Source: Desulfosarcina sp.
GTDB taxonomy: Bacteria > Desulfobacterota > Desulfobacteria > Desulfobacterales > Desulfosarcinaceae
Length of the DNA: 48,147 nucleotides
Direction: 5' to 3'
NCBI GenBank assembly: GCA_030145105.1
Contig: JAQYWF010000002.1
Span: 1 to 48,147, forward strand
Numbering within the stretch: position 1 is the stretch's first letter; each line of letters starts with the position of its first letter. The notes under the pieces were generated by a model. The model was not told the origin of the DNA. It was given only the letters and a program-made list of their open reading frames with translations, and searched no databases. A program made the translations under genes and the position numbers. Positions 1-48,147 of the stretch are shown piece after piece.

Positions 1-137
1 AGGCACTCCGCACGCCTTCGCTCATAAAATGTGGGTGCGGAAATCTGGCCGAGGAGTACGATGTTACTGATTATAATTTCACGAATATTGCGAATCTGGT
101 CGACAAACCTCGGCAACACACTTAGATAATCGTCCAT
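1..137 (-). CDS. Partial CDS, N-terminus of a possible M20/M28-type metallopeptidase
   Basis: The first 45 codons of a minus-strand gene run off the left edge of the window. An ATG at 137-135 follows a GAGGGG Shine-Dalgarno (complement of 141-146) and starts 18 bases after the stop of the HAD gene, so it is probably the next gene of that operon. The translation begins MDDYLSVLPRFV and continues with IVLLGQISAPTFYERRRAE. That stretch resembles the N-terminal helix of M20/M28-family zinc peptidases, whose members often read IGQIPAPTF followed by E and R. No catalytic residue is inside the window, so the family assignment is tentative; the reading frame and its start are better supported. Confidence 0.5.
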   Translation of the reverse strand, partial: MDDYLSVLPRFVDQIRNIREIIISNIVLLGQISAPTFYERRRAEC

Positions 138-155
138 AATCCCCTCACGGTTAAT

Positions 156-1010
156 TTAAGAATTACCGGCCCCAGCGATCAACTGACGCAGATCGGTGAC
201 AATCAGATCCGGCGTGACATCCCGGCAGCGGTCATCTGATTCTCTTTGGCGAAATGATCGCCGGTCGGCGGCGAAAAGAGCGGTCTTGAATCCGACGGAC
301 GCGGCAGGCAGAATGTCGTTGCGCATGTCGTTGCCCACAACCAGGACAGACTCGGCAGGAATTCCCATGACGAAGAGGACCGCTTTTGCCCGATTGAACA
401 TATGGGCCGATGGTTTGGCATGTCCCTCCCGCCAGGAGAAAAAGAGCAACCGTTGATCGATCCCGCCCATCTCGAGTGTTTTCCCGAGAAACCGCTCAAG
501 CAAAAAAACGGTGTAAAACTGAGCGTTGGAGATGATCCCCAGCGGCATTTTTCGGGTTTTACATGCCGATAGCAAATCCTCAAGACCGGGCATAGGATAG
601 ACCGGATTTACAATCAGTTCGTACGCCAGCGCGAAATTTTTCACCGCAGAGATGTCATCCATACCAAGGACCTGCTGCCATAGCTGAACGACATCCACCT
701 CAGGGTGATCGATCCCCAGTTGGCGGGATGTGGAATGGCTTTGCAAGATGGCCAGATTCAGCGCTTCGGCGAGACGGTCCGGCGTCCGGTGAATACCGTA
801 TCGATGCAACAAATCCTGCAGCTCGTCCACGCTTTCCCTTGGCTCTTGGTTGAATCCGATGTCCCCTGCCCCGCTGATCAGCAGCGTGCCGTATACGTCG
901 AAGAGCATGGCCGAAAAGGGCTGCATTTTCGATAGATCCGGGGCAACTCCCGTGGGGATCGGTGCCAACGGGCGGATATGCCGCGCACATATGGCCTCCT
1001 TATCTGTCAT
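156..1010 (-). CDS. HAD superfamily hydrolase (subfamily IA)
   Basis: A 284-residue haloacid-dehalogenase-fold hydrolase, probably a phosphatase. Motif I is FDVYGTL, with the nucleophile Asp present and the second Asp replaced by Tyr, as in 2-haloacid-dehalogenase-like members. Motif II is the SNA at IISNAQF, the motif III Lys is in HAKPS, and motif IV is VVGNDMRNDI. I place the start at ATG 1010, which overlaps the end of the upstream glycosyltransferase by 11 bases. A longer reading would run far into that gene. A strong AAGGAGG lies just inside the coding region and points to an out-of-frame ATG, so the true start deserves care. The operon with a glycosyltransferase suggests removal of phosphate from a phosphorylated glycoside or sugar; the substrate cannot be read from sequence. 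Confidence 0.85.
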   Translation of the reverse strand: MTDKEAICARHIRPLAPIPTGVAPDLSKMQPFSAMLFDVYGTLLISGAGDIGFNQEPRESVDELQDLLHRYGIHRTPDRLAEALNLAILQSHSTSRQLGIDHPEVDVVQLWQQVLGMDDISAVKNFALAYELIVNPVYPMPGLEDLLSACKTRKMPLGIISNAQFYTVFLLERFLGKTLEMGGIDQRLLFFSWREGHAKPSAHMFNRAKAVLFVMGIPAESVLVVGNDMRNDILPAASVGFKTALFAADRRSFRQRESDDRCRDVTPDLIVTDLRQLIAGAGNS

Positions 1011-2406
1011 ATGGGCCCCATCGTAGCAGTGAGAATCGGTCAAGATCGAAAAAGTCCTCACGCAAGGTTCGCTTGTCAATGTGATGGCGAACCGGATGAT
1101 GGACGATTCGATCATAAATGATCAGGAGACGGTTCATGTATTGAGCGGTGCCATAATGCCGCAGAACAACCCGTCGATTGATTTCAATGATCGCCGACTG
1201 GTCCACAATCTCTCCGGCATGGTTCAGCCAAGGATTCAGCGTTACCAATTCCGCCTTGGTTGATGCGTCGGTGATCAGGCGTGTGAGGACCTGACGTTGA
1301 AATTTCTCGCTTAATATGCCGAAATCAATCATCTCATCGCGGGTCAAACGGGCAAAGGCGCGGTTTACCTGATCGGCGGCGACAATGTGACCGTATCGAT
1401 CAGCAGCGCTGAAGACCGAATGATGCCAGTCCCGGGAAAAGGCCTGGGCATCGATCCAGGTCAGAGGAACATTGATGCGGTCATATAAAAAATTAAGCTT
1501 AATCCCGTTTTTCTCGAAATCCCCGCAGATATCTGCAATCCGTCTTCCCCACAGCAGTTTACCGGCCGTCCAGGGTTCGAGAAAAGCGAGCCCGAACCCT
1601 TCGGAAATGCTAGTGGTGACCATCGATTCCGAGGATCCTACAAGTAGGCGAAAATCGGTATTGTTACCGACCTCGAAATCGACATGCAGGTCATTTTTCC
1701 TCACCCAATCGATCCAGTCCCGGTAGCTGGCTATATCTGCTGGGCTATTGGGCGGTTGGGTGACGGCCAGTCGCTGTCCATTGTTGAAAAACATGGACAA
1801 CAGGATGGCCTCGCCCAGGTTCTTGCGCCGAATGGCACGGACCGGATATAGAATCTGCGACTTCGGGCATCGGCCTCCACTGCCGGCAAGGCCTTGGACG
1901 GCATTGGGGAGGTGGTGAAGAGCGGTGCCATCCAGCCCGGCTCCCAGAAGAATGTTGGCGTCCCTGGCATTGATAACACCGTAATGGCAATCCGCTGGAT
2001 AATCTTCCTTGAAATAGAGATCGGGCCGCCCGTCTTCGGCGAAATCGTGGATTTGCAAAAAAAGGTTGACCCCGGCCTGTTGCAGCCTTTTAATGATTTG
2101 GAGAAATTGCCGGTTCTTGGCCAAGGTCGGGTTATGCACATGCAGCACATCGCATCCGCCCGGCCACTTTTCATTCAGCGCCTCGAGCACCCGCTCGACA
2201 ACCACGTCGGCTGCCGGTGGTGAAACACCTGGCTGGTCGTAACCCAATCCGGGAATTTCCACCACCTGACAAGGCAATTCGGCGGCCGCCCGATCTCCCG
2301 TCAGGACGAGGGTTTCATAAGTGCCATGGATGGCCTCGACCTGCCGCTTGAGGACAGTGGTGACGCCCCCCGTTTTCAGATGGTAGTGAACAAAGGCGAT
2401 CTTCAT
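1000..2406 (-). CDS. GT-B glycosyltransferase (GT4-like)
   Basis: A 468-residue retaining-type glycosyltransferase with the GT-B fold. The N-terminus (MKIAFVHYH, then a Gly-Gly turn) is the usual acceptor-domain start, and DVLHVHNPTLAKN and LQIHDFAEDG are typical internal segments. The donor-binding E-x7-E motif is visible in SEGFGLAFLE. It is more distant from the two plus-strand glycosyltransferases of this cluster than they are from each other. The ATG at 2406 follows GGAGG with good spacing. It is co-transcribed with the HAD gene, which it overlaps, a pairing that could build and then dephosphorylate a glycoside. A sigma-70-like promoter on this strand is visible at 2472-2500. Confidence 0.85.
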   Translation of the reverse strand: MKIAFVHYHLKTGGVTTVLKRQVEAIHGTYETLVLTGDRAAAELPCQVVEIPGLGYDQPGVSPPAADVVVERVLEALNEKWPGGCDVLHVHNPTLAKNRQFLQIIKRLQQAGVNLFLQIHDFAEDGRPDLYFKEDYPADCHYGVINARDANILLGAGLDGTALHHLPNAVQGLAGSGGRCPKSQILYPVRAIRRKNLGEAILLSMFFNNGQRLAVTQPPNSPADIASYRDWIDWVRKNDLHVDFEVGNNTDFRLLVGSSESMVTTSISEGFGLAFLEPWTAGKLLWGRRIADICGDFEKNGIKLNFLYDRINVPLTWIDAQAFSRDWHHSVFSAADRYGHIVAADQVNRAFARLTRDEMIDFGILSEKFQRQVLTRLITDASTKAELVTLNPWLNHAGEIVDQSAIIEINRRVVLRHYGTAQYMNRLLIIYDRIVHHPVRHHIDKRTLREDFFDLDRFSLLRWGPYDR

Positions 2407-2442
2407 GGAACCTCCACAACGGAACCATCGATCATCGACCGC

Positions 2443-2470
2443 TTGTCGGAATAATCTTGGCGTGTATTAT
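2443..2470 (+). promoter_or_regulatory. Putative sigma-70 promoter for the plus-strand glycosyltransferase
   Basis: TTGTCG at 2443-2448 and TATTAT at 2465-2470 are separated by 16 bases, four and five matches to the -35 and -10 consensus. It lies 60 bases upstream of the ATG at 2531. A GGCGG/CCGCC hairpin (2488-2505) would fall in the leader. Prediction from sequence only. Confidence 0.4.
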
Positions 2471-2471
2471 C

Positions 2472-2500
2472 ATTGTTGAGTAACAAGGGCGGATTGTCAA
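2472..2500 (-). promoter_or_regulatory. Putative sigma-70 promoter for the minus-strand GT-HAD operon
   Basis: Read on the minus strand, a perfect TTGACA -35 (complement of 2495-2500) is followed after 17 bases by AACAAT (complement of 2472-2477). The spacing is ideal and the -10 matches four of six positions. It lies back to back with the plus-strand promoter, so the two divergent units probably share a control region. Confidence 0.45.
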
Positions 2501-2530
2501 CCGCCTATGGTCGTGTCTGAAGGAGGCACA

Positions 2531-3772
2531 ATGGATAAAAATATCGGTTTTGTGTCCACCCGCTTCGCAGGAACCGACGGGGTATCACTGGAAGCGGCCA
2601 AATGGTCGGAAATTTTTGAACGAAGCGGACACCGCTGTTTCTGGTTCGCCGGTGAAATTGACCGTGACCCGGAGCGGAGCCATTTGGTTCCTGAGGCTTT
2701 TTTCAAGCATGAAACAAATAAAGCCATAGACGCGGAAGTCTTCGGCAGGAAACGGCGAAGCCGTGAAACGACCCAGGCCATCCATGATCTCAGGGCGCGG
2801 TTGAAAAAGGGACTTTACGAATTTATCGATCGGTTCCGGATCGACATGCTGGTGGCGCAAAACCTGCTGACGATTCCCATGCACCTGCCGTTGGGTCTGG
2901 CCATGACCGAAGTCATCGCAGAGACGCTGATTCCCACGGTGGCGCACCACCACGACTTTTACTGGGAGCGATCCCGCTTTTCGGTCAATGCCGTGGGCGA
3001 TTACCTTCGCATGGCTTTTCCGCCCAGCCTGCCGAATATCCAGCATGTGGTCATCAACTCTGCGGCCCAGGAGGAATTGGCCCTGCGAACCGGCATCTCG
3101 TCGGTGATCATTCCCAATGTTTTGGATTTTGAAAACCCGCCGCAGCCTGACGAAAAGGATACCCATGCATTCAGGCGGAGGATCGGCTTGAATCCCGAGG
3201 ACTTCCTGATCCTCCAACCGACGCGAATCGTACAACGTAAAGGGATCGAACACGCCATCGACCTTGTTCACGAACTTGGGAATCAGCACTTCAAGCTCCT
3301 GATCTCCCACGAGGCCGGAGACGAAGGTGTCGAGTACGCCGAATGGCTCGCGGATCATGCCCGGAAACGGGGGGTGGACCTTCGTTTGATCGGCACCAGC
3401 GTTCCGGGTGCTCCTGACCGGCCTTCACTCTGGGATCTTTACGCGCATGCCGATTTCATCACCTACCCCAGCCTTTACGAAGGGTTCGGCAACGCCTTTT
3501 TAGAGGCGGTTTATTTCAAAAAGCCTATTCTGATCAATCGCTATGCCATCTTCGTGCGGGATATCGAACCTAAAAGCTTCGACCTGATCGTCATGGACGG
3601 TTATCTGACCAAAAAAAATGTCCAGAAAGTCCGTGAAGTGCTAGAAAACCAGGACCTGCGGGAACGGATGACGGTGCATAACTACGCCGTGGCCGCGCGC
3701 CATTACTCCTACGCCATGCTTAGGCGGCAGTTGGACAATATGATGGCCAACTGCTTTGGCGTCAATGGATAG
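2531..3772 (+). CDS. GT-B glycosyltransferase, paralogue A
   Basis: A 413-residue GT-B glycosyltransferase. The start ATG 2531 has AAGGAGG immediately upstream (2520-2526); a reading from 2507 would include this Shine-Dalgarno. The N-terminus NIGFVSTRFAGTDGVSLE is shared with the paralogue at 5622. Further shared blocks are HHHDF.WER, LQPTR.V.RKGIE (donor-domain start), ISH.AGDEG and the E-x7-E motif in YEGFGNAFLEA. The 3' end overlaps the convergent phosphorylase gene by 11 bases. The context (a second paralogue, a third glycosyltransferase, a HAD phosphatase and a sugar phosphorylase) suggests metabolism of a soluble glycoside rather than lipopolysaccharide. Donor and acceptor are not determinable here. 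Confidence 0.85.
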   Translation: MDKNIGFVSTRFAGTDGVSLEAAKWSEIFERSGHRCFWFAGEIDRDPERSHLVPEAFFKHETNKAIDAEVFGRKRRSRETTQAIHDLRARLKKGLYEFIDRFRIDMLVAQNLLTIPMHLPLGLAMTEVIAETLIPTVAHHHDFYWERSRFSVNAVGDYLRMAFPPSLPNIQHVVINSAAQEELALRTGISSVIIPNVLDFENPPQPDEKDTHAFRRRIGLNPEDFLILQPTRIVQRKGIEHAIDLVHELGNQHFKLLISHEAGDEGVEYAEWLADHARKRGVDLRLIGTSVPGAPDRPSLWDLYAHADFITYPSLYEGFGNAFLEAVYFKKPILINRYAIFVRDIEPKSFDLIVMDGYLTKKNVQKVREVLENQDLRERMTVHNYAVAARHYSYAMLRRQLDNMMANCFGVNG

Positions 3773-5528
3773 ACGGTTGTTGGTTCAACCACATGGTTTG
3801 GTATGCCTTGAGTGAAATCGACCCATCCTCGAACCGCTCCCCACCAAGGAGATCAATCAGGGGGTCAGACGCGTTTTTGATCGGGAGATTCAATGTCAGG
3901 GCGGCGGCGCAAAAGTTGGTCACGGCAAAGAGTGTCTGCTGCGGACCAAAACGTTTTACCGCGAATACCCGATCATCCAGAGCCAGGACCTGCATGGTGG
4001 CGGCGGGATGGAAGGCCGGCTGGCCGGCGCGGATGCGGATCATCGCCAGATAGGGATAGAATACACGTGCCCGAACGCTTTTGGGATCGGCCAGTTCTGC
4101 CCAGACCGCATCAACCGACAATCTCGCCCGGTTGATCGTCCGGGCTCGCCCCGTCAAGCGGACCCCCTCCGTCCAATTCTGCGATCCCAAAATGCTGTGG
4201 ATGTATACGGCCGGGACCCCGGCAAATGCCAGGGCAACCCCCTGGGAGGCCAGGAACCGGGGAATATGCAGCGGATCATCGGGTGACGCCGGATCTTTCA
4301 GCGCGTCAAGATAGGTGATATTCAACTCATAGGGACTCGTGGACCCGTCTGGATTGCACCTTTCGGAAACCTGTCCGCCGTTCAGGCGGACACGATTGGC
4401 CAGCCATGCAATCTGCGATGAAGGCAATATCCCTTCCAGGGGGCGTACCCCGATACCGTCATGGGAAGCGGTGAAATTGAAAAAAGCCGTTCGTTCCGAT
4501 GGCGTCGCCAGGCTCCGCGCCCAATCGGAAAAAGTTCGGGCGTTGCCGGTGGCCAGCGAATAAAGCAGCAGCGGCGGCAAGGAAAAATTGTAGACCATCT
4601 GGGCCTCGTCGGCACCGTTGCCGAAATAGCTGATATTTTCAGCATGGGGCACATTGGTTTCAGTGACGATCGTCACCCCGGGTGCCGTCAGATCCAGGAT
4701 CCTGCGAAACAACCGGACCATATCGTGGGTCTGCGGCAGATGGATGCAGGGTGTGCCAATCTGTTTCCACAGGTAGGCGATGGCGTCAAGTCGGATGATG
4801 CGAGCGCCTTTGGCAACGTAGTAAAGCAGTGTTCGCACCATGTTCTCCAGCACGTCCAGGCTCTGGTAATTGAGGTCGATCTGATCGGCGCTGAAGGTCG
4901 TCCACAAATGAACCCGCCGACCGGATCGTTTCTCCCAGGCAGTCAACAGGGGCAGGGTCCGGGGTCGGATCACGCCAGACAGGTCTATTGTCGGATCGAC
5001 CTCGATGGCCAATTGTCTGAAGCCTTTCTCATCCGCCAGATAGGACTGAAACCACTGGCTTTTGGCCGACACGTGATTGGCCACGAGATCGACCATCAGC
5101 TTGAAATCGCCGCCAATGGCTCGAATATCTGTCCAACTGCCCAGGTCGGCGCTCACCGCTTGAAAATCCGTGACCGAAAACCCATCGTCACTGGAATAGG
5201 GGAAAAAGGGCAGGATATGAATACCTGAAAACACCCCCTTGAAATGATCGCTGCAAAAGCGATGCAGGGTCTGCAGCGGCAGTTCATTTATACCTAAAAG
5301 CGAGTCGCCGTAGGTAATGAGAATAATATCGGCCTGGGTGAAAAGGCCAATTCCCCCGGCCAGCGGCTCGGGTGAAACGGCTTCCAGGACCGCCGCAAGG
5401 CGTGCAAAAGCGGCAGGGCCTTTTTGCGGGCCATATATCCGGTTTAGAATCGCTTTTATCTCGTTTTTGCTGTTGACCAAAACAGGTTGTTTGCCCCGTT
5501 GTCGTTTTAAGCCGTTGACATCTACCAT
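3762..5528 (-). CDS. GH13_18-type sugar phosphorylase (sucrose/glucosylglycerate phosphorylase family)
   Basis: A 588-residue alpha-amylase-superfamily protein of the phosphorylase subfamily, which cleaves an alpha-glucoside with phosphate to give glucose 1-phosphate. Family signatures are visible in order: ITYGDSLLG near the N-terminus, IHILPFFPYSSDDGFSV, LMVDLVANHVS, the nucleophile Asp in IIRLDAIAYLWKQIG, the acid/base Glu in VTETNVPHAENI, and the transition-state Asp in TASHDGIGVRP. Length and motifs fit sucrose, sucrose-6'-phosphate, glucosylglycerate or glucosylglycerol phosphorylases; motifs alone do not separate them. It lies between two glycosyltransferase paralogues, convergent with the first (11-base overlap) and divergent from the second. 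I infer recycling of a glucoside made by the neighbours. Confidence 0.9.
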   Translation of the reverse strand: MVDVNGLKRQRGKQPVLVNSKNEIKAILNRIYGPQKGPAAFARLAAVLEAVSPEPLAGGIGLFTQADIILITYGDSLLGINELPLQTLHRFCSDHFKGVFSGIHILPFFPYSSDDGFSVTDFQAVSADLGSWTDIRAIGGDFKLMVDLVANHVSAKSQWFQSYLADEKGFRQLAIEVDPTIDLSGVIRPRTLPLLTAWEKRSGRRVHLWTTFSADQIDLNYQSLDVLENMVRTLLYYVAKGARIIRLDAIAYLWKQIGTPCIHLPQTHDMVRLFRRILDLTAPGVTIVTETNVPHAENISYFGNGADEAQMVYNFSLPPLLLYSLATGNARTFSDWARSLATPSERTAFFNFTASHDGIGVRPLEGILPSSQIAWLANRVRLNGGQVSERCNPDGSTSPYELNITYLDALKDPASPDDPLHIPRFLASQGVALAFAGVPAVYIHSILGSQNWTEGVRLTGRARTINRARLSVDAVWAELADPKSVRARVFYPYLAMIRIRAGQPAFHPAATMQVLALDDRVFAVKRFGPQQTLFAVTNFCAAALTLNLPIKNASDPLIDLLGGERFEDGSISLKAYQTMWLNQQPSIH

Positions 5529-5621
5529 TTATTGATGTTTTTTAAAGTAACTGCTGCGGGTTAGCGGGCGATTCTTCATAAAATGCAGCGCCCTCTCCAT
5601 TTCGTGCATACAGGTGCCGCT

Positions 5622-6887
5622 ATGTATATCCCCTTTGACAAGGTTCATAACATCGGCTTCATATCCACCCGATTCGCCGGAACCGACGGTGTCTCCCTGG
5701 AAACGGAGAAATGGGCCGGTGTGTTCGAAAAAGAGCGGTTCCATTGTTTCTATTTTGCCGGTGAGCTGGATCGCGATCCCGCTCAGGCCTTCCTGGCTCC
5801 CAAAGCCCACTTTATGGATCCGGAGATCCGGACCATTTTCAACACCGCATTTGGTTCTACGGCCAACCGGGTGAGGGATCGCAAACTGACTACGAAGATT
5901 CATGCAATCAAGGAGCTCCTTAAGGATCAGCTATACGATTTCATTGCAAAATTCAACATCGACCTGCTGATCCCCGAAAATGCACTGACCATTCCCCTCA
6001 ACATTCCCCTCGGTCTGGCCATTACCGAGTTAATAGCCGAAACGGGCTTGCCGACCATCGCTCATCATCACGATTTTTTCTGGGAGCGCCAACAGTTCAA
6101 AACCAATTCGGTCTGGGATTATCTCAACATGGCTTTTCCACCCCATCTGCCGCCCATCCGCCATGTGGTCATCAATTCATCGGCCGACAACCAACTCGGT
6201 CTCAGGACCGGTATTTCCGGGACCCTGATCCCCAATGTCATGGACTTCAAGAATCCACCGCCACCGCCGGATGACTATGCCAGCGACGTCCGTCAGGCAC
6301 TAGGCCTCAATCCTGATGAACGCTTAATTCTCCAACCCACCCGGGTGGTTAAACGAAAAGGCATCGAAAATGCCATCGAACTGGTTAGCCGGCTGGGCTT
6401 AAAAGCCCGTCTGGTGATCTCACATGCCTCTGGAGACGAGGGGCACGACTATGAAAAACGCATCATTGACTACTCCCGGGGCATGCAGGTCAATACCCTT
6501 TTCGTCTCGGACATCATCAACGACCGCCGCGGGACAACCGCGGACGGTCGTAAAATCTACACGCTAAACGACATCTATCATCATGCCGATTTTATCACCT
6601 ATCCCTCAACGATCGAGGGCTTCGGCAACGCTTTCTTAGAAGCCGTCTATTTTCGCAAACCGATCATGGTTAACTGCTACTCCATTTATACATTCGATAT
6701 CAAACCCAAAGGATTCACGGCCGTTGAAATAGACGGATATGTGACCGATGAGGCAGTTGCGCTTACCCGCTCGTTGCTCGAGGATGAAAAGCTTCGGAAA
6801 AAGATGGTCGAGACCAACTATGCGCTCGCCGAAAAATTCTATTCCTACGAAGTGCTTCACGATAAATTGATGAATCTGATGGTCTAG
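5622..6887 (+). CDS. GT-B glycosyltransferase, paralogue B
   Basis: A 421-residue GT-B glycosyltransferase clearly homologous over its whole length to the protein at 2531-3772: IGFISTRFAGTDGVSLE at the N-terminus, HHHDFFWER, VVINSSA, LQPTRVVKRKGIE, ISHASGDEG and the E-x7-E motif in IEGFGNAFLEA. I chose ATG 5622 because the conserved domain starts right after it and AGGTG lies at 5611-5615; an in-frame ATG at 5583 would add 13 unconserved residues. It is transcribed divergently from the phosphorylase. The two paralogues flanking one phosphorylase may act in sequence on the same acceptor or use different donors. Confidence 0.85.
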   Translation: MYIPFDKVHNIGFISTRFAGTDGVSLETEKWAGVFEKERFHCFYFAGELDRDPAQAFLAPKAHFMDPEIRTIFNTAFGSTANRVRDRKLTTKIHAIKELLKDQLYDFIAKFNIDLLIPENALTIPLNIPLGLAITELIAETGLPTIAHHHDFFWERQQFKTNSVWDYLNMAFPPHLPPIRHVVINSSADNQLGLRTGISGTLIPNVMDFKNPPPPPDDYASDVRQALGLNPDERLILQPTRVVKRKGIENAIELVSRLGLKARLVISHASGDEGHDYEKRIIDYSRGMQVNTLFVSDIINDRRGTTADGRKIYTLNDIYHHADFITYPSTIEGFGNAFLEAVYFRKPIMVNCYSIYTFDIKPKGFTAVEIDGYVTDEAVALTRSLLEDEKLRKKMVETNYALAEKFYSYEVLHDKLMNLMV

Positions 6888-6997
6888 GGTGATCGGTTTA
6901 ATTGGTTCAATCCGTTTGTTGGTTCAATTGGTTGGATTCGAGAATCGGTTTATGGATAAATCCTGTAAGTTAGATACTAACCTGTTGAGGTGGTGCC

Positions 6998-7459
6998 ATG
7001 GCGTTATATGTGGTTCAGCATGGAAAAAGCCTGCCGAAAGCCGAAGATCCTGAAAAGGGGTTGTCGGCCGACGGAAAGATGGAAACCGAACGAATCGCCG
7101 GTGTGGCCAAAGGCTACCAGGTGAAGGTTTCACGAATTGTTCACAGCGGTAAAAAAAGGGCCCGGGAAACCGCCGAGATCCTGGCCTCGCTGCTATCGCC
7201 TGCAGATAGCCTGGAGCCTCGCAACGGCATGAATCCATTGGATGACGTTCGCACCTTCGCGGACAGCCTTGAACTGGACAAGAACGTTATGCTGGTCGGC
7301 CACCTGCCCTTCCTGGAGCGCTTGACCGGTCTGATAGTGTGCGGCAACCCGGACCAGACCGTATTCAAACTGCAAAACAGCGGCATCCTTTGCCTAGATC
7401 GCCTTCCCGAAATAAAAAACCCGGTCATCCGCTGGGCCTTGATGCCATCCATCAGATAG
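6998..7459 (+). CDS. sixA: SixA-like histidine phosphatase
   Basis: A 153-residue protein of the histidine (branch 2H) phosphatase superfamily, closest in size and layout to the phosphohistidine phosphatase SixA. The N-terminal motif reads VVQHGKS: the catalytic His8 is present but the Arg of the usual RHG motif is Gln7. The second active-site His lies in LVGHLPF, and the conserved SG..R...TAEIL segment is present. ATG 6998 follows GAGG with seven bases spacing. It could dephosphorylate a phosphohistidine protein or, given the sugar cluster upstream, a small phosphorylated metabolite. The Arg-to-Gln change does occur in some SixA relatives to my knowledge, so I do not call it inactive. Confidence 0.8.
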   Translation: MALYVVQHGKSLPKAEDPEKGLSADGKMETERIAGVAKGYQVKVSRIVHSGKKRARETAEILASLLSPADSLEPRNGMNPLDDVRTFADSLELDKNVMLVGHLPFLERLTGLIVCGNPDQTVFKLQNSGILCLDRLPEIKNPVIRWALMPSIR

Positions 7460-7482
7460 TCTTTTAATTTGTATAATTTCAG

Positions 7483-8061
7483 TTATTTGCCTTTGTTTAG
7501 GGCTTCCCACATTTTTTCCGGTGTTTCGATGGTCAGTTTATCGGGCTGGATGACGATGGTCTGTGCCTGGGGAAGGTAACCGTCGAGGATCTTGTCTGCC
7601 TGTGAAGCAAGTGCGTCGATTTTCATACCGGAGAGGGTGCTGACGATTTTCAGGTCATCGTCAGCTTGCTGATACAGATAACTGAGTCGGTCGCAGGCCA
7701 CACGATAGTAGCCTATCTTTTGTGTGTATCGCCGGATGTATGCCTGAATTTCGGCCATCAGCATCAAATCGTATAAAAGCCTCGGGTTATTTAAGGCTTC
7801 CACTTCGGTGTTGAGTCCTTTCTCCCGCCATTCACGTCGTGCTTCGGTTTCGATCGCTTTCAGATATTCAGACAGTGCATCCCGGATCCCGTCCGCATCC
7901 GTCTTTCTCTGGACCATCTGACCCTTGAGCAAAGCGATGTCCGTCATGGTCTCACGCAACCGTTCCGCGTTGTTATCGGCCGCCACGGTCGAAGGCAATA
8001 CCAGCAACACCAGAACAATAAAAGACATAGGAGATGGACAGGTGATCATCGATGGCTTCAC
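7483..8061 (-). CDS. Exported coiled-coil protein of unknown function
   Basis: A 192-residue protein that I do not recognise. The N-terminus has a hydrophobic stretch (residues about 12-27, SFIVLVLLVLPSTVAA) followed by an AxA-like site, which looks like a signal peptide. The rest is mostly charged and predicted helical, with a likely coiled coil at residues 30-80 and a segment rich in Tyr and Arg at 105-135. It starts three bases after the stop of the upstream membrane protein, so the two are almost certainly co-translated. That protein has its own periplasmic coiled coil; an extracytoplasmic partnership is plausible but inferred. Confidence 0.7.
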   Translation of the reverse strand: MKPSMITCPSPMSFIVLVLLVLPSTVAADNNAERLRETMTDIALLKGQMVQRKTDADGIRDALSEYLKAIETEARREWREKGLNTEVEALNNPRLLYDLMLMAEIQAYIRRYTQKIGYYRVACDRLSYLYQQADDDLKIVSTLSGMKIDALASQADKILDGYLPQAQTIVIQPDKLTIETPEKMWEALNKGK

Positions 8062-8064
8062 GGT

Positions 8065-10233
8065 CTAATTCCTTGTGGTGTTGAGCTTACGTTTCAGATC
8101 CTCGGAAAGAAACAACCGGGTTTTGGGATTTTCCCAGTGGACCATGTGTTTCACATTGATCAGTTCGATCTGATCCCCCTGCCAGTCGGACAGGATGGAC
8201 ACCACCCGGGGTGAAAGGCTGGAAAGGCTGTTCAGGGAGAGTCCTTTACCCTTCCATCGGGACAGGTGAACGGCAGCCTCCGGAGACAGCTCCGTTAGGC
8301 CGTTCAACCCCAGCCAATCCCCTTCCCAAGCAGATAGATGACGGGCTGCATCCGGTGACAAGTCGCTCAACGCGTTGAGGAACAAATCTTTGCCTTTCCA
8401 TTCGGTCAGACAGTTTGCAGCTTCCGGCGATAACACGGTCAGCCTGTCTTTCTGGGAAAAATCACCATCACAGACATTTTCCCAGATCACTTCGTTGTCT
8501 GTTTCTGTGGTACGGTTAAAGTTGTCTGTTTTTACCGCTTCCCTCGGCGTGCGCATTTCGATATCCTGCCAGATGGATTCCAGCGTCCGCGGTGATGCCA
8601 GAACCGCGTCGATGTTTAACCGGGCCAGTTCGCTGCCATGCATATCTCTGATTTCATCGGTCTGCTTAATGAAACCATCGATGTCAATATCGCTGGTTTT
8701 GCCGGCCATCAAGGCCAGCAATGCTGCCTTACGGGAGAAAAACAGCAACGCTTCGCTGCTCTTAACAAGGATACTTAACGGGGTTTTCAGTTTTTGAATA
8801 TAGGTATCTCGCCGTTGAATCGCCGAAAGACCCAAACTGATATTCGGATCTGCTATCGCAGATTTAAATGAGATCTGGCCTTTACCTGCATTCTTGACCC
8901 TGTCGGCGATGCTTTGGATTTCCGTATCTATTCCGGCCTGGTAATAGGCGCGAAGTTCCCCAATCTCCGCCTGTTTTTGGATGAGTTGGCTTCGCAACCG
9001 GTCCAGGTTTTCGGCAGCCCTTTTGAGACGGGATTGGCCGGATGAGCCGTTGAGGACTTCCTCCGGCTTCTGCTCTTGAAACACCGACTGATCGACGACT
9101 ACGGTATCCCGACCACCGGTGTCCTTATCCAGAGCAACGGGCTTTGATGCGAGCATGTTTTGGGAAATCCCGTAAAAAAATCCACCCAGAGCGAGAAAAA
9201 GGATGGCGACAACTGAAGACAGGACGGCTCTCATTTTCCTGCCGGCAGCAGGTTTTCCGGCTTCACGCAGGGGTTCTGGTTTCTGCTGGTCTTTCAAGCG
9301 GGTGGGCATCGGTTGTGTTGCCGGTCGTGGGTCGACTGACGGGCTTTTCACCAGTGGATTTTCATCCGGTTCGGCGGGTTTTCCGTTTTGCCCGGCCGAT
9401 GTCGCCATCTGGGAGCGTTCCGGGTGTTTTAGGCCGCCATCGGCTTTTTGATGAGCAACGATATCATCGTCGCCCCGCTTATTTTCCGACGCTTCGACGG
9501 TTGCCTTTTCCGAACCCGAGTCATCCAAAGGGGCTTCCTGCAGAGGGGACTCATCGTCGCTTAATGCGATCTCTGTCAATATCTCTTCGACATCATGAGA
9601 TATATGATGCGATTCATCATCGCTTGTTTCTTCTGTCGGATCGATAGCAGGTGGCTCCTGATCTTCAGGTGTAGCCTCTGATTGGGGAACCGCTGACGCC
9701 GATGTTGTAGACAGGGATTCCGTTGAACCTGTGTCTCCACTTTCAATCTGGGCCATGATGCTCTCAAGCGCCTGCTGTTGATCCGGGTCCAGCCCATCAT
9801 CATTTATTAATTCATCACGTTGTGCGTTGACTGGCCCTGCATCATCGTTCGCATCGGCTTCTTTGACCACCTTTTCCTGACCGGCGGATAAATCATCAGC
9901 GGGCTTCGAATTAGACACTTCGCCCGTTTCTTTTGGCGAATCAGCGTCAGCCGGACCATCGCTCTCAATCTGGGCCATGATACTCTCAAAAGCCTTTTGT
10001 TGATCCTCGTCTAATCTCTCATCTCCGCTGTCCTCAGAATCCACAGATTCATCTTTGCAGGGATTTTTGCCGGCAAGGGTTTCGATATCTTCGTTGAGCG
10101 CCGCCGATTCTTCTTCATTTATGTTTGCTGAAGTGTCCTGGCTGATTTCTTGCGGATGATCGATTTCTGCCACACGTTTACCCATCGTCGTCGATTCGTC
10201 GTTGTTGAGTGAGGGTACTTTTGTTTTTCCCAT
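8065..10233 (-). CDS. Acidic single-pass membrane protein with duplicated motif and LRR-like repeats
   Basis: A 722-residue protein of unknown function. Residues 1-330 are very acidic and low in complexity and contain two copies of an 18-residue motif, LDEDQQKAFESIMAQIES and LDPDQQQALESIMAQIES, about 73 residues apart. A single membrane helix follows (around 335-357, VLSSVVAILFLALGGFFYG), so the acidic half should be cytoplasmic. The periplasmic part has a coiled coil (about 395-430) and ends with four repeats of about 24 residues of the pattern LSPEAA..L..W.G..L.LN.L, which look leucine-rich-repeat-like. It is the first gene of an operon with the exported protein at 7483. A scaffold or envelope-sensing role is possible; no catalytic motif is visible. 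Confidence 0.75.
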   Translation of the reverse strand: MGKTKVPSLNNDESTTMGKRVAEIDHPQEISQDTSANINEEESAALNEDIETLAGKNPCKDESVDSEDSGDERLDEDQQKAFESIMAQIESDGPADADSPKETGEVSNSKPADDLSAGQEKVVKEADANDDAGPVNAQRDELINDDGLDPDQQQALESIMAQIESGDTGSTESLSTTSASAVPQSEATPEDQEPPAIDPTEETSDDESHHISHDVEEILTEIALSDDESPLQEAPLDDSGSEKATVEASENKRGDDDIVAHQKADGGLKHPERSQMATSAGQNGKPAEPDENPLVKSPSVDPRPATQPMPTRLKDQQKPEPLREAGKPAAGRKMRAVLSSVVAILFLALGGFFYGISQNMLASKPVALDKDTGGRDTVVVDQSVFQEQKPEEVLNGSSGQSRLKRAAENLDRLRSQLIQKQAEIGELRAYYQAGIDTEIQSIADRVKNAGKGQISFKSAIADPNISLGLSAIQRRDTYIQKLKTPLSILVKSSEALLFFSRKAALLALMAGKTSDIDIDGFIKQTDEIRDMHGSELARLNIDAVLASPRTLESIWQDIEMRTPREAVKTDNFNRTTETDNEVIWENVCDGDFSQKDRLTVLSPEAANCLTEWKGKDLFLNALSDLSPDAARHLSAWEGDWLGLNGLTELSPEAAVHLSRWKGKGLSLNSLSSLSPRVVSILSDWQGDQIELINVKHMVHWENPKTRLFLSEDLKRKLNTTRN
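8149..8445 (-). repeat. Four LRR-like repeats coding for the C-terminus
   Basis: Four in-frame copies of an approximately 24-codon unit encode LSPEAANCLTEWKGK, LSPDAARHLSAWEGD, LSPEAAVHLSRWKGK and LSPRVVSILSDWQGD, each followed by a hydrophobic L-x-L-N-x-L segment. The last copy is the most diverged. This is a protein-level repeat inside the acidic membrane protein. Confidence 0.7.
9740..10014 (-). repeat. Duplicated 18-codon motif (two copies)
   Basis: The segments 9740-9793 and about 9961-10014 encode near-identical peptides (DQQ(K/Q)A(F/L)ESIMAQIES) and are also very similar in DNA, whereas the sequence between them is not. This points to a recent or selected short motif in the cytoplasmic acidic region. 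Confidence 0.7.
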
Positions 10234-10612
10234 GATGCGCCACCACTCGTTTTCGTCAAATGAATGATCAAACCCAGGAATTATCCGTGCAGGTGGGTTT
10301 GTCTGGATTTTACGCTGGATGCGTTGTGGTTCTTAAATTGCAATTAAGATATCGTCGAATGTGGAACAAACTTAAGGAATTTATCTGTTTTCCGTTACTT
10401 CAGGATACAGGTTGACCCTTAACTCGGTTTTGCTGCATATCATTTTCACATTACATTGACCTAAGCCAACATTTTCGATAAGTTCGTCACGCCAACATAA
10501 CCAAATAAATTTCTTGATCATTATGCTATCCGGGTCTATATTTCAGCCTTATATAAAGCAAAATAAAGGCCGCTGTTAAACTGGGTAGGATTGCACCGAG
10601 GAGTGAGTCACC
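10234..10612. other. Divergent intergenic region, 379 bases
   Basis: This AT-richer region separates the minus-strand membrane-protein operon from the plus-strand ketosynthase. I find no convincing gene. Two TTGACC hexamers (10412 and 10456) could be -35 elements for the ketosynthase, the second with a 17-base spacer to TAAGTT at 10479, but both -10 matches are weak. Confidence 0.5.
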
Positions 10613-11623
10613 ATGAAAAAAACCATGATCAAAGGAACCGGTCGTTATTTGCCCGCCCGCCTTGTCACCAATGACGAATTAGCCCAGTGGATGGACACAT
10701 CTAACGAGTGGATCATTCAACGAACAGGCATTGAACAGCGTTACTGGGTCCCCGAAGCGGGTGGCGTCGGCGCCTCCGACCTGGGCTTGGAAGCTTCAAA
10801 AATCGCCATGGACCGTTCCGGATGGGCTCCTGAAGAGATCGATCTGATCATTTTTGCCACCTTAAGTCCGGATCTTTTTTTCCCCGGTTCCGGTTGTCTG
10901 CTGGCCCATAAACTCGGCCTCTCATCCACACCAGCACTGGACATCCGCCAACAGTGTACCGGCTTTTTATATGGCGTGGCCACCGCTGACGCCTACATAC
11001 GCAGCAACCAGGCCAAACGTGTACTTCTGGTGGGCGCCGAGGTACACAGTACCGGGCTTGATATTTCGACCCGGGGCCGGGATGTGGCCGTTATTTTCGG
11101 AGACGGCGCTGCGGCTGTCTGCCTGGAAGGCATGGAAACGGATATAAAGGAGGGCGTGCTATCCTCGTGTTTGCATGCCGACGGCTCCCTGGCCGAAAGC
11201 CTAATGACCTTCGCGCCTGCATCGCGGGAAAATCCACGTCTCGATGAAAACATGTTGAAAGAAGGAAGACATTTTCCCACCATGGATGGCAGGAATATTT
11301 TTAAGACCGCCGTTCGGCGTCTTCCCGAGGTGGTTGGAGAGTCGCTGAAGAAAGCGGACATGCCTTTGGCAGCAGTCGATCTGTTCATCCCCCATCAGGC
11401 CAACCTGCGGATCAATCAGGCATTCGCCAAGGCCCTGGACCTCCCCGAATCAAAGGTCTATAACAACATTCAGCGTTTTGGAAACACCACGGCAGCCAGC
11501 ATTCCGTTGGCACTGGACGAGGCAGTCGAAAAAGGACTCGTTGGCGCCGGCAGCACGGTCATGTTTCTGGGGCTGGGTGCCGGTGTCACCTGGGGGGCCG
11601 TGCTTTATCGGTTTGCCGCTTAA
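10613..11623 (+). CDS. Beta-ketoacyl-ACP synthase III (FabH-family) condensing enzyme
   Basis: A 336-residue thiolase-fold condensing enzyme of the KAS III family, which condenses an acyl-CoA with malonyl-ACP. The active-site Cys is in DIRQQCTGF, the His in IPHQANLRIN and the Asn in FGNTTAASIP, giving the complete Cys-His-Asn triad. The segment FFPGSGCLLAHKLGL is also FabH-like. ATG 10613 follows GAGGAG at 10599-10604. Unlike standard fabH it is not beside plsX, fabD or rpmF but alone. It could be a housekeeping initiating enzyme, a specialised ketosynthase, or conceivably the OleA-like partner of the oleBCD genes 24 kb downstream. The cysteine context looks like FabH rather than OleA, so I favour the first two. 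Confidence 0.85.
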   Translation: MKKTMIKGTGRYLPARLVTNDELAQWMDTSNEWIIQRTGIEQRYWVPEAGGVGASDLGLEASKIAMDRSGWAPEEIDLIIFATLSPDLFFPGSGCLLAHKLGLSSTPALDIRQQCTGFLYGVATADAYIRSNQAKRVLLVGAEVHSTGLDISTRGRDVAVIFGDGAAAVCLEGMETDIKEGVLSSCLHADGSLAESLMTFAPASRENPRLDENMLKEGRHFPTMDGRNIFKTAVRRLPEVVGESLKKADMPLAAVDLFIPHQANLRINQAFAKALDLPESKVYNNIQRFGNTTAASIPLALDEAVEKGLVGAGSTVMFLGLGAGVTWGAVLYRFAA

Positions 11624-11765
11624 TAGCCGCAAGTCCGGTGATCGGTAGTCGAAAAATAATGTTGAACCGACATGGTATGTGCTTAAATGGTTGGTTGGTA
11701 ACGACGCCGATACGTTGAATAACTGGTGGAGGGATGAGGGGGGCAAAGGCGATGCGGAGGCCCTT

Positions 11766-11984
11766 CTAATTGTTGTCTCTGGATTCCTGGAAGATGGCGT
11801 GGGACTCCACGGACGAATAAGACCGTGAGCAGGAAACGCTGTTGGCAAGCACCGTTCGGATCTTGTCAAGGGAAATGCAGTTGTCCATGCAGTCGGGAAA
11901 AAGATAACGGTCGACACATTCCCGGCATGGGCTTTTCACCAAGTAGCCGATATCAAAGTCAAAGCGATGTCTGTATGTATTTGC
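11766..11984 (-). CDS. Small cysteine-rich protein, possible zinc-binding
   Basis: A short minus-strand frame in an otherwise gene-free stretch encodes about 72 residues (or 83 from an in-frame ATG at 12017). Its core has CRECVDRYLFPDCMDNC, that is C-x2-C-x8-C-x3-C, and a further SCS downstream. That spacing looks like a metal-binding knuckle, and the segment before it, FDFDIGYLVKSPC, has the composition of a real protein. No good Shine-Dalgarno precedes either start, so the start is uncertain. I recognise no named family; small proteins of this look occur in Desulfobacterota, to my recollection. Confidence 0.5.
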   Translation of the reverse strand, partial: ANTYRHRFDFDIGYLVKSPCRECVDRYLFPDCMDNCISLDKIRTVLANSVSCSRSYSSVESHAIFQESRDNN

Positions 11985-12211
11985 CATGGATATCAATGAT
12001 ACGTTTTGGTAATTCATTGGCCGGCAGCGCCTTTTTTGGGCCCATTCGAACCGGGATAGGTCTCTTGATCTTTATGTCTTCATGATTAGCATAACCGGTT
12101 GACCTGCACAAGGCAAAACCCGGGATGTGATATTCTTGACACGGCCGCCGGTAGTCACCTGCGTGGCCGAAAAAGCACCCAATAAATAAAAACCTGACAG
12201 GTGGCCGACCC

Positions 12212-12904
12212 ATGAAACATGTTACGGTGATGAAATCCTTTTCTTTGCGCACCTTCTTTCAATCGCTTTTTTTTTCAACGCTCCTGTTTGGCATCATTGC
12301 TTGTTTCTATTGGCGATCCCAAGACGTGGGCACGCCGTTGAACGTGATGGAGTATGCGTGGCTGTATGTTTTTCTTATCTTTTTCGGACTTCTGCAATGG
12401 CTGTTTCAAAAGAACATCCTGGTCAAACTGACGGACCGCCAACCCGTTGCACCCCGGACCCAAAAGCCGGATTCAACGATATACCAGGAATCCGATGCGG
12501 AACGAAAGCGACGCAACAAACATGAACAACGGCTTTTTGTGCATCTTTTTTCCGTGCTCCAGCGTGAGGGACGCTTGATGGATTTTCTCCAAGAAGATCT
12601 TTCCCGTTATGAAGACGGTCAGATTGGGGCCGCCGTGCGCAGCATCCATGAGAACTGCAAGAAAGCCGTGACCCGCTACCTCTCGCCGGAACCGGTCATG
12701 AAGCATGCCGAAGGCGAGACTGTCGAGATCGCCGCCGGATTCGATCAGCATGCTGTCAAACTGGTGGGCAACGTGGTTGGCCAACCGCCCTTTTCGGGTA
12801 TTTTACGCCATCGGGGATGGCAACTGCGGTCTATTTCATTGCCCAAACTGTCAGAGGCGGAAAACCCGAACCTCATCGCTCCTGCAGAAGTTGAAATCCA
12901 GTAA
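12212..12904 (+). CDS. DUF2760 domain protein
   Basis: A 230-residue protein with two membrane helices near the N-terminus (about 14-30 and 45-65) and a cytoplasmic C-terminal domain. Its conserved parts, ALQLFSVLQREGRLMDFL-like (here LFSVLQREGRLMDFLQED), an internal QIGAAVRSIHENCKK and a C-terminal PFSGILRHRGW, fit DUF2760. Genes of this family usually lie directly upstream of an atypical Hsp70, as here (115 bases). The function is unknown. The pairing suggests a membrane anchor or client adaptor for the chaperone-like protein, which is inference. Confidence 0.8.
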   Translation: MKHVTVMKSFSLRTFFQSLFFSTLLFGIIACFYWRSQDVGTPLNVMEYAWLYVFLIFFGLLQWLFQKNILVKLTDRQPVAPRTQKPDSTIYQESDAERKRRNKHEQRLFVHLFSVLQREGRLMDFLQEDLSRYEDGQIGAAVRSIHENCKKAVTRYLSPEPVMKHAEGETVEIAAGFDQHAVKLVGNVVGQPPFSGILRHRGWQLRSISLPKLSEAENPNLIAPAEVEIQ

Positions 12905-13019
12905 TCGCTTTTAATCCAACTCCGACAAGCCACCTTCATCCACTGGCCGTCAAATCGGATCATGGTGGTTGGGTCGGTCAGACACCCATCGCCAGGGTCC
13001 ACTCTGAAGGGGGATATTC

Positions 13020-15797
13020 TTGACTTCGGAAAGTCGTTTTGTCGTCGGCATCGATCTGGGTACAACAAACAATTCGGTTGCCTATGTGGAACTGGGGAGT
13101 GTCGAGAATGACCGCCCCACTATCCAAAAATTCCCGATCCATCAGTTGATCGGCCCCGGTGAGTTCGCCCCCCATTCCGTCCTGCCGTCATTCTTATACA
13201 TTCCCGGTGAATACGACATCGCCGATCAGGACATGGCCGCCCCATGGACCATCGATCAACGAAGCCGGGATGACCGGAATTTTGTGGGCGCATTTGCCCG
13301 CGACCATGGCGGCAAGGTGCCGGCACGACTGGTCTCTTCAGCCAAAAGCTGGTTATGCAACAAAAGTGTGGATACCCGGGCCAGGATTTTGCCCTGGGGA
13401 GCCGGGGAGGAGGTATTCAAGGTTTCGCCGGTGCAGGCGTCGGCCGCCTATCTCAAACACATCCGCAAGGCGTGGAATGTGGCCATGGAGGATGATGAGG
13501 AAAGCTACCTGGAGAACCAGATGGTGGTCGTCACCATACCCGCTTCCTTTGACGAGGTGGCCAGAGACATGACCCTGGAAGCAGCCCGCATGGCAAGCCT
13601 TCCAGATGTCATTCTACTGGAAGAACCGCTGGCCGCATTTTACAGCTGGCTGATCCGGCACGAAAAAGATTGGCCTGACCATGTATCCACCAACCAATTG
13701 ATTCTGGTGTGCGACGTGGGCGGTGGCACCACGGACTTCACCCTCATCTCCCTGCGGATGGCAGACGGCAGCCCTCGATTCGAGCGTATTGCCGTTGGTG
13801 ATCATCTGATCCTGGGGGGTGACAACATGGATTTTTCCATCGCCCGCAGCGTGGCCCGTCGTTTGGGAAAATCACCGTCCAGCATGGACAGGGATGCCTG
13901 GAAGACCCTCTGCCACCAGTGCCGCAGGATCAAGGAAAATATCCTGGATGGCATTTCGGACAGCGGTAGGGTCACCCTGATAGGCGCAGGGTCAGGTCTG
14001 ATTGCCGGCACCCTGACCGCCCAGATCGACCGCCAGGAGATCGAAACGATCGTTCTGGAACAATTTTTTCCGTTATCCGGATCCAGCAGCCATACGGATT
14101 CACTGGAAGGAAACGCCTCGTGGGGACTTCCCTATGAAGCGGACACCGCCATCACTGGACACCTGAATCGTTTTCTGGACCGGCATCAGGCGGATGTAAA
14201 AGCTGCCATCGGAATCGTTGCTCCCTGCCCCGACCGGATCCTTTTCAACGGCGGATCGCTGAAGGCACAGGTGCTTCAGGATCGCATCCAAGAGGCTGTT
14301 CGCCATCGTTTTTCCCGCAAATCCGGCCCCGCGTGCCTGGACAACCGGGAGATGGACCTGGCGGTATCACTGGGTGCAGCCTATTACGGGATGGTCAAGG
14401 CAGGCATCGGTGTCCGCGTCGGCAGTGGAAGCCCACGCAGTTTTTACGTGGGCGTGGGTACTGGCGATTCGCATGACAGCAGCCATGCAAAGCAGGCTGT
14501 GTGCCTGGTGGAACGCGGACTGGAAGAGGGCAGCGCCATCACATTGCCCGACCGCGTGTTCAAGGTTCTGGCCAACCAGCCGGTAGCCATCGATCTATTC
14601 AGTTCCAGTTTCCGATCCGGTGACCATTGCGGTGATCGGGTAGACGTCGACGACAGCCTGACCGCTTTGCCGTCGTTGAATACCGTTATCCAGTTTGGCG
14701 ACAAGGGCATCCAGTCCGAGATTCCCGTTCGCCTGGAAGCAAGTTATACCGAAGTGGGCACCCTTGAGATCTGGTGTCAATCCTTGACCTCGCCTCACCG
14801 GTGGCAGCTGCGTTTTCAGCTGAGGGGATCCGTCACCTCGGAGGAGGTGGCCGAGAGGGAAGTTTTCGAGGCGTCTCGGGTCGAAAAGGCACAACAGGTC
14901 GTTCAATCGGCGTTTGCATCCGGTCGTGATAGATCACGACTGCCCCACCTGATGTCTGACCTCAGCGACGCCCTCGACTGCCCCAGGGACAGGTGGCCGC
15001 TAAGTTTGCTGCGTGATCTGGCCGATACCCTGCTCGATAGCGCGGCCGCAAGAAAGGTGTCGGCCGAGGACGAAAGCCGCTGGATGAACCTGCTTGGTTA
15101 TTGCCTCAGACCAGGCATGGGGGAAGGTTTTGATCCCCACCGCGTCAAAAAGCTTTGGAAAATTTATAAAAAAAGACCGATCCACGCCAATGCCCCACAA
15201 GTGCGCATTGAATGGTGGATCATGTGGCGACGGGTGGCCGCCGGTCTCAACCCCGGCCAGCAGCGGCAGTTTTTCCAGGACATTTCTCCTTTTCTGGTGC
15301 TGAAAAAAGGATCGCGCATTTCCCGGCAGGAATTCACCGAAATGTGGATGGCCACGGCCAACATGGAGCGCTTGCATGTCAAGGACAAAATCATCCTTGG
15401 ACGTCAGTTGATTGACCAATTTAAAGCCCGAAAGCCCCAACCTCAGCTGCTGTGGTCACTTTCCCGACTCGGCGCCCGCGATCTGCTCTATGGTTCCATC
15501 GACCGGGTTATCCCGCCGACTGAAGTTGTCGACTGGGTCGCCACGATACTATCTCTAACTTGGAAAAATAAGAAACCTGTGATTGAGATGCTTTCCCAGG
15601 TGGGCCGAAAAACTGGCGACCCCCTGCGCGATATCGCTCGGGAGACAAACGATGCAATTGTTCAATGGATTTTGTCTGCAGGTGATTTTCCAGAACCGCT
15701 GACACGCCTGACCCAACCCGCTTCACGAAAACAAAAAGAACAAAATGCCATTTTCGGTGAAGCTTTGCCTGCCGGTCTGATCCTGGAAGGTGGATGA
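13020..15797 (+). CDS. Atypical Hsp70 family protein (DUF2760 partner)
   Basis: A 925-residue protein with an Hsp70/actin-fold ATPase domain over about residues 1-480: phosphate-1 loop VVGIDLGTTNNSVAYVELG, connect-1 region EEPLAAFYSW, phosphate-2 loop CDVGGGTTDFTLI and adenosine motif FNGGSLKA. The C-terminal 440 residues are not a DnaK substrate-binding domain with EEVD-like tail but a long Trp- and Arg-rich region, matching the Hsp70 class with a DUF3731-type C-terminus. The start is a TTG at 13020, supported by AAGGGGG at 13007-13013 with six bases spacing. With the DUF2760 gene it forms a two-gene unit. It probably acts as an ATP-driven chaperone on a dedicated client; the client is unknown. 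Confidence 0.85.
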   Translation: MTSESRFVVGIDLGTTNNSVAYVELGSVENDRPTIQKFPIHQLIGPGEFAPHSVLPSFLYIPGEYDIADQDMAAPWTIDQRSRDDRNFVGAFARDHGGKVPARLVSSAKSWLCNKSVDTRARILPWGAGEEVFKVSPVQASAAYLKHIRKAWNVAMEDDEESYLENQMVVVTIPASFDEVARDMTLEAARMASLPDVILLEEPLAAFYSWLIRHEKDWPDHVSTNQLILVCDVGGGTTDFTLISLRMADGSPRFERIAVGDHLILGGDNMDFSIARSVARRLGKSPSSMDRDAWKTLCHQCRRIKENILDGISDSGRVTLIGAGSGLIAGTLTAQIDRQEIETIVLEQFFPLSGSSSHTDSLEGNASWGLPYEADTAITGHLNRFLDRHQADVKAAIGIVAPCPDRILFNGGSLKAQVLQDRIQEAVRHRFSRKSGPACLDNREMDLAVSLGAAYYGMVKAGIGVRVGSGSPRSFYVGVGTGDSHDSSHAKQAVCLVERGLEEGSAITLPDRVFKVLANQPVAIDLFSSSFRSGDHCGDRVDVDDSLTALPSLNTVIQFGDKGIQSEIPVRLEASYTEVGTLEIWCQSLTSPHRWQLRFQLRGSVTSEEVAEREVFEASRVEKAQQVVQSAFASGRDRSRLPHLMSDLSDALDCPRDRWPLSLLRDLADTLLDSAAARKVSAEDESRWMNLLGYCLRPGMGEGFDPHRVKKLWKIYKKRPIHANAPQVRIEWWIMWRRVAAGLNPGQQRQFFQDISPFLVLKKGSRISRQEFTEMWMATANMERLHVKDKIILGRQLIDQFKARKPQPQLLWSLSRLGARDLLYGSIDRVIPPTEVVDWVATILSLTWKNKKPVIEMLSQVGRKTGDPLRDIARETNDAIVQWILSAGDFPEPLTRLTQPASRKQKEQNAIFGEALPAGLILEGG

Positions 15798-16070
15798 AAA
15801 CGGACGCAAATCGACAGTCCGATATTGGCAGGCAAAGGCCTAAAAAAGTGGATTGCGCCCTGGCGCTGTTCAGGCATCCATATTCCAACCTTCGATATCT
15901 CTCGAGCAGGCAGATATATAATGCTTAGGGCTTGCTGCACCGTCACTGGACAGCTGGACATTCTACATTCCCGGTGGTAGGATGACCTCGCCTTCCCGAT
16001 CTTGATCAAAAAAGACGCATAAAATAGTGGTTCAACAGGACGTGCTTTTCCGGTCGAAAGGGGCTGACCC

Positions 16071-16295
16071 ATGACCCGTGATAAAATCAACGGCAGACGA
16101 CTGGTGGGTCTTTTTTTGCTGGGGATGCTGCTGTTCAATTTCCCTTTGCTCCATCTGTTTAACCGGCCGGTGGTGGTTTTGGGCATTCCCGTTTTATATC
16201 TTTATCTGTTCGCCGCCTGGTCGCTGATCATTTTCCTGATACTGACGATCAGCCGCTCCAAGCCGGACACACCGTTTCCGGATCATAGCGAGTAA
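16071..16295 (+). CDS. Small two-helix membrane protein upstream of sensor kinase (CbrX-like)
   Basis: A 74-residue protein with two hydrophobic helices (about 11-30 and 36-60) and a polar C-terminus. ATG 16071 follows AAAGGGG at 16057-16063. Its stop is 12 bases from the start of the symporter-kinase gene, and the next gene's Shine-Dalgarno overlaps that stop, so translation is probably coupled. Small membrane proteins of this size accompany SLC5-type transporters and the CbrA sensor kinase of Pseudomonas (CbrX); the relation here is by position and size, not by a recognised domain. Confidence 0.7.
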   Translation: MTRDKINGRRLVGLFLLGMLLFNFPLLHLFNRPVVVLGIPVLYLYLFAAWSLIIFLILTISRSKPDTPFPDHSE

Positions 16296-16306
16296 AGGAA
16301 GTTTCC

Positions 16307-19039
16307 ATGCTGGCAACGGAAACCGTCATCTTCGTCTCTCTGTGCTACATCGGTGTCTTGTTCGGCATCGCCTATTATGGCGACAAGCGAGCCGACATCG
16401 GCAGGAGCATTATAAGCAATCCCTATATTTACGCGCTTTCTCTTGCTGTATACTGCACCGCATGGACGTTCTACGGCAGCGTAGGGCGTGCCGCCTCTGC
16501 CGGGCCGGCCTTTCTGACCATTTACCTTGGACCCACGTTGATGGTCACGCTGGGCTGGCTGGTATTGAAAAAAATCGTCCGCATTTCAAAAATTCACCGG
16601 ATTACCTCCATTGCCGACTTCATCGGCTCCCGCTACGGAAAAAGCATGACGCTGGGGGGCGTGGTAACCGTCATCGCTGTGCTGGGCATCATTCCCTACA
16701 TCTCGCTCCAGCTCAAGGCCATATCCTCCAGCTTTCTTCTGATCCATCAATACCCGTCGCTAAAACCGTTGTCCTATGCACGCAGCATCGGGGTGTGGAG
16801 CGACACCACCTTCTACGTGGCCTTGTTCCTGGCGGTTTTTGCCACGCTTTTCGGCACCAGGAACCTCGAGGCCACCGAACGCCACGAAGGCCTTGTGGCG
16901 GCGATTGCCTTTGAATCCATCGTTAAACTGGTGGCGTTCCTGGCGGTGGGAACGTTTATCACCTTTTTCATTTACAACGGGTTTACCGATCTCAGTCAGA
17001 GGGCCATCGCATCACCCGAGCTTCGTCTGCTCATGACCCTGCCAAAGGATGCCGGCGCATTTTCAAGCTGGTTCGCCCATATTTTCCTATCCATGATGGC
17101 CATCGTCTTTCTTCCCCGCCAGTTTCAGGTCATGGTCGTGGAAAATGTCAACGAAGCCCACCTGAACAAAGCCATCTGGCTTTTCCCCCTCTACCTTCTG
17201 GCCATTAACATATTCGTCCTGCCGGTGGCGTTTGCCGGCATGCTCTCTTTCGGTTCCAGCGGCCTTGACGCGGATATGTTCCTACTGACCCTTCCCATGG
17301 CCAACAAACAGGTCTTCCTGACACTGCTGGTGTTTATCGGGGGAATGTCGGCGGCAACCGGCATGGTCATCGTCGAAACCGTGGCCCTGTCCACCATGAT
17401 CTGCAACGATCTGGTGATGCCGGTGCTGCTCCACATGCCATCGCTGAAGCTATCCCAACGCAAGGATTTGAGCAGCATTCTGTTATCCATTCGACGGCTG
17501 GGCATTATCCTGGTGCTGCTCATGGGGTACGCTTATTTTCACTATGCCGGAGAATATTACACGCTGGTTTCCATTGGCCTGACCTCCTTTGCCGCCGTGG
17601 CCCAATTTGCGCCGGCCCTGCTGGTCGGGATCTTCTGGAAAGGCGGTACCCGAACCGGTGCCCTGCTTGGGCTCGTGGCCGGTTTTTCCGTTTGGTGTTA
17701 TACCCTGTTCCTGCCCTCTTTAGCCGGAGCAGGACTGATGCCCCAGGATTTTTTGGAACACGGGCCCTTTGGCATCGCTTTCTTAAAGCCGTTCGAACTG
17801 TTCGGCCTGGATGTGTTCGACCGCATCACCCATGCGGTATTCTGGAGCATGCTGGCTAATTTGGGTTGCTACGTGGCCGGATCCCTGTTCAGCAGGCCAT
17901 CGGCCATGGAACATACCCAGGCAGCCATGTTCGTTGATGTTTACCAGTATGTGGGCAGGGTTCATGACTCTTCCGTCTGGCGCGGGACCGCCTACCTGCC
18001 CGATCTCGTCTCCATGCTGGAACGTTTTTTGGGCAGAGAACGAACCGAAGCGGCGCTGGACAATTATGCAATGGACTATGGCATCAATTGGGACCAGTCC
18101 CTCACCCGGGATCCCGGTCTGGTCAATCACATTGAAAAACTGCTGGCCGGCGCCATCGGGTCGGCATCGGCGCGAGTAATGGTCGCCTCCGTGGTCAAGG
18201 AGGAACCCCTTGGCATCGAAGAGGTGATGGATATCCTGAACGAAACCCGCCAGGCAATCATCTATAGCCGCGAACTGGAACGGGCCTCGGCAGAACTGCG
18301 GGCAGCCAACCAGCGACTTCAAGAGTTGGATCGGTTGAAAGATGAATTTATTTCAACGGTCTCACACGAACTCCGGACCCCGCTGACAGCTATTCGCTCC
18401 CTTGCCGAGATTCTCCACGACTACCCGGACACAACCCCGGACCGCCAACGGGAATTTTCCAGCATTATCATCCGTGAAACCCAGCGGCTGACCCGACTGA
18501 TCACCCAGGTGCTCGATTTCCAGAAGTTGGAATCAGGTCGCATGCGTTGGGCAATAACTGCGGTGGATCTTAAGGATGTGGTGGAAGATGCGGTCAGCGC
18601 CACCGGCCAGTTGGTGGCAGAAAAACGCATACGGATGCAGATGAACCTGCCAGACGCATCACGGCCCGTCGAAGGTGATCGTGACCAGTTGATCCAGGCC
18701 ATGGTTAATCTGATTTCCAATGCCGTAAAATTCTGCGACCCGGAGCTTGGCCAGATTGATATCCGACTGGACGATTCCGCCGACCGACTGACGGTGTCGG
18801 TCTCGGACAACGGCATCGGCATCAGCGAGGCGGACCAAAAACAGATTTTCAACAAGTTTCAGCAGGTGATGGATCCGACCCGTGGACGCCCACCGGGAAC
18901 CGGCCTGGGGCTCTCTATCACTCGCCAGATCATCCGGCACCACCATGGTGAGCTGAAGGTCAAGAGCACACCGGGAAAAGGTGCCACTTTTTATTTTTCC
19001 CTGCCCTTGAAACCCATTGCCGCCATGCCGGCGCAATAA
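16307..19039 (+). CDS. SLC5-type sodium:solute symporter-histidine kinase fusion (CbrA-like)
   Basis: A 910-residue sensor kinase. Residues 1 to about 540 form a many-helix sodium:solute symporter (SSS/SLC5) domain with typical segments such as YCTAWTFYGSVG near residue 50 and LPRQFQVMVVENVNE. A linker follows, with a helical region (about 640-680) leading into the kinase. The H box is VSHELRTPL with the phospho-accepting His687; the N box is NLISNAVKFC, G1 is DNGIGIS, the F box is FNKFQQ and G2 is GTGLGLSI. No PAS domain is obvious between the transporter and the kinase, unlike Pseudomonas CbrA. No response regulator is adjacent, so its partner must be encoded elsewhere. It probably couples solute uptake or binding to gene control. 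Confidence 0.9.
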   Translation: MLATETVIFVSLCYIGVLFGIAYYGDKRADIGRSIISNPYIYALSLAVYCTAWTFYGSVGRAASAGPAFLTIYLGPTLMVTLGWLVLKKIVRISKIHRITSIADFIGSRYGKSMTLGGVVTVIAVLGIIPYISLQLKAISSSFLLIHQYPSLKPLSYARSIGVWSDTTFYVALFLAVFATLFGTRNLEATERHEGLVAAIAFESIVKLVAFLAVGTFITFFIYNGFTDLSQRAIASPELRLLMTLPKDAGAFSSWFAHIFLSMMAIVFLPRQFQVMVVENVNEAHLNKAIWLFPLYLLAINIFVLPVAFAGMLSFGSSGLDADMFLLTLPMANKQVFLTLLVFIGGMSAATGMVIVETVALSTMICNDLVMPVLLHMPSLKLSQRKDLSSILLSIRRLGIILVLLMGYAYFHYAGEYYTLVSIGLTSFAAVAQFAPALLVGIFWKGGTRTGALLGLVAGFSVWCYTLFLPSLAGAGLMPQDFLEHGPFGIAFLKPFELFGLDVFDRITHAVFWSMLANLGCYVAGSLFSRPSAMEHTQAAMFVDVYQYVGRVHDSSVWRGTAYLPDLVSMLERFLGRERTEAALDNYAMDYGINWDQSLTRDPGLVNHIEKLLAGAIGSASARVMVASVVKEEPLGIEEVMDILNETRQAIIYSRELERASAELRAANQRLQELDRLKDEFISTVSHELRTPLTAIRSLAEILHDYPDTTPDRQREFSSIIIRETQRLTRLITQVLDFQKLESGRMRWAITAVDLKDVVEDAVSATGQLVAEKRIRMQMNLPDASRPVEGDRDQLIQAMVNLISNAVKFCDPELGQIDIRLDDSADRLTVSVSDNGIGISEADQKQIFNKFQQVMDPTRGRPPGTGLGLSITRQIIRHHHGELKVKSTPGKGATFYFSLPLKPIAAMPAQ

Positions 19040-19085
19040 CCCGTTCCGGCCTCCTATCTGTTTTTCATCGGCATAGGGACTGAAA

Positions 19086-20105
19086 TCATTTATTACCGCC
19101 GAGCTTTACAAATGGGTCAGAACGATCAGCGCCCCCCTGCCCTGCTGCTGAACGCTCGGAACAGTTTTCCCAGCACACCACAGCCTGGCCGTCTGATAAA
19201 ACCGTCCCGCACGGGTCCATGTGAACCAAAACGCCTGCATTGCCTTCGAAATGATCGATGAGTAGCTGTTCCAGGGCCTTGGCCTGGGCGTGGGCATCAT
19301 CGAGCAGGTAGTCCCTGGGCAGAACGAGGTGCAGATCAATGTGGACAAAATTACCCGACCGCCATGCCCGCAACTGGTGAATGTCGATCCAAACACCCTG
19401 GCGGTGTTTTTCGAGCAGCCGGGATATCTCATCGAGAAGGTGGGGGTCGGATGCGTCCATCAGCGCCGAAAAGCTCTGGCGCACCAAACGTGTGCCGGTC
19501 AACAGGATATTGACGCCGACCAGGCAGGCAATGCCACCATCCAGCCAAAGCCAGCCCGTCAAGTGGACAAGGAGTAGCCCGACCACCACACCCACGGAGG
19601 TGTAAACATCGGTGAGCACGTGCCTGCCGTCCGCGATCAGGGTCAAGGATTCCGTTTTTTTACCAACCCTTACCAGCCCGATGCCAAGCAACAAGTTGAC
19701 GGTTGCTGCAGCGACCAGGATGACCAGGCCCACCTGCAGGTTGGCAAGGGGTTTGGGCATCAGCAGATGCGAGATGCCGGTCTTGAAAATCCCGATGGCG
19801 GCAAAAATAATCAGTGCCCCTTCGAACCCGGCGGAAAAGTATTCGATTTTGCCGTGACCGTAAGGATGATCGGAATCAGGAGGCTGTGCAGCCATCCAGA
19901 TACTCACCACGGCAAAAGCGGCAGCCACGACGTTGATAATGGACTCCAGCGCGTCGGAGAGCACCGCCGAGGAGCGCGTCAGGTGAAAGGTATAGAATTT
20001 GACGGCCATCAGCACCACGGAGACAGACAGTGAGATGCCGATCGTTGTCATGCGGAGCTTAAAAAGTTCCCCGTTTGGGGGCGATACGTTTTTTTGGGTT
20101 TGCAT
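19086..20105 (-). CDS. Cation diffusion facilitator (CDF) family efflux protein
   Basis: A 339-residue CDF transporter that exports divalent metal ions in exchange for protons. Signatures: LSDALESIINV in helix 2, HPYGHGKIEYFSA in the first loop, and ADGRHVLTDVYTS in helix 5, where His and Asp form the metal site. About six membrane helices lie in residues 15-215, and a cytoplasmic C-terminal metal-binding domain follows. I place the start at ATG 20105; the frame is open 50 codons further upstream but that part has no family resemblance. The C-terminal tail (about the last 40 residues, with Cys and Gly) is longer than usual. The gene is convergent with the sensor kinase. Confidence 0.88.
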   Translation of the reverse strand: MQTQKNVSPPNGELFKLRMTTIGISLSVSVVLMAVKFYTFHLTRSSAVLSDALESIINVVAAAFAVVSIWMAAQPPDSDHPYGHGKIEYFSAGFEGALIIFAAIGIFKTGISHLLMPKPLANLQVGLVILVAAATVNLLLGIGLVRVGKKTESLTLIADGRHVLTDVYTSVGVVVGLLLVHLTGWLWLDGGIACLVGVNILLTGTRLVRQSFSALMDASDPHLLDEISRLLEKHRQGVWIDIHQLRAWRSGNFVHIDLHLVLPRDYLLDDAHAQAKALEQLLIDHFEGNAGVLVHMDPCGTVLSDGQAVVCWENCSERSAAGQGGADRSDPFVKLGGNK

Positions 20106-20273
20106 GTGCACCCAATTATATGACGGGCGGCGGTAAACTTCAACAACATGAACCACATCAATGAAGGCGCACGCACTTTTTATAAACTCCGTGACACCTT
20201 GATCAAAATCAGCTATCTTAGTTCCTCGTAATTTTCCCGATGCACAATCAACCACAACGAATGGAGAATCTTA

Positions 20274-20630
20274 ATGGCAGGACAAGATCAAATTGATTTT
20301 AAAGTGGATACAACCAGTCTATACCGAGAGGACGCAATCACCGATCTAAAAGTTGCATCCATTCGACGGATGTTGCCGGTCACTGCGGATGGCCAGGATG
20401 ATTCCAGCCGTTCGCCTGTCTTTTTCGGCCACACGCAGATCCTCACCCCACAGGGCCCGTTACCCTTGCAGGCCAAATTAATGGCCAACAACCTGGCCGA
20501 AGCCATCCAGGCATTTCCAGAGGCCATGGAACAGGAAATGGCCCGAATGGTGGAGCAGATCAGAAAGATGCAAGAACAGGAGCAGAACAAGCAGGGCGGG
20601 GACTCACGAATCATCATGCCCGGCAGATAG
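20274..20630 (+). CDS. Small cytosolic protein of unknown function
   Basis: A 118-residue soluble protein. The N-terminal part (DFKVDTTSLYRED, then DLKVASIRRMLPV) looks conserved and beta-rich; the C-terminal third is a charged helix rich in Met and Gln (AMEQEMARMVEQIRKMQEQ), possibly a coiled coil. A GGAG lies upstream of ATG 20274. The stop TAG abuts the ATG of the next gene, so they form one unit. Similar proteins annotated only as cytosolic or hypothetical occur in Desulfobacterota as far as I recall. No function can be assigned. Confidence 0.7.
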   Translation: MAGQDQIDFKVDTTSLYREDAITDLKVASIRRMLPVTADGQDDSSRSPVFFGHTQILTPQGPLPLQAKLMANNLAEAIQAFPEAMEQEMARMVEQIRKMQEQEQNKQGGDSRIIMPGR

Positions 20631-20903
20631 ATGGATCTCCGGGTCGATTGCTATGCCGGCTACCGGGATGAAGAGACGCCACGGCGACTGACGATGGGAG
20701 CCCGCCATGTCAGCGTCGTCGCGGTCCAGGATCGCTGGCTGGCACCGGATCACCGGTATTTCAAGCTTATCGGTGATGACGGCAGCCTTTATATCATCCG
20801 CCACGATCCTCACCAGGACAGTTGGCAGCTGGTCTTTTTTCGAGACAACCCGCAGGAACCTTCCGCAACGCCACGAAAAAAATCATTCTTTTCCAATGAT
20901 TAG
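20631..20903 (+). CDS. Small conserved protein of unknown function
   Basis: A 90-residue protein starting directly at the base after the previous stop codon. Its pattern (MDLRVDCYAGYR, a middle DRWLAPDHRYFKL, and GSLYIIRHD) alternates hydrophobic residues as in a small beta-barrel or antiparallel sheet, with a conserved-looking Trp, Tyr and His. It is probably co-translated with the gene upstream. I know of similar proteins in Desulfobacterota but of no assigned function. Confidence 0.65.
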   Translation: MDLRVDCYAGYRDEETPRRLTMGARHVSVVAVQDRWLAPDHRYFKLIGDDGSLYIIRHDPHQDSWQLVFFRDNPQEPSATPRKKSFFSND

Positions 20904-21147
20904 AAAGCAACATCTGTCACCCTTCCCGGCCTTGATCACATCTTAAACAGGCAGCGTGTACCACCAATCAACTTTGTTCGATGGATAACGGTCAGGGGCC
21001 TCAACATCGATCTTGCCGCCTAAACGGGCTATACGATTCAGGTGACTTGACATGTCGTCATATGGAATGATTATTGGATTTGACTGCGTGTCCCCATTTA
21101 ACAACCACCGATGATCGTCATCGGCTCAGACCATAAGGAGATCGACA

Positions 21148-21750
21148 ATGAGCGTACTCGTTGGAAAACCTGCACCGGATTTTACCGCTCCGGCGGTAAT
21201 GCCTAGCGGTGAGATCGTAGAAGATTTCAAGCTTTCCGATCGGAAAGGAAAATATATTGTTCTTTTTTTCTGGCCCCTTGACTTTACCTTTGTCTGCCCC
21301 ACTGAAATCCTGGCCCACAATCGGCGCATGGACGCATTCAATCAACGAGGCGTGGAAGTGATAGGCATTTCCATCGATTCCCAGTTCACCCATTTTGCTT
21401 GGCGAAATACGCCAGTGAAAGAGGGTGGCGTCGGACCGGTTCAGTTTCCCATGGTAGCTGACGTGAAACACGCCATCACCAGCGCTTTTGGCATTGAACA
21501 CCCCGATGCGGGTGTGGCCCTGAGGGCTTCCTTTTTAATCGACCGGGATGGCATGGTTCAGCATCAGGTCGTCAACAACCTGCCACTAGGGCGGAATGTG
21601 GACGAGATGCTGCGCATGGTCGACGCACTCCAATTCACCGAACAGCATGGTGAAGTTTGCCCGGCCGGCTGGAACAAAGGTGATGAAGGCATGAGTCCCA
21701 CTTCCGATGGTGTTATCGATTATCTTGCGGCCAATGCAGAAAAACTGTAA
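21148..21750 (+). CDS. Typical 2-Cys peroxiredoxin (AhpC/TSA family)
   Basis: A 200-residue thiol peroxidase that reduces hydrogen peroxide and organic hydroperoxides. The peroxidatic Cys50 lies in DFTFVCPTE and the resolving Cys171 in GEVCPAGW, both in standard context, so this is a typical two-cysteine enzyme working as a dimer. ATG 21148 has AAGGAG at 21135-21140. It appears monocistronic: it has its own upstream gap of 244 bases and a hairpin after its stop. In an anaerobe it would serve oxygen defence together with the ferritin-like protein elsewhere in the window. The electron donor is not encoded nearby. Confidence 0.95.
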   Translation: MSVLVGKPAPDFTAPAVMPSGEIVEDFKLSDRKGKYIVLFFWPLDFTFVCPTEILAHNRRMDAFNQRGVEVIGISIDSQFTHFAWRNTPVKEGGVGPVQFPMVADVKHAITSAFGIEHPDAGVALRASFLIDRDGMVQHQVVNNLPLGRNVDEMLRMVDALQFTEQHGEVCPAGWNKGDEGMSPTSDGVIDYLAANAEKL

Positions 21751-21767
21751 TATAGAACTCTATATTG

Positions 21768-21810
21768 ACGCCCCTGGCTGTTTCTTATATCAAACAACGG
21801 CCGGGGACGT
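21768..21810 (+). terminator. Hairpin downstream of the peroxiredoxin gene
   Basis: The arms 21768-21782 and 21796-21810 pair over 15 positions with one mismatch and two G-T pairs around a 13-base loop. A strong GC stem at this place fits transcription termination or 3'-end protection, but no T tract follows. A small TATAGA-AC-TCTATA inverted repeat (21751-21764) precedes it. Confidence 0.5.
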
Positions 21811-21850
21811 TACACCAACACATTAAATTCATTTAATCAACTATCTATAA

Positions 21851-22411
21851 ATGTTTCGGATGCACATCGGCAGTATCACCGAACAGGGATTGAATCTGGA
21901 CCAGCGGGAGGATTCAGCCGTATTGCCCTTGCTCAGTGCCGTTACCGGTGACGGGATCATCCATTTTACCCGGCCGGTTCATGTGCGTATTCATGCAACC
22001 CTCTCCGGCCAAACGGTTCTGATCCACGGCACGGCTGAATCCGAAGTCCGCATGCCATGCAGCCGCTGCCTTGAACCATTTAATATGAAGGTAGGAACCG
22101 ATTTCTCAGCCACTGCCGTGCCTGAAAATCCCGCCATGATTGATCCGGTCACCGGGGATGACATCGAACTCACGTCAAACCATATGGACGTGATTGCCTA
22201 CAGCGGAGATGACATCGATCTTGGTGGCGAAATTGCCCAGCAGATCATCATGGCCCTGCCATTCAAACCCCTGTGCCGGGATGCGTGCAAGGGATTGTGC
22301 AGCCGTTGCGGTGCGGACCTCAACAAAACAGCCTGCCAGTGTCAACCCCAGGATAAAAGTGGCCCCTTCGCCGTGCTCAAGACAATAGCTTTCACCAAGG
22401 AACATGAATAG
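21851..22411 (+). CDS. yceD: YceD/DUF177 family protein
   Basis: A 186-residue member of the YceD (DUF177) family, linked in bacteria to 23S rRNA and ribosomal protein L32 expression. The conserved PCSRCLEPF is at about residues 74-82 and the C-terminal zinc-ribbon-like block CRDACKGLCSRCGADLN, followed by CQC, is intact. An in-frame ATG at 21860 is an alternative start; neither has a clear Shine-Dalgarno. In most genomes rpmF follows directly. Here a 59-codon coiled-coil gene follows instead and no L32 gene is found before the next operon. Confidence 0.85.
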   Translation: MFRMHIGSITEQGLNLDQREDSAVLPLLSAVTGDGIIHFTRPVHVRIHATLSGQTVLIHGTAESEVRMPCSRCLEPFNMKVGTDFSATAVPENPAMIDPVTGDDIELTSNHMDVIAYSGDDIDLGGEIAQQIIMALPFKPLCRDACKGLCSRCGADLNKTACQCQPQDKSGPFAVLKTIAFTKEHE

Positions 22412-22417
22412 GACGTC

Positions 22418-22597
22418 ATGAGCTTGCAACTCATCGCAAGGGATCTTTATCGTTTTCAACAGGAGGTGGATCGACTGGAAAAAGAACTGGCTGAATCCCC
22501 GCCTGCCAGACACGATGCCCTGAAACTTAAACTTGCCCAGGCGAAGGCCGAACGGGATCTAATGAGGCGGATGCTGGACGGTCGATTGGACCGATGA
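22418..22597 (+). CDS. 59-residue coiled-coil protein downstream of yceD
   Basis: A short open frame six bases after the yceD stop encodes MSLQLIARDLYRFQQEV followed by a long charged helix with heptad-like Leu spacing (RLEKELAES, LKLKLAQAKAERDLMRRML). The composition and tight spacing argue for a real small gene co-translated with yceD. Proteins of this look (start, then Arg-Asp-Leu-Tyr-Arg) are familiar from other Desulfobacterota, from memory. It is not ribosomal protein L32. Function unknown. Confidence 0.65.
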   Translation: MSLQLIARDLYRFQQEVDRLEKELAESPPARHDALKLKLAQAKAERDLMRRMLDGRLDR

Positions 22598-22799
22598 TTG
22601 CGGGAAAAGCGATAAATGGAATCGTCAGCGCCTGTAGTCGGCGAGAATGGTTGACAACAGCCGGCCAAAACCGGTATATGCGACCATCTGTTCCAACCGC
22701 ACAAGCTACTATGGGTAAGTACATAAGCTATTTATTTTCAATTCGTTGTTTAGCATAAAATCAACCATACAATTACCCTACTCCCCTTCAGGAGCGCCC

Positions 22800-23381
22800 A
22801 TGGACTTTAAACGTCACATCGAAACCGCCTGGAATCTGACTCTTGGCAATGTCGTCTCGCTGATACTCATAACACTGGTGATGGTGGCGGTGAGTTCCCT
22901 CACTTTAGGTATTCTGGCCCCGGTCACCCTGGCCGGCTACACCCAGAGCTTGCTCCAGTTGATGCGCGACGGGAGGGAACCCAAAGTCCAGGACCTCTTC
23001 AGCCACATGAACCTGTTCCTTCCGCTGTTGGGATTCGGTATCGCGGTGTTCGTGGCCACTTCCATCGGTTTCATGCTGCTCTTTCTGCCGGGCGTTCTCG
23101 TCGTGGTCGCGGTCACCTTTTGCTGCATCTACATGATTCCCTTGATGACCGACAAGAACATGGGCATTGTCGATGCGGTAAAGGAAAGCTATGCCATGGG
23201 CAGAAGCGGCGAACTGGTCGATCACGTGGTGGTGGTGATCATCTTCATGGCCATTTCCATGATTGGTGGAACCGTCTTCATCGGTGTACTGTTCACCCAA
23301 CCGCTGGCGACCCTTTTTCTGCTCTCCACCTACGAGGAAAAAATCAGCACTACGCCGCCTCCAGCACCCCGACAACCCTGA
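22800..23381 (+). CDS. Multi-pass membrane protein of unknown function
   Basis: A 193-residue membrane protein with about five hydrophobic helices. It begins MDFKRHIETAWNLTLGNVVSL, and the pattern of an amphipathic N-terminal helix followed by Gly-rich membrane helices is like that of DUF975 or glycerophosphodiesterase membrane-domain proteins. ATG 22800 has GGAG at 22791-22794; an in-frame ATG at 22746 lacks a ribosome site. The C-terminus is Pro-rich. No catalytic residues are visible, and no partner gene is adjacent on this strand. Confidence 0.7.
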   Translation: MDFKRHIETAWNLTLGNVVSLILITLVMVAVSSLTLGILAPVTLAGYTQSLLQLMRDGREPKVQDLFSHMNLFLPLLGFGIAVFVATSIGFMLLFLPGVLVVVAVTFCCIYMIPLMTDKNMGIVDAVKESYAMGRSGELVDHVVVVIIFMAISMIGGTVFIGVLFTQPLATLFLLSTYEEKISTTPPPAPRQP

Positions 23382-23456
23382 CCAACTGCCATCCAATTGA
23401 AACGGGCGGTATCGGCAAACACACTGACCCCGCCAGTATTTCCAGCACGTTACCAA

Positions 23457-24455
23457 TCAGTTTCTGGATTTACGCTTCAACAATTTTTCATAGGCCGCAG
23501 CGAGTTTGACAAAGGTATCCGGATCACCGCCTTTGTCAGGGTGGTGCCTCAAGGCCAGTTTGCGGTACTGCCGAGTCAGCGCACGGCAATCCATACTTTT
23601 CAATGCATCTACAGTCACGCCGAACAACTTGGCTGATTCAGCCAGACTGACCTGGACACTTTCCGGCGGTCGATGGGTTCGGTGACGATTCATGAAATCC
23701 CGTAAATAATCCCGGAACGGATCGCCGGAGGGAAAATAGCTGTCGAAATACATGACCGCGTAGCGCACCAGATGGCGTCGCAGACCGAATTCATCATCGC
23801 TGCCCATCCAGAACGATTCATCCCGGCTGAGTTGACACAGGGTCTTGACGAAAAACCGGTCCATGCGGTCTTGATCGAGACCTTCGGGGTGGCTGCGCGC
23901 AAAATTTTCGCTGAAGTATTGCTGCAGGTTAAAAATCTGGTACGTGTAGTGGGCCAGATCATCCGGTTTGAGGACACGCTCCGCTTCTAAAAAATCGTAT
24001 TCGATCTCATCGCGGGATTTGTGGGCAAGCCTTGCGTAAAACCGGTCAGGGGTGCAACCTACCTCCCTGTGGTCCACCCGTCCCAGCTTGAGATAATGCA
24101 GGCGGTAGCGGTCGAACCGATGAATGGTGTCTGCAGGGGCACACGTATCTGAAGGCGAAGCAACTCGCGTTTTTCGATCGAATCCATCGATCACCCTTCG
24201 GATGCGCGTCGATAGAAAAGGCATGAAAACCGGCTCTAAGTCATCCTGAGAGACTGAAAATCCCTGATCGGCGATGGTGTCTTCAACAACCGTATCGATA
24301 TAGAAGCCATTCCCGCCAGGATAGACGATAAAGCGTGATGGATCGTCACCCAGGTCAAACAGATCACGGCTACGATAGCAGTGGCCATCGGCATAGGATT
24401 GTCTGATTTTGTATCGACAGCGATTATTTTTATCGGGCAATCGGGCAAGATACAT
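23457..24455 (-). CDS. J-domain (DnaJ-like) protein
   Basis: A 332-residue protein whose C-terminal 70 residues form a J domain: LTRQYRKLALRHHPDKGGDPDTF carries the essential His-Pro-Asp, and a helix LAAAYEKLL follows. The rest (residues 1-260) is not a DnaJ Gly/Phe or zinc-finger region but an unrecognised globular part rich in Tyr, Arg and Asp. The J domain at the C-terminus rather than the N-terminus marks it as a class III co-chaperone that targets an Hsp70 to a special client. I place the start at ATG 24455 (MYLARLPDKNN); a frame extending to 24683 has no support. The nearby atypical Hsp70 (13020) is a possible partner, by inference only. Confidence 0.8.
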   Translation of the reverse strand: MYLARLPDKNNRCRYKIRQSYADGHCYRSRDLFDLGDDPSRFIVYPGGNGFYIDTVVEDTIADQGFSVSQDDLEPVFMPFLSTRIRRVIDGFDRKTRVASPSDTCAPADTIHRFDRYRLHYLKLGRVDHREVGCTPDRFYARLAHKSRDEIEYDFLEAERVLKPDDLAHYTYQIFNLQQYFSENFARSHPEGLDQDRMDRFFVKTLCQLSRDESFWMGSDDEFGLRRHLVRYAVMYFDSYFPSGDPFRDYLRDFMNRHRTHRPPESVQVSLAESAKLFGVTVDALKSMDCRALTRQYRKLALRHHPDKGGDPDTFVKLAAAYEKLLKRKSRN

Positions 24456-24727
24456 TATGCTGCGTTCCCTTTCAGGCCAATTGGTTATTAGAAAAAAGAT
24501 AACCGTTCTCCACAGAAAAACAATAGTTTTTGGATGTCCACTAACATCAAGCCATGCGGTGGGTTTTAGTTGGTTGGAAAAGTCGGGCTTTTCGAATAGC
24601 CAGCCACCCTGGAAATCCTCACCGGTTGTTGTAAGGTTGACCGAATCCGGGCAAACAGATATAGGCTCAGGCGCTAATGGCAACTCTTTTTAGTAAAAGC
24701 ACGCCTTCCTGACAACTATGGACGCTC

Positions 24728-25927
24728 ATGCAACCAATCGCCGATCCGACGACAATTAAAACACCGATACCGAGCGACCGTGTCAACCTGAAAGGTGTCA
24801 TCGCCGTTTCCATCGCCCACTTCATCCATGACGTTTATTCCAGTTTTCTGGCACCGCTGCTGCCACTGCTCATCGAAAAACTCTCCATGACCCTGACCCA
24901 AGCCGGCCTGCTATCCACGGTGATGCAGTTGCCCGCGTTGATCAACCCGTGGATCGGTTCCCTGGCGGATCGTATCAGCGTCCGTTGGTTTCTCATTCTG
25001 GCGCCGGCGTTGACCGCCATCCCCATGAGCCTGATCGGTGTCGCACCCACCTATGGAATGCTGCTGATCCTGATGCTGTTTGCCGGCATCAGCGTATCCG
25101 TGTTTCATGTGCCAGCACCGGTGGTGGTGGCCCGCATGTCCGGTGATCGAAAAGGCATGGGCATGTCTTTTTTCATGGTCGGCGGGGAAGCAGCCCGTGC
25201 GGTTGGGCCAATGGTGGCGGTGGGCCTGGTTGCCCTATTGGGGTTGGACGGCTTCTATCCGGTGATGGCGGTCAGTTTTGCCTGCTCGGCCCTACTTCTA
25301 TTGGCTACCCGAGACCTTCCGGTGCCCCGAACCGCCGCTGCACCGGTGCCACTGATGCAAACCTGGCGCGGCATGCGCCATATCCTGATGCCGATTACGG
25401 GCATCCTCGTGGCCAGGGGCTTCATGCACGGCTGCATGGCTTCGTTTCTGCCTACCTTTATCGTCATGAACACGGGAAATCTGTGGTTGGCCGGTGCCGG
25501 ATTGACCATCTTTGAAATCGCCGGCGTTGCAGGCGTCATGGTCGCCGGCACCCTGAGCGATCGATTCGGCCGACGACGATTGCTGACCCTGTCGTTGCTG
25601 GGCGCTCCGGTATCGCTACTGGCGTTTGTCTGGGTGGATGGTTGGTTGGCGTATGCCATGCTGGTGCTCACCGGTTTCACCTTGTTGTCAACCACCCCGG
25701 TAATGCTGGCATTGGTTCAGGAAAACGCATTGGAGAGCCCTTCAGCCGCCAATGGACTGTTCATGATGATTTCATTTTTGGCTCGCTCGGCGGTAGTGGT
25801 GATAGTCGGCATGACCGGGGATATGATTGGATTAAAAGCCACCTATATCATTTTTGCCTTGGTCGGATTCATCGGCCTACCCTTTGTCTTCCAATTGCCC
25901 GCCGACACGAAATCGAAAGCCGTTTAG
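24728..25927 (+). CDS. MFS transporter, fosmidomycin-resistance-like (Fsr)
   Basis: A 399-residue major facilitator with about 12 helices. The motif AHFIHDVYSSFLAPLLPLL in helix 1 is characteristic of the Fsr (fosmidomycin resistance) branch. The loop 2-3 signature is GSLADRISVRWF and the loop 8-9 counterpart is GTLSDRFGRRRLL, as in drug/proton antiporters. It most likely exports an unidentified amphiphilic compound. The gene stands alone, with a poor ribosome site before ATG 24728. Confidence 0.88.
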   Translation: MQPIADPTTIKTPIPSDRVNLKGVIAVSIAHFIHDVYSSFLAPLLPLLIEKLSMTLTQAGLLSTVMQLPALINPWIGSLADRISVRWFLILAPALTAIPMSLIGVAPTYGMLLILMLFAGISVSVFHVPAPVVVARMSGDRKGMGMSFFMVGGEAARAVGPMVAVGLVALLGLDGFYPVMAVSFACSALLLLATRDLPVPRTAAAPVPLMQTWRGMRHILMPITGILVARGFMHGCMASFLPTFIVMNTGNLWLAGAGLTIFEIAGVAGVMVAGTLSDRFGRRRLLTLSLLGAPVSLLAFVWVDGWLAYAMLVLTGFTLLSTTPVMLALVQENALESPSAANGLFMMISFLARSAVVVIVGMTGDMIGLKATYIIFALVGFIGLPFVFQLPADTKSKAV

Positions 25928-26021
25928 CAAGGGCTTTTGTCGATTGACAGGTAACCACTCCGGATCTATTTTTTTAAAAAGCCCCGTCAATCGCCCATGG
26001 TACCGCTGTCGTTGTACCGCA

Positions 26022-26927
26022 TCAGGGCGGGCAGACGGACAGCACCGGGCAGGCCACCCCTCGGATCACCCGGTCGGTGGTCGAGCCCAAAAGCATCGTC
26101 TCAACCAGTGAATGGCCCCGCACGCCAAGTACGATGAGATCAACCTGGTGGATTCCGGCGTATGTTTTTAATGCCTGAAAAGGCTTACCGGCCTCGCAGG
26201 CGATCTCGACCTTGCACCAGTTGTGGGCGTCTGCCGGCACCAGGTCCTCCAGGCGCTGTCGGCAACCCGTGGCCACCTCGGAAAGCGCCTCTGTTTTTAC
26301 AGATTCCGGCAGCATGGCATCCCGGTAGACAAAAGGCTCCACCACATGCACCAGATGGATCACGGCTTGGAACTCCTGGGCCAGGCTGAACCCGTATTCC
26401 ACTGCTCTTCCTGAGTCTGCTGAAAAATCGCACCCCACCATAATCTGTTTGAAGCCGAATCCTTTGAACTGCTTTTCCATCCTGCCCGTTTTTTCAGGCG
26501 GAGTAACGACCAACAGCGGACAGGAAATCGTTCGCAACAGCCTTTCGGTCACCGACCCGAGAAACAGCCGCTTGAGCCCGGTGCGCCCATGGGTGGACAC
26601 GATAGCCAAATCCGCCTGTTTTTCAGCGGCCAAACGGCACAGCATGCTGGAGACGGGCCCGGTTTCCACAACGGCTTCCCAATTCAGCGCGCTGTCCTTC
26701 ACCAATCCTCTGATTTGATCCATGGCACCGGTTTTCATCTCCTCGATCTGATCCTCCGGGTAAACAAAAGCCGCCCCATGCATGGTAACCAATGGCAGAT
26801 CGATCACATGGCAGATAAAAAGCGTTGATCCGAACTCCTTGGCCATGCCGATGGCCTGAATGACGGCTGAATTGGAAAAATCGGAAAGGTCTGTGGCGCA
26901 GAGGATACGTTTAACTTGGATTTTCAT
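26022..26927 (-). CDS. Universal stress protein with two UspA domains
   Basis: A 301-residue tandem UspA protein. Domain 1 (about 1-148) starts IKVKRILCATDLS-like (here VKRILCATDLSDFSN) and has STHGRTGLKRLFLGS; domain 2 (about 155-301) has IMVGCDFSADSG and GVRGHSLVETMLLGST. The ATP-binding pattern G-x2-G-x9-G-S is complete in domain 2; in domain 1 the first Gly is Ser. A strong AAGGAGG precedes the ATG at 26927. Tandem UspA proteins bind ATP and are made in stress or stationary phase. The divergent upstream region carries a 7-bp inverted repeat (26949-26982). Confidence 0.92.
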   Translation of the reverse strand: MKIQVKRILCATDLSDFSNSAVIQAIGMAKEFGSTLFICHVIDLPLVTMHGAAFVYPEDQIEEMKTGAMDQIRGLVKDSALNWEAVVETGPVSSMLCRLAAEKQADLAIVSTHGRTGLKRLFLGSVTERLLRTISCPLLVVTPPEKTGRMEKQFKGFGFKQIMVGCDFSADSGRAVEYGFSLAQEFQAVIHLVHVVEPFVYRDAMLPESVKTEALSEVATGCRQRLEDLVPADAHNWCKVEIACEAGKPFQALKTYAGIHQVDLIVLGVRGHSLVETMLLGSTTDRVIRGVACPVLSVCPP

Positions 26928-27335
26928 GATTCACCTCCTTGTTTTTCGTATTGGCAGACCTGTCGAATCCTTATCGCCAATAATATTCACCACCATGTGT
27001 TTGACGATCATCCGTGAAACTGTTTTTCCATATGTATTCGGTGGTCTTGGTGACGATAGCGCACTTAACCATACAATAGCGGCAGCCGGTGTCGCTGTCA
27101 AAGCAAATCCCGAACCCAAGAAGAAGGTGAGCATCGGTAGCATCTGTGTGGGTGACATTGACCTGTCATCAGTTGTAGACCCATGTCGGTTGATTGATTG
27201 TCTATTGATTCTTGCGTTATATCCATGAAGCGGGTATGTAATCGGTTTTTGACAACGGACTGAAAATTATACCATCAATGTCGTTATTTTGGGGCATCCT
27301 CGGTACCATGGTAATAAATCGTAACCTTTCCTGAT
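26928..27335. other. Divergent intergenic region before the megasynthase, 408 bases
   Basis: No convincing gene. An inverted repeat TATTGGC/GCCAATA (26949-26955 and 26976-26982, 20-base spacer) lies close upstream of the usp gene and could be an operator. A perfect TTGACA is at 27249-27254; the nearest -10 candidates (TACCAT at 15 bases, CATCAA at 18) are weak. No Shine-Dalgarno is visible before the megasynthase ATG at 27336. Confidence 0.45.
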
Positions 27336-30300
27336 ATGGATAAACACCCCCTTATCGCCGTCGTCGGGATGGACGGCATCTTTCCCGGCGCCCCGAACCT
27401 GGATCGGTTCTGGCAAAATATTGTCGACGGTATCGATCAGTCGGCACCGGTTCCGGAAGGCCGTTGGATCGCCCCATCTCAGGATCGGCTCAGCACCTCC
27501 CGGGTGCCGGATCGCCCCTACTCCAGCCACGCCTGTTTAATCACTGATTTCACCTTCGATCCCGATGCCTTTGCGCTGGATCCGGATCTGACCCGAGAAC
27601 TGGATCCGGTCCATCAGCTAACACTCGCTGCTGGAAAACGAGCGGTACAGAATTGTGTAACCGCTCCGGTTGACCACCACCGCATCGACACTATTCTGGC
27701 AGCCATTGCCCTGCCCACGGACAGCGCCTCCAGCTTTTCCCGGAAAATCCTGGGCAAGGCCATTGAACATCGCCTGTTTCCCCATGCATCGACCGCCCCG
27801 ACAACCCCAACCCGTTGCGAGGCTCTGGCCAGTCGGGTTGACGGCCTGCCTGCGGCCCTCCTGGCTGCGGAAATGGGATTTGGCGGGGACAGTTTTACCC
27901 TTGACGCCGCCTGCGCTTCCTCTATCTATGCGGTCAAGCTCGCCTGCCATGCACTGGCGGCAAACCGTGCAGACATGGTCGTGACCGGCGGCGTCTCGCG
28001 ACCCGAATGCCTTTACACCCAGACCGGTTTCAGCCAGCTTCAGGCCTTGTCGGTTTCGGGCCGTTGCGCACCCTTCGACAGGCAGGCAGACGGCCTGGTG
28101 GTGGGCGAAGGCGTGGGCATTCTGGTGTTGAAGCGCCTGGCCGATGCCATCGAACACGACGATACCATCCACGGCGTCATCCACGGTGTGGGGCTGTCCA
28201 ACGATATGCGAGGCAACCTGTTGGCCCCGGAAAGCCGCGGCCAGGTCCGCGCCATGCGACAGGCCTACCGGTCGGCCAGCTGGCAGCCATCTGACGTGGA
28301 CCACATTGAATGCCACGGCACCGGCACCCGTGCCGGCGACGCCACGGAAATCCAGAGCCTAATCCAACTCTGGAAAACAGAATCATCTGAGGCGGGTACT
28401 TGCGCCATCGGTTCGGTGAAATCCATGATCGGCCACCTGCTGACCACTGCCGGCGCGGCCGGCATGATCAAAACCCTGCTGGCCATCAAGCACCGGACCC
28501 TGCCGCCTTCGATCAATTTTGAACAACCCCCTGAAAATAGCCCCTTAAGGGGCAGTCCATTCAAGGTGCAAACCAAAGCAATGCCCTGGCATCCCCGTGC
28601 GGCAAAAACCCCCAGGCGGGCTGCAGTCAGCGCTTTCGGATTCGGCGGCATCAACGCCCATATCCTGTTTGAAGAGTGGCCGACACCTTCATCTGCAGAT
28701 CGATCTATCGGTTTCCAACGACTATCAACCCATGAAAATCCGGATGTTGAATCCCCTGCCCCGGTGGCCATCGTGGGCATGGATGTGACGCTGGGATCGC
28801 TAAACAATTTGCATGCATTTGCAAAAGCCGTATTCCACGGTCACAGTGCCATCGTTGATCGGCCCCCCGGCCGCTGGAAAGGGGCCGACGCGGCGTTGAT
28901 CGTTGCCTTGGGCGGCCTCGACCCCAAAGGAGCCTATGTCGACAGCCTTGACGTGGCTATCGGCGAGTTCCAGATCCCACCCAACGAAATCGACGATATC
29001 CTCCCCCAGCAGTTGCTGGCCCTCAAAGTGGGTGCCGGTGCCCTGACCGACGCCGGGTTCATCCTGCGTGAGCCCCGTGAACGCATGGGCGTAGTATTCG
29101 GTCTCGGATTCGATTTCGAAGCGACCAACTTTCATCTGCGCTGGCAGCTTTTCTCGGCGGTCAAACACTGGAACGCGGTGCATGGCCTGAACCTTGACGA
29201 CGGAACCATGAATCAATGGATGGAACGCCTGCGGGACCAGTGCGCCCCCCCCCTTACCCCGCCGCGGGTCATGGGGGCATTAGGAGGTATCGTCGCCAGC
29301 CGCATGGCCCGGGAATTTCGCTTCGGCGGACCCAGTTTCGTGGTCTCAGCCGATGCTGCCTCCGGGATCAAAGCACTGCAGGTTGCCGTCGACCTGCTGC
29401 AGGACAAGGCGGTCGACGCCATGCTGATCGGTGCGGTGGACCTGGCCGCTGAAGGGCGCAACGTGATTCGTATGAACCAGTTTTTGCCCCTTTCACCCAC
29501 CAATGCGATCCGCCCATTCGACGCCGCAGCCGATGGGACGCTTCCCGGCGACGGTGCAGTGGCGCTGGTCCTCAAGCCACTGGCCCAGGCCCGAATCGAC
29601 GGCGATCGCATTTATGCCGTCATCCGCGGTATCGGAAACGCCGGGGGTGACGATCTCGCAGAGGGCCGTGTCAGCGAATCGACCTACTGCCGCTCACTGA
29701 CCGAATGCTTTGGCCAGACCGGTGTCTCGGTCGCTTCGGTGTCATATGTGGAAGCCCACGGCGCCGGTACGCCGGATCTGGACCGCATGGAGATCGCCGC
29801 CCTTACCGGCTTTTTTCCCGGTCCCGACCGAACCGACCCATCTGCGGCCATCGCACTGGGATCCACCAAACCCATTGCCGGGTATAGCGGTGCTGCCGAC
29901 GGTCTGGCATCCCTGGCGAAGACAGCACTGTGCTTGCATCATCGCGTTCTGCCACCCCTTGCCGGTTTTAGGCTGCCCGAACCATCGGACGGACTGGCGA
30001 AAAGAACGAGTCCATTTCACGTTCCGGATCGGGCGCAGGCGTGGTATCGGGATCGGGAACGCGGTCCCCGAGCCGCCTGCTGCGCATCGATCACCATGGA
30101 TGGCAATTGCAGCCATGTGCTGATGCAGGAAGATGAAACCAGTGCATCTGCGGTCGAATACAGTGGTCCCACCCCGGCCATCGACACCCGCGCCGGCCTC
30201 TTCGTGGTCAGCGGAAACGCACCGCCGCAACTGATTGAAGGCCTTGCAGGACTGGAGGATTTCTTATCGCGCGCCCCCGCTCCTGCGTCGGTGGAGACGG

Positions 30301-33300
30301 CCGCCGGAAGGTGGATGCAATTACACCCACCGCGGTCCGATCATCGACTGGCTGTCGCCCTGATTCTGAAACCGGGCGATAGTTATCGTAGGTTGTTCAT
30401 CGACGCCCGCCAGGCCGTTGCCTCCGGTGAATCCGATGCGCATTCTCGACAGGTATTTTTCCGCAGTCGTCCCATCGGGGCCGATGCACGGGTGGCCCTG
30501 GTTTACCCGGGCTCAGGCAACCATTACCTGGGCATGGGACGAGACCTGGCCCTGCGATTCCCCGGCATCGTCAACGGGATGGACCAAGAAACCGAACATT
30601 TGAAGACCCAGTTCCGGCCCTGGAACCTGATGCCCTGGCGATGCTCCTGGCAACCCGGATGGGAGGCAGAAGCCATCTCCCGGCTCAAGGCTGACCCCCT
30701 GAACATGATTTTCGGGCAGGTGGTTTTCGGTGATCTCATGACCCGCGTGCTCGACCGGTTTTCCGTTCGTGCGGATGCCGTCATCGGCTACAGCCTGGGT
30801 GAATCCTCAGCCCTGTTCGCCCAGGGCGTGTGGCCAGACCGGGGGGACATGCTGGCGCGCATGCAGACGACCGACCTGTTCGCCACCCAGCTTGCCGGCC
30901 CGTGCCTGGCACTTCGTCAGGCATGGCGGATTCCAATGGAAGAGGCCGTGGTATGGCGGGTGGCGGTAGTCAACCGGCCGGCAAAATCGGTGCGGGAAAC
31001 CCTTGCGAACATTCCCCGGGTGCGACTACTCATCGTCAATTCACCCCATGAGTGCGTCATCGGCGGATTGGAATGGGCGGTGGACCAGGCCATTGCCAGC
31101 TTGGACTGTCAGGCGGTATACTTGGACGGCGTGGTCACCGTCCACTGCGATGCGGCCAGTCCCGTGGCAGAGGCCTACCGACGCCTGCATGTTTTTCCAA
31201 CCACATCCAAACAAGGGCTTGATGTTTACAGCTGCAGCTGGGCCACCACCTACGAGGTCACCTCTAACCGGGCTGCTGATTCCATTGTAAAACAAGCAGT
31301 TGGTGGATTTGACTTCACCCAGACGATTAAGCGCGCATGTGCCGATGGGGTCAAGGTATTCATTGAGGTAGGTCCACGGGCGACGTGCAACCGCATGATT
31401 GATCAGATCTTAACGGGTCAACCCCATGTTGCCGTGGCCGCCAACTACGGCAACGAAGACGAAATCGCCTCGCTGCTGCGATGCCTGGCCCGACTGGTCG
31501 CCGAGCGGGTGCCTGTGAATCTGAAGGCATTGTATGAGGGGTTTGAACCCACCATCGAATCGGGGTCGGTGGTTGCACGAAAGATCGTATCTGTCGCCGT
31601 TGGCGGTCACATGCTCTGTCCACGCCTGCCTGAACCATTGACCAAGCAGAAACCGTTTGATTCGTTGCCGCCTGAACCTAAAAAGTCTGAAGTACCCCCT
31701 GAGGTATCCGTCGGTTATCAGCCCATGGAGGGATCGCCATCCCCAGCTGAAAACGGTTCAACTTCCGATGCTCCGTGGGCGCAATTGCTCGAGGCGGCCC
31801 AGCGGAACATGGAAACCACGGCCAGCGCCCACCGGCAATTTCTCGATTTCTCTCAGGAATTGACCCGAAACGTTGCCGAGGCCGTCGACCTGCAGACCCG
31901 CCTGCTGGGGTTGGGCGCCCGCTTGACCGACGAGCCCCCGGACCAGCCAGAGGCGGCCGCTGCCGCTATACAGGTGCAGAAATCGCCAAGCCCCCCCGCC
32001 TACGACCGGGAGATGTGCATGGCTTTTGCCGTTGGCAGCGTGGGCCGCGTCCTGGGCCCGGCCTTTGACGTGGTGGACACCCACCGCGTGCGGGTGCGCC
32101 TGCCCGACGAGCCGTTGATGCTGGTGGATCGCATCGTCTCCGTGCAGGGTGAAATGCTCTCCATGGAGTCGGGCCGGGTGGTCACCGAGCATGACGTCCT
32201 GCCCGGTGCCTGGTACCTGGATGGTGATTGCGCACCGGTATGTATCAGCGTGGAGGCCGGCCAGGCGGACCTGTTCCTGAGTTCGTACCTGGGCATCGAC
32301 CACCAGGTGAAGGGTGAGCGGGCCTACCGTCTGCTGGACGCGGTGGTGGTCTTCCACAGGGGGTTGCCTCGTCCCGGGGAGACCATTCGCTATGAGATCG
32401 CCATCGACCGTTTCGTGCGCCATGGGGAAACCTGGATGTTTTTTTTCCGTTTCGAGGGATATATCAACGGAGAACACCTGATCAGCATGCGCGATGGTTG
32501 TGCCGGCTTTTTCACCGAGGCCGAAGTGGTCAACTCAGGTGGTATCATCCTCACCCAGCAAGAGCGACAAGCCGTCCCCGGCAGATGCCCGGCAAACTGG
32601 CAACCGCCGGTTCCCATGGCCAGAGAAACCTATTCGGATGACCAGGTGGAGGCCCTGCGCCAGGGCGACTTGGCCGGCTGTTTCGGCCGGCAGTTTACCG
32701 GCATCGGCCTTTCAACCGGTTTGCATTTGCCCGGTGGTCGCATGCGCCTGATTCACCGCATCATCGAACTTGACCCCGAGGGCGGTCGTTATGGTCTGGG
32801 CCTGATCCGGGCCGAAACGGACATCCATCCCGACGACTGGTTTCTCGTCTGCCATTTCGTGGATGACATGGTCATGCCCGGCACCCTCATGTACGAATGT
32901 TGCGGCCACACGCTGCGGGTCTTTCTCCAGCGCATGGGATGGGTCACGGACAAACCTGGCGTGTGCTACGAACCGGTAATCGGCAATGCTGCCCGGCTCA
33001 AGTGCCGCGGCCCGGTCACCCCGGTCACACGCCATGTGCACTACGAAATCCAGATCAGTGAAATCGGATACGGCCCGGAACCTTACGCCATTGCCGACGC
33101 CCACATGTCTGCCGACGATCGTCCCATCGTCTTTTTCAAGGATATGTCCATGAAGATGACCGGGATCGGGCGCGAGGAGATCGAGGCCGTATGGTGTCAA
33201 CAGAAAATTCGGACGGCGATGGTCGATGAACCGACGGCGTCCGCCGCCCCCCTTTACGACCGGGCGTCAATTCTGGCCTTCGCCACCGGGAAACCCTCCG

Positions 33301-34400
33301 AGGCCTTTGGTGATCCCTACCGCATCTTCGACGAACACCGCAAGATCGCCCGACTTCCGGGACCGCCCTACTGCTTCATGGACAGGGTAGTCCATGTAGA
33401 GCCACCCCCGTGGTCGCTCAAGGCCGATGGATGGGTAACCGCCCAGTATGACACACCCGAGCAGGCGTGGTATTTTGCCGCCGACCGCTCCGGCGTCATG
33501 CCCTTTTGCGTGTTGCTGGAAATCGCCCTGCAACCCTGTGGATGGCTTGCGGCCTATGCAGGATCTGCCCTGCGCAGCCAGCAAGACCTGAAGTTTCGCA
33601 ACCTGGGGGGCAGTGGCGTCCTGCACCGGCAGGTGACGCCGGCCACCGGCACCTTGACCATGCGCTGCCGAATGACCAAGGTCAGCGAGGCGGCGGACAT
33701 GATCATTGAAAATTTTGAATTCGAGGTACATGCCGGTGGCGAAACGGTCTACGCCGGCGACACCTATTTCGGGTTCTTTTCCGCAGAAGCGCTCAACGAG
33801 CAAAAGGGTATGGGGCATGCAGATCCCTTGGTCAAGGCCATGCTACCCTACACCGGCTCCACGGACGGTGCCTGCGACCTGTCTATGGATCCCCCGCACA
33901 CACCGGAATCCGCTACCAATGTACCCGTATCTGTGGATCAGCTGACGCTGCCAGGCAAGGCACTGATGATGATTGACCGCATCGAGGCCAGTTTGCCGGA
34001 AGGCAGAGCATCTGGATTGGGCTACATTCGCGGTCTTAAACAGGTGGACCCGGACGAATGGTTTTTCAAGGCCCATTTCCACCAGGATCCGGTCTGCCCC
34101 GGCTCCTTGGGGTTGGAATCCTTTTTACAACTGATCAAAACTGTGGCAATGAAACGGTGGCCGGATCTGAGGGCAACCCACCGGTTCCGCATGGTGGAAG
34201 GCCGCCGCCACAACTGGACCTATCGTGGTCAGATCATTCCGAAAAATAAAGTCGTTGCCGTGGAAGCCCTGATCACTCATGTGTGTGAAGGACCCTCCCC
34301 GGCAATTCGGGCCAACGGCCTGCTCAAAGTGGATGGCCTACCCATATACAAAATGGAAAATTTTGAACTGGCTCTGGTTCCAGCAGCCGACAACACGTGA
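27336..34400 (+). CDS. PfaC-like megasynthase: KS-CLF-AT-(DH)4
   Basis: A 2354-residue multidomain enzyme of the PUFA-synthase type. KS1 (about 1-450) has the full triad: Cys193 in DAACASS, His327 in ECHGTGT, His367 in GSVKSMIGHLL. The second ketosynthase fold (about 475-940) is a chain-length-factor: the Cys position is Ala674 (SADAASG), His808 is kept (EAHGAGT) and the last His is Tyr850. An acyltransferase (about 1048-1400) carries Ser1153 in GYSLGES. After a linker, four FabA-like hotdogs follow (about 1585-2350); the second and fourth have catalytic His (His1840 in CHFVDDMVMPGTL, His2247 in AHFHQDPVCPGSL) and the first and third lack it, as in the PfaC tetradomain. No ACP Ser motif, KR or ER is present. 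It overlaps or abuts oleB, hence the likely role in feeding OleB-C-D. Confidence 0.92.
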   Translation: MDKHPLIAVVGMDGIFPGAPNLDRFWQNIVDGIDQSAPVPEGRWIAPSQDRLSTSRVPDRPYSSHACLITDFTFDPDAFALDPDLTRELDPVHQLTLAAGKRAVQNCVTAPVDHHRIDTILAAIALPTDSASSFSRKILGKAIEHRLFPHASTAPTTPTRCEALASRVDGLPAALLAAEMGFGGDSFTLDAACASSIYAVKLACHALAANRADMVVTGGVSRPECLYTQTGFSQLQALSVSGRCAPFDRQADGLVVGEGVGILVLKRLADAIEHDDTIHGVIHGVGLSNDMRGNLLAPESRGQVRAMRQAYRSASWQPSDVDHIECHGTGTRAGDATEIQSLIQLWKTESSEAGTCAIGSVKSMIGHLLTTAGAAGMIKTLLAIKHRTLPPSINFEQPPENSPLRGSPFKVQTKAMPWHPRAAKTPRRAAVSAFGFGGINAHILFEEWPTPSSADRSIGFQRLSTHENPDVESPAPVAIVGMDVTLGSLNNLHAFAKAVFHGHSAIVDRPPGRWKGADAALIVALGGLDPKGAYVDSLDVAIGEFQIPPNEIDDILPQQLLALKVGAGALTDAGFILREPRERMGVVFGLGFDFEATNFHLRWQLFSAVKHWNAVHGLNLDDGTMNQWMERLRDQCAPPLTPPRVMGALGGIVASRMAREFRFGGPSFVVSADAASGIKALQVAVDLLQDKAVDAMLIGAVDLAAEGRNVIRMNQFLPLSPTNAIRPFDAAADGTLPGDGAVALVLKPLAQARIDGDRIYAVIRGIGNAGGDDLAEGRVSESTYCRSLTECFGQTGVSVASVSYVEAHGAGTPDLDRMEIAALTGFFPGPDRTDPSAAIALGSTKPIAGYSGAADGLASLAKTALCLHHRVLPPLAGFRLPEPSDGLAKRTSPFHVPDRAQAWYRDRERGPRAACCASITMDGNCSHVLMQEDETSASAVEYSGPTPAIDTRAGLFVVSGNAPPQLIEGLAGLEDFLSRAPAPASVETAAGRWMQLHPPRSDHRLAVALILKPGDSYRRLFIDARQAVASGESDAHSRQVFFRSRPIGADARVALVYPGSGNHYLGMGRDLALRFPGIVNGMDQETEHLKTQFRPWNLMPWRCSWQPGWEAEAISRLKADPLNMIFGQVVFGDLMTRVLDRFSVRADAVIGYSLGESSALFAQGVWPDRGDMLARMQTTDLFATQLAGPCLALRQAWRIPMEEAVVWRVAVVNRPAKSVRETLANIPRVRLLIVNSPHECVIGGLEWAVDQAIASLDCQAVYLDGVVTVHCDAASPVAEAYRRLHVFPTTSKQGLDVYSCSWATTYEVTSNRAADSIVKQAVGGFDFTQTIKRACADGVKVFIEVGPRATCNRMIDQILTGQPHVAVAANYGNEDEIASLLRCLARLVAERVPVNLKALYEGFEPTIESGSVVARKIVSVAVGGHMLCPRLPEPLTKQKPFDSLPPEPKKSEVPPEVSVGYQPMEGSPSPAENGSTSDAPWAQLLEAAQRNMETTASAHRQFLDFSQELTRNVAEAVDLQTRLLGLGARLTDEPPDQPEAAAAAIQVQKSPSPPAYDREMCMAFAVGSVGRVLGPAFDVVDTHRVRVRLPDEPLMLVDRIVSVQGEMLSMESGRVVTEHDVLPGAWYLDGDCAPVCISVEAGQADLFLSSYLGIDHQVKGERAYRLLDAVVVFHRGLPRPGETIRYEIAIDRFVRHGETWMFFFRFEGYINGEHLISMRDGCAGFFTEAEVVNSGGIILTQQERQAVPGRCPANWQPPVPMARETYSDDQVEALRQGDLAGCFGRQFTGIGLSTGLHLPGGRMRLIHRIIELDPEGGRYGLGLIRAETDIHPDDWFLVCHFVDDMVMPGTLMYECCGHTLRVFLQRMGWVTDKPGVCYEPVIGNAARLKCRGPVTPVTRHVHYEIQISEIGYGPEPYAIADAHMSADDRPIVFFKDMSMKMTGIGREEIEAVWCQQKIRTAMVDEPTASAAPLYDRASILAFATGKPSEAFGDPYRIFDEHRKIARLPGPPYCFMDRVVHVEPPPWSLKADGWVTAQYDTPEQAWYFAADRSGVMPFCVLLEIALQPCGWLAAYAGSALRSQQDLKFRNLGGSGVLHRQVTPATGTLTMRCRMTKVSEAADMIIENFEFEVHAGGETVYAGDTYFGFFSAEALNEQKGMGHADPLVKAMLPYTGSTDGACDLSMDPPHTPESATNVPVSVDQLTLPGKALMMIDRIEASLPEGRASGLGYIRGLKQVDPDEWFFKAHFHQDPVCPGSLGLESFLQLIKTVAMKRWPDLRATHRFRMVEGRRHNWTYRGQIIPKNKVVAVEALITHVCEGPSPAIRANGLLKVDGLPIYKMENFELALVPAADNT

Positions 34401-34402
34401 CC

Positions 34403-35314
34403 ATGAAACCGATTAAACCAACCGTCGATCCGGACGACTACCAGTATCTTTACCCATTTCAATCTCATTTTCTGGATCGCAACGGATTACGCTATCATTA
34501 TGTCGACCAGGGGAAAGGCGACCCGGTGGTCATGGTGCACGGAAACCCCACCTGGTCATTTTTCTTTCGCCGCATGATCACCGCCCTTGCTTCGGGCCAT
34601 CGCACCATCGCCCCCGATCACATGGGATGCGGCCTGTCGGACAAACCCAGTGACGGTGAGTACGACTTTCGACTGCAAAGCCGGTTGGATGATTTTTCGG
34701 CGTTGATGGATCATCTTGACCTGGACCGGGTCACGCTCATGGTCCATGACTGGGGCGGCATGATCGCCATGGCCTGGGCCTTGGCCAATCCGCATCGGGT
34801 GGCACGCCTGATCATCACCAACACGGCAGGCTTTTTTCCACCAGGCCGCAAGGGCATTCCCTTGCGGCTGTGGGTGATTCGCAATCTGGGCGCCCTGGCC
34901 ACGCCGGCCGTACTTTATGGAAACCTGTTTGCCAGAGGGGCCCTTCACATGGCACCGCGAAAACGGTTGGCCGCGAAAGTGAAACAAGGGCTGCTGGCAC
35001 CCTATAACTGCCCGAAAAACCGGCTGGCCACCCTGCGCTTTGTCCAGGACATTCCCCTGGTACCCGGTGATCCGGGATTTTCCATCGTCGACAGGGTGGA
35101 CCGGCACCTGGCCGCACTGGCCCATATCCCCATGCTGATCCTGTGGGGGCGGCACGATTTCGTCTTCGACGTGGATTACTACAACGAGTGGTGCCGACGG
35201 TTTCCCAAGGCTGAAAAGCACCTGTTCGACGACGCCGGCCACTACCTGCTGGAGGATGTGCCGGAGCGGATCATCGGATTGGCAACTGATTTTCTGGCAC
35301 GGCATCCAGTGTAA
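34403..35314 (+). CDS. oleB: OleB, beta-lactone decarboxylase (alpha/beta hydrolase)
   Basis: A 303-residue alpha/beta hydrolase related to haloalkane dehalogenases, which converts a cis-beta-lactone into a cis-olefin and CO2. The oxyanion segment is HGNPTWSF, the nucleophile Asp116 sits in MVHDWGGM (Asp rather than Ser, with the following Trp), and the catalytic His280 is in DAGHYLLED; Asp in GRHDFVF is the likely acid. The ATG at 34403 is two bases after the megasynthase stop; an in-frame GTG at 34397 would overlap that stop by four bases. Either way translation should be coupled. Order oleB-oleC-oleD matches known ole clusters. Confidence 0.9.
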   Translation: MKPIKPTVDPDDYQYLYPFQSHFLDRNGLRYHYVDQGKGDPVVMVHGNPTWSFFFRRMITALASGHRTIAPDHMGCGLSDKPSDGEYDFRLQSRLDDFSALMDHLDLDRVTLMVHDWGGMIAMAWALANPHRVARLIITNTAGFFPPGRKGIPLRLWVIRNLGALATPAVLYGNLFARGALHMAPRKRLAAKVKQGLLAPYNCPKNRLATLRFVQDIPLVPGDPGFSIVDRVDRHLAALAHIPMLILWGRHDFVFDVDYYNEWCRRFPKAEKHLFDDAGHYLLEDVPERIIGLATDFLARHPV

Positions 35315-35320
35315 ATAGAA

Positions 35321-36997
35321 ATGTTTATGGAATCAACGTCCATCGCTCCTGACCTTACCACCGTCAACGTGGCCACCTATTTGCGCGACATGGCACGCCT
35401 CCAACCCTACAAGCGGGCGGTGGTCTGCCCTTGCGGCAGGGACGGCCAAAACCGGGTGGCATACACCCACCTTACCTTCCGCCAACTGGACATCGAATCG
35501 GATTGCCTGGCCCGGGGTCTTAACGATAGGGGGGTCAGTCGCGGTGTGCGAACCATCCTCATGGTCAAGCCGAGCCTGGATTTCTTCGCCCTGGTCTTTG
35601 CTCTCTTCAAGGTCGGGGCCGTGCCCGTTGTGGTCGACCCAGGTATGGGCGTCTCCCGAATGTTGAACTGCCTGAAGGAAAGTCAGGCCCAGGCACTGAT
35701 TGGCATCCCTCCGGCCCACGTGCTGCGCACCTTGGCCCCCAGGTATTTCAAAGACGTCAAGACCTTCATTACCGTGGGCAGGCGCTGGTTTTGGGGTGGA
35801 TTCACCCTGGGTCAGGTACGCAGCAGACAGTGGGAACCATACCGCATGGCGGACACCCGGGCCGATGAAATCGCCGCCATCCTCTTTACCACCGGCAGTA
35901 CCGGTCCGGCCAAGGGTGTATATTACACCCACGGGGTCTTCGATGCCCAGGTTCGCAGCATCCGCGCCCAGTTTGGAATCACCCCGGAGGAAATCGACCT
36001 GCCCACATTTCCGCTTTTTGCCCTGTTTGACCCGGCATTGGGAATGACGGCCATTATTCCGGACATGGACCCCACCAAGCCAGCCCATGTCAACCCGGAG
36101 CGAATCATTGAAGCCATCGTCAATCACGGCGTCACCAATATGTTCGCCTCCCCTGCCCTACTCAACCGCGTGGGCCGCTACGGCAAGGAAAATGGAATCA
36201 GACTGCCCACCTTAAAGCGGGTGATTTCCGCGGGCGCACCGGCCACACCGGCCAATATCGAACAGTTTTCCGCCATGCTCACCGAGGGCGCTCAAATCCA
36301 TACCGGGTATGGGGCCACGGAGGCCATGCCGGTCAGCGCTTTCGGCAGCAACGCGATCCTGAACGAAACCCGCAAGCTCAGCGAACAAGGCTACGGCATG
36401 TGCGTCGGGCGACCCGTTGCCGGCATCGACGTGCGAATCATCCGTATCTCGGACGGTCCGATTGCCCAGTGGACCGACGACCTGCTATTACCGGACGGAG
36501 AAATCGGCGAGATCAGCGTTCGCGGCGATCAGGTGACCCGCGGCTATTACGAGCGGCCCCGGGACGACGCACTGGCCAAGATCGTCGACGGCGACACCTT
36601 CTGGCACCGCATGGGAGACTTGGGATGGATTGACAAAAAAGGCCGTATCTGGTTCTGCGGCCGCAAAAGCCACCGGGTGGTTTGTTCAAATAAGACCATG
36701 TACACGATTCCCTGCGAGGCCTTATTCAACAACCATCCTCGCGTTTTCCGCAGCGCGCTGGTCGGTGTAGGATCCCAGGGACGCCAGCGGCCGGTGGTCT
36801 GTATCGAACTGGTGCCCGGAGACGCCGGCAAGGATAAAAAAGGCTTGAAAAAAGAACTGTTGGCGTTGGCCAAGTCCAGCCCAATCAGTGAGGACATCGA
36901 AACGATCCTGTTTCACCGGGCCTTCCCTGTTGATATCCGCCACAATTCCAAGATTTTCAGGGAGCAGTTGGCCGTTTGGGCGGAAAAGAAAATTTAA
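35321..36997 (+). CDS. oleC: OleC, beta-lactone synthetase (AMP-ligase superfamily)
   Basis: A 558-residue ANL-superfamily enzyme that uses ATP to close a beta-hydroxy acid to a beta-lactone. The phosphate loop is LFTTGSTGPAKGV. Segments typical of OleC rather than fatty acyl-CoA ligases are the DLPTFPLFALFDPALGM block and the DPGMG and PDMDPTKPAH stretches. The adenylate-binding TGYGATEAMPVS and the hinge region GDLGWIDKKGRIWFCGRK are present. The start ATG 35321 is six bases after the oleB stop, and an in-frame ATG follows two codons later. The C-terminal domain is complete. It is the second gene of the ole unit. Confidence 0.93.
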   Translation: MFMESTSIAPDLTTVNVATYLRDMARLQPYKRAVVCPCGRDGQNRVAYTHLTFRQLDIESDCLARGLNDRGVSRGVRTILMVKPSLDFFALVFALFKVGAVPVVVDPGMGVSRMLNCLKESQAQALIGIPPAHVLRTLAPRYFKDVKTFITVGRRWFWGGFTLGQVRSRQWEPYRMADTRADEIAAILFTTGSTGPAKGVYYTHGVFDAQVRSIRAQFGITPEEIDLPTFPLFALFDPALGMTAIIPDMDPTKPAHVNPERIIEAIVNHGVTNMFASPALLNRVGRYGKENGIRLPTLKRVISAGAPATPANIEQFSAMLTEGAQIHTGYGATEAMPVSAFGSNAILNETRKLSEQGYGMCVGRPVAGIDVRIIRISDGPIAQWTDDLLLPDGEIGEISVRGDQVTRGYYERPRDDALAKIVDGDTFWHRMGDLGWIDKKGRIWFCGRKSHRVVCSNKTMYTIPCEALFNNHPRVFRSALVGVGSQGRQRPVVCIELVPGDAGKDKKGLKKELLALAKSSPISEDIETILFHRAFPVDIRHNSKIFREQLAVWAEKKI

Positions 36998-37019
36998 TGA
37001 CGAAAGTGTTAAGCTTCAT

Positions 37020-37137
37020 GTGTTAAGTTGATGTATTCTACCGATTAGAATGAAAACCCACTCCAATAGTGGTTTATGATATCGGGGAATAACCCCTTTA
37101 TCAAATCGATTTCGATCCTTTGCTTAAAACTTAACAC
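37020..37137. repeat. Inverted repeat between oleC and oleD
   Basis: GTGTTAAGTT at 37020-37029 and its complement AACTTAACAC at 37128-37137 bracket 98 bases; a second GTGTTAAG lies at 37006-37013. The 181-base gap has no gene. The arms could fold in RNA across the gap, or be scattered copies of an intergenic repeat. The gap makes oleD less tightly linked than oleB and oleC are to each other. Confidence 0.45.
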
Positions 37138-37178
37138 TCAAAACTATTACTTTTAAGATAAATTCGAAATCATTCGTT

Positions 37179-38219
37179 ATGGATACCAACACCAATCAAT
37201 CACCAGCGAGTAGTATCAAAAAAAACATTCTGGTTACCGGCGGCGGAGGGTTTCTGGGCCATGCCATCGTACAGCAACTGCTGGACAAAGGACATCGGGT
37301 GGTCAGCTTTTCGCGATGCACACACCCAGATCTTGACACCCTCGATGTCCCTCAGCTATCCGGTGACATCGCCGACGCAGATGCCGTCAAAGACGCGGTT
37401 CGCGGCATGGATGCCGTTTTCCACGTGGCGGCCAAAGCCGGGGTGTGGGGCGCGCTCGAGGATTATCACCGACCCAACGTGATCGGCACCCGAAATGTCA
37501 TTTCGGCCTGCCGATCCAGCCGGGTGCCGATGCTGATATACACCAGCAGCCCCAGCGTGGTTTTTGACGGCGGCGACATGCAGGGGGTGGACGAATCAGT
37601 CCCCTACCCGGCTCATTATCATGCGCCCTACCCACAGACCAAAGCCATGGCCGAACAGGCCGTGCTGGCCGCCGCAGACGATACGCTTAAAACCGTCGCC
37701 CTGCGGCCGCATCTGATCTGGGGACCGCAGGACAACCACCTGGTGCCGCGCATCATCGCCCGGGCCGATAGCCTGAGGCGGGTAGGTGGCGGAGAGAACC
37801 GCGTGGACACGATTTACGTCGATAACGCTGCCCGCGCCCACGTGCTGGCCATGGCGGCGCTGGAGAAAAACCCGGCGGTTTCGGGCAGGGCCTACTTCAT
37901 CAGCGACGATAATCCCATCGGCTTGTGGGAGATGGTTGATCGAATCCTGAATGCCGGCGACAAGCCCCCGCTGACCAAAACCGTGTCACCCAGGGCGGCC
38001 TATTGGATCGGTACGTTAATGGAGTGGGTGTATCGCACTTTCGGTATCTCCGGGGAGCCCCGCATGACCCGCTTCGTTGCCCGGGAACTGGCTACGTCCC
38101 ATTGGTTTGACATTTCTGCGGCCAAGCGAGACCTGGGTTACACGGCCGACATTTCCATCGAGGAAGGCATGAAGCGGCTCAAGACCTGGTTGACGGAAAG
38201 CTCTTCCCTATCACCTTAA
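37179..38219 (+). CDS. oleD: OleD, 2-alkyl-3-oxoalkanoate reductase (extended SDR)
   Basis: A 346-residue NAD(P)-dependent extended short-chain dehydrogenase of the 3-beta-HSD branch. In the Ole pathway it reduces the beta-keto acid to the beta-hydroxy acid used by OleC. The nucleotide loop is VTGGGGFLG; VFHVAAKAGVWG, YTSSPSVVFDG and RPHLIWGPQDNHL are hallmark OleD stretches; the catalytic Tyr and Lys lie in YPQTKAMAE. The N-terminal 14 residues before the dinucleotide fold are unconserved. It sits 181 bases downstream of oleC on the same strand. The order of action (D, C, B) is the reverse of gene order. Confidence 0.93.
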   Translation: MDTNTNQSPASSIKKNILVTGGGGFLGHAIVQQLLDKGHRVVSFSRCTHPDLDTLDVPQLSGDIADADAVKDAVRGMDAVFHVAAKAGVWGALEDYHRPNVIGTRNVISACRSSRVPMLIYTSSPSVVFDGGDMQGVDESVPYPAHYHAPYPQTKAMAEQAVLAAADDTLKTVALRPHLIWGPQDNHLVPRIIARADSLRRVGGGENRVDTIYVDNAARAHVLAMAALEKNPAVSGRAYFISDDNPIGLWEMVDRILNAGDKPPLTKTVSPRAAYWIGTLMEWVYRTFGISGEPRMTRFVARELATSHWFDISAAKRDLGYTADISIEEGMKRLKTWLTESSSLSP

Positions 38220-38292
38220 AAAAATGGTAAAGGAAGGGACAGCGAGTCAAAACTGAAACCTTATCTGTACCAATGAACCAAGGAGTGTGGCC

Positions 38293-38793
38293 GTGGAACT
38301 GACTGATCTATTGCCTCTGGAAAAATGGACCCAGATAGAAAATGAGATTCATGAACACTCGGGACTGGAGTCCAACGTGTTCAATACCGACGGCATCCGC
38401 ATTACCGACAATAAAGTATGGGTCAATCGCCTCTGTCCGGCCATCAAGGCCACGGACAAAGGCCAGTCGTTCATTTGTGCCGTGGCCCACATGAACCTGG
38501 CCAACCAGGCCAAGGATGAGAAGCGGCCGGTGATCGAAGCGTGCGACGCCGGGCTGATGAAGATCGTGGTACCGATTTTTGTCGACGGCAATTACATCGG
38601 CGCCCTGGGCGCCTGTGGCCTGCTGCCTGCAGACGGCGAGGTGGATTCCTTCCTGGTGAATAAAATGACCGATATCGACGAAGCAAACATCGAGGCGTTA
38701 TGCGAGGACCTGGCCGTCATCGAAAAAAATTCGGCCGAGGAAGTTGCCCAGTTCATCTGGGAAAAAATCGAAGCAGTCGTTTCAGAAGCCTGA
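38293..38793 (+). CDS. Stand-alone PocR sensory domain protein
   Basis: A 166-residue protein that consists of little more than a PocR-type ligand-binding domain. The conserved Cys and His run through RLCPAIKA, ICAVAHMNLANQA, VIEACDAGL and GACGLLP, and the sheet KIVVPIFVDGNYIGALG is typical. I prefer the GTG at 38293, seven bases from AAGGAG at 38280-38285; the GTG at 38287 is too close to it. PocR domains sense small molecules and usually belong to regulators or kinases. Without an output domain this one may act as a binding partner or Cys-rich redox/ligand sensor. Position just after oleD is suggestive only. Confidence 0.8.
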   Translation: MELTDLLPLEKWTQIENEIHEHSGLESNVFNTDGIRITDNKVWVNRLCPAIKATDKGQSFICAVAHMNLANQAKDEKRPVIEACDAGLMKIVVPIFVDGNYIGALGACGLLPADGEVDSFLVNKMTDIDEANIEALCEDLAVIEKNSAEEVAQFIWEKIEAVVSEA

Positions 38794-38808
38794 CCGGGAG
38801 GTATTCTG

Positions 38809-40074
38809 ATTCGGATATTGAAATCTATAATCAAAGGAATTTTCAGGCTGGCAATACTGATGATCGTGCTGTCTGCAGCCGACACGGTCCTGGCCGTCGG
38901 CCTGTCGGGCAACGCACCGGTAAAGGCCGATTACACAAATGCCGATGTCATCCTGCTGGTGTCTTACATTCTGCTGGCCTTGGTTTTCTCCTTTCTCTGC
39001 AGTGTCGCCGAAGCGGTCCTTTTGAGCATAACGCCCGCCTATATCGCCGGTCTGCACAAAAAAAAGCCCAAACTCGCCGCGTTGCTGAAACAATTGAAAC
39101 AGGACAATGTGGACCAGTCCCTGGCCGCCATCTTGACCTTGAATACCATCGCCCATACGGTAGGGGCTATCGGCTCGGGTTCCAAGGCGACAGTGGTGTT
39201 CGGCAGCGCCTGGTTCGGCCTGTTTTCCGCTGTGATGACCCTGATGATCCTGTTCCTTTCCGAAATTATCCCTAAAACCATCGGCGCTGTCTACTGGCGA
39301 TCACTGGCCGGGCTCACGGCACGATTTGTCCGCGGGTTGATTTGGGCGTTGTATCCGCTGATCTGGTTCTCTGAAATACTGACCCGCGTAATCGCTCGTG
39401 GGAAAACCACCAGTGTGTTCAGCCGCGAAGAATTCATCGCCATGGCTGGCATAGGTGAACGTGCCGGAAAAATCGACCCGCATGAATCACGGATCATCCG
39501 GAATCTATTCCGCTTCAGTTCGTTGACGGCCAATGACATCATGACGCCGCGGACGGTGATTACCGGTCTGTCCGAGGACATGAGCGTCACCGACGCCCTG
39601 GATGCTAAACCATCTGTCGCTTTCTCACGCCTGCCCCTCTTTAAAACGGACCTGGACCACATCACCGGGTTCATTCTAAGGGACGATTTGCTGCTCGCCA
39701 AGGCACAAAATAACGGCGACAGTAAAATCGAAACGCTGAAGCGGACGATGAAAACGGTTCCCGGCAACCTGTCCCTGACAAACCTGCTCGAATTTTTTCT
39801 CGACCAACGCCAGCAAATCGCTCTGGTGATCGATGAGTACGGTGGGACCAAAGGGCTGGTGACGACCGAGGATGTCGTCGAAACCCTGCTTGGCATGGAG
39901 ATCGTAGACGAGATGGACACGGTTGAAGACATGCAGGCCATGGCGCGACGTCAATGGGCCAAGCGGGCCAGATCACTGGGCCTCGACATCAATGCCCAAG
40001 GACAAATGCCAGCCCCTGCGAATTCAAACGAAACGATCCAGTCCAAAGCCACGACGGACACATCCGACGTCTGA
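38809..40074 (+). CDS. CNNM/CorC-type membrane protein with CBS pair
   Basis: A protein of about 420 residues with a CNNM (DUF21) transmembrane domain (residues about 15-190) and a CBS-domain pair (about 215-340), a layout shared with magnesium- or hemolysin-associated transporters. CNNM features visible are SVAEAVLLSITPAY and FLSEIIPKTIG; the CBS pair begins NDIMTPRTVITGL. No CorC_HlyC C-terminal domain follows, and the tail is short and polar. The start is unclear: a TTG at 38818 lies 16 bases from the only Shine-Dalgarno (GGGAGG, 38796-38801), whereas an in-frame ATT at 38809 has seven-base spacing; I annotate the latter. The gene follows the PocR gene by 15 bases. Confidence 0.82.
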   Translation: MRILKSIIKGIFRLAILMIVLSAADTVLAVGLSGNAPVKADYTNADVILLVSYILLALVFSFLCSVAEAVLLSITPAYIAGLHKKKPKLAALLKQLKQDNVDQSLAAILTLNTIAHTVGAIGSGSKATVVFGSAWFGLFSAVMTLMILFLSEIIPKTIGAVYWRSLAGLTARFVRGLIWALYPLIWFSEILTRVIARGKTTSVFSREEFIAMAGIGERAGKIDPHESRIIRNLFRFSSLTANDIMTPRTVITGLSEDMSVTDALDAKPSVAFSRLPLFKTDLDHITGFILRDDLLLAKAQNNGDSKIETLKRTMKTVPGNLSLTNLLEFFLDQRQQIALVIDEYGGTKGLVTTEDVVETLLGMEIVDEMDTVEDMQAMARRQWAKRARSLGLDINAQGQMPAPANSNETIQSKATTDTSDV

Positions 40075-40185
40075 TCTGTCTCCACACCGACACCAGGCAC
40101 ATGAACCGGAATCAGTCGACGGGAAGCAACGCCATCATGGCGTCTCACCCTGTACCCGATAGCTCGCCAAGCAGATGGATGAACC

Positions 40186-40890
40186 ATGGCCCCTGATTTT
40201 CACGAATCGCTTCGACCCACGCCCGTCATCGACGGCGACCATGCCCGCGTGACTATGTTCGCCAACTCACATGCAGACGGTGCGGCAACCGCCAGAGACC
40301 AGGCGGTCTGCCTGTACTATTCAGTTCGTGATGGCATCCGCTACGATCCGTATGCGATTGACCTGTCCGTCGAAGGAATGCGAGCCAGCACAACCCTGGC
40401 TTCCGGGCGTGGCTGGTGCGTGTCAAAGGCCGTGCTGCTTGCCGCCTGTTGCCGGGTTTTGGGGATTCCCGCGAAGCTCGGTTTTGCGGACGTGCGCAAC
40501 CACCTGTCCACCGAGCGGCTGCGAACCCTGATGAAAACAGACATTTTTTTCTGGCACGGGTACACGTCCATTTTTATCGACGGACAATGGGTCAAGGCCA
40601 CGCCGGCGTTCAACATCGAGCTGTGCGACCGGTTTCATTTAAAGCCTCTCGATTTTGACGGTGGCTCCGATTCCATTTACCACCCCTTTGACCAATTGGG
40701 GAATGCGCACATGGAGTACGTGCGCTACCGGGGGGAATTTTTAGACCTCCCCCTGGATCAGATCAAAGACACCCTGCAGCGACACTACGGCCCGCTGTTG
40801 TCCTTGACCGCCGTTGATTTTGATGAAGACGTAAACAAGGAGAGGTCTGCCGTCAAAAGTGCAACCGACTCCTTGCCCCCCAACCAATGA
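40186..40890 (+). CDS. Transglutaminase-like protein
   Basis: A 234-residue protein of the transglutaminase-like superfamily (papain-like cysteine proteases). The catalytic Cys lies in SGRGWCVSKAVLLAACCR and the His in WHGYTSIFIDGQW, followed by the conserved Trp-Val-Lys-Ala-Thr-Pro segment with the third residue. No signal peptide is seen, so it is probably cytosolic. Members can be amidases, proteases or inactive binders. It lies 111 bases after the CNNM gene and its TGA overlaps an ATG of the broken reductase frame downstream. Confidence 0.8.
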   Translation: MAPDFHESLRPTPVIDGDHARVTMFANSHADGAATARDQAVCLYYSVRDGIRYDPYAIDLSVEGMRASTTLASGRGWCVSKAVLLAACCRVLGIPAKLGFADVRNHLSTERLRTLMKTDIFFWHGYTSIFIDGQWVKATPAFNIELCDRFHLKPLDFDGGSDSIYHPFDQLGNAHMEYVRYRGEFLDLPLDQIKDTLQRHYGPLLSLTAVDFDEDVNKERSAVKSATDSLPPNQ

Positions 40891-40906
40891 GGATTGCATC
40901 AATATC

Positions 40907-41532
40907 ATGCTGATCAAAGCCAACCAGGCGCTGTATGCCTCCAAAGGCGTACTCAACGACGCCCTGTTCCAGATGTCATGCAATATCCTGGGTGAACACC
41001 ATCAAATCCAGGTCACTGACACCGCCACAGGCCTATGGGACGTCGACGACGAAATCCATAAACTGAAGCGGGCGGATGCCATTGTTTACCATTTCCCCAT
41101 TGGTGGTTTGGCCTGCCGCACCTGTTGAAAAAATACTTTGATGAATTTCTGGTATACGATAAGACTTACCGCATTGCCGATGTATACGGCGAAGGGGGGC
41201 AGCTGACCGGAAAATCCTTCATGATCGCGGTGACGACCAATGTGCAGAAAAGCGATCTCGGAACCGTCCCCATGCTCGAACGATTTCGATCCGTCGATGA
41301 CCTGTTGGCCCCGCTGATCCTGACTCACTACTATGTGGGCATTAAAGGTCAGCTGCCCACGTTTCACGCCGATGACGTGGTCAGGGGGGATACCTCCCTC
41401 GTGTTGAAAAACTACGAGGCACACCTGAAATCCATCGACTGGCAATCAACCACGTCAGTCGATGATAAAATGCTGACCACAGGTGATCCTCATACCAGAT
41501 CGGGTATATGTAGTTGGCACTGGATACAATAA
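40907..41532 (+). pseudogene. Frameshifted flavodoxin-fold NAD(P)H quinone reductase (MdaB-like)
   Basis: Two adjacent frames together make one MdaB-family protein. The first gives QALYASKGVLNDAL and DEIHKLKRADAIVYHFPI, then runs into GGLACRTC and a stop at 41126-41128. The shifted frame gives WWFGLPHLLKKYFDEFLV, YGEGGQLTGKSFMIA, KGQLPTFHADDVV and YEAHL, all in family order. Inserting a single T at about 41101 would restore PIWWFGLP, the family's flavin-site segment, so a one-base deletion explains the break. This is a true pseudogene or a sequence error. The start (ATG 40907 or slightly upstream) is uncertain and the C-terminal 20 residues are not family-like. Confidence 0.75.
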
Positions 41533-41932
41533 AGCGCTTTTTACCCTACGGCCAAACCGCACCCGAAACCGGTGCCGATTGTCCATGCGAGGAAGTTTAA
41601 GCCACGCCAAAAAGGTTCCCTGGATGCTGAGATCATTGTCATGGGTCGACACACCGGGTTGCCATCTGAACCTGGTGGGCAGTGGCAGTGGCGCCTTACT
41701 CTCCGGTTGCCTGAAACCGGCCGGTGAACTGGGTGCGCGCGTGACGGACCGCGCCATCGCAGTTCAATCCATTAACTACTGTATCCTGAACTTAATGATC
41801 ATTACATCTACCACATGTGGTAGATGTGTGCGTTTTAAAACGACACCGGCAGACCTACAGTTTGCATGCAGCTCAATCAAACCGATCGCCAACCCGATCG
41901 ATCATCCGGGAGCGCGTTGTTAACGGCGGCTG
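41533..41932. other. Gene-poor region, 400 bases
   Basis: An open frame runs through (41483-41923, plus) but its composition is not protein-like and it matches nothing I recognise. The stretch may hold decayed coding sequence. Its notable content is the cluster of palindromes at 41796-41842. Confidence 0.5.
41796..41842. repeat. Cluster of three palindromes, including a perfect 24-bp one
   Basis: TGATCA (41796-41801), a perfect 24-bp palindrome with no loop (41804-41827, arm ACATCTACCACA) and CGTTTTAAAACG (41831-41842) lie within 47 bases. The long one could be a dimeric regulator operator or the centre of a cruciform. It is about 600 bases upstream of the start of the convergent ferritin-like gene and belongs to no obvious promoter. 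Confidence 0.75.
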
Positions 41933-42442
41933 TCAGACGCTCTCCATATCGAACTCTTCAAATCCATACCAAAAACCGGTATTGCTCAGATGATCCAGTT
42001 CAAACTGGACCGCTTCGATGTGGTTGTCCTCGATTTCCAGGAATCGTGCAAACATGGCCCGGTGGTCGGATGCCACCTGATCGACCATTTCTTTGTAGAA
42101 TCGGCTGGTTTCGATCTCCATCGCCAGCGCCTTTGAGAGCATCTGCTGCTTTAGTCCACGCGCATCTTCGCTGATTTTCGATTGAAGGGCGGCAGCCTCT
42201 TTGCGGATTGCCGCTTTGTCGGGAACCATCGAAGCTAAGACTTCATTGCTGATTTTTCCACGCTTTTGCCACTCGTCGAGCCGGCTTTCCAGATAATCCA
42301 CATGGCGCTGTTCGTCGTCTGCCAGGGTTTGAAATATTTTTTTTCCGGCAGGTTCATCGGTGCGGGCTACCGCCTCGATATATAGATCTCTGATCCGGTT
42401 TTCGAATTCCAGTGCTGATTGAATGGCTGCTTCCAGTTTCAT
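41933..42442 (-). CDS. Ferritin-like/rubrerythrin-domain protein
   Basis: A 169-residue four-helix-bundle protein of the ferritin-like diiron class. The metal ligands are visible as a Glu in FENRIRDLY (helix 1), DDEQRHVDYLE (helix 2, Glu-x2-His), MEIETSRFYKEM (helix 3) and EIEDNHIEAV (helix 4, Glu-x2-His). The C-terminal rubredoxin module of classical rubrerythrin is absent. A strong AAGGAGG precedes ATG 42442. Proteins like this handle peroxide or iron in anaerobes; which one is not determinable. Confidence 0.88.
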   Translation of the reverse strand: MKLEAAIQSALEFENRIRDLYIEAVARTDEPAGKKIFQTLADDEQRHVDYLESRLDEWQKRGKISNEVLASMVPDKAAIRKEAAALQSKISEDARGLKQQMLSKALAMEIETSRFYKEMVDQVASDHRAMFARFLEIEDNHIEAVQFELDHLSNTGFWYGFEEFDMESV

Positions 42443-42694
42443 CGATTCCTCCTTTGGGTGATAATTGACAACGAATTGGCAGGTATATATCCAATAATAG
42501 GGGTGACGACCCTGAAAAACAATGGTTCACACCAAAACGGTCAGCATCCGATGCTGACGGTTGCTCAAGGGGATGTTTTTCCAATGGCGTCGAGGATATG
42601 CTGGGGAAGCGCAAACCCACTTCGTTGAATGTCGGGGGTGTCGTAGCGGGTGGTCTACAGCAACAATCGTCGGCTGTCGGGCGCCCACGGTGTG

Positions 42695-43489
42695 CTACTC
42701 CATTTCTATCCGCTTGATATGGATGGGAATGTTACAAACGGGGATCGGCACCATCTTGTGCCGATTGATCCGGTTGAATTTCCTGAAAATAACCAGCACT
42801 TCCCGCTGCCTGGAATCAAGGGACGCTTCGTCACCCCTGCCAGCTTCGTATGCCATGGCCCACTCCAGTTCATCGTAGGTGGCCCCGATCTGGCTCTCGT
42901 CGGACCGATTGTCGCTCCACAAGCCGTCTGTGGGTGGCGCCTGGATAATGTCGTCGATAATGCCCAATGCTTCTGCAAGCAAATAGACCTCTGATTTCAT
43001 CAGATCTGCAATGGGCGACAGGTCCACCCCACCGTCACCGTACTTGGTATAAAACCCCACGCCGAAATCCTCTACCTTGTTGCCTGTGCCTGCCACCAGC
43101 AGGCGATGGTGGGTGGAAAAGCCATACAGGGTAAGCATGCGCAGCCGGCTTCGCGTGTTGGCCATGCTCAAATCGTCCTGAATGGCCTCGGGGAGCGCGC
43201 TTTTCAGGGATTCAAACGCCGGTGTCAGATCTACGGTTACACCTTCCACCGTGGGATAGTGCGCCGCAAGCCACCGAATATGATTGGCGGCCCGGCTCAC
43301 CTGATCTGCTGCCTGACATATCGGCATGTTCAGCACTTTGACTGGCATACCGGTCATGGCACACAAGGTTGAGGTCACCGCCGAATCAATGCCGCCGGAA
43401 ACACCAACCACAAAACCCTGCATTCCCGACTGGTCTAAATACTGGTTGAGCCATTTGACGATATGATCAATGACAGCGGAGGTTTGCAT
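42695..43489 (-). CDS. nadE: NH3-dependent NAD+ synthetase
   Basis: A 264-residue enzyme that amidates deamido-NAD+ with ATP and ammonia, the last step of NAD synthesis. The ATP pyrophosphatase P-loop is SGGIDS at residues 31-36. Further NadE segments are LVAGTGNKVEDFGVGFYTKYGDGGVDLSPIADL and PTDGLWSD..DE. No glutaminase domain is fused, so free ammonia is the nitrogen source. The ATG at 43489 lies 35 bases after the DHH-CBS gene, and the two are likely co-transcribed. Confidence 0.95.
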   Translation of the reverse strand: MQTSAVIDHIVKWLNQYLDQSGMQGFVVGVSGGIDSAVTSTLCAMTGMPVKVLNMPICQAADQVSRAANHIRWLAAHYPTVEGVTVDLTPAFESLKSALPEAIQDDLSMANTRSRLRMLTLYGFSTHHRLLVAGTGNKVEDFGVGFYTKYGDGGVDLSPIADLMKSEVYLLAEALGIIDDIIQAPPTDGLWSDNRSDESQIGATYDELEWAMAYEAGRGDEASLDSRQREVLVIFRKFNRINRHKMVPIPVCNIPIHIKRIEME

Positions 43490-43523
43490 AACCCAATTCC
43501 TTCGTTGAATTATTTGACTGAGG

Positions 43524-44831
43524 TCAATCCGGCAGCAGATCGTAAAAATACATCATCACATCCGAACGGGTAATGATTCCGATGATTCGGCCGTCTTCCT
43601 CCACGGGAAGCCGACCGATATCGTGGTGAACCAATGTCCGGGCCGCCTGGACGGGGCTTTTTCCCGGCTCGATACTGATCACCCGGCGACTCATGAAGGC
43701 CTTGACCGGTGCCTGAAGCTGGCCTTGCTTGCGGATCTTTTTAAAGTCCCGCCGGGATATGATGCCCGCCAACACACCGCCGTCCACCACTGGCAGGCCG
43801 GTACAGCCCCGCTGGCGTAAAATTTTGGCCACAGCGGCCATGGATGTATCCGAAGGAACGGAAAAAACGGGAAATGACATCATGTCGCTGATTTGCACGG
43901 ACGACTGCTGGTTACCCTTAATGAGATCGATGATCATCTGTTCGGCTATCTCAGGATTGACACCTTTCAACATGGCACTGCCGGCACCGGGATGACCGCC
44001 GCCGCCCATGCTCTTCATGATGGTGCCCACATCCAGACCGTCGTTGTCACTCCGGCCGATGACCATGCATTTTTGCCTGCCGCTTTTCTCTTCGCTCACG
44101 AAAAGGCCGAACGCCGCATCGACATTGACGATATCCCGGAACATGCGTACCACCAAGGCCAGGCTGCCCACGTGCCCGCCGATGTGGATACGGCTGATGC
44201 TTACTGAATAGCCGTTTATTTTCAACCGGTTAGTGTTCTGCAGCATCTCGAAGAGCACGTCCTTCTGTTTTTCCCCGTATGCGGGCCTAAGGAACTTGGA
44301 GACCAGGGCGAGGTCCGCGTTTCGATCCAGCAGCCAACCGGCGGCGTAGGCGTCTTCAGCCGTGCAGGAGGAAAAGGTCAGGTTGCCGGTATCTTCATAC
44401 AGGCCGGCCAGGAAAAGGGTGGCCTGGATGGGCGTGATCAGCTTTCGCATGGTTTTGAGTTGACGCACCAACAGGGTGATGGTGGCGCCAACGGCCTCCT
44501 GGCATTTCCACGCCGCATCGATATCCCCGTCGGTATGGTGATCCCACACCAGCACCTCCAGGTTGGTTCGCTTGTTAAGCATGGCGATGGGGCCCAACCG
44601 GGACCAGTCTGACGTGTCCACAACGATGAGGCGGGTTACCTTGCCGGTCTCGACACGCCAGCGGTCCACATAGTCGAAGATGTCCTTGTGGATGGAGATG
44701 AAGGCCCGCACATTGGGATTGACGGACTTGGGAATGGCGGCAACGGCCTTTGGGTAGATTAACGTGGCGGCTACCAGCGAGGCAAAGGCATCAAAGTCGG
44801 CATTTTTATGTGTGGTGATGATCTGCGTCAT
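43524..44831 (-). CDS. DHH/DHHA1 phosphoesterase-CBS protein
   Basis: A 435-residue protein in three parts: a DHH domain (about 1-150, with HKNADFDAFASL, VDTSDWS and the WDHHTDGDID motif), a DHHA1 domain (about 210-305, with GGGGHPGAGSA) and a CBS pair (about 318-430). In many Desulfobacterota and Aquificae this exact layout is the front half of the A-adding tRNA nucleotidyltransferase, followed by a poly(A)-polymerase head. Here the protein ends after CBS2 and nadE begins 35 bases on. It may be a stand-alone oligoribonuclease or cyclic-dinucleotide phosphodiesterase gated by adenosine ligands at the CBS pair. Confidence 0.88.
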   Translation of the reverse strand: MTQIITTHKNADFDAFASLVAATLIYPKAVAAIPKSVNPNVRAFISIHKDIFDYVDRWRVETGKVTRLIVVDTSDWSRLGPIAMLNKRTNLEVLVWDHHTDGDIDAAWKCQEAVGATITLLVRQLKTMRKLITPIQATLFLAGLYEDTGNLTFSSCTAEDAYAAGWLLDRNADLALVSKFLRPAYGEKQKDVLFEMLQNTNRLKINGYSVSISRIHIGGHVGSLALVVRMFRDIVNVDAAFGLFVSEEKSGRQKCMVIGRSDNDGLDVGTIMKSMGGGGHPGAGSAMLKGVNPEIAEQMIIDLIKGNQQSSVQISDMMSFPVFSVPSDTSMAAVAKILRQRGCTGLPVVDGGVLAGIISRRDFKKIRKQGQLQAPVKAFMSRRVISIEPGKSPVQAARTLVHHDIGRLPVEEDGRIIGIITRSDVMMYFYDLLPD

Positions 44832-44856
44832 GAATCAGTCGTCAATCGAAACGATT

Positions 44857-45642
44857 CTACTCCAGGGAAGCATGGGGGTTTTTATCCGCTGAAGGGGCAT
44901 CCAACTGCAGCGGTAAACCGTGTTGGGAGCGATATTCCAGCGCCAGCCGGTGCTTTTCGATTTCGGTATGGCTTTCGATGCTCTTTTTGGCCAGCAGAAA
45001 ACGAAGATAGACAATCCAGACGCCAATGCCTGCCACTACCACCCCAAGAGTGATGAACACCCACTTGAAACGGATGATGGCATCGATGCCGGTACGCCCG
45101 ATATAAGTGATCATATTGGGGATGATCCAGTAGGAGACCACAGCCACAAAAATTAAGAACCCGATGATGAAAATATTCATCCGGCTTATGCGGACCAGGA
45201 TTGACTCCAGGCGTGATTCATACCCCGGCTCACAGGCGGCCGTGGATTCATCCCCTTGAAGTTCATTGCCGTGGAAAATAGCCACGTAAGCCTTCACCAC
45301 AAAGCCGAAGAGCAGCATGGCGCCGACCGGGATGCCGATTGCCGCCACGAACCAGGCCCGAAACGGAAAGGGGTGTTCCCTGGTTTCAAGCCGCACCTGG
45401 TAATTCTCGAAGGGACCGAAGGTCTTTTCGAAATAGTACTTGTTGAATTCGCTTAAATTCTTTCCGCTGGTTTCATGGATGACGTTACCGTTGGTATCAA
45501 TTACCTGCAGCCAGGATTTACGGCCTGATTTCATGGCAGCCAGGGCGAAGATCTCCAACTCCAGCAGAAACAGCCCGACAATAATGATGATGAAAAGGGT
45601 TTTGTTTTCCTGGATTAAATTACTGATACGCGTCGTTTTCAC
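44857..45642 (-). CDS. Four-helix membrane protein of unknown function
   Basis: A 261-residue membrane protein that I do not recognise. Four hydrophobic helices are at about 17-38, 96-122, 152-176 and 188-214. A periplasmic loop of about 55 residues between helices 1 and 2 carries VIDTNGNVIHETSG and a Tyr-Phe-rich stretch, which looks like a small sensory or lipoprotein-like domain. The C-terminus is a charged cytoplasmic helix. It lies 25 bases upstream of the DHH-CBS gene on the same strand and probably heads the operon with nadE. Confidence 0.7.
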   Translation of the reverse strand: MKTTRISNLIQENKTLFIIIIVGLFLLELEIFALAAMKSGRKSWLQVIDTNGNVIHETSGKNLSEFNKYYFEKTFGPFENYQVRLETREHPFPFRAWFVAAIGIPVGAMLLFGFVVKAYVAIFHGNELQGDESTAACEPGYESRLESILVRISRMNIFIIGFLIFVAVVSYWIIPNMITYIGRTGIDAIIRFKWVFITLGVVVAGIGVWIVYLRFLLAKKSIESHTEIEKHRLALEYRSQHGLPLQLDAPSADKNPHASLE

Positions 45643-45977
45643 AGCGGGTTACCCTCAAAACCCTTTCACCGGCACCGCCAGGAGTGCGGTTGGCTGAGTT
45701 CTTGTTTCTCCGATGGTTGCCCTACCAGACAGAACCCACGGGATGGTGGTTCAAATAGAGCCAGTAAATTACCACAGCGGTGCTTTTATGCACAATCTTT
45801 TTCGTAACCGTTCATGGGTTCCGCGTTCATCGTTCACGGTTGACCCTATTTTCGGTGAACTTCCGAACGTCTAAACCTCTGAACCCTGAACTCAGAACGC
45901 ATCGTATTGACAGTCACCCCCAATTGTTCCATAAGGATGCTTCATTGCCACCCGTCACCTTTTTTGGAGCCTGCTTC
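45643..45977. other. Divergent intergenic region with repeat-like text, 335 bases
   Basis: Separates the minus-strand membrane protein from the plus-strand ACT gene. It is filled with short GTTCA/TGAAC words. GTTCATGGGTTC (45810-45821) can pair with GAACCCTGAAC (45881-45891) with one mismatch. An open frame from 45780 joins the ACT gene but is not protein-like before 45978. Confidence 0.5.
45810..45891. repeat. Imperfect inverted repeat of GTTCA/TGAAC words
   Basis: The arms 45810-45821 and 45881-45891 are complementary at 11 of 12 positions around a 59-base interval that itself holds further copies of CGTTCA and GAACxTC. It is reminiscent of the intergenic palindromic text common in sulfate-reducer genomes. 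Confidence 0.4.
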
Positions 45978-46532
45978 ATGAAGAAAATGATCATTTCGGT
46001 CCTGGGCAAAGACCGGCCCGGCATCATCGCCGCCGTCACCCGTATTCTGTTGGAACAGGACTGCAACATCGAAAACGTCAGCCAGACCATCCTGCAAAAC
46101 GAATTCTCCGGCATTTTTATTGTCGGTGTCCCCAAAACGCTGTCGGAAGGGGACCTGCACCGGCACCTGGACGCTGGGCTTTCCCCTATGGGGTTGCACG
46201 TTTATGAAAAGCGGCTATCCAAAGGCAATGAATCCCAGGCAGTCGTCGACAGCGAGCCCTTTGTGGTGGTCACCAAGGGGCCGGATCGCAAAGGACTGGT
46301 GGCGTCCATCACCGCCATCATGGCCGCCCACCGGGTCAATGTGACCAACCTGCAGGCAGTCTTCAAGGGCGGCGACGACCCCAATGCCAACATCATGATC
46401 TATGAGGTCGACATCCCCAGCGATGCCAACCACCAGGCCCTTCGACGGGACCTGCGGGAAAAGGCACTGGCGCTGTCTCTGGACCTATCCATCCAGCACA
46501 AACTGATTTTCGAAGCAATCAATCGCGTTTAA
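45978..46532 (+). CDS. Two-ACT-domain regulatory protein
   Basis: A 184-residue protein with two ACT domains. The first (about 1-75) starts MIISVLGKDRPGIIAAVT, a classic ligand-binding ACT signature, and the second (about 92-180) has FVVVTKGPDRKGLVASIT. ATG 45978 has GGAG nine bases upstream (45965-45968). A gene of this class commonly precedes UPF0210, with which it is co-translated here (22 bases). ACT pairs bind amino acids or purines; the ligand is unknown. A longer frame from 45780 is not supported. Confidence 0.85.
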   Translation: MKKMIISVLGKDRPGIIAAVTRILLEQDCNIENVSQTILQNEFSGIFIVGVPKTLSEGDLHRHLDAGLSPMGLHVYEKRLSKGNESQAVVDSEPFVVVTKGPDRKGLVASITAIMAAHRVNVTNLQAVFKGGDDPNANIMIYEVDIPSDANHQALRRDLREKALALSLDLSIQHKLIFEAINRV

Positions 46533-46554
46533 GGCGCTTATAAGGACTGATGCC

Positions 46555-47928
46555 ATGTTTAGTGATCGAGAAATCCTCTCCGTCGTGGAGATGCTCAAAA
46601 ATGAAAATCTGGATGTTCGTACCGTCACCTTGGGCCTCAACCTGCTGGATTGCGCCAGCGACGACATCGGCCGTTTCACGGACAACATTTATGCCCGCAT
46701 CACCGGTGCCGCTGAAAATCTAGTGAAGATATGTGACGAGGTGGGGGACAAGTACGGGATCCCGGTGGTCAACAAGCGCATTTCGGTAAGCCCGATGGCC
46801 GTTGCCGGCGCCCCCTTCAATGCCCAGCAGATGCTCAGTGTGGCCAATACGCTGAACGAAGCGGCTGGCGCCGCCCGCGTGGATTTTATCGGTGGATTTT
46901 CCGCGCTGGTGGAAAAGGGAATCGCCAGGGGTGACCGGGCGCTGATCGAGGCAATGCCCGAGGCACTGACCAGCACTCAGCGGGTCTGTGCCTCCGTCAA
47001 TGTGGCCTCTACCCGGGCGGGCATCAACATTGATGCCGTGCTGCTCATGGGCAGAACCATCAAAGAGGCGGCCCGTCTCACCGCCGATCGCGATGGTTTG
47101 GCCTGCGCCAAACTGTGCGTATTTGCCAACATTCCCCAGGATATCCCGTTTATGGCCGGCGCCTATTTAGGCGTCGGTGAAGCCGATGCGGTGATCAACG
47201 TGGGCGTCAGTGGTCCCGGCGTAGTCAAAAAAGCCATCGACCGCGCAACGGCATCCAACCCGCATCTCAACCTGGGCCAGATCAGCGAAATCATCAAGCA
47301 CACCGCTTACAAGGTCACCCGCATCGGCGAACTCATCGGCCGAGAAGTGGCCCAGCGACTGGGCATTAAATTCGGCGTGGTAGACCTCTCTTTGGCTCCC
47401 ACCCCCAACGTGGGCGACAGTGTGGGAGAGATTTTCCAAAGCCTGGGACTGGCCAACATCGGGGTGCCCGGCAGCACGGTGGCGCTTGCCCTGTTAAACG
47501 ACGCGGTGAAAAAGGGGGGCGCCTTTGCCAGTTCAAAAGTTGGTGGCCTGAGCGGTGCTTTTATACCGGTGAGTGAGGATCTGAACATCTCCCAGGCGGC
47601 CGCCCAGGGCCACCTGTCCATCGAAAAACTCGAAGCCATGACCTGTGTGTGCAGTGTGGGCCTGGACATGGTGGCCATCCCCGGAGACACCAGTGAAGAA
47701 ACCCTGGCGGCGATCATTGCCGATGAAATGGCCATCGGCGTGATCAACAAAAAAACCACCGCTACCCGCCTGATACCCGTGCCCGGCAAAAAGGCCGGTG
47801 ACCACGCCTTTTTCGGTGGCCTTTTGGGCGAATCCGTCATCATGCCGGTAAACAACGCCACCGGCGAAAACCGGTTTCTGCGGCGGGGTGGACTGATTCC
47901 ATCCCCCATTCACAGTCTGGTGAATTAA
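46555..47928 (+). CDS. UPF0210 (PFL-like) family protein
   Basis: A 457-residue protein of the UPF0210/DUF711 family, which is distantly related to glycyl-radical-enzyme folds but has no Gly-radical motif or active-site pair. The sequence MFSDREILSVVEMLKNENLD at the N-terminus and SVNVASTRAGIN, FMAGAYLGVGEADA, LSLAPTPNVGDSVGEIF and LSGAFIPVSED are strongly conserved blocks. ATG 46555 follows AAGGA. It is paired with the ACT gene as in many Gram-positive and anaerobic genomes. The function is unknown. Confidence 0.92.
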   Translation: MFSDREILSVVEMLKNENLDVRTVTLGLNLLDCASDDIGRFTDNIYARITGAAENLVKICDEVGDKYGIPVVNKRISVSPMAVAGAPFNAQQMLSVANTLNEAAGAARVDFIGGFSALVEKGIARGDRALIEAMPEALTSTQRVCASVNVASTRAGINIDAVLLMGRTIKEAARLTADRDGLACAKLCVFANIPQDIPFMAGAYLGVGEADAVINVGVSGPGVVKKAIDRATASNPHLNLGQISEIIKHTAYKVTRIGELIGREVAQRLGIKFGVVDLSLAPTPNVGDSVGEIFQSLGLANIGVPGSTVALALLNDAVKKGGAFASSKVGGLSGAFIPVSEDLNISQAAAQGHLSIEKLEAMTCVCSVGLDMVAIPGDTSEETLAAIIADEMAIGVINKKTTATRLIPVPGKKAGDHAFFGGLLGESVIMPVNNATGENRFLRRGGLIPSPIHSLVN

Positions 47929-47935
47929 GGAATTC

Positions 47936-47984
47936 GGGGATTGAGGAATTGAGGGATTAGCAATTCCAACATTCCTCAATCCCC
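47936..47984. terminator. Perfect 14-bp inverted repeat between convergent genes
   Basis: GGGGATTGAGGAAT (47936-47949) and its exact complement (47971-47984) lie between the UPF0210 stop and the stop of the minus-strand gene. The loop is 21 bases. The position between convergent genes suggests a bidirectional terminator, though no T tract follows either arm; it also contains several short GGGATT repeats. Confidence 0.6.
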
Positions 47985-48002
47985 AATCCCATCATTCGGT
48001 TT

Positions 48003-48147
48003 TCATTTGTTCCAGGAAAAAAGCGTCGCCCCGACCAGTAAAAACGTTACGGTCATAGCACACAGGATGGCGATCTCCGGAACCACTGCAAACAGCCCTT
48101 CCCCCTCGTTCATCACTTGTCGTGCGGCCTTCAACAGGTGGGTCAGC
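48003..48147 (-). CDS. Partial CDS, C-terminus of a membrane protein (ABC-2 permease-like)
   Basis: The last 47 codons of a minus-strand gene enter from the right edge. The end contains EIAILCAMTVTFLLVGATLFSW, a final membrane helix, then a TGA stop at 48005-48003. A C-terminal helix of this type with LLVGATLFSW is common in ABC-2 type transport permeases, but so little is visible that the family is a guess. The frame itself is sound. Confidence 0.55.
   Translation of the reverse strand, partial: LTHLLKAARQVMNEGEGLFAVVPEIAILCAMTVTFLLVGATLFSWNK

Follow-up and report, generated by a model that had tools for sequence, protein, structure and literature searches.

Genes at the locus

The window, by which we mean the whole analysed stretch of 48,147 nucleotides of a Desulfosarcina sp. 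contig, carries one long open reading frame followed on the same strand by three ole genes. The features are as follows.

27336..34400, + strand: pfaBC, fused PfaB/PfaC subunit of 2,354 aa; one ATG open reading frame, with orthologs in related genomes
27354..28700, + strand: ketosynthase (KS), aa 7-455, with Cys193, His327 and His367
28746..30170, + strand: chain-length factor (CLF), approximately aa 471-945, without catalytic Cys, placed by domain search and alignment
30480..31541, + strand: PfaB-type acyltransferase (AT), aa 1049-1402, matching TIGR02816, with Ser1153
31551..31979, + strand: linker, approximately aa 1406-1548, with a short segment common to PfaA and no carrier motif
31980..34397, + strand: four FabA-type hotdogs with His1840 and His2247, interpreted as a pair of double-hotdog dehydratases
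34397..35314, + strand: oleB, alpha/beta hydrolase, named by position and likeness to OleB of ole operons
35321..36997, + strand: oleC, olefin beta-lactone synthetase family
37179..38219, + strand: oleD, 2-alkyl-3-oxoalkanoate reductase family

A PfaB/PfaC fusion with conserved active sites

Pfam detected two ketoacyl-synthase stretches in the long protein (the stronger at aa 7-396), an Acyl_transf_1 match at aa 1217-1361 and four FabA stretches; best E values of 6e-84 for FabA and 4e-82 for KS exclude chance as the source of these calls. The NCBIfam PfaB model TIGR02816 aligned to aa 1049-1402 through positions 175-534 of its 534 with 106.6 bits, the fused AT scoring below the 144.3 cut-off that applies to whole proteins. 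The top sequence match in the PDB was chain A of 6riw (ORF10 there), which we take to be the KS-CLF of Moritella PfaC; it covered residues 7-869 with E 2e-124, compared with E 9e-106 for the second-best match. A search of viral contigs returned no relative.

Active-site residues were followed in an alignment of 26 sequences, consisting of the window's PfaBC and 25 orthologs. The orthologs come from 25 of the 29 loci L040-L068, the alignment leaving aside two partial loci (L046 and L065) and two that contain a single stop (L049 and L052). Cys193, His327, His367, Ser1153, His1270, His1840 and His2247 are each present in all 26 sequences, which bears out a sequence-only reading of this DNA that had called the first KS active by motif and picked Ser1153 for the AT. 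That reading had also taken the second KS, with Ala674 and Tyr850, for a CLF-like partner. Indeed, position 674 is never Cys (Ala in 9 sequences, Ser in 2, Thr in 3 and Glu in 12); position 850 is His in 17 of the 26 and Tyr in the window's protein. Its count of two hotdogs out of four with a catalytic His is likewise correct: hotdogs 2 and 4 retain His1840 and His2247, and no His was found in hotdogs 1 and 3 at the positions inspected (1630, 1631 and 2050) in any of the 26 sequences. In line with work on PfaC, the four hotdogs presumably make up two double-hotdog dehydratases. The protein thus combines the features that mark PfaC and pfaBC proteins, namely an active KS followed by a CLF without catalytic Cys, two FabA-type dehydratases with catalytic His, and a fused-in PfaB-type AT.

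No carrier, ketoreductase (KR) or enoyl reductase (ER) domain had been visible to the sequence-only reading, and none emerged here: Pfam models for PP-binding, KR and ER gave no match in PfaBC at E<=10, the linker included. We also considered a diverged ACP in the linker at residues 1415-1555. This candidate was rejected, as no Pfam match at E<=10 and no carrier-like motif was found in linker residues 1406-1560 of any of the 26 alignment rows. Marine PfaC is not known to have ACP, KR or ER either, so the absence is no distinguishing mark of PfaBC. Marine PfaC and PfaB (Moritella, Shewanella) have the same KS-CLF and dehydratase content and the same PfaB-type AT, with PfaB being a separate protein there.

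A 41-residue stretch of the linker (window 31788-31910) recurs in the PfaA segment preceding the carriers (L012:7499-8120), with 32% identity and E 5e-5 for a single comparison. This common stretch could possibly be a docking or dimer helix of both subunits.

Among the types of Shulse and Allen, a fused pfaBC (KS-CLF-AT-DH2) is described for Type C, Type I has a pfaBC fusion and Type K is similar to Type I, these types lying in, or mostly in, the Deltaproteobacteria (PMC3098273). Myxobacterial Pfa3 of Aetherobacter and Minicystis also has its AT between CLF and dehydratase, and carries in addition a C-terminal AGPAT (PMC8436480), which is absent from PfaBC here by Pfam at E<=10. The domain order CLF-AT-dehydratase, earlier compared with Pfa3, is therefore the Pfa3/pfaBC order (PMC3098273, PMC8436480). 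The window encodes the same fused protein as the Deltaproteobacterial types; it differs from them in that pfaD-pfaA is not adjacent and oleA is missing from the operon (PMC3098273).

Pfa partner genes in the same genome

In Pfa systems, the ACPs and the KR reside in PfaA, and the ER is PfaD. The window's genome, a 465-contig assembly that is 86.75% complete, was searched for these partners. PfaD was found at C48:10726-12039 (617 bits, cut-off 449). Shortly after it on the same contig, PfaA begins (KS-MAT-ACP-ACP) and runs off the contig end within the ACPs. On contig C319, a coding piece that opens at the contig edge has the order carrier, KR, PKS-type dehydratase, which is that of a PfaA-type end (ACP-KR-DH). 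Judged from protein starts, the genes after this piece resemble those after pfaA in the same-genus genome G004, and the piece is therefore very probably the other end of PfaA, with the break falling within the repeated carriers. Three phosphopantetheinyl transferases are also encoded. Hence PfaA with tandem ACPs (in two contig pieces), PfaD and a phosphopantetheinyl transferase occur in one genome with pfaBC, and nothing is missing from the synthase.

These data correct the view of the protein as a megasynthase lacking parts. The tandem ACPs and phosphopantetheinyl transferases that the sequence-only reading had proposed to look for genome-wide are there, and the partner genes form a pfa system, an outcome that this reading had named as one that would refute it; in same-genus genomes G004 and G006 the system is clustered with pfaBC. 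Its proposal that carriers reach the protein in trans is right, the tandem ACPs of PfaA being encoded elsewhere in the genome.

An atypical megasynthase working on its own, with carriers and reductases drawn from ordinary type II FAS and OleD as its ketoreductase, would account for the lack of carrier, KR and ER domains in the protein and for the absence of any carrier or PfaD match on the window's own contig in the genome-wide searches. We consider it very improbable in view of the PfaA front with tandem ACPs, the PfaA-type end with its KR and PfaD in the genome, the clustering of Pfa partners with pfaBC in G004 and G006, and an OleD that keeps its near-invariant residues and lies beside OleB and OleC. 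The earlier idea of OleD standing in for a KR was rejected for the same reason: the KR of the C319 piece makes OleD unnecessary as a ketoreductase, and it looks like an ordinary OleD.

We are confident that the protein serves as PfaBC in a polyunsaturated fatty acid (Pfa) synthase built from several proteins. What counts against this reading is that the assembly is fragmented and incomplete, that pfaBC and pfaD-pfaA sit on different contigs in the window's genome, that in the one-contig genome G001 the PfaA KS lies ~42 kb from pfaBC, and that we know of no product for the organism or its genus.

The same genome (G000) also encodes a second iterative-looking PKS on contig C357 (L011:4776-11030), with an AT, two carriers (by Pfam), KR, DH and a 4HBT-type domain, which begins at the contig edge. 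A lone KS at C37:369-1763, near a contig edge, might be its front.

The ole genes and gene order in relatives

Downstream of pfaBC, oleB has a GTG as its first start codon, with a 4-nt overlap (GTGA) at the pfaBC stop; an alternative in-frame ATG lies two codons further, at 34403. The OleB, OleC and OleD genes of the OleABCD pathway follow in a row with intact residues. OleB and OleC show no departures at 67 and 136 near-invariant positions, respectively, and OleD, of 83 such positions, departs at terminal gap columns only. This conservation argues for the three proteins being in use. Against the named NCBIfam Ole models, neither OleC nor OleD reaches the equivalog cut-off. There is no oleA in the window's operon, where pfaBC abuts oleB.

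A FabH-like gene at window 10613-11623 was tried as the missing OleA and rejected. Its product scored 324 bits with the fabH model (cut-off 292) and 103 bits with NF006720 (cut-off 285), a model that linked and unlinked OleA alike pass, unlike this protein.

Other genes of the window were noted in passing. A 168-aa protein with a PocR-type sensory domain is encoded after oleD (38287-38793) and has the same place in G001, G009 and G094. The 435-aa protein at 43524-44831 matches only the first half (positions 3-430 of 880) of a model for A-adding tRNA nucleotidyltransferase; proteins with DHH-like starts, alike to it in size, are encoded near oleB in G017 and G005. A DUF2760 gene precedes the one for a 925-aa Hsp70/HscA-like protein that ends in a DUF3731 tail (13020-15797).

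In relatives, some PfaBC match was obtained in at least 96 of 97 genomes at E<=0.001, many of these being KS domains only. In the same-genus genomes G004 and G006 a single stretch reads pfaBC-oleB-oleC-oleD-xerC-pfaD-pfaA, small genes being interspersed, and pfaD and pfaA are a few kb downstream of oleD. In G094, G039 and G044, and equally in G022 and G018, the gene order is pfaBC, an OleA-type gene, oleB, oleC, oleD. The 4-nt overlap between pfaBC and oleB, scored on the first oleB start codon (actual start codons may differ), recurs in seven genomes of the genus, namely the window's own, G002, G003, G004, G006, G008 and G009; hence no oleA remnant lies between the two genes in any of the seven. 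For G001 our script chose another oleB start, G005 has ~2 kb with other open reading frames between pfaBC and oleB, and G017, from a neighbouring genus of the same family, has a gap of 19 nt.

Two further arrangements were observed. On contig C1 of G077, oleA and oleC (at 3.64 Mb) lie apart from pfaBC (at 3.16 Mb), the operon being separated in another way. In the draft genome G007, pfaBC extends over several reading frames (C11:58345-64868), which may reflect assembly errors or decay.

OleA across 97 genomes

To survey OleA, a profile built from five OleA proteins adjoining pfaBC was run over the 97 genomes; 63 of them gave a high-scoring match (>460 bits). Adjacency was scored with one PfaBC C-terminal piece per genome, and at least 71 of the 97 genomes have such a readable end. 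Among the matches listed, oleA lies directly downstream of pfaBC in at least 46 of these 71, with gaps of 5-857 nt; 45 of the 46 proteins are high-scoring and one (G059) is a truncated match of 160 bits. The other 25 genomes, by the same matches, comprise nine of the window's genus plus G017, 13 with a high-scoring OleA elsewhere or on another contig, and two (G042 and G095) with a low-scoring OleA type only. Since in G046 and G063, which are among the 13, another PfaBC piece adjoins a high-scoring OleA, 46 is a low count.

The high-scoring type was found in none of the 13 genomes of the window's genus, three of which are single contigs and one of which is in two contigs. Instead, 12 of the 13 have a single low-scoring match of 176-273 bits (partial in G007 and G012), which in closed genomes is far from pfaBC. 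In the four genomes of one or two contigs, no OleA-type match besides this unlinked OleA was obtained at E<=1e-30. In the remaining genome, G010, OleA was absent at E<=1e-30, as was OleC at 1e-120. G017 has the same OleA pattern as the 12 genomes of the genus. As the same-genus genomes share ancestry, the loss of the operon OleA amounts to one or two events, not twelve. On a quick PfaBC tree of 29 rows, with G060, G066 and G077 (linked-type OleA off the operon) scored as not lost, two changes were counted for the genus plus G017, a single one being also compatible with the data.

The unlinked OleA belongs to a different clade

The only OleA-type match in the window's genome is encoded at C23:28531-29547, unlinked to pfaBC. 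Its context is conserved across same-genus genomes, so it does not come from a stray contig. The nearest named OleA hits suggest that these bacteria are probably Desulfobacterales. Like a linked OleA, it passes NF006720 ("3-oxoacyl-ACP synthase III"; 428 bits, and 473 bits for the linked protein, cut-off 285). It retains C123, H266, N296 and E97, presumably the OleA active-site residues, which are invariant in 15 rows; the genome therefore has, besides OleBCD, an OleA with the active-site Cys, His, Asn and Glu of the pathway. Among PDB entries it matches 3fk5 most strongly (317 bits); the linked OleA of a relative scored 223 bits, to 3row. We take both structures to be X. campestris OleA, an enzyme that acts on FAS-type acyl-CoA.

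A careful OleA tree was made with 50 of 108 rows, without the second copies of G086 and G026, which have long branches. The unlinked OleA falls into a 16-row group (support 99/97), of which four rows are named Desulfobacterales and the remainder come from the window's order. This orphan group stands beside Chloroflexota OleA (97/96), and 14 linked-type rows, 11 of which adjoin pfaBC, form a separate group (100/100); the tree output warns of meeting long branches where linked-type rows join L138 and L140. A quick tree of all 108 rows has similar main groups with weaker support, the G086 copy going with Chloroflexota and the second G026 copy beside the linked type. We also asked whether the unlinked OleA could be a relocated operon gene. 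A tree constrained to unite the OleA of the genus with linked OleA from five same-family genomes was rejected (AU p 0.00014); a looser constraint, with the 14 linked-type rows and the genus's OleA as one side of a branch, was not (p 0.121). The genome's only OleA-type match thus lies on the tree side of Xanthomonas (3fk5, 3row) and Chloroflexota OleA; it differs from these in that no oleBCD was seen beside it in the loci inspected.

The orphan-group OleA also occurs alongside the linked type in G061 and in G090 (there as a partial match at a contig edge), and it was therefore probably present in the order before the operon OleA was lost. Our reading of these sequences is that the operon gene was lost in the genus, which would leave the orphan as its sole OleA.

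Discussion

The "incomplete" megasynthase is settled as a standard split subunit of a PUFA synthase. By analogy with other species, PfaA (KS-MAT-tandem ACP-KR-DH) would carry the growing chain on its ACPs. PfaBC would act in trans, its KS-CLF performing late elongations and setting the length and its two active FabA-type dehydratases making and isomerising double bonds; its PfaB-type AT would end the chain, and PfaD would serve as enoyl reductase. Two chains would then be condensed by OleA and turned into an olefin by OleD, OleC and OleB. In the genus, the unlinked OleA would be the best candidate for feeding OleBCD. Chain length, product and order of action are those suggested by work on other species, and the product is likely a polyunsaturated chain for hydrocarbon synthesis.

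The literature points the same way. Ole genes were reported in 44 of 80 genomes examined, and co-occurrence with ole genes was proposed for Type I (PMC3098273). Geobacter bemidjiensis, which produces hentriacontanonaene (C31:9), carries a tandem array of pfaD, A, B, C, oleA, B, C, D and pfaE (PMC4882568); pfa and ole genes are together there as here, the difference being that its oleA is in the cluster and its product is known. PfaB is described as the terminal acyltransferase (PMC12895367). In Shewanella, the two pathways are connected by OleA, for which the Pfa ACPs are the probable source of acyl groups (PMC6463001). Published pfaBC fusions, Pfa3 and pfa-ole tandems place the megasynthase among known kinds, and what is new is the missing operon OleA of the genus, not the megasynthase itself. 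A displaced OleA was not mentioned in the titles and abstract openings of the literature searched, in which subscription journals were mostly outside coverage.

Since the operon OleA, which is the Pfa-Ole link in Shewanella, is absent here, the passage of chains from Pfa to Ole is less assured than in relatives. Pfa might make membrane or storage PUFA and OleBCD might use FAS-derived chains through the unlinked OleA, the two systems sharing an operon only. The closer match of the genome's OleA to PDB OleA (317 bits to 3fk5, as against 223 to 3row for the linked protein), its grouping with Chloroflexota OleA, and an AMP-ligase-like gene (23% to OleC) ~2 kb from it, near which such a gene also lies in several same-genus loci, would fit this explanation. 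Joint production is nevertheless suggested by pfaBC abutting oleB in the genus, by oleA directly following pfaBC in at least 46 of 71 genomes among the matches listed, and by three loci of the wider clade of the unlinked OleA (L138, L140 and L179) that are near pfa genes. We regard separate use of the two systems as possible, though rather doubtful.

The unlinked OleA might also make ketones or another product, with OleBCD idle or fed by an unrecognised condensing enzyme. The orphan-group OleA does occur beside the linked type (G061, G090) and in G095, where no OleC passes E 1e-120, and six further KAS III-type proteins are encoded in the window's genome. We find this account unlikely, given that the OleBCD residues are intact and that the four one- or two-contig genomes of the genus have no other OleA-type match at E<=1e-30.

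From gene order and phylogeny, we give even odds to a history in which the genus lost its operon OleA, OleBCD came to be supplied by an unlinked OleA from a different clade, which is an orphan in other genomes of the order as well, and the operon closed to pfaBC-oleB. Such a history looks like displacement of the entry enzyme of a pathway, and the connection between Pfa and hydrocarbons that has been published, through OleA and the Pfa ACPs (PMC6463001), seems re-wired in this genus. If the takeover by the unlinked OleA is true, the genus would serve as a natural experiment on whether OleA needs to dock on the carriers of PfaA. Comparison of the genus with same-family genomes that have linked OleA could show whether the type of OleA decides the polyunsaturation of the hydrocarbon, and what role such lipids have in these bacteria.
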